20,060 bases of DNA, taken from positions 1-20,060 of IMG/VR virus record IMGVR_UViG_3300042527_000179; one strand, written 5' to 3'. Below the pieces are notes generated by a model, which saw only the letters and a list, made by a program, of their open reading frames with translations, was not told the origin of the DNA and ran no database searches. This document shows positions 1 through 20,060 of the stretch, piece by piece (position 1 is the stretch's first letter; each line of letters opens with the position of its first letter). This DNA is from a virus. A program made the position numbers and the translations under genes.

Positions 1-182
1 CCAGAAAATAGTATTGATGGTAGCTGTTTCTTTATGTTGTTTCGTTCTTCCTTTGTTTCAGCAGAACGAATCTTTTTTACTATATCTTTTGACTTGCCGA
101 ATTTTATCCTTTCAATGGCAACATCAACATCAACATAGAATGGCTTATCTGTTTCATTGATTGATTTAAAGTAGGTTATCAT
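1..182 (-). CDS. VirE/BT4734-like N-terminal domain protein (partial)
   Basis: The gene starts at 182 and runs off the left edge, so only the first 60 residues are visible. It begins MITYFKSINETDKPFYVDVD, and further in carries a charged EERNNIKKQLPSILFSG-type segment. The segment (K)QLPxxxFSG after a KExxxxKK helix matches my memory of the BT4734-like/VirE N-terminal domain (Pfam VirE_N). In Bacteroidetes phages and mobile elements this domain is often fused to a primase or helicase part. The start codon overlaps the stop of the upstream gene (ATGA), so translation is probably coupled. A replication role is inferred from family context; the C-terminal domains that would decide it lie outside the window. 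Confidence 0.6.
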   Translation of the reverse strand, partial: MITYFKSINETDKPFYVDVDVAIERIKFGKSKDIVKKIRSAETKEERNNIKKQLPSILFS

Positions 183-394
183 ATTTCACCTTTTAATTTT
201 TCTACATATATTATAGCATCCATTAATTCTTCCTGTAGATGGTTAAGCCACTGGATAGTTGATAAATCATTTCTGTCCATGGTTGTGTTGTACTTCTTTA
301 TTCCAACTAAAGATCTTGACCTAATCTTAGAGATAACACTCTCTACTACACTATCGACAACAATGTCGGCAGTTGACGTTGATTCCCATTTCAT
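179..394 (-). CDS. Small helical phage protein, MazG-like appearance
   Basis: This is a 71-aa protein starting MKWESTSTAD. A longer reading frame exists upstream, but it crosses a terminator-like hairpin and encodes unlikely residues, so the internal ATG at 394 is preferred. The C-terminal half contains WLNHLQEELMDAIIYVEKLK, an amphipathic helix with an EE..D pattern reminiscent of the metal-binding helices of MazG-type nucleotide pyrophosphohydrolases. Short phage proteins with this ending are common, but the catalytic role is not established and the protein is shorter than typical MazG. Its stop overlaps the start of the VirE-like gene (ATGA). Function is unknown; nucleotide metabolism is only a guess. 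Confidence 0.6.
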   Translation of the reverse strand: MKWESTSTADIVVDSVVESVISKIRSRSLVGIKKYNTTMDRNDLSTIQWLNHLQEELMDAIIYVEKLKGEI

Positions 395-412
395 AATATT
401 GATTTTAGATTT

Positions 413-443
413 AAAAACACACACCTGCCATACCAGTGTGCGT
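413..443 (-). terminator. Probable rho-independent terminator or attenuator
   Basis: On the minus strand, ACGCACAC (443-436) pairs with GTGTGTGT (424-417) around an 11-nt loop, and is followed by a U run (416-413). One pair is G-U in minus-strand RNA and would be an A-C mismatch in plus-strand RNA, so the minus strand is the transcribed one. It lies between the 77-aa and 71-aa genes and ends 19 bases before the next start codon. Confidence 0.5.
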
Positions 444-479
444 AGAGTTTTTACCCGTATGGAGGCTAACCACAGAACC

Positions 480-713
480 CTAACTGTAATCAATGTTGTT
501 TCTTCTGTAGTCTAGAATTTTGTTCAACAAATTTTCGTTGTAGTTTGTCCAAAATTTTTTGTCTATTATCCTATTCTTATACACTGGTCGTTCATTGACC
601 AATGGACTTATTGTTCTCGCAATTCCGAACTTAATAACCTGATTTTTCTGATCGGTTACAATTGTTTTAAAATTAAATCCAAGAACAGATTTGATTAATT
701 GTCTATCTATCAT
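480..713 (-). CDS. Hypothetical protein, 77 aa
   Basis: I do not recognise this protein. It starts MIDRQLIKSVLGFNFKTI and is basic, with a C-terminal half rich in Asn, Lys and Tyr (ENLLNKILDYRRNN). No signal peptide, membrane segment or motif is visible. It sits just downstream of the tRNA gene on the same strand. A hairpin with a U run follows about 37 bases after its stop, so it is probably the last gene of a transcript. The N-terminal part looks like a small beta-sheet unit, but this is a loose impression. Confidence 0.55.
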   Translation of the reverse strand: MIDRQLIKSVLGFNFKTIVTDQKNQVIKFGIARTISPLVNERPVYKNRIIDKKFWTNYNENLLNKILDYRRNNIDYS

Positions 714-733
714 GTTGTATAAATTAAGGTTAG

Positions 734-807
<74 letters not shown>

Positions 808-809
808 AA

Positions 810-896
810 TTAAAGTATTGCATTTAGTGTCAGAGCAATTCCTATCATTATTCCTAATAATATTCCGTACACTAGACCTAAAAGAAATCCATTCAT
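810..896 (-). CDS. 28-aa single-span membrane peptide
   Basis: A very short reading frame starts MNGFLLGLVYGILLGIMIGI and ends LNAIL. It is almost entirely hydrophobic with glycine spacing, so it would be a single transmembrane helix. Its ATG overlaps the stop of the upstream gene (TAATG), a layout used repeatedly in this operon, which is the main reason for calling it. The stop lies 3 bases before the 5' end of the tRNA. Function is unknown; phage membrane micropeptides can be holin- or exclusion-like, but nothing here shows that. Confidence 0.5.
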   Translation of the reverse strand: MNGFLLGLVYGILLGIMIGIALTLNAIL

Positions 897-1117
897 TATT
901 TATCTAGTTTAATCTGATTATCGTCAAGTATCTCATAGAACTTGTCTCTGATTCTCTCAACCATATTCCACTCCTCCTCACTTAGCTCCTCATACTTCCA
1001 TAGTGTTCTGATCTCCTGAGATATATCCCATAGAGCTAAGTACATCTTGCTACCTTGTATAGCAAGGTCAAATTCATGCTGGTCATCGGGTAGGTTAAAT
1101 TCAAGTGTTGCTTTCAT
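896..1117 (-). CDS. Conserved small acidic phage protein (MKATLEFNLP type)
   Basis: The start at 1117 (MKATLEFNLPDDQHEFDLAI) is chosen over longer upstream starts. This N-terminus is one I recognise from many phage hypothetical proteins, which share a beta strand (MKATLEFNLP), an acidic DDQ turn and helices. The remaining helices (ALWDISQEIRTLWKYE; VERIRDKFYEILDDN) look amphipathic. The protein is 73 aa long and acidic. It overlaps the upstream gene by 17 bases and its stop overlaps the next start. No function is known to me for the family. Confidence 0.75.
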   Translation of the reverse strand: MKATLEFNLPDDQHEFDLAIQGSKMYLALWDISQEIRTLWKYEELSEEEWNMVERIRDKFYEILDDNQIKLDK

Positions 1118-1316
1118 ATATTTCGTTGTAATATTGTTCTGCTTCATTATGTGAGTTAGGATTGTCATAACATCTCGCCATTAAATGCGCTCTAATTATC
1201 TGCTCCTTCTCCATTTCTTTGGCTTGTTCAAATATTTGGTCAAAGGTCATATTTTCATACCAATATTCATTGCACATTAATTTCTCTTTAATATACTCTA
1301 CTGCTGTTTGTTTCAT
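1101..1316 (-). CDS. Conserved phage protein, MKQTAVE family, full length
   Basis: This 71-aa protein starts MKQTAVEYIKEKL and contains FEQAKEMEKEQIIRAHLMA and a C-terminal AEQYYNEIY. These three blocks recur in small Bacteroidetes phage and prophage proteins of unknown function. It is helical throughout and probably soluble. The start is fixed by an ATGA overlap with the 29-aa reading frame upstream. A second gene at 1594-1728 repeats the same first seven residues and the same nucleotides, but then diverges completely. Confidence 0.75.
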   Translation of the reverse strand: MKQTAVEYIKEKLMCNEYWYENMTFDQIFEQAKEMEKEQIIRAHLMARCYDNPNSHNEAEQYYNEIYESNT

Positions 1317-1402
1317 AGTTCTTGTTGTTTAAAGGTTTTACATTCCGCATAACAGTTGCTAAAAGACATTAAAACGTCATTTAGCTTTGTGTTAGCAAAC
1401 AT
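1313..1402 (-). CDS. Putative 29-aa peptide
   Basis: The tiny frame reads MFANTKLNDVLMSFSNCYAE and ends FKQQEL. It is supported by context only: its ATG begins one base after the upstream stop (TAATATG), and its TGA overlaps the ATG of the MKQTAVE gene. The TAATATG junction is identical to the one before the 62-aa gene. The ATG also lies inside a TATGTTTG stretch, so this could be a promoter-like spacer. No motif is visible apart from two cysteines. Confidence 0.4.
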   Translation of the reverse strand: MFANTKLNDVLMSFSNCYAECKTFKQQEL

Positions 1403-1403
1403 A

Positions 1404-1592
1404 TTAAGATTGTCTGCTATATTTAGATACCTTACCTTGTTTTAGTTCATAAAATTCGTTTTCATAACAAACTTCGTAACCACTATCTCTCATTGTAATT
1501 ATTAAGGTTTCACCATCCTTTGTTTGTAGTTTTATCGGATTGAAAACTTCTTTTAGAACTATTGTTCCGTGTTCATTTACTTCTATTTTCAT
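1404..1592 (-). CDS. Conserved small phage protein (MKIEVNEHGTIVLKEV type)
   Basis: This 62-aa protein begins with beta strands (MKIEVNEHGTIVLKEVFNPI), followed by ETLIITMRDSGYEVCYENEF. The MRDSGxE and preceding segments match small Bacteroidetes phage proteins that I know only as hypothetical. It is probably a small all-beta fold. An inverted repeat (GTTAGCAAAC at 1391-1400 and GTTTGCTAAC at 1602-1611) brackets the gene, which may mark past insertion of the unit. Function is unknown. Confidence 0.7.
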   Translation of the reverse strand: MKIEVNEHGTIVLKEVFNPIKLQTKDGETLIITMRDSGYEVCYENEFYELKQGKVSKYSRQS

Positions 1593-1593
1593 A

Positions 1594-1728
1594 TTAAAAT
1601 ACGTTTGCTAACAAGGTATATACGAAATACCCTATTAAGGTTTTTATTAAATTTTTAAGTTTGTGCTTATGGTACTTCGTATATACCCAACCGTTATCTT
1701 CCAACCACTCTACTGCTGTTTGTTTCAT
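1594..1728 (-). CDS. Short MKQTAVE-start protein with hydrophobic C-terminus
   Basis: This 44-aa frame starts MKQTAVEWLEDNGWVYTKYH and ends in a hydrophobic segment (LIGYFVYTLLANVF). The N-terminus is the conserved start of the MKQTAVE family also encoded at 1101-1316, but the QAKEME body is missing. In its place are a lysine/histidine-rich stretch and a probable membrane helix. The ATG overlaps the stop of the upstream gene (ATGA). It could be a truncated and reshaped paralogue or a start region reused by a new membrane peptide. Confidence 0.6.
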   Translation of the reverse strand: MKQTAVEWLEDNGWVYTKYHKHKLKNLIKTLIGYFVYTLLANVF

Positions 1729-1949
1729 AATTTTTCTATTTCTTGTTTTACTTCTTCCCAATAGTCATAAAATGTATCCGCATCTTCTTCTAGAATAGGC
1801 AAGTCCATTTCTAATATTTCATCAACTGCAATTAAGGAACATTGTTTGGCGTTATACTCATCAGTAATGTAACCATCTATATCATCCCATTGCTGTGTTG
1901 GGGGAATAAACTTCCTAAATAGTTCTTTTGCTTTCTCTCTTGGTGTCAT
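1725..1949 (-). CDS. Conserved small phage protein (MTPREKAKEL type)
   Basis: The start at 1949 (MTPREKAKELFRKFI) is preferred because this N-terminus and the C-terminal blocks CSLIAVDEIL and YWEEVKQEIEKL recur together in Bacteroidetes phage proteins of about this length (74 aa). It is acidic and helical. The conserved Ala-Val-Asp-Glu helix in the middle followed by a Trp-Glu-x-Val-Lys end suggests a small helical bundle. No enzyme motif is visible. Its stop overlaps the next start by ATGA. Function is unknown. Confidence 0.75.
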   Translation of the reverse strand: MTPREKAKELFRKFIPPTQQWDDIDGYITDEYNAKQCSLIAVDEILEMDLPILEEDADTFYDYWEEVKQEIEKL

Positions 1950-1978
1950 AACTATATAATTAAATAACTTACTTGATA

Positions 1979-2248
1979 TCACAAATTGTGATCTTTATTC
2001 TGTTCATTGACAGAATCAACAGCGTCATTTAAGTTTGGTATAAACAAACCTACTGCTTCTTTTAAAGAATTATATATGTTCTCAGCATTCTCTCCCCAAT
2101 ACATATCGCAAGAAAATCCTCCATCATTTATATGAAATGGTGGTTCTAGAAAGTATGCCTGCCTAAACTCATGGGGCTTTGTCGTGTATCTTTTACACGC
2201 TGACTTTAATGGGCAGTCAATCCCAGGACACATTGTTATATCGCTCAT
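1979..2248 (-). CDS. Cysteine-containing phage protein, possible metal binder
   Basis: This 89-aa protein carries four cysteines in its N-terminal half (CPGIDCPLKSAC, then a later FSCDMYW) with aromatic and proline motifs (AYFLEPPFHINDG). The C-x4-C-x5-C spacing and the later Cys could bind zinc or an iron-sulfur cluster; this is inference from spacing only. The block resembles small phage proteins with a CxxxxCxxxxxCxRY start and an EPPF motif. The start at 2248 is fixed by an ATGA overlap with the lipoprotein gene; an internal Met six residues later is the other candidate. Confidence 0.7.
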   Translation of the reverse strand: MSDITMCPGIDCPLKSACKRYTTKPHEFRQAYFLEPPFHINDGGFSCDMYWGENAENIYNSLKEAVGLFIPNLNDAVDSVNEQNKDHNL

Positions 2249-2499
2249 TTTAATTTAAATTTTCTTGTTTCTACTTTACCCTTGCAGTATAGCTCAACTC
2301 TGTAGCTACCAGTCACTATGTCGTGAAAGTATATTACACTTGCGCTGTCTAATGGTATCTTTGGAATGTACATCTTACTATATCTGTACACAGCTATTGA
2401 GTCGTACTCAACGCCTAGATTAATTGAATATGCGTCACACTTTTTTGCAGTACTGCAAGACACAAGTAACGCAGATAGTATTATTGTTACGTACTTCAT
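2245..2499 (-). CDS. Small lipoprotein
   Basis: Starting at 2499, the first residues MKYVTIILSALLVSCSTAKK form a short basic-plus-hydrophobic signal sequence ending in a lipobox (LVSC, Cys about residue 16). The 84-aa product is therefore predicted to be lipid-anchored in the envelope after signal peptidase II cleavage. The mature part is beta-rich with two further cysteines. A terminator-like hairpin lies just upstream, so the gene may be expressed separately from the SSB-nuclease module. Phage lipoproteins are sometimes superinfection-exclusion factors, but the sequence alone does not show that. Confidence 0.75.
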   Translation of the reverse strand: MKYVTIILSALLVSCSTAKKCDAYSINLGVEYDSIAVYRYSKMYIPKIPLDSASVIYFHDIVTGSYRVELYCKGKVETRKFKLK

Positions 2500-2511
2500 A
2501 TTGATTAAATT

Positions 2512-2538
2512 AAAGTGGGTAGCATGACTACCCACCTT
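2512..2538 (-). terminator. Probable terminator after the SSB-like gene
   Basis: GTGGGTAG (2515-2522) and CTACCCAC (2528-2535) form an 8-bp stem with a 5-nt loop. In minus-strand RNA it extends by G-U, A-U and A-U pairs, and a U-rich tail (TTTAATTTAA) follows. The plus-strand RNA would lose the G-U pair. It separates the 106-aa SSB-like gene from the lipoprotein gene. Confidence 0.6.
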
Positions 2539-2551
2539 GATTAGCAGCAGA

Positions 2552-2872
2552 TTAAAACGGTAACGGCTCCTCCTCGTTTACTGGTGTTGCCTTTGGGGCT
2601 TCACCTAGAGACTCAACTCTCCAAGCCTCAATGTTGTTAAAGTATTTGCCGTTATACTCTCGTCCACGAATTCTAAACGATACCTCAACCTCTTGTCCCT
2701 CCACAAACTTGTCAAGAACGTCAACATTCTTTTGAGTTAGCTGAAACAAAATATCCTGTGGATACTGATCGTGTGGCTCGTTCAATACGAACTCTCTCTT
2801 TGTGAACTTCTCGCTCACTTGTACTGATGGGTTTATAACCTTTAAAACCCCCTTCATTTTAAAATCACTCAT
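2552..2872 (-). CDS. DUF3127-type single-stranded DNA-binding protein
   Basis: This 106-aa protein has the pattern of the DUF3127 family: an N-terminal strand (MKGVLKVI), a central FVLNEP..QYPQDILFQL block, then VDVLDKFVEGQEVEVSFRIR, REYNGKYFNNIEAWRV, and an acidic, Phe-ending tail (EEEPLPF). Such tails are the protein-interaction tips of SSB proteins. The fold is expected to be an OB barrel binding single-stranded DNA during replication or recombination. It is the last gene of a three-gene module with the nuclease and the AHWRNL protein, overlapping the nuclease by ATGA. A terminator-like hairpin follows its stop. Confidence 0.85.
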   Translation of the reverse strand: MSDFKMKGVLKVINPSVQVSEKFTKREFVLNEPHDQYPQDILFQLTQKNVDVLDKFVEGQEVEVSFRIRGREYNGKYFNNIEAWRVESLGEAPKATPVNEEEPLPF

Positions 2873-3654
2873 TTGTTTTTATTATTTAGGTAATTAAAAT
2901 ACATTTTTGCATACTCCTCAGCCAACCTCAACTGACCATCCATCCAAACAATGTCATCGTCTGTTAGCTCTACTTTCACAATCGTCACTCTCAAGTTATC
3001 ACTCAACTCATCCATGTAGTGCAAAACATCTGTCTCGTTGTCTGGAATGAACTCCTCTGGCGTGTTGCTCAACACAAACGCAACCTCTCCGTCTCTCCAT
3101 TTTTGGCCCGTTGTTTTTTCAAGCATGTAAAGATAGTGTTTTACTTGCCAATCGTAACCACTTTCTTTAACTTTTTTTAGTGCCTTGACATCGCTCTTAG
3201 GCATTGTCTTCTTAGACCACGGACTCTTTATGTCAATTACCTTGCGTAAGATAGGGTCAACAATGTCAGGGTGACCAGTAGATATTCCGTATGATAAGAA
3301 TCCATACTCGTCAATTGGCATTAGCTTCTCATAGTCTGTGAACATGACCCTGTTGTACACGTTGATAGACTCGTCCTCAACCATTGTACCCTTGGTCATC
3401 TCTCTGGTATTCACGGTAGTTCTAAAGTCGTACACCCTCTCGTCAATCATATCCTCTATGTACGTCTTAGCACCATCGCTCAACTCATCTATCCTGTTCA
3501 TCCTGTCAGTTAGTCCGTTCATCTCCTCGGTCTGCTTGAACGTTCTGTCTTCCTTAGACATCAACATGTCTAGCTTTTCTTTCTGCTTGTCTGTCAGTCC
3601 TCCCCGTTTTCCAGAGAAGAGTGGGTGACAACTTGATGATCTTACATTAATCAT
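2869..3654 (-). CDS. PD-(D/E)XK (YqaJ/RecB-like) exonuclease
   Basis: The 261-aa protein shows the core of the PD-(D/E)XK nuclease superfamily. An N-terminal helix has KGTMVEDESI (Glu about 93). Then comes GHPDIV (Asp130), the strand VIDIKS (Asp141-x-Lys143) and the helix WQVKHYLYML (Gln170, Tyr174). All expected catalytic positions are present. The first 80 residues are strongly charged and probably helical. Such phage enzymes resect DNA ends for recombination or replication-linked repair. The gene sits between an SSB-like gene and the AHWRNL gene, overlapping both, which supports a DNA recombination module. The exact family (YqaJ, RecB-like or Cas4-like) is uncertain. Confidence 0.85.
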   Translation of the reverse strand: MINVRSSSCHPLFSGKRGGLTDKQKEKLDMLMSKEDRTFKQTEEMNGLTDRMNRIDELSDGAKTYIEDMIDERVYDFRTTVNTREMTKGTMVEDESINVYNRVMFTDYEKLMPIDEYGFLSYGISTGHPDIVDPILRKVIDIKSPWSKKTMPKSDVKALKKVKESGYDWQVKHYLYMLEKTTGQKWRDGEVAFVLSNTPEEFIPDNETDVLHYMDELSDNLRVTIVKVELTDDDIVWMDGQLRLAEEYAKMYFNYLNNKNK

Positions 3655-4126
3655 TGCTAAACATTTTTAGTTGGTCCTCAGTAATGCTGTACTGCTTCTT
3701 AATCTTCTCAATCGTTGTTCGCCCAGACTTCACAGCGTCAACAGCCTTTACCAACTGCTCGTCAGTTAGACTAGGTAGCTCCTTCTTTGGCAACGGACGA
3801 GTGCTGAATCTCAGCGCATCGACCAGTCCTTGAGGACTCTTGACCTTCTCAGTTGTTATTACGATTGTCTTGCCAACGTAGTCGTTCGGGTCGAAAGAAT
3901 TAAAGAATGTCTCAAGCCTCTTGAAGTTTGAGCGATTGCATACCATGGGCTTCTCAAACTCTTTGAGCTTGACGAACACCTTGTCCTCCTTGCCCATCTC
4001 TCCCACAAACGTGTCTTGATAGATTTTGTCAATTGTTACTTCTTTCGGCTCATACTTGCCGTTGACCTCCAAGTCCCATGCTCCCATGTACTTGTTGTCT
4101 TTCATTAGATTTCTCCAGTGTGCCAT
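3647..4126 (-). CDS. Conserved phage protein (AHWRNL..KYMGAWDL), likely nucleic-acid related
   Basis: This 159-aa protein begins MAHWRNLMKDNKYMGAWDLE, a start I recognise from phage proteins encoded beside nucleases and SSBs. The first about 110 residues are beta-rich (VTIDKIY, KVFVKLKEF, KTIVITTEKV) and could be an OB-like domain. The last about 40 residues form charged helices (LTDEQLVKAVDAV; TIEKIKKQYSITEDQLKMF) resembling a small helix-turn-helix or UBA-like tail. The operon position suggests an accessory or annealing role in recombination. No known family name can be given with confidence. Confidence 0.75.
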   Translation of the reverse strand: MAHWRNLMKDNKYMGAWDLEVNGKYEPKEVTIDKIYQDTFVGEMGKEDKVFVKLKEFEKPMVCNRSNFKRLETFFNSFDPNDYVGKTIVITTEKVKSPQGLVDALRFSTRPLPKKELPSLTDEQLVKAVDAVKSGRTTIEKIKKQYSITEDQLKMFSND

Positions 4127-4141
4127 ATTATATTTAATTGA

Positions 4142-4546
4142 TTACAAAGATTTTAAAATTTTCTCTAATCTCACAAAAAAACTTTCTTTTTTTACAGAAA
4201 GTTTTAAACTCCTACGCTTAAGGCTCTCAATATCGTAAGACCCTGGGTTGAACTCAGATATGCGAATCATATTGTTTATGATGCCCAACTTCCTGTCACA
4301 TACGTCAATGTTAACCTTAAGACAACCAGCCTCCCACCCTATATTCTCAAAGAACAAAGACTGCTCACCAGTTATCGGCTCGTAAAAATCAGATGCCGTC
4401 ATCGTGTTCATTATCCTAACGGATCCGTCCTTGTCAAACTTCTCTATCTTCACTCCGTTGTCAATGAACCAAGAACTATCTAGTGTTCTGAATATTCTAT
4501 TCTCAGGGTCGGAGACTATTCTGTCCCATACTTTCTCAGTACTCAT
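4142..4546 (-). CDS. Hypothetical protein, 134 aa
   Basis: I do not recognise this protein. The start at 4546 (MSTEKVWDRIVSDPENRIF) is chosen because the longer frame would read through an unlikely Cys/Thr-rich segment inside the upstream gene. The first about 100 residues look like an alternating sheet (WFIDNGVKIEKFDKDGSVRI), followed by basic helices (LKRRSLKLSVKKESFFVRLE). No signal peptide is present. It overlaps the upstream secreted-protein gene by 11 bases and precedes the recombination module by 15 bases, so it may be cotranscribed with it. Confidence 0.6.
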   Translation of the reverse strand: MSTEKVWDRIVSDPENRIFRTLDSSWFIDNGVKIEKFDKDGSVRIMNTMTASDFYEPITGEQSLFFENIGWEAGCLKVNIDVCDRKLGIINNMIRISEFNPGSYDIESLKRRSLKLSVKKESFFVRLEKILKSL

Positions 4547-4964
4547 GATTCTTTCTTTTATTTTTTTCAGGGTCAAAGTACAGCATGTATCCGTCACTAA
4601 CAAAGAAGTCAATGTACTCAATGTAGCATACCAAGAACACACTCTCGTAACCAGTAACGCCTCTCGTTACTAATGTTACATAAACGTTGTCAGTATTTTC
4701 TTTCTTGTAGAAGAATGAGAATATCGGAGTGTTTGGAAACTTCTTGTAGTTGACTACGGTCTTTGTTGTATCGACTCCGTTCATGTACAGGGCAACCTTG
4801 TGAGCCCTGATTGCATCGTAAACGTTGTCAAACTCCTTGTGGTACTCCCTCTCTATTCCGTTCTCTCCCATCTCAACAGACTGGTATCCTGACGGAAGTT
4901 TTAACTGAGCATTACCAATGTAACTTATAAGTAACATCGGTAGAATTAATTTAATTGTTCTCAT
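4536..4964 (-). CDS. Secreted protein with signal peptide, 142 aa
   Basis: The N-terminus MRTIKLILPMLLISYIGNAQ is a classic Bacteroidetes signal peptide: basic start, long hydrophobic core and an NAQ cleavage site. The mature part has a charged first half (EREYHKEFDNVYDAIRAHKV) and aromatic strands later (FPNTPIFSFFYKK; SDGYMLYFDPEK). The product should act in the periplasm or outside. I see no enzyme or adhesin motif. It neighbours a second signal-peptide protein (4975-5430), so the two may be a functional pair at the host envelope, for example in exclusion of other phages. That role is inference only. Confidence 0.7.
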   Translation of the reverse strand: MRTIKLILPMLLISYIGNAQLKLPSGYQSVEMGENGIEREYHKEFDNVYDAIRAHKVALYMNGVDTTKTVVNYKKFPNTPIFSFFYKKENTDNVYVTLVTRGVTGYESVFLVCYIEYIDFFVSDGYMLYFDPEKNKRKNHEY

Positions 4965-4974
4965 TACTTTTTTT

Positions 4975-5430
4975 TTAATCGTTTAACATAAATGTGTGTG
5001 CAGACTTACTGCCAGACATATTGAACTCGTATGTGTCAGACTCGCACGTGATGTCTCCCGTCCTGATAATCATCTTGGTTGACTTGTGGAAGTCATCAAC
5101 AAAGCCCTCCTTGCTGTTCATATCTAGAAATATGTATACAGACTTGTGGTCCTTTGATACCATCGATGCAGACTGGTACTTCTTGTAAGAACCATTGACC
5201 ACGAGTGCCATCTCAACGAGAGACTGCTCGTCACAAACGTATACGTTGGTTATGTAAAGAACTACGTCTCCGTTGATGTTCTCCATCTTGAGTATGGAGC
5301 TACCTGTTCCTGAGTTGTACGCTATCTTGTACGGATCGTCAATACCGTTGTCTACCATTTGAAATTTCCACTGGGACATGGCTTGTGTTGTTGCTAGCGA
5401 TAGTGCTAGCGATAAAATTAGATTTTTCAT
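4975..5430 (-). CDS. Secreted protein with signal peptide, 151 aa
   Basis: Starting at 5430, MKNLILSLALSLATTQAMSQ is a signal peptide with cleavage likely after the Ala/Ser-rich end. The mature region is beta-rich (DVVLYITNVYV; KSVYIFLDMNS; STKMIIRTGDI) and contains two cysteines (VCDEQ and TCESD), which could form a disulfide in the periplasm. The ORF continues upstream, but only the internal Met gives a signal peptide. A TACGTTTG match lies 34 bases upstream but without a clear -33 element. Function is unknown; envelope localisation is well supported. Confidence 0.7.
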   Translation of the reverse strand: MKNLILSLALSLATTQAMSQWKFQMVDNGIDDPYKIAYNSGTGSSILKMENINGDVVLYITNVYVCDEQSLVEMALVVNGSYKKYQSASMVSKDHKSVYIFLDMNSKEGFVDDFHKSTKMIIRTGDITCESDTYEFNMSGSKSAHTFMLND

Positions 5431-5431
5431 G

Positions 5432-5587
5432 TTAAAATAGTTTACTAAATGATATAATAATTCCAAACGTACATATGGTTGTAACCAGAAGAAAAACTAG
5501 TGTTAGCTTACCTGAAATGTGTATGCTCTTGATGGATAGTATGTACGAGACTGCCCAACATAGAGTCCATAAAAATAAATCTCTCAT
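5432..5587 (-). CDS. 51-aa membrane protein with two predicted spans
   Basis: The frame begins MRDLFLWTLCWAVSYILSIK and contains a second hydrophobic stretch (LTLVFLLVTTICTFGIIISF). This gives two probable transmembrane helices joined by a short basic-polar loop (KSIHISGK). It sits 5 bases downstream of the 63-aa membrane protein gene and one base upstream of the secreted 151-aa protein start, in a run of envelope genes. Size and topology would allow a holin- or exclusion-type role, but there is no lysin next to it and no specific evidence. Confidence 0.6.
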   Translation of the reverse strand: MRDLFLWTLCWAVSYILSIKSIHISGKLTLVFLLVTTICTFGIIISFSKLF

Positions 5588-5591
5588 TGTG

Positions 5592-5783
5592 TTATTTTTT
5601 TAGTTCATCAATATATCCTAACACGAATCCAATCGCCACGAGGAGATTCATTCCTGCCGACATTATTACCTCGTGGATGTCCTCGTATACATTTAACGAT
5701 AGGTGTACGTGTCCTACAACCCAGAACGGGATGCTTAAATTTTGACTTATCCATAGTACTGTGTATTTAATTAGTTTAGACAT
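5592..5783 (-). CDS. 63-aa membrane protein
   Basis: Starting at 5783 (MSKLIKYTVLWISQNLSIPF), the protein has two hydrophobic stretches (the N-terminal third, and SAGMNLLVAIGFVLGYIDEL near the end) separated by VYEDIHEVIM. It should be membrane bound. Upstream in-frame residues are ignored because they overlap another gene and start poorly. The gene overlaps the 58-aa gene by 13 bases. Family and function are unknown; the recurring theme here is small envelope proteins. Confidence 0.6.
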   Translation of the reverse strand: MSKLIKYTVLWISQNLSIPFWVVGHVHLSLNVYEDIHEVIMSAGMNLLVAIGFVLGYIDELKK

Positions 5784-5947
5784 GGCTTTGGTGTAACGAT
5801 TTGTACTACACTCTTCTCTATTGACATGATGGTTGCCTGGGGTAGTGCCCACTCGAAAAACATTTCTGCCATCTGCTCGTCATGACAGCTGATATTAATC
5901 CTTAGCTCCTCACCATCCTGTACATATTTAATTAGGTATCTTGTCAT
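5771..5947 (-). CDS. 58-aa hypothetical protein
   Basis: The frame begins MTRYLIKYVQDGEELRINIS and continues through CHDEQMAEMFFEWA to a C-terminal VVQIVTPKP region. The strand-turn-strand-helix-strand layout looks like a compact soluble fold. Spacing supports it: the start lies two bases after the upstream stop, and the stop lies inside the start region of the next gene. I do not recognise the family. Confidence 0.65.
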   Translation of the reverse strand: MTRYLIKYVQDGEELRINISCHDEQMAEMFFEWALPQATIMSIEKSVVQIVTPKPCLN

Positions 5948-5949
5948 AG

Positions 5950-6213
5950 CTATAGTGTTACTTCGGTTATTACATTTTCTTCGTAAAACGGCAGGTCGTG
6001 GTCTTCAACTATGTATGCCGATACCATGTTGTTTAGCCAGTCCTTATCGTTTATAAAGTTGTCCCTTTCGTGGTAGTCAAAACACACATCATACGTTTTG
6101 CCCCTTAGTTCAACCCTTGACCACTCGTTTAGGTTGTTAAAAAATATCTCTACAAAGTCATCACCTACATATAGGATTATTGATCGGTAGAACGGATTTA
6201 CTTTTGCTTTCAT
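5950..6213 (-). CDS. Hypothetical phage protein, 87 aa
   Basis: This protein begins MKAKVNPFYRSIILYVGDDF and ends FYEENVITEVTL. It is acidic and beta-rich, with a central FDYHERDNFINDKDW stretch. Its general layout (MKAKxN start, then VSFDYxER-like block) is similar to small hypothetical proteins in Bacteroidetes phages, but I cannot name a family. The ATG overlaps the methyltransferase stop (ATGA), so it is translated as part of the same transcript, and it could be an accessory to it. Confidence 0.65.
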   Translation of the reverse strand: MKAKVNPFYRSIILYVGDDFVEIFFNNLNEWSRVELRGKTYDVCFDYHERDNFINDKDWLNNMVSAYIVEDHDLPFYEENVITEVTL

Positions 6214-7598
6214 AATGGTAAATTTTTAATGATTTTCTCTAGCACTCTAACTACAATGGAATTTCCTGCCTGCTTATAGGCTTGACTATCTGATACAGGC
6301 CATGTAAAGGTATCAGGGAAATCCATCAATCTAAAACATTCACGTGGGGTTAGCCGTCTTATTTTCACTCCGTCCCATAACCTAGTTGTGTTGTGATGTG
6401 GCTCTGTTAGTGTAGGTGAGTGGTCCTGAACTTTTCTGTTGTACGTGTCTATTACTTTAGGCATACCTATAGGCAGGTCATTTTGCTGAATGGTCTCATT
6501 TAGCCTTTTGCAGTTGTATTGAATGACCCCCTGATTGCAAGCTGTATCTAACGTCTGAGCTACTCCCTTCCCCACTCTGCCTCTCCTGGTTTGACTGTTA
6601 GGCACTGAGAAGTTGATGCTGTCTCCCTCAGTAGCCTCTTCGTATCCTTTTGATGTGGCTGAGTTGATTTTAATCACAGGCTGTCCGCTTCTATCTTCAC
6701 GAGCTCTTGCAGGTATCGTTGGGCAGTTGCCATCCTCTATCTCTCTGAATCCTTTGCCATCTTCATGTGTTCTCCATGTACCTATTTTTATGCTGTTGTC
6801 AGTAGGGCATAAAGCTGCATTTGCTCTAATACAACTAGCAACGTCATCACCATCTTTGGGTGTAAATATAAATCCTGTCCCCTTTTCGTTATGGTTGTCG
6901 TTGTGCTTGGTGAATCCGTTAATCATCTTCTCACTTAAAAAATACTTGTCATCAACATTCTCCTCAAGCACATCCTTGAGCCTCTTAGTTAGCTCCTCAT
7001 CTTCAGGCCAGGTGAACGTGTTGTCATGGTCATCTCGTATGCCTATCAAAAATACTCGCTCCCTGTTCTGTGGTATACCGTGCTTCTTAGCGTTCAATAC
7101 CTTCCAATGCAAGTGATACGGAACGGAGTCCTCTGTAGGCATCATCGTGGCTATGCCATTGACCGACTTGCCTCCCAAGTAATCAATCCACTCTTGGAAT
7201 GTTCTTCCTATCTTGTCTTTCTTGTTTGCCTTGTCATGAGATAGTAAACCCCTGACGTTTTCAAAGATAAAAAATCGTGGCTTGTTGACCCTGATGAACT
7301 CTAAACTATTGAAGAATAATATACCCCTATCGTCATCTTTACCTAACCTCTTCCCTGCCATACTGAACGCTTGGCATGGCGGAGAGGTCATGTAGATATC
7401 AAGTGATTCAGATGGTATCTTGCGATCATAAACATTCTCAGGAAAGTATTCAGGCTCTCCGTAATTTTGTATGAATGTTTGTCTTGAGTATTTGTCCATA
7501 TCACATGCAAATAACTCCCTGTAATTTATTCCAAGCCTGGTTAAAGCTTGATTAAACGCTCCTACTCCTGAGAAGTCGCTTCCTACTTTTACTTCCAT
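6210..7598 (-). CDS. dcm: DNA (cytosine-5) methyltransferase, orphan
   Basis: The 462-aa protein has the ordered motifs of C5-cytosine methyltransferases: motif I SDFSGVGAF (7-15), motif IV with catalytic Cys75 (TSPPCQAFSM), motif VI FENVRG (112-117), motif VIII QNRERVFLIG (177-186), motif IX RRLTPRECFRLMDFP (414-428) and motif X AGNSIVVRV (444-452). The long stretch from about 215 to 410 is the target-recognition region. It holds four loosely similar blocks of a CPT..AR..G..VIK type. It uses S-adenosylmethionine to methylate cytosine, probably to protect phage DNA from host restriction. No restriction enzyme gene is adjacent. The symbol is generic and does not imply CCWGG specificity. Confidence 0.95.
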   Translation of the reverse strand: MEVKVGSDFSGVGAFNQALTRLGINYRELFACDMDKYSRQTFIQNYGEPEYFPENVYDRKIPSESLDIYMTSPPCQAFSMAGKRLGKDDDRGILFFNSLEFIRVNKPRFFIFENVRGLLSHDKANKKDKIGRTFQEWIDYLGGKSVNGIATMMPTEDSVPYHLHWKVLNAKKHGIPQNRERVFLIGIRDDHDNTFTWPEDEELTKRLKDVLEENVDDKYFLSEKMINGFTKHNDNHNEKGTGFIFTPKDGDDVASCIRANAALCPTDNSIKIGTWRTHEDGKGFREIEDGNCPTIPARAREDRSGQPVIKINSATSKGYEEATEGDSINFSVPNSQTRRGRVGKGVAQTLDTACNQGVIQYNCKRLNETIQQNDLPIGMPKVIDTYNRKVQDHSPTLTEPHHNTTRLWDGVKIRRLTPRECFRLMDFPDTFTWPVSDSQAYKQAGNSIVVRVLEKIIKNLPL

Positions 7599-7600
7599 AA

Positions 7601-7640
7601 TGTTGGTTTGTGTTGGTTTATGTTGGTTTTGTGTTGATTT
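7601..7640. repeat. 10-bp tandem repeat (TGTTGGTTTN) before the methyltransferase
   Basis: TGTTGGTTTG (7601), TGTTGGTTTA (7611) and TGTTGGTTTT (7621) follow each other at exactly 10 bases, and a fourth copy, TGTTGATTT, starts at 7632. They abut the methyltransferase start codon, so the mRNA leader reads as repeated AAACCAACA. One-turn spacing suits a protein bound along one face of the helix, or an RNA-level control of translation. Confidence 0.7.
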
Positions 7641-7646
7641 TTTTTT

Positions 7647-7856
7647 CTTAAACCCTTGATTTTACTAGGATAATGTTAAAATGTTAATTTTTATACCCTA
7701 ATTCGAAAATAAAAAAAATATATATATATAGTATAATAATATATAGAAAAAAATATTTCTTAATATTTTGGGCAAAAAATTGACATTTCGACATTTTTAA
7801 GCGTAAGTCCTTGTAAATAAAGGGTTTAAGTTGTGTTGATTTCATTTAGAATCAAC
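7647..7856. other. AT-rich intergenic region flanked by an 11-bp inverted repeat
   Basis: CTTAAACCCTT (7647-7657) is repeated inverted as AAGGGTTTAAG (7820-7830). Between them lies very AT-rich DNA, with an alternating TATATA run near 7718-7730 and only a few G or C between about 7700 and 7765. A hairpin GTTGATT (7835-7841) / AATCAAC (7850-7856) spans the stop of the upstream 53-aa gene. Together with the 10-bp repeats this resembles an unwinding element or a promoter region. No standard TAnnTTTG element is seen on the minus strand. Confidence 0.45.
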
Positions 7857-8003
7857 ATCGGTCAACACTAGAAACATTATCGTTATCCCCAATAGACTGA
7901 TAGTCAGATAGTTATGCGTGTCTTCTGGAATGTCGATTTTTCTTTTGCTTAGAATCCATACAAATAGTACGAATATCATGGTCATTTTGCCTATTGTTTT
8001 CAT
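7842..8003 (-). CDS. 53-aa membrane protein with two predicted spans
   Basis: The frame begins MKTIGKMTMIFVLFVWILSK, with a first hydrophobic helix. It then has a polar loop (KRKIDIPEDTHNY) and a second helix (LTISLLGITIMFLVLTD). It should sit in the inner membrane as a helical hairpin. The stop codon lies in the loop of a small hairpin. It is the last gene before the intergenic stretch upstream of the methyltransferase. Function is unknown. Confidence 0.6.
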   Translation of the reverse strand: MKTIGKMTMIFVLFVWILSKRKIDIPEDTHNYLTISLLGITIMFLVLTDVDSK

Positions 8004-8017
8004 GGCTGTAGTTTTAG

Positions 8018-8593
8018 TTATTTACTCTCATCACAATCATCAGTTATGTGATGCTGTGATATTTCGTCTGTGTAGTACATGGAGATGTGTAGGTCATCAA
8101 AATAGTATGGCTCTTCTATCTCTTCGTTAATGCAAATGAAGTTTAGTATGCTCCCTACCTTGTGACTATCTTCTTTCCATCCATCTAGCCACTGGGGTGC
8201 ATCGTTCTCGTAGAACGATATGAACCCATCTCGGCTTGTGTACTTGTCTCTGATGTACTTACTAAACGCATCATAGTTGTCCGCTATGTATTGATCAACC
8301 AGGGAATCGTTAAACTCAATCTCGCAATTGATTGAATCGTTTGAAAAGTTATAGAATCTTGGACTTTGTATGCTCTCGAATTTTATACTTGAAACAAAAT
8401 CAGATAGACTGCCTTCAACGAAATCACAGTACTTCTTTGCGATGTCTTGGTAGTATATATTCCAATCAATAAAGTCCTCGAAGCATTTATCTTCAGGTAT
8501 GTTGTAGTAGTCCTCTTCACCATCAAAACATGGTTCGCTCCAAATTGACCCGTAGAAACCACTAAATAGTGGTAGATATGTGTTTGCTTTCAT
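8018..8593 (-). CDS. Conserved acidic phage protein, 191 aa
   Basis: This protein starts MKANTYLPLFSGFYGSIWSE. The LPLFSGFYGSIW block near the N-terminus is one I have seen in Bacteroidetes phage proteins without known function. The rest is very rich in Asp, Glu, Tyr and Phe, giving a strongly acidic, aromatic protein. Such surface charge is typical of DNA-mimic anti-restriction proteins, but no ArdA-type motif is present, so that is speculation. The start overlaps the stop of the WYL_2-like gene (ATGA). Confidence 0.65.
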   Translation of the reverse strand: MKANTYLPLFSGFYGSIWSEPCFDGEEDYYNIPEDKCFEDFIDWNIYYQDIAKKYCDFVEGSLSDFVSSIKFESIQSPRFYNFSNDSINCEIEFNDSLVDQYIADNYDAFSKYIRDKYTSRDGFISFYENDAPQWLDGWKEDSHKVGSILNFICINEEIEEPYYFDDLHISMYYTDEISQHHITDDCDESK

Positions 8594-8814
8594 TTTAATT
8601 CAGTTATAGTGTTTAAATTAATCATTCTAAATTCTCTCTTGTGCATGTCGAACACAACCATTAGTCCCTTGTCCGATGGATTGAACGACATACCTACTCC
8701 CTTTACTCCCTTTCGAACTCCTAGCCTTGCGACCATTCTTCTAAGAGAACCATCCTTCTTGATAAAGGTTACAGAAAACATCCTGTTGCCCTTTGCTAAA
8801 ATTTGATCTTTCAT
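8590..8814 (-). CDS. WYL_2 (DUF2693)-like SH3 beta-barrel protein
   Basis: Starting at 8814, the 74-aa protein contains FSVTFIKKDGSLRRMVARLG, GVGMSFNPSDKGLMVVFDM and FRMINLNTITELK. This is the pattern of the small WYL_2/Sm-like SH3 barrel proteins common in Bacteroidetes and crAss-like phages: VxFxKKDGxxRxMxxRLGV, then LxVxDM, then RxINLxTI. These are thought to be nucleic-acid or protein binders; no enzyme activity is expected. ATGA overlaps on both sides place it in a tightly coupled gene run. The upstream in-frame extension is read inside the previous gene and was discarded. Confidence 0.8.
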   Translation of the reverse strand: MKDQILAKGNRMFSVTFIKKDGSLRRMVARLGVRKGVKGVGMSFNPSDKGLMVVFDMHKREFRMINLNTITELK

Positions 8815-8954
8815 TTTGATTCTATTTTGGTTATTAATTCTTTTAACTTTTCTTCGGGAACATCCTTCGATAGTTCGCACACTAGCTCCAACAATTTTGT
8901 TGAGTTGCCAGTTAGGTCTATTAGTTCAATTAAGAACTTTGCTCTTGTTGTCAT
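8811..8954 (-). CDS. 47-aa helical protein
   Basis: This small frame starts MTTRAKFLIELIDLTGNSTK and ends in a charged helix (EEKLKELITKIESK). It is predicted to be two amphipathic helices and could form a coiled coil. It is supported by exact ATGA overlaps with both neighbours, which would be unlikely by chance. No family is recognised. Confidence 0.65.
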   Translation of the reverse strand: MTTRAKFLIELIDLTGNSTKLLELVCELSKDVPEEKLKELITKIESK

Positions 8955-9172
8955 AAGTTCGAAAATATTAATTGGTCAAACTCTGCTACACTAATGTAGT
9001 CGAATGGGAATTCTCTCTTTAGTGCGTTTACTAGTGTGTCGTTGTTGTAGTCATCGCTTGAACTAACGATTGGTTGAATGACATCGGATATCTCGTTGTC
9101 ACTAAGTGTGGTCACTAGGTAGAAGTCCTCTTCTTCCCATGCCGTTGTACAGATTTTAATTACTCTTGTCAT
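8951..9172 (-). CDS. Conserved small acidic phage protein, 73 aa
   Basis: The protein reads MTRVIKICTTAWEEEDFYLV, followed by a block (IQPIVSSSDDYNNDTLVNAL) and a C-terminal FDYISVAEFDQLIFSNL. The combination xVIKIxTTAxEEEDFxLxT is one I recognise from Bacteroidetes phage hypotheticals. It is acidic and mixed alpha/beta. The stop overlaps the next start by ATGA. Function is unknown. Confidence 0.7.
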   Translation of the reverse strand: MTRVIKICTTAWEEEDFYLVTTLSDNEISDVIQPIVSSSDDYNNDTLVNALKREFPFDYISVAEFDQLIFSNL

Positions 9173-9176
9173 GATA

Positions 9177-9344
9177 TTAGATTTTATTGATTAAGAATGA
9201 TGACACATCGTTCCATGATGTTGTCGCAATTATATCCCTTGCGTATGCCTCAGCATCTTCGTAGCTGAACTGCTCAGTCCATTTGACCATTAGCTCGTTC
9301 TGATTGTTGTCGTAGAAGACAACTTGAAATTTTGATAGTTCCAT
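9177..9344 (-). CDS. 55-aa hypothetical protein
   Basis: The frame starts MELSKFQVVFYDNNQNELMV and continues KWTEQFSYEDAEAYARDIIA, ending in SFLINKI. The layout is two strands, a helix with Ala-Tyr-Ala repeats, and a third strand, typical of tiny phage accessory proteins. It ends 4 bases before the next start. No function can be assigned. Confidence 0.65.
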   Translation of the reverse strand: MELSKFQVVFYDNNQNELMVKWTEQFSYEDAEAYARDIIATTSWNDVSSFLINKI

Positions 9345-9356
9345 GGTTATTTGTTT

Positions 9357-9527
9357 TTAATTGTTTTCAAATTCATTTACCCCAGCCCATTCAAGTAACT
9401 CAACATCACCTTCTTCAATGTATTTACTGAGGCTTTGTAGTTGTGCTATCTCTCCGTAGCTTATTGTACCTTGCCGAATTTCTTGGCGTAGTTCTTCAAG
9501 AATTTTTTTGATTTCAGTTGTTTTCAT
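9357..9527 (-). CDS. Conserved 56-aa phage protein (YIEEGDVELLEWAG type)
   Basis: The protein begins MKTTEIKKILEELRQEIRQG, then ISYGEIAQLQSLSKYIEEGD and a C-terminal VELLEWAGVNEFENN. The block EIxxLQxLxxxIxxxDVELxExAGxxEF is recurrent in Bacteroidetes phage genomes. It is helical and acidic and might be an adaptor or inhibitor peptide. Its ATG overlaps the stop of the 124-aa gene (ATGA). Function is unknown. Confidence 0.75.
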   Translation of the reverse strand: MKTTEIKKILEELRQEIRQGTISYGEIAQLQSLSKYIEEGDVELLEWAGVNEFENN

Positions 9528-9898
9528 GGTGTAAATATTTTACGTTCTACAATTTGCATTCTTTCAAATTCTAACTTGTCTGCATTGTTGCCGTTGTTGT
9601 CTATCCAATGTGGCATTACTCGTGGATTGTATGATACCTGACCTTTCATCCATAGATTTTCTATTGAGTACATCACCACATCTTCCGCCATAATCCATGC
9701 ACATACGGTTTTATTTGATCCCTGGTTTATCTTGTTTGCAGCTGATTTTTGATTGTAAAGTTTTCCGTTTATAATTACTGCTTCAAACTCTGATGGGTCA
9801 AAGAACCAAACCTTTTTGTTTGTGATATCTTCTATCCTCCACTTCATATAGTTCTCACCTTTCCCAAGGTGGAATCTAATTTTAAATTTTCGTTTCAT
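9524..9898 (-). CDS. Conserved phage protein (RFHLGKGENYMKW type), 124 aa
   Basis: The N-terminus carries FKIRFHLGKGENYMKWRIED. Later blocks are VWFFDPSEFEAVIINGKLYN, SNKTVCAWIMAEDV and YNPRVMPHWIDNNGNN. This order of blocks (RFHLGxGxNYMKW, YDP, LxNQKxxAxKI, KTVCAWI, YNPRVxPHW) matches a conserved hypothetical family I know from Bacteroidetes mobile elements and phages. The fold appears beta-rich. The invariant His, Arg, Asn and Trp residues could form an active site or nucleotide pocket, but no role is established. Confidence 0.75.
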   Translation of the reverse strand: MKRKFKIRFHLGKGENYMKWRIEDITNKKVWFFDPSEFEAVIINGKLYNQKSAANKINQGSNKTVCAWIMAEDVVMYSIENLWMKGQVSYNPRVMPHWIDNNGNNADKLEFERMQIVERKIFTP

Positions 9899-9900
9899 GG

Positions 9901-10050
9901 TTAATCAATTTTAAATACGTCCATAATTTTTACTCCTTTCCTATTCATCATTGCCCACCAATTTTTCATGTGGTTTTCATCGTTGAATGTTTTCTTTATG
10001 GTTTTCAAATCACCATAAAAGCTTTTGATTATAATGCTGTATGCTATCAT
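9901..10050 (-). CDS. 49-aa hypothetical protein
   Basis: The frame starts MIAYSIIIKSFYGDLKTIKK and contains MKNWWAMMNRKGVKIMDVFK. The beginning alternates hydrophobic residues (a strand) and the rest is a basic helix with a Trp-Trp pair. Its start overlaps the stop of the 95-aa gene by ATGA and its stop lies 2 bases before the next start. No family is recognised. Confidence 0.65.
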   Translation of the reverse strand: MIAYSIIIKSFYGDLKTIKKTFNDENHMKNWWAMMNRKGVKIMDVFKID

Positions 10051-10334
10051 GATATTGCTTCTTGATATGTGTTAAAAAATTCCTCCTCTCCAGTTTTAAA
10101 ATCAACCTTGATGTATTCTACATCTTGACCAAAACATGATGCTATTGATATTCCATTGTCTAGGGCAAAGTAAACATAGCCTGTGTATTGATTCATTCCT
10201 ATGTCCATTATTGATTCGCCATGGCAATTTCTCAAGTATGCATCGTGTACCTTTATTGCACTCTCTAGGTCTGAGCTACCTAGATTCTCTACAAATTTGC
10301 AATATGGTGTTAAATCTACAAATGTTATTTTCAT
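10047..10334 (-). CDS. Hypothetical protein, 95 aa
   Basis: The protein begins MKITFVDLTPYCKFVENLGS and includes YTGYVYFALDNGISIASCFG and a final EEEFFNTYQEAIS. It is mixed alpha/beta with three cysteines. The repeated Gly-Tyr strand pair resembles small phage proteins that bind partners through a beta sheet. No motif of an enzyme is visible. It is coupled by ATGA to the 49-aa gene. Confidence 0.65.
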   Translation of the reverse strand: MKITFVDLTPYCKFVENLGSSDLESAIKVHDAYLRNCHGESIMDIGMNQYTGYVYFALDNGISIASCFGQDVEYIKVDFKTGEEEFFNTYQEAIS

Positions 10335-10355
10335 GATTCCTGGATTTTAATTATA

Positions 10356-10655
10356 TTACCAACTGTTTAAACTTCGTTTTCTATTTGCATTGTTTTCCCA
10401 CGCATCTTCACACATGGCACGTAACTCTGCATCTTGAATGTCATATGTACCACCGATACCACGATAGCTACCACCTCTACCTCCATAGCTAGATGTTTTT
10501 ATCATACCTGTCTCGTGTAGGTATCTTACCACCTCATCTGTTCTGTCTTTGAATACGCTGTATACATCAATAGTTTTTAGTTGACCATATGCACCTGAAT
10601 AGCAAGTCTTAAGATAATTCACCATAGACTCGCAGATAAATTGTTTTGTATTCAT
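10356..10655 (-). CDS. Hypothetical protein, 99 aa, possible winged helix
   Basis: The protein starts MNTKQFICESMVNYLKTCYS. It has TDEVVRYLHETGMIKTSSYG, which reads like the recognition part of a small winged helix (helix, then a turn into a strand), followed by a glycine-rich segment with GGRGG and GGT. The C-terminus is an acidic-then-basic helix (LRAMCEDAWENNANRKRSLN). A DNA-binding role would fit an early phage gene, but the call rests on pattern only. Confidence 0.6.
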   Translation of the reverse strand: MNTKQFICESMVNYLKTCYSGAYGQLKTIDVYSVFKDRTDEVVRYLHETGMIKTSSYGGRGGSYRGIGGTYDIQDAELRAMCEDAWENNANRKRSLNSW

Positions 10656-10666
10656 GGTTTCTAGAT

Positions 10667-10846
10667 TTAAATGTTAGACTTTTTGATTAAAATTCCGCCT
10701 CCTACGATACCTGCGAATAGTACATACACTACCACCATTGCGTGACCTTTGGTATCCATTAGGAATCCCGTTACACTAGATACAACAGGCAATACTATTC
10801 CGATTGTTGTCATTGCCATTCCGATTAAAAAAAATACTGCTTTCAT
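10667..10846 (-). CDS. 59-aa membrane protein with two predicted spans
   Basis: Starting at 10846, MKAVFFLIGMAMTTIGIVLP begins a first hydrophobic helix, and HAMVVVYVLFAGIVGGGILI forms a second; the loop is FLMDTKGH and the tail is KKSNI. The upstream GTG alternative adds only a short odd extension and was not used. This is one of at least five two-span or one-span miniproteins in the left arm. Function is unknown. Confidence 0.6.
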   Translation of the reverse strand: MKAVFFLIGMAMTTIGIVLPVVSSVTGFLMDTKGHAMVVVYVLFAGIVGGGILIKKSNI

Positions 10847-10893
10847 GATTATTTGGTTTAAATGTGCGTTACCAAGTCGCACCCCTTGTTTTA

Positions 10894-11115
10894 TTATTGT
10901 ATTGTTAATTGATATCCTCTTTTTACTAAATAATTTAATTTTGTTTTAAGATATTTTAAACCGCTTTTTAAATCTTCAAAGTTTTCACCTTTATAGTAAT
11001 AAGTATGCTGTACTGATAGTTTGTTTCCATTTCTCTCAACTATCCATTCATCACATATAACTATTCTTAGTTTTTCTGAAGCTATAATTTTGTTTGTTAT
11101 TTCAATTGTTTTCAT
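10894..11115 (-). CDS. Hypothetical protein, 73 aa
   Basis: The protein starts MKTIEITNKIIASEKLRIVI and continues with beta strands (EWIVERNGNKLSVQHTYYY) and a long basic amphipathic helix (DLKSGLKYLKTKLNYLVKRG). It is basic overall. As the second gene of the leftward transcript it would be made very early after infection. I do not recognise the family. Confidence 0.6.
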   Translation of the reverse strand: MKTIEITNKIIASEKLRIVICDEWIVERNGNKLSVQHTYYYKGENFEDLKSGLKYLKTKLNYLVKRGYQLTIQ

Positions 11116-11137
11116 AGCGTTTTTTTTTAAAGGTTAA

Positions 11138-11248
11138 TTAACGATGCGAAAAAGGGATGCGTACTCGTTGTGTACGTATTAATATTCCCTCATTGAAGAA
11201 TCCCCATACCTCGAAGACTCCATCAATCTTGATGATTTTACTTGACAT
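11138..11248 (-). CDS. 36-aa peptide, first gene of the leftward operon
   Basis: The frame begins MSSKIIKIDGVFEVWGFFNE and ends RTQRVRIPFSHR. The block IKIDGVFEVWGxFNEGxLxRTQRV looks like a short single-domain beta protein. It starts 25 bases after the structured element at 11273-11511 on the minus strand. If that element is transcribed leftward it would be the leader of this gene. The case rests on sensible codon content and position; no family name is known. Confidence 0.5.
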   Translation of the reverse strand: MSSKIIKIDGVFEVWGFFNEGILIRTQRVRIPFSHR

Positions 11249-11272
11249 ATTACATTTGATTTATTGGTTAGT

Positions 11273-11511
11273 GGTGCATTCGGTTTCGCTCCGATTAATT
11301 AGTCTTACTAAATGCACCTAGTTTTTGACAGCCACGTGAAACCGCTGTCTCTCTTCTTTATCCCTAAGTACTTGCGTACCTGGTTTTGACATCACCCACC
11401 TGAGTAGTGTAATGATTGCCGTAGCTTTGGGGAGTCTTTATACTTACCCCACTACTCTAGGTCTGACCTACCCCGTTAATGTTTATTGTCTTACCAAGAT
11501 GTCAAAAAACC
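11273..11511. ncRNA. Highly structured element, possible leader or noncoding RNA
   Basis: Several perfect helices are packed into 239 bases. GGTGCATT (11273-11280) pairs with AATGCACC (11311-11318) around two small hairpins. GACAGC (11327-11332) pairs with GCTGTC (11344-11349). TTTTGACATC (11384-11393) pairs with GATGTCAAAA (11498-11507), with GG/CC extending it after a 2-base bulge. Inside that closing helix lie GAGTAGTG (11402-11409) / CACTACTC (11450-11457), GGGGAGT / ACTTACCCC within it, and TAGG/CCTA (11458-11470). No ORF covers it. The strand is undecided because the stems are fully Watson-Crick. The minus strand would make it a leader of the left operon. It could also be DNA-level (origin or operator). 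Confidence 0.55.
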
Positions 11512-11593
11512 CCGTCGGCTCGTTTGCCTTACATCACAAAGAACGTAACTCTATTTCTAAATGATACACTTTTTTTTTAGGTAGATTGTAAAT

Positions 11594-11657
11594 TACGTAG
11601 AACTACGTAGAAAGATCTACGTATAACTACGTAGTGCTATCTACGTATAACTACGTA
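11594..11657. promoter_or_regulatory. Array of six TACGTA palindromes with 24-bp period
   Basis: TACGTA occurs at 11594, 11604, 11618, 11628, 11642 and 11652: spacing alternates 10, 14, 10, 14, 10. This gives three 24-bp units, each with two self-complementary sites one helical turn apart. The last two units are nearly identical (ATCTACGTATAACTACGTAG). The array lies between the structured element and the rightward region, where early promoters are expected. It is best explained as cooperative binding sites of a dimeric regulator or replication initiator. Confidence 0.75.
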
Positions 11658-11811
11658 GTTGACGGGTTATGTTCACGGGCATTTCGCTCTGAAACGTAAG
11701 CTAGGTAAGGCTTTCAGGATATTACATAATATTGGTTGTAAAAATGTAACTATCCTGGACATTGGGATAGGTGTTGCCTACCCTCTACAGGTATGCCAAC
11801 AGCTACGCCAA

Positions 11812-11843
11812 CCAACCGACCAACCGACATGCCGACCAATCGA
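11812..11843. repeat. 8-bp tandem repeat, four units
   Basis: Four adjacent 8-base units can be read: CCAACCGA (11812), CCAACCGA (11820), CATGCCGA (11828) and CCAATCGA (11836). The CCGAC core recurs at 11900-11904 and 11916-11920. The copies are degenerate, as expected of binding sites rather than of recent slippage. Confidence 0.6.
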
Positions 11844-11882
11844 AATGCATTTCTATTTAACATAATGCAAATTATATAACAG

Positions 11883-11901
11883 ACCTACCTACCTACCTAC
11901 C
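11883..11901. repeat. ACCT tandem repeat
   Basis: ACCT is repeated four times from 11883 to 11898 and is followed by ACC. It is a short tetranucleotide microsatellite in noncoding DNA, close to further CCGAC sites. Copy number could vary between related genomes. Confidence 0.75.
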
Positions 11902-11962
11902 GACAGGCCGAACGTCCGACAGGAAAGAATGTGTATGTATGTACATAAGTATTGTAACATAT

Positions 11963-11990
11963 TGATGGGCATCACCATGCCAAATGGCAT
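11963..11990. other. Two mutually exclusive hairpins
   Basis: GGCAT (11968-11972), ATGCC (11977-11981) and GGCAT (11986-11990) allow the middle segment to pair with either neighbour. TGATG/CATCA (11963-11974) offers a third alternative. Competing hairpins in an untranslated leader are typical of attenuation or RNA switching, but the transcribed strand is not known. Confidence 0.35.
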
Positions 11991-12111
11991 ACAGGCAAAA
12001 AGCCAAAAAATCCGACTGAAAATCTGGAAATCAAGACCCCCCCCATAAATTTCAAACGGTTTTCCGATCGGCCTGGCTCGCGTCAATCCCCCCTATTACC
12101 CAAAAATTCTG

Positions 12112-12119
12112 TATATTTG
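12112..12119 (+). promoter_or_regulatory. Bacteroidetes-type -7 element, start of right arm
   Basis: TATATTTG matches the TAnnTTTG consensus used by Bacteroidetes housekeeping sigma factor. It lies 14 bases before the ATG of the first rightward gene. No clear -33 TTTG is present at 19-21 bases upstream (C-rich there), so an activator may be required. Confidence 0.5.
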
Positions 12120-12132
12120 ACAAAAAAAAGAA

Positions 12133-12279
12133 ATGGCAAGAGCTAAGAAGAAGCACCCAAAACCTAGGAGCAAAAGATCAATCAATAGGCTTTTGAAGAT
12201 GATTAGTATTAATGACGAAAAAATAAAAGAGTATGCCAGTAGATACCAAGCCGAAGAGAAAGGTAGTAGAGAGGCTTGA
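12133..12279 (+). CDS. 48-aa basic protein
   Basis: The frame starts MARAKKKHPKPRSKRSINRL and ends in an acidic-to-mixed tail (RYQAEEKGSREA). The N-terminal third is strongly basic, like a nucleic-acid-binding peptide. All six arginines use AGA or AGG, the codons read by the phage tRNA-Arg. It is the first gene of the right arm, directly behind a -7 element, and overlaps the next gene by 47 bases in another frame. Function is unknown. Confidence 0.55.
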   Translation: MARAKKKHPKPRSKRSINRLLKMISINDEKIKEYASRYQAEEKGSREA

Positions 12280-12649
12280 CAAGACCTTGATACAGACATC
12301 CCCAGGTAAGTTTGTGAGGATGCCACAGCTTCACGCTAAAGACAAAGACATTAAGATAACCACAAAGACGTATGGTCCGTCTGGCAATCTTAAAAAAACA
12401 AAAGAAGAAAGTCAGTACATATTTGAGGAGGGTCATGGTAAAGTTATAGGTGGCAAGTCTATAAGCACATCAAAGTATGACAAGTCTGGAAACGTAAGAA
12501 AAAACGTAACAATTGGTTTTGATAAAAAGATTAGCAAAACTGGCAGCGAAACAGAAAACAAAAAGACTGTTACCAAAAGAGGCGTTACAAAAGAAAAGAA
12601 CGTTCGTTCTGGAGATATAAGGCGTTTAAACAGGATGAATGTAAAATAA
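12233..12649 (+). CDS. Lysine-rich protein, 138 aa
   Basis: The protein begins MPVDTKPKRKVVERLDKTLI and is dominated by Lys, Ser, Thr and Gly, with low hydrophobicity. Repeated phrases such as TKTYGPSGNLKKTKEES and STSKYDKSGNVRKNVT suggest an internal duplication of a K-x-Y-x-x-S-G-N-x-(K/R)-K unit, about 47 residues apart. It is probably disordered or a repeated beta hairpin and may bind DNA or belong to the virion. Its start lies inside the 48-aa gene. No family is recognised. Confidence 0.65.
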   Translation: MPVDTKPKRKVVERLDKTLIQTSPGKFVRMPQLHAKDKDIKITTKTYGPSGNLKKTKEESQYIFEEGHGKVIGGKSISTSKYDKSGNVRKNVTIGFDKKISKTGSETENKKTVTKRGVTKEKNVRSGDIRRLNRMNVK

Positions 12650-12657
12650 AAAAATAC

Positions 12658-12665
12658 TATCTTTG
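12658..12665 (+). promoter_or_regulatory. Candidate -7 element TATCTTTG
   Basis: TATCTTTG fits TAnnTTTG and lies 9 bases before the ATG of the 45-aa gene, just after the stop of the 138-aa gene. No TTTG is seen at the -33 distance, so strength is uncertain. Confidence 0.45.
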
Positions 12666-12674
12666 TAAAAGAAT

Positions 12675-12812
12675 ATGCTTCTAGAAATTCATAACATGAT
12701 ACCTGTAGGACTCAACGTTGGTTTTGAGGTATATGGAAAGGAGGACGATTATGATTACTATGAAGTCCATATCAATCTATTAATTTTAAAATTTGTGTTC
12801 AAATGGCAATGA
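12675..12812 (+). CDS. Conserved 45-aa phage protein (GLNVGFEVY type)
   Basis: The protein reads MLLEIHNMIPVGLNVGFEVY, then an acidic, Tyr-rich stretch (KEDDYDYYE) and a hydrophobic end with ILKFVFKWQ. The blocks GLNVGFE and LLILKFxFKW recur in small Bacteroidetes phage proteins. It could pack as a short sheet. Its stop lies inside the start region of the 483-aa gene, giving a 10-base overlap. Function is unknown. Confidence 0.65.
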   Translation: MLLEIHNMIPVGLNVGFEVYGKEDDYDYYEVHINLLILKFVFKWQ

Positions 12813-14254
12813 TGAAGTACGGGAGAACAACGTTAGCTCCCAAGTATATAGATCCTAAAACTGGAAACAGGATAGCCGATCCAAACGTATATGGTAAAAC
12901 TGTTGACTTATCACATTCTGGAGACATTAAGGGAACATACATTAGCTGGCCTGAATTCAGACAGAAATATCAATCTGGAGCATATAAAGATATAGAATTA
13001 GATAGAAAGGGAAGGGGTGTATCGCAGCAGTTTCCAGCAGATGTAAACAGATATCTTTCTGGTAAAACAGATAAACTTTCTGAGGAGTATGATGAGCCAT
13101 TAGAGATGACAGAGATGACAACCTCTGGGGAGAGAGCATCTAGCTACGAGCTTAACTATAAGCCAGGTTCTAAGACATATAAAACTAAGCTTTTTAAATA
13201 TAATGCTGAGATGGCTTCAGCACCTAAAGAAGTTAGGCAGTCATTTATAAATCAAAGCCCAAAGAATAGTGAGCCTGCATTCTCTATTGTAGCAGGAGAT
13301 GTGAGATGGGGCAGACAAGACCCAAGAAAGATTCCAAATCCTGAATCAATGGAAGAAGTTGCAACAACACAAGCAACAGCTCCAACTCCAACTGAACCAA
13401 CAAAACCTAAGAAGACTAAGGTTACTGAGAAGGTTGTAGAGGGGGTTGAGGGTTGGGACTTCAAAGAGCCAAAGTATAAATCTAAGACTATAAGAGTAAA
13501 AGATAAATCTCCAAGAATAAAAGAATCTGGAGGTATTAAGAAATCATCTAGGACAGTGAAAACTACTTCACTTGTTCCTAGAGGTAAACATGATACTAGA
13601 GAAAGAAGGCTTTGGCAGACATACGAGGTTGGTTCGTACAAGGGTCAGGATTTTAGAGGTATGACTGAAGAGCAGTTAAGAGATTTAACTAAGCAGGCAA
13701 GACAAGACAAGAGAGGTGCTATGTTTGAGGGAGACTTCAGTTACTCTAAGTCTGCCATTAAAAAAATAAAAGAGGCTAGAAAATATGCAGGTAGAGAGAA
13801 CGTTGCTGGACTTTCAAGTGCTCAAGAGAAGGTTAATCCAATGCGAGTTTATGAGTCAAAAGTTTGGACTGGAGAGTACAAGGATGAGTCTGGCAAGATT
13901 CTGCCTGGGAAATTCATGAAGAATGATGAGTATGGTAACCTTAGCCCACTTAATAGAACAGTAACAAACAGCAAGGGAGAAAAAATAATAACAGAGAGAG
14001 AGAATACAGAAAACAAAATATATGACAGTGGATTTTTTGCTCTAAAAAAGGGAGGTCCATCTAAAAACAAACTATACACAATAGATATGCAGCAGGGTTA
14101 TGCAGGTTCAAAGCAATATGGAGAGGCTAAAAGTTCTTTTAAATCATCCATGGAAAATGCTACCAACAGAAACTCGCTTCAGTCTAAGATTGTAACATCA
14201 CTTAACAGACAAAAATTAGAAAGACAGAACAGAAGGAAAAGTTCTGGCAATTAA
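12803..14254 (+). CDS. Large basic protein of unknown function, 483 aa
   Basis: I do not recognise this protein. It is rich in Lys, Arg, Ser and Gly over its length, with a Thr/Pro-rich linker around residues 188-206 (ending APTPTEPTKPKKTKV). It has no membrane segment or signal peptide. The middle region holds a helical block (MTEEQLRDLTKQARQDKRGA) and the last 80 residues are basic and polar. It resembles a virion-associated or injected protein in composition. A strong terminator directly follows its stop, so it ends its transcription unit. Late-phage role is inferred from position and composition only. Confidence 0.7.
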   Translation: MAMMKYGRTTLAPKYIDPKTGNRIADPNVYGKTVDLSHSGDIKGTYISWPEFRQKYQSGAYKDIELDRKGRGVSQQFPADVNRYLSGKTDKLSEEYDEPLEMTEMTTSGERASSYELNYKPGSKTYKTKLFKYNAEMASAPKEVRQSFINQSPKNSEPAFSIVAGDVRWGRQDPRKIPNPESMEEVATTQATAPTPTEPTKPKKTKVTEKVVEGVEGWDFKEPKYKSKTIRVKDKSPRIKESGGIKKSSRTVKTTSLVPRGKHDTRERRLWQTYEVGSYKGQDFRGMTEEQLRDLTKQARQDKRGAMFEGDFSYSKSAIKKIKEARKYAGRENVAGLSSAQEKVNPMRVYESKVWTGEYKDESGKILPGKFMKNDEYGNLSPLNRTVTNSKGEKIITERENTENKIYDSGFFALKKGGPSKNKLYTIDMQQGYAGSKQYGEAKSSFKSSMENATNRNSLQSKIVTSLNRQKLERQNRRKSSGN

Positions 14255-14277
14255 TTTTGAATAAAAACTACAAAATG

Positions 14278-14299
14278 GGGGTCACTGACCCCTTTTTTT
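14278..14299 (+). terminator. Rho-independent terminator before groEL
   Basis: GGGGTC (14278-14283) and GACCCC (14287-14292) form a 6-bp GC-rich stem with an ACT loop. Seven T follow (14293-14299). It begins 23 bases after the stop of the 483-aa gene and isolates the chaperonin operon from upstream transcription. Confidence 0.85.
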
Positions 14300-14329
14300 G
14301 TTTTGTAAAGTAAAAAATTAGTAAATTTG
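14297..14329 (+). promoter_or_regulatory. Promoter of the groEL-groES operon
   Basis: TAAATTTG (14322-14329) fits the Bacteroidetes -7 consensus. Upstream TTTG at 14297-14300 gives a 21-base spacer (a second TTTG at 14302-14305 gives 16). The -33 box overlaps the T tract of the terminator, so the two elements are fused. The groEL start follows 17 bases after the -7 box. Confidence 0.7.
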
Positions 14330-14346
14330 GTGTAAAATTTAATAAA

Positions 14347-15909
14347 ATGATAGTAAAAGAGATTCATTTTGGCGATGATGGCCAAAAAAAGTTGAAATCT
14401 GGCATCAAAAAGATAGCTGGAGCGGTAAAAAGTACTCTTGGAGCAAGAGGAAGGACGGTACTCATCGAGTCTGAGAACCATGTTGGCGGAATTACTGTCA
14501 CTAAGGACGGTGTTACGGTTGCAAAGTCAATCAATCTGTACGACCCGACTGAGAACTTGGCCGTTATGATGATGCGACAGGCCGCTGACAAGACGGCAAC
14601 TGTTGCTGGAGATGGGACCACCACATCAATTGTGCTTGCAGAGGCAATAATTGACGCTTCTGACAAGTACTTAACACCTGAGCACAATGTTACTGAGGTA
14701 ATACGTGGAATATCTGCGCTATCAAAGAAAGTTGTTGACAAGCTAGACAAGATGTCTAAGAAGGTTAACGGAAAGAGGCTTTACGATGTTGCGACAATAT
14801 CAGCAAACAATGACCAAGAGATTGGTAAGATGATTGGTGACGCATTTTCAGAAGTTCCACTTGTAACTGTTGAGAACAGCATGAACTCGGAGACAAGGGT
14901 TGAGATTATAAATGGAATGAGAATCGAGAGGGGTTACACGTCACCATACTTTGTTACCGATCAAAAGAAGCAGGAGTGTGTTCTTGACAACCCGTATGTA
15001 TTGATTTGTGACCACGAGATAAACAACATATCAAATTTAGAGAAGGTGTTAGCACCAATCGTTTCTCAGGGGAAGTCGTTACTAATCATTGGTAACTTAG
15101 GTCCAAACGCACTACAGACGTTAAACGTTAACGTATACCAGGGCAAAATTAAGGCATGCAATATTATTCCTCCGTCATTTGGATACAGACAGAAAGACCT
15201 GTTAAAAGACTTAGCTGTAGCTCTTGGCGGAACATACTTCAGTGAAGACACTGGTGATGATCTATCAATCATTGGTCTATCTGACCTAGGCAAGGCTGCT
15301 AAGGTTATTGTTAAGAAAGACGTTACGGTGTTCATGCACCACGCAGACTTTAAGGAGGAAATTGACAAGCACATTGCTGACCTAAAAGCTATGGTTGATC
15401 AGACTGACAACAAAGAAGACAAAGACTTTATAAGAGAGAGGATAGCCAATATATCTGGCGGAATTGGCGTAATCTATGTTGGAGCTCAGAGCGACATTGA
15501 GCAAAAAGAAAAGAGAGACAGGATTGATGATGCTGTGTACGCAGTTATGGCTGCCATAGAGGATGGCATTCTTCCTGGAGGTGGTATTGCGTTGTCTGAG
15601 TGTGCTGCCATGATTTACGATGAGTTTGATGTTGCCGCAAGGATTATGCATGACGCACTACTGGCTCCATTTGATCAGATACTCATTAACGCTGGCAAGA
15701 AGCCAACCGAGATAGCCATGGGTATCTTTGACAAGGGTAATGGTTATGACGTGAAGGGAGAGCGATTTGGTGACATGATTAAGATGGGTATTATTGACCC
15801 AACTAAGGTTACTAAGAACGCACTACTAAACGCTGTATCTGTAGCAACAACTATTATGAGTACTAACGCAATTATAACAAACATTAGAGCAGATGAAAGT
15901 CCTAAATAA
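14347..15909 (+). CDS. groEL: Phage-encoded chaperonin GroEL
   Basis: The 520-aa protein aligns along its whole length with GroEL/Hsp60. The equatorial nucleotide site is intact: STLGARGRTVL (29-39), TKDGVTVAK (Asp54), AGDGTTT (87-93, Asp89), DDAVYAV (Asp394/395) and GGGIAL (411-416). The apical domain has RGYTSPYF (195-202) with the aromatic residues that bind substrate and GroES. One groove position (V263 in E. coli numbering by my alignment) appears to be Asn. The GGM tail of bacterial GroEL is missing and the protein ends TNIRADESPK. It should form an ATP-driven folding chamber, presumably for phage structural proteins. It overlaps groES by 17 bases. Confidence 0.97.
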   Translation: MIVKEIHFGDDGQKKLKSGIKKIAGAVKSTLGARGRTVLIESENHVGGITVTKDGVTVAKSINLYDPTENLAVMMMRQAADKTATVAGDGTTTSIVLAEAIIDASDKYLTPEHNVTEVIRGISALSKKVVDKLDKMSKKVNGKRLYDVATISANNDQEIGKMIGDAFSEVPLVTVENSMNSETRVEIINGMRIERGYTSPYFVTDQKKQECVLDNPYVLICDHEINNISNLEKVLAPIVSQGKSLLIIGNLGPNALQTLNVNVYQGKIKACNIIPPSFGYRQKDLLKDLAVALGGTYFSEDTGDDLSIIGLSDLGKAAKVIVKKDVTVFMHHADFKEEIDKHIADLKAMVDQTDNKEDKDFIRERIANISGGIGVIYVGAQSDIEQKEKRDRIDDAVYAVMAAIEDGILPGGGIALSECAAMIYDEFDVAARIMHDALLAPFDQILINAGKKPTEIAMGIFDKGNGYDVKGERFGDMIKMGIIDPTKVTKNALLNAVSVATTIMSTNAIITNIRADESPK

Positions 15910-16150
15910 ATTTTTATTAATCGAGAAGATTGTAGAACAGAAGACTGCCAAGAGCGGTCTGATATTAAGTGGAGAGGAGTACCAAGACATGAGGTATCAC
16001 TATGGAGTTGTTGTAGAGCCAGGAATAAACGTTGTTGGAATATCAATCGGTGATAAGATAATGTTCGATAAGGTTCACTCTTATGACGTTGTAATAGACA
16101 GCAACAGGTTTACTGTCCTTCAGGAGAAGGATGTTGTTTGCGTTCTTTAA
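15893..16150 (+). CDS. groES: Phage-encoded co-chaperonin GroES
   Basis: The 85-aa protein has the GroES plan: an N-terminal strand (MKVLNKFLLIEKI) and a mobile loop with VEQKTAKSGLILSGEE. There SGLIL stands in for the usual GGIVL that docks on GroEL. A barrel follows, with GVVVEPG and GDKIMFDKV and a C-terminal VLQEKDVVCVL. It is slightly shorter than bacterial GroES (about 95 aa), mainly in the roof loop. It is coupled to groEL by a 17-base overlap. Its 3' end overlaps the convergent minus-strand gene by 41 bases. Confidence 0.92.
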   Translation: MKVLNKFLLIEKIVEQKTAKSGLILSGEEYQDMRYHYGVVVEPGINVVGISIGDKIMFDKVHSYDVVIDSNRFTVLQEKDVVCVL

Positions 16151-16616
16151 AGTCAGCGTTAAACTTTCTTATAGCTTGGGCTAGCATCCTCTCTGAGTAA
16201 GAGCCGTTTGGTTTAAACACCTTGTTGCGTCTCGGAGTTTCAGGGAAGGGTTCTAGCCCAATTAGCTTTCTATACATACTGGCAATCATCTTCTTTGACT
16301 GAAACGATAGTTCATACAGGTTGCTCTCTCCGTATTTTCTTTTTCTCCATATAACAATGAATCCTTCTCTCAATAGTCTATCAAACTTATTTTTATCCCA
16401 GCTCATAAATGCTGAGTACTCTTTAAACCTTGATCTAGTGAATATCTTCTCTGAGTACAGAAATAGCAACATATCTATATCGGCAGATGACTTAAGTCCA
16501 TATTGAAACCTAGCCCACTTCCTAATTATACCCCAGTGCTTAAGGAAGTCGAACTTGGTGTCTCTTCCATAATATATTTTATCGACACGTTTTCTTCTTC
16601 TATTTATTATTTTCAT
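16110..16616 (-). CDS. Winged-helix-like regulator candidate on the opposite strand
   Basis: The 168-aa protein starts MKIINRRRKRVDKIYYGRDT, a basic arm. It then has a helical region (SADIDMLLFLYSEKIFTRSR, then YSAFMSWDKNKFDRLLREGF) followed by IVIWRKRKYGESNLYELSFQ, which reads like the recognition helix and wing of a MarR-like winged helix. Similar LDMLLFLxSE..W(D)KNRFxRLL proteins occur in phage genomes, without known targets. It is the only minus-strand gene in the right arm and has a good promoter of its own facing the next operon. I infer a DNA-binding regulator of late genes; a structural role is the main alternative. Confidence 0.7.
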   Translation of the reverse strand: MKIINRRRKRVDKIYYGRDTKFDFLKHWGIIRKWARFQYGLKSSADIDMLLFLYSEKIFTRSRFKEYSAFMSWDKNKFDRLLREGFIVIWRKRKYGESNLYELSFQSKKMIASMYRKLIGLEPFPETPRRNKVFKPNGSYSERMLAQAIRKFNADFKERKQHPSPEGQ

Positions 16617-16622
16617 TTTTAT

Positions 16623-16630
16623 TATATTTG
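16623..16630 (+). promoter_or_regulatory. -7 element of the basic-protein operon
   Basis: TATATTTG matches TAnnTTTG, 18 bases before the ATG at 16649. No TTTG is found at the expected -33 position, which lies inside the 5' end of the minus-strand gene. The lack of -33 suggests that an activator is needed. Confidence 0.6.
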
Positions 16631-16641
16631 TATCGTAAAAA

Positions 16642-16673
16642 CAAAGTTATGAAAAATAGAACCACATCTCAAA
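16642..16673 (-). promoter_or_regulatory. Promoter of the minus-strand regulator candidate
   Basis: On the minus strand TTTG (16673-16670) is followed, after 20 bases, by TAACTTTG (16649-16642). Both boxes fit the Bacteroidetes consensus with ideal spacing. The -7 box contacts the ATG of the plus-strand gene, and the -33 box lies in its first codons. The start codon served is at 16616, 25 bases downstream of the -7 box. Confidence 0.65.
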
Positions 16674-17218
16674 CTACAGGGCCAGATAAAAAGGCTAAAA
16701 GAGTAACATCTAATACAACTCCAGGTGTAAAAGATAATGGTACTAAACCAGCTAGTAATCAAACAATGGAGCCTGTATCAATATACAAAAAGAGGTCAAA
16801 AATAGTTCATTCATTTACTGAGCCTATTTCAGAATTAAGACGTACCGAGAAGATTATTCAAAAGCCATATATTCCAGTAGTAGATGCTATAGAAAGCGGA
16901 ATGAAAGGCGCAATGATAGGCGGTATTCAAAAACGCATTGATGATAGAATGCAGAATGGCATTAATTATAATAATATACCATTTAAGAATAAAGCTATTG
17001 ATGTTCTTAAACGAAGAAAATATGATATATCAAGTGAGTTTGATGAACAAGAGGTTCAGGGTACCATGACTGAGAGACCTACTGTTGGCGGCGGAATGGT
17101 TGAGACAGAAAGATACAACATGCCTAGCGGAGGAAGTAGAATGGAGAGAACTAGATACAACAAAGAAGGCCAGCCTGTCAAAAGAGTAATTAGAGATAAC
17201 AAAATAAATCCTAGATAA
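16649..17218 (+). CDS. Basic hypothetical protein, 189 aa
   Basis: Starting at 16649 (MKNRTTSQTTGPDKKAKRVT), the first 60 residues are Thr/Lys/Ser-rich and probably disordered. A helical middle follows (VVDAIESGMKGAMIGGIQKR), and the C-terminal third has GGGMVETERYNMPSGGSRME with two MV/ME-ERT-RYN-like repeats. The promoter's -7 box precedes it. The upstream in-frame ATG at 16628 was rejected because it lies inside that -7 box. No family is recognised. It leads the operon of small basic proteins, so a virion-interior or DNA-binding role is plausible. Confidence 0.65.
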   Translation: MKNRTTSQTTGPDKKAKRVTSNTTPGVKDNGTKPASNQTMEPVSIYKKRSKIVHSFTEPISELRRTEKIIQKPYIPVVDAIESGMKGAMIGGIQKRIDDRMQNGINYNNIPFKNKAIDVLKRRKYDISSEFDEQEVQGTMTERPTVGGGMVETERYNMPSGGSRMERTRYNKEGQPVKRVIRDNKINPR

Positions 17219-17367
17219 TGAAAAAGATGGTATCCGAAAAAAAGACTGGCGAAAAATATGCCAGCAAATCTGCCAAGATGAAGCACGAAAAGTCTGAGTC
17301 TAAGAAAGAGATGATTAAGGAGTACGGAATGAAGGCCGCTATGAAAAAAATGGCCAAGAAAAAATGA
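17218..17367 (+). CDS. 49-aa Lys/Met-rich protein
   Basis: The protein starts MKKMVSEKKTGEKYASKSAK, contains MKHEKSESKKEMIKEYG and ends MKKMAKKK. About two in five residues are Lys. The EKYASKxxxxKHEKSExKxE pattern is common in short phage proteins located between structural genes. It starts on the last base of the upstream stop (TAATG) and its own stop overlaps the next start (ATGA). It is probably a highly charged helix that binds nucleic acid. Confidence 0.65.
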   Translation: MKKMVSEKKTGEKYASKSAKMKHEKSESKKEMIKEYGMKAAMKKMAKKK

Positions 17368-17666
17368 AAGACCCAAGGCTAGAAAGAGCTGGTGTTGAAG
17401 GTTTTAATAAACCTAAAAGAACTCCAAGTCACCCAACAAAGAGCCACATTGTTGTAGCGAAGCAGGGTGATGAGGTGAGAACCATTAGATTTGGACAGCA
17501 GGGAGTTAAGACCAATCAGACAGCAGGTCAGCGTGAGGCATTCAAGAGCCGTCACGCAAAGAACATTGCAAAAGGCAAGATGAGTGCTGCATACTGGGCA
17601 GACAAGGTAAAGTGGTCACCAAGCAAGACCGCATCTCCAAGCAAGAAATGGGTTAAAGGTTCGTAA
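17364..17666 (+). CDS. Conserved basic phage protein (RHAKNIAKGKMSAAYWADKVKW type)
   Basis: The 100-aa protein has an N-terminal RLERAGVEGFNKPKRTPSHP, a central HIVVAKQGDEVRTIRFGQQG and a C-terminal SRHAKNIAKGKMSAAYWADK. I recognise this set of blocks from phages of several aquatic hosts, where it is a conserved hypothetical. The IRFGxQG strand and RHAKNIxKGKxSxAYW helix are the hallmarks. The protein is strongly basic and soluble. It sits between two other basic proteins, linked by ATGA on its left, so a role in DNA handling or the virion is likely but unproven. Confidence 0.75.
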   Translation: MKDPRLERAGVEGFNKPKRTPSHPTKSHIVVAKQGDEVRTIRFGQQGVKTNQTAGQREAFKSRHAKNIAKGKMSAAYWADKVKWSPSKTASPSKKWVKGS

Positions 17667-17667
17667 G

Positions 17668-18057
17668 ATGTCTGTAGCTAAAAAGAAAAATCCAGAGTTA
17701 TGGAGTCGCATTGTTTCTAGCGTTAAGTCTGGGAGCAAGGGTGGTGACCCAGGTCAGTGGTCTGCAAGAAAGGCACAGATAGCTGTATCTAAGTATAAAG
17801 AGGCAGGGGGTAAATATGCAGGAAAGAAGTCCGAGTCAAACAGCTTATCTAAGTGGACAAAGCAAGAGTGGACAACAAAGAGTGGCAAGCCAAGCAAAGA
17901 AACTGGTGAGCGTTATCTACCAAAGAAGGCAATTGAGTCATTAAGTTCATCTGAGTATGCTGCTACAACAAGAGCTAAGAGACAGGGAGGGGGAACTGGT
18001 AGCGTTGTAAAGCAACCAAAAATAATAGCTGAAAAAACTGCAAAGTACAGAAAATGA
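17668..18057 (+). CDS. DUF5872-like basic protein
   Basis: The 129-aa protein reads KKKNPELWSRIVSSVKSGSK, then GQWSARKAQIAVSKYKEAGG, SLSKWTKQEWTTKSGKP and RYLPKKAIESLSSSEYAATT, before a basic tail. This order (KNPELW, KGGxxGQWSARKAQ, LxKWTxExW, RYLPKxxxxSLxxxE, TxxKRxG) matches the DUF5872 family as I remember it, which is found in giant viruses and some phages. The function of the family is not known to me. It begins two bases after the previous stop and overlaps the next start (ATGA). Confidence 0.8.
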   Translation: MSVAKKKNPELWSRIVSSVKSGSKGGDPGQWSARKAQIAVSKYKEAGGKYAGKKSESNSLSKWTKQEWTTKSGKPSKETGERYLPKKAIESLSSSEYAATTRAKRQGGGTGSVVKQPKIIAEKTAKYRK

Positions 18058-18302
18058 TTATAATTAAAAAGCACTACGGATTCGGAGACACCGTTCATGC
18101 TATAACCAAGGCAACTGGAATAGAGAAGGTTGTAAAGGCAGTAGCTGGAGAAGACTGCGGATGCAGCGAAAGAAAAGAAAAACTAAACAACCCAAACCTA
18201 TTAATTAATAAGATATTCTATGGGACAGAGCAAGACATCCAAGTACTACGCAAGCAACCCGAAAGCAGCGGAGAAGAGGAGAGAGTATCAGAGGGAGCTT
18301 AA
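18054..18302 (+). CDS. Conserved small phage protein (GDTVHAITKATGIEKVVKAV type)
   Basis: The protein begins MIIIKKHYGFGDTVHAITKA and has the block VVKAVAGEDCGCSERKEKLN, which recurs in Bacteroidetes phage proteins that usually end soon after it. A CGC pair next to basic residues could bind metal. Here the frame continues for about 30 residues and overlaps the next gene by 83 bases, so the C-terminal tail may be nonconserved read-on. Function is unknown; the family is often next to structural genes. Confidence 0.7.
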   Translation: MIIIKKHYGFGDTVHAITKATGIEKVVKAVAGEDCGCSERKEKLNNPNLLINKIFYGTEQDIQVLRKQPESSGEEERVSEGA

Positions 18303-18480
18303 TAAAAGCGAGTCTGAAAAGAACTACAGAGCAGAGCACACTAAAGAGAGGAGAAAGAGGGGTATTGACGGAAAAGGTGGTTCTGATGTTAGTATGAAAA
18401 AAAATGGTAAATTTGTACTTGAGTCTCCAACTAGGAATAGAGCTAGGAACGGAGCAAACGGAAAGAGTACTAAGAAATAA
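18220..18480 (+). CDS. Conserved basic phage protein (KTSKYYASNPKAAEKRREYQ type)
   Basis: The 86-aa protein starts MGQSKTSKYYASNPKAAEKR and includes RAEHTKERRKRGIDGKGGSD and a final FVLESPTRNRARNGANGKST. These blocks (SKYYxxNPxAxxKxxxYQ, RxExxxxRRxxGxxxGxxxD, LESPxxNRxRxG) match a conserved family in phage genomes without known function. It is strongly basic, and its helices resemble a DNA-binding unit. It overlaps the previous gene by 83 bases in another frame. It is the last gene before the virion-protein block. Confidence 0.75.
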   Translation: MGQSKTSKYYASNPKAAEKRREYQRELNKSESEKNYRAEHTKERRKRGIDGKGGSDVSMKKNGKFVLESPTRNRARNGANGKSTKK

Positions 18481-18488
18481 TAACTTTA
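18481..18488 (+). promoter_or_regulatory. Weak candidate -7 element TAACTTTA
   Basis: TAACTTTA resembles TAnnTTTG with one mismatch. It lies 13 bases before the ATG of the 209-aa structural candidate and directly after the upstream stop. No -33 box is visible. Confidence 0.3.
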
Positions 18489-18501
18489 TAAAAGAAATAA
18501 G

Positions 18502-19131
18502 ATGCCAGTAAATATACCAGCAGGAACAAAGTTTGAGGCGATCAAGCCTACAACTAATGTGAACAGACGATCAGCGTTAGTAAACGCTAACGATTTAACG
18601 TATACCATTGATGACATTGCTCAGACTGTGTCTGCAGGGTTAACATTTCCAATTACATTAAACTACATTCCAATGGCAGATGCTCTTGGTGGTCTTGTTG
18701 ATTCAAACTTGTATCAAAATGATTTCGGTTATGGTACTGGCTTATTTGGAGATTTTATTGGGGGCATAGGTCTTAGTTCTTCAGGTACTAATTTAATTTC
18801 TGCAATTATTGATTCTATTAGTGGATATAGCTCTATATATATGGGGGATGTATATGGTGCTTTAGGTCCTGCTTTTGGTATTTCTATACAGTCAGTTCCA
18901 ATCGGCTCAAGTTTAACTTTAAACACAAAAGGTGTTAATGTTTTTTCTTGTTTCGTTGATTCTGGAGCATACGATTTTGGTGGAATTTATACTAGATTCG
19001 GAATCGTCAATGGTGATACGCCTTCACCATCTTTATTTGTTAGTAATGACTTGGTAACTAACATTGGAGGCATTGAATACATCAAGGTTATTTATAACGG
19101 AACTCCATATAAAATTCAATTAATACCTTAA
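18502..19131 (+). CDS. Candidate virion/tail protein, 209 aa
   Basis: The protein starts MPVNIPAGTKFEAIKPTTNV, then RRSALVNANDLTYTIDDIAQ, and continues as a Gly/Ser/Ile-rich chain with few charged residues. That composition and the (L)TYTIxDI block are typical of phage tail-fibre or receptor-binding shafts. Its low charge contrasts sharply with the basic genes before it. It begins the block of surface proteins. No enzyme motif is seen. Receptor binding is an inference. Confidence 0.6.
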   Translation: MPVNIPAGTKFEAIKPTTNVNRRSALVNANDLTYTIDDIAQTVSAGLTFPITLNYIPMADALGGLVDSNLYQNDFGYGTGLFGDFIGGIGLSSSGTNLISAIIDSISGYSSIYMGDVYGALGPAFGISIQSVPIGSSLTLNTKGVNVFSCFVDSGAYDFGGIYTRFGIVNGDTPSPSLFVSNDLVTNIGGIEYIKVIYNGTPYKIQLIP

Positions 19132-19133
19132 TA

Positions 19134-19259
19134 ATGGATAAAGAAAAAGCATTAATGATAATTGAAAGAGCTTTAGATGAAGCTACAAAAAAAGGTGTGT
19201 ATAGCCTTTCTGATGTTGCGGCTATTTTAAACGCCCTTAACACTATAAAAAACGATTAA
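19134..19259 (+). CDS. 41-aa helical protein
   Basis: The frame reads MDKEKALMIIERALDEATKK, then GVYSLSDVAAILNALNTIKN. It forms two helices split by a GVYSL turn, a pattern found in short proteins next to phage tail genes (chaperone- or adaptor-like). The spacing, 2 bases after the previous stop and 2 before the next ATG, supports it as a real gene. Function is unknown. Confidence 0.65.
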   Translation: MDKEKALMIIERALDEATKKGVYSLSDVAAILNALNTIKND

Positions 19260-19261
19260 AA

Positions 19262-19522
19262 ATGGCATATCAAAAACTACAACAATCTAGAGCTGCGGCA
19301 GTAACACCTAGTGATACCGACAATATTCCTTACGTTGGATACCCAACTGAAACTTGGCCATGTGTACTTTACTCTGGTTCTGGTGGTATTATTAGAGTTT
19401 TAACTGCTGGAGGTGATGACGTTACATTTAACTCTGTTCCTGCTGGAGTTGTTCTACCTATCCAAGTTATCAGAGTATTTGCATCTACAACATCTGCAAC
19501 TGGTATAGTAGCACTTTGGTAA
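19262..19522 (+). CDS. Spike-base-like virion protein, 86 aa
   Basis: The protein begins MAYQKLQQSRAAAVTPSDTD and contains CVLYSGSGGIIRVLTAGGDD and VVLPIQVIRVFASTTSATGI. The order xVTPSDTxNIPxVG, (C/A)LYxGxGGxxxVxTAGGDxVTF, VPAGxxLPxxVxRVxAxxTTA is the pattern of the small spike base proteins (RCAP_Rcc01079-like) of phage and gene-transfer-agent tails. It would sit as a trimer under a host-binding spike on the capsid or tail. The assignment comes from the motif order and has not been checked. Confidence 0.7.
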   Translation: MAYQKLQQSRAAAVTPSDTDNIPYVGYPTETWPCVLYSGSGGIIRVLTAGGDDVTFNSVPAGVVLPIQVIRVFASTTSATGIVALW

Positions 19523-19523
19523 G

Positions 19524-19853
19524 ATGGCTCTTATTAGTAACGAAGGAACGGTTGGCTTAACTAGCACAATACTATACGAGTGTAGGTCTCAAAATGTTTG
19601 TGCCATAAATTATATAAGATTCTCAAACTCCGTAACTAATTATGATGTTCTTGTACAGAAGTATGTAGCTTCAACTGCATCTACTGTAGATATATATTCA
19701 TTATCATTAAATCATGGTGACACTATTACTGATGATATGGTTTATATACTATATGCTGGTGACCAGATACTAGCCACATCAACTGACGCTAATACAACGT
19801 TTATAATAAGCGGAGAGGAAGGTCCAAACTTATCTTTCTTACGATGCAAGTAA
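19524..19853 (+). CDS. Probable virion surface protein, 109 aa
   Basis: The protein starts MALISNEGTVGLTSTILYEC and is beta-rich throughout, with VQKYVASTASTVDIYSLSLN and MVYILYAGDQILATSTDANT. The layout resembles small beta-sandwich virion proteins encoded next to spike-base proteins, which likely interact with them. It overlaps the next gene by 10 bases. No specific family can be named. Confidence 0.6.
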   Translation: MALISNEGTVGLTSTILYECRSQNVCAINYIRFSNSVTNYDVLVQKYVASTASTVDIYSLSLNHGDTITDDMVYILYAGDQILATSTDANTTFIISGEEGPNLSFLRCK

Positions 19854-20060
19854 CTGATGCCAGTGGATATATATTTGGGCCAAAAGGTCTTCAGGTAAAT
19901 GGTGCTGATGGTAAGCCAAAAGTAATAACTGGTGGTGGTGGAGGCTTTCCAAAAGGAACTGCAAGTGGGGTAAACACATATACAACTACAATATCAGGCG
20001 TAACATCTTACAACGATGGTGACGCATATCTAATTAGATTTACTACTGGAAACACAACTG
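19844..20060 (+). CDS. Tail-fibre-like protein (partial, N-terminus)
   Basis: The gene starts at 19844 with MQVTDASGYIFGPKGLQVNG and runs off the right edge. The visible 72 residues contain a polyglycine turn (TGGGGGF), and then GTASGVNTYTTTISGVTSYN, DGDAYLIRFTTGNTT. That last block (G-x-Y-T-x-x-(I/V)-x-G-V-T-S-Y-x-D-G-D-A-Y) is typical of phage tail fibre repeats. The full length and receptor-binding domain are outside the window. Confidence 0.7.
   Translation, partial: MQVTDASGYIFGPKGLQVNGADGKPKVITGGGGGFPKGTASGVNTYTTTISGVTSYNDGDAYLIRFTTGNTT

Follow-up and report, generated by a model that had tools for sequence, protein, structure and literature searches.

A family of structured RNAs with no counterpart in Rfam 15 or the annotated phage collection lies between the divergent gene arms of a group of phages. 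We identified it in a 20,060-base IMG/VR virus fragment (the window, that is, the whole stretch analysed), where a gene-free stretch of about 1 kb separates a left arm on the minus strand from a right arm on the plus strand. The left arm encodes a single-strand binding protein, an exonuclease, a DNA methyltransferase and many small genes, the right arm GroEL, GroES and others; in a 64-kb relative (G001), terminase, portal, helicase and primase-like proteins are also found. A sequence-only reading had proposed that positions 11273–11511 hold a structured non-coding RNA or a regulatory leader of the left operon. Our analysis bears out an RNA on the minus strand at the head of that operon, but makes a gene-specific leader unlikely, since the gene that follows is exchanged among relatives. 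The element also extends past the proposed interval, to a hairpin at its 5′ end (Table 1).

Via a right-arm protein, we obtained five viral contigs that carry the element at about 70–88% DNA identity, and from these and the window we built a covariance model (R1). An alignment of the 36-aa ORF that follows the RNA in the window, used as query, yielded 33 viral contigs, and R1 matched the element in all of them (E 9e-94 to 7e-13). Eight further contigs, reached by DNA patterns, were matched as well. With the window, the element is thus found in 42 viral contigs of one phage group, some of them nearly identical (our labels L032 and L037 denote the same contig). In all loci it reads toward the left arm. 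The weakest matches (L040–L043) cover mainly the 3′ domain, as other modules take the place of the core. Across the family, identity to the GroEL of the window falls from 97% to about 67%, so the sequence set spans real divergence. An Rfam search, which the sequence-only reading had suggested, gave no family match at the gathering threshold for the window and nine homologous loci, and no DNA match was found among 50,697 annotated phage records. Several candidates were discarded: a Spirochaetaceae contig (L022, 19-mer match) holds only isolated short AGGTCAGACCT copies at about chance level and no element, an 18-mer match in L033 sits in an unrelated AT-rich stretch, and pattern matches in L098–L101 and L104–L106 fail the model and were taken as chance.

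Table 1. Features of the RNA and its surroundings in the window
Feature	Position	Strand	Remarks
Candidate −7 region of leftward promoter, TTACGTTCTTTG	11537–11548	−	Weak match to TAnnTTTG; inferred for the window
5′ hairpin, GGC-AAACGA-GCC	11517–11528	−	Conserved as RGCAAACGAGCY; GGC/GCC and AGC/GCU stems
Single-stranded conserved lead-in, UUUUGACAUCUUGGUAAGACAAUAAACAUUAAC	11475–11507	−	Proposed closing helix would take its 5′ strand from the first 10 nt
P2 hairpin	11459–11473	−	Conserved 7-nt loop NNGUCAN; concerted changes, read by eye from aligned homologues
P3 (P3a GUAGU/GCUAC, P3b GGGG/CCCC)	11421–11455	−	Conserved loop AAGUAUAAAGACU; landmark alignment
P4 hairpin, GGCAAUCAUUACAC..GUGGGUGAUGUC	11388–11420	−	Covariation and G-U pairs
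P5 hairpin, CC AGGUAC GCAA GUACUU A GG	11363–11383	−	Concerted stem changes in all homologues, by eye
P6 hairpin, GACAGC..GCUGUC	11327–11349	−	Two-sided changes in 5 of 6 pairs; 100% paired
P7, three-way tRNA-like 3′ domain	11273–11318	−	Covariation; 7-bp acceptor-like outer stem
P7a, D-arm-like	11299–11312	−	Arm of P7; 4 bp
P7b, T-arm-like	11280–11294	−	Arm of P7; 4 bp, 7-nt loop AGCGAAA
36-aa ORF, MSSKIIKIDGVFEVWGFFNEGILIRTQRVRIPFSHR	11138–11248	−	Conserved protein, directly after the RNA in the window

Compensatory changes support the fold. RNAalifold predicted 64 pairs from the first six sequences, 13 of them with two-sided changes. Next, segments of 32 loci (27 distinct sequences) were aligned by landmarks and the helices read from them, with 43 pairs counted in P3a, P3b, P4, P6, P7, P7a and P7b. 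Standard base pairs occupied 1,106 of the 1,116 cells. Under a null model that preserves the tree and the number of changes per column (200 runs), the paired fraction averaged 0.71 and reached 0.78 at most, versus 0.99 observed, and 17 of the 32 varying pairs covaried beyond this null (p<0.005). In P6, neighbouring positions read CG/AU/UA, AU/UA/CG and UA/AU/CG/GC, each paired in 27 of 27 sequences; all five pairs of P3a, with two to three pair types each, are likewise paired in 27 of 27. Since this alignment used landmarks, the count was repeated on a plain, structure-free MAFFT alignment of 20 sequences covering P4, P6 and P7. There, 99.2% of cells were paired (shuffles 86.0%, sd 0.7), and the covariation score was 0.416, versus 0.155 (sd 0.012) for shuffles, none of 500 reaching the observed value, and at most 0.107 when columns were slid by 1–3 positions. 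Stems P3, P4, P6 and P7 therefore covary, and the hairpin and the branched domain that had been read from the window by itself (P6 and P7 with its arms) both exist, with many compensatory changes. Among the 1,106 conserved cells, 94 are G-U pairs on the minus strand, where the plus strand would give A-C; this fixes the RNA strand as minus. A coding reading was rejected, as homologues differ by 2- and 5-nt indels and by large insertions. Neither outcome that the sequence-only reading had named as refuting it, a lack of compensatory changes or a conserved reading frame, was observed.

The RNA is modular. From the 5′ hairpin to the end of P7 it measures 251 to 569 nt across homologues, with extra pieces placed downstream of the 5′ hairpin (RGCAAACGAGCY) and ahead of the core: module A, module B or a substitute piece, and module C. 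Module A (about 140 nt) shows two-sided changes in 17 of 26 predicted pairs. Module C, which has a long closing helix and is inserted within the TTGACATATTGG stretch, shows them in 6 of 37 pairs and module T in 2 of 11; the counts cover A, C and T, B having too few distinct copies. Some relatives carry a T-arm-like insert (GAUGG UUCGAUU CCAUC) before P7. The pieces occur in various combinations, namely B and A (L034), B (L035), A and the T-arm insert (L039) or C and the T-arm insert (L037), while the window and L036 have no inserted modules. Since relatives carry such slotted-in structured modules and reach about 570 nt, the window, at about 255 nt, holds the minimal form of the RNA. In some loci the core variant D2 substitutes for P2 and P3, with a P3a-like stem (CUAGG ACGAA CCUAG) kept. 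The motif UUGACA (TTGACA) opens module A (in some cases), B, C and the core, and UUGACA module starts lie upstream of P7 in L034, L035, L037, L039, L044, L048 and L066; it might mark a recombination point or a processing site.

The 3′ domain, P7, has the secondary structure of a tRNA-like domain. P7b stacks directly on the outer stem, giving 11 bp in the window, L102 and L103 and 12 bp in L091. In tRNAs, the acceptor/T-arm stack comprises 7+5 bp and T-loops carry C56-R57-A58. The predicted P7 stack is close to this length, and in the usual family loop of P7b, AGCGAUA, CGA falls where T-loops have C56-R57-A58. At the level of secondary structure only, these loci share acceptor- and T-like stems stacked over 11–12 bp and 7-nt loops of the form NNCGANN or UUCGAUU. 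In L089, L091 and L093 the shape of the domain is kept with different outer-stem letters (CCUCUAGC/GCUAGAGG). Two distant relatives have canonical UUCGAUU T-loops at the place of P7, L102 reading GGUGGG-AAUGGUUCAU-UGGGG-UUCGAUU-CCCCA-CCCACC and L103 GAUGC-AAUGGUUGUA-UGGAGG-UUCGAUU-CCUCCA-GCAUC. An unguided Rfam scan of the L102 domain listed mascRNA-menRNA and tmRNA, both below threshold (tmRNA 13.3 versus a gathering score of 47, no other locus scoring), and a scan of L103 gave no tRNA-like family match. No tmRNA was called by ARAGORN in the window and five relatives. As a cloverleaf tRNA, too, the element is missed by both ARAGORN and Rfam's tRNA model; P7 lacks an anticodon arm. In the window itself, the P7b loop (AGCGAAA) is non-canonical, P7a is without a GG D-loop, and no linker separates the acceptor-like from the D-arm-like stem. 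A processing enzyme might therefore refuse P7.

The RNA is tied to the head of the operon and not to any one gene. In every locus but one, the first start codon follows P7 by 16–26 nt; in the window it is that of the 36-aa ORF, which, as the sequence-only reading had noted, starts 25 bases after the element on the minus strand as the first gene of the left operon. About half of the loci have this 36-aa ORF after P7 and the others one of eight small ORFs (34–119 aa). ACG seems to take the place of the ATG start codon of the 36-aa ORF in L036, around 4998–5000. With the swapping of the downstream ORF, no single gene or pathway is consistently linked to the RNA, an argument against a gene-specific riboswitch. 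No terminator was found between P7 and the ORF. Intrinsic terminators number five in the left arm versus 5.7 expected (rho-dependent ones are not visible this way), and the only one on the minus strand is located inside the 36-aa ORF. A search with the small left-arm protein at 10894–11115 gave no matches.

Upstream of the RNA lies a putative promoter. Just before the 5′ hairpin, most of the L044–L066 homologues carry TATATTTG, with TTG about 19–20 bases further upstream; the window has TTACGTTCTTTG at the position equivalent to that of TATATTTG in many homologues. The Bacteroidota promoter consensus is TAnnTTTG and TTTG (PMC7366714), and TATATTTG with its upstream TTG is in line with it. Judged from these motifs, the promoter type points to a Bacteroidota host. 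The closest annotated phage proteins to the window GroEL (38–49% identity) come in many cases from Flavobacterium phages, and also from MW202828.1, a 60.8-kb podovirus record that is the nearest annotated phage by GroEL. Its inter-arm gap is just 64 bp, and it gave no significant covariance-model match. The window's phage-encoded GroEL and GroES lie in the right arm at 14347–16150.

Our preferred reading, which we hold tentatively, is that the element is a non-coding RNA of the operon leader that acts in trans once cleavage at its tRNA-like end has detached it from the mRNA. Its minus-strand transcript would begin near 11530, from a Bacteroidota-type promoter that the phage carries at the head of its left-arm operon, and would fold into the 5′ hairpin, the helix row P2–P6 and the tRNA-like P7. 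RNase P cuts any RNA that presents a T-stem-loop/acceptor stack, including tmRNA and MALAT1 (PMC4919913). Most likely, the host RNase P (at the 5′ edge of P7), RNase Z (at the 3′ edge) or both would recognise the tRNA-like domain; processing at P7 would then separate the RNA from the operon mRNA, leaving whichever gene follows to start 16–26 nt downstream, and the released RNA may work in trans as a structural or binding RNA. Against release stand the deviations of the window P7 from a tRNA (its P7b loop, P7a, and the missing linker and anticodon arm) and the sub-threshold Rfam tRNA-like matches, which come from one distant relative (L102) only. With slightly more caution, we suggest that the family may represent a previously undescribed modular class of phage RNA, in which helix-bounded domains are exchanged, the tRNA-like end frees the RNA, and the RNA acts in trans on the host.

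The main rival to release is that the RNA stays on the mRNA as a leader acting in cis on expression of the whole left operon, through translation initiation, mRNA stability or processive antitermination of RNA polymerase. Such a leader would sit where this element does, immediately downstream of the putative promoter and ahead of the first gene, and both the constant short spacing to the start codon and the terminator-free junction between P7 and the ORF would suit it as well. However, the length, the modularity and the tRNA-like end go beyond known leaders, and exchange of the downstream gene leaves no room for gene-specific control. With no excess of intrinsic terminators in the left arm, an antitermination leader has little visible to act on. 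We consider a cis-acting leader possible but rather doubtful.

The sequence-only reading had argued from a long-range 10-bp closing helix and an 8-bp stem inside it. In the window, TTTTGACATC (RNA strand, 11498–11507) is indeed complementary to GATGTCAAAA (11384–11393), but this closing helix is not conserved: its 5′ strand is nearly constant while the 3′ strand changes one-sidedly (ATGTC to ACGTC or GCGTC). It is mismatched in most homologues because its 3′ strand also forms the 3′ half of P4, a hairpin that covaries. Similarly, GAGTAGTG (11450–11457) and CACTACTC (11402–11409) can form eight pairs in the window, but only 4–6 of the 8 in most homologues; the two strands belong to P3 and P4. 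Both helices are coincidental or at best alternative states in the window. A further long-range helix predicted by RNAalifold (P1, UUGGUaAG/CUaACCAA) was rejected, since it is invariant in the first six sequences and lost one-sidedly in the wider set (for example AUCAUGUAAG in L052 and CUAACUUU in L045). A riboswitch or attenuator that toggles between the closing helix and P4 to control the 36-aa gene would fit the strand that the two share and the perfect closing helix of the window. In most homologues, however, one-sided changes break the closing helix; the 8-bp stem is interrupted in almost all of the set, and different genes follow P7. Rfam riboswitch matches are at chance level only (SAM, 14.3 bits versus 44.4), and we regard this reading as improbable.

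We have equally little expectation that the element works at the DNA level, as the sequence-only reading had allowed, whether as a replication origin or as a recombination or protein-binding site, with hairpins functional in the DNA. Its place between divergent arms beside TACGTAG repeats and the gain and loss of modules would fit, but the G-U pairs conserved on the minus strand only, the conserved loops and unpaired stretches, and a promoter directed into the element argue against it. We give next to no probability to a conserved regulatory region in which the stems arose by chance: folding energies of the window sequence against shuffled sequence are just moderately unusual (z −2.6 on the plus and −3.4 on the minus strand), but this idea is refuted by covariation that greatly exceeds shuffles, slides and the tree-aware null, and the earlier argument that so many stems are unlikely by chance holds for the element while failing for the two stems that are not conserved.

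To our knowledge, few large structured phage RNAs have been described. GOLLD resembles the present element as a phage RNA with a constant 3′ part and a variable 5′ part (PMC12286853); it differs in reaching more than 800 nt and lying by tRNA islands, compared with 255–570 nt at an operon head between divergent arms, and the phage element has a tRNA-like domain of its own. ROOL, an ornate RNA of phages and prophages of unknown function (PMC12286853), is likewise a phage RNA and differs in size and context. Permissive Rfam scans of the window region, L040, L102 and L103 matched neither model, and the element belongs to neither family. With the mascRNA/MALAT1 ends and the tRNA-like domain of tmRNA it shares an acceptor stem and T-arm without an anticodon arm on a longer RNA, whereas its sequence and D side differ; unlike in one-piece tmRNA, its D-like and T-like arms are contiguous, and there is no tag frame. 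The put RNA of phage HK022, a structured RNA at the 5′ end of the early transcript, mediates processive antitermination. The likeness lies in a structured RNA at the 5′ end of a phage transcript; put is much shorter, whereas the present element is modular, ends tRNA-like and shows no excess of intrinsic terminators. Searches of the literature for put RNA and for phage tRNA-like leaders yielded nothing usable. The family offers a compact form of about 255 nt, many natural module combinations, a clear operon-head position and a built-in, testable release idea. The RNA modules and the downstream gene are both exchanged in nature, which allows the role of the RNA to be told apart from that of any single gene. 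Should the tRNA-like end indeed be processed, a phage would be using tRNA maturation to cut its own operon.

Other features of the locus deserve mention. A tRNA-Arg (TCT) gene lies in the left arm (733–807, minus strand), distant from the element. Palindromic TACGTAGAACTACGTAG-type tandem repeats at 11594–11665, upstream of the leftward promoter and conserved in close relatives, are candidates for an operator or iteron. An AT-rich conserved motif, ATTCTATTTAACATAATGCAAATTATA (related form TTATTTAGAATGAATATAAATTAGCAT), occurs at 11850–11877 and also upstream of the leftward promoter in L044–L066; it is found in both orientations between the divergent arms and is possibly a binding site of a phage regulator. 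A second conserved block with C runs (11992–12184; 79–83% identity in relatives) lies just upstream of the right arm, and ACCGACCGACC / TACCTACC repeat stretches at 11770–11930 are different in every relative.
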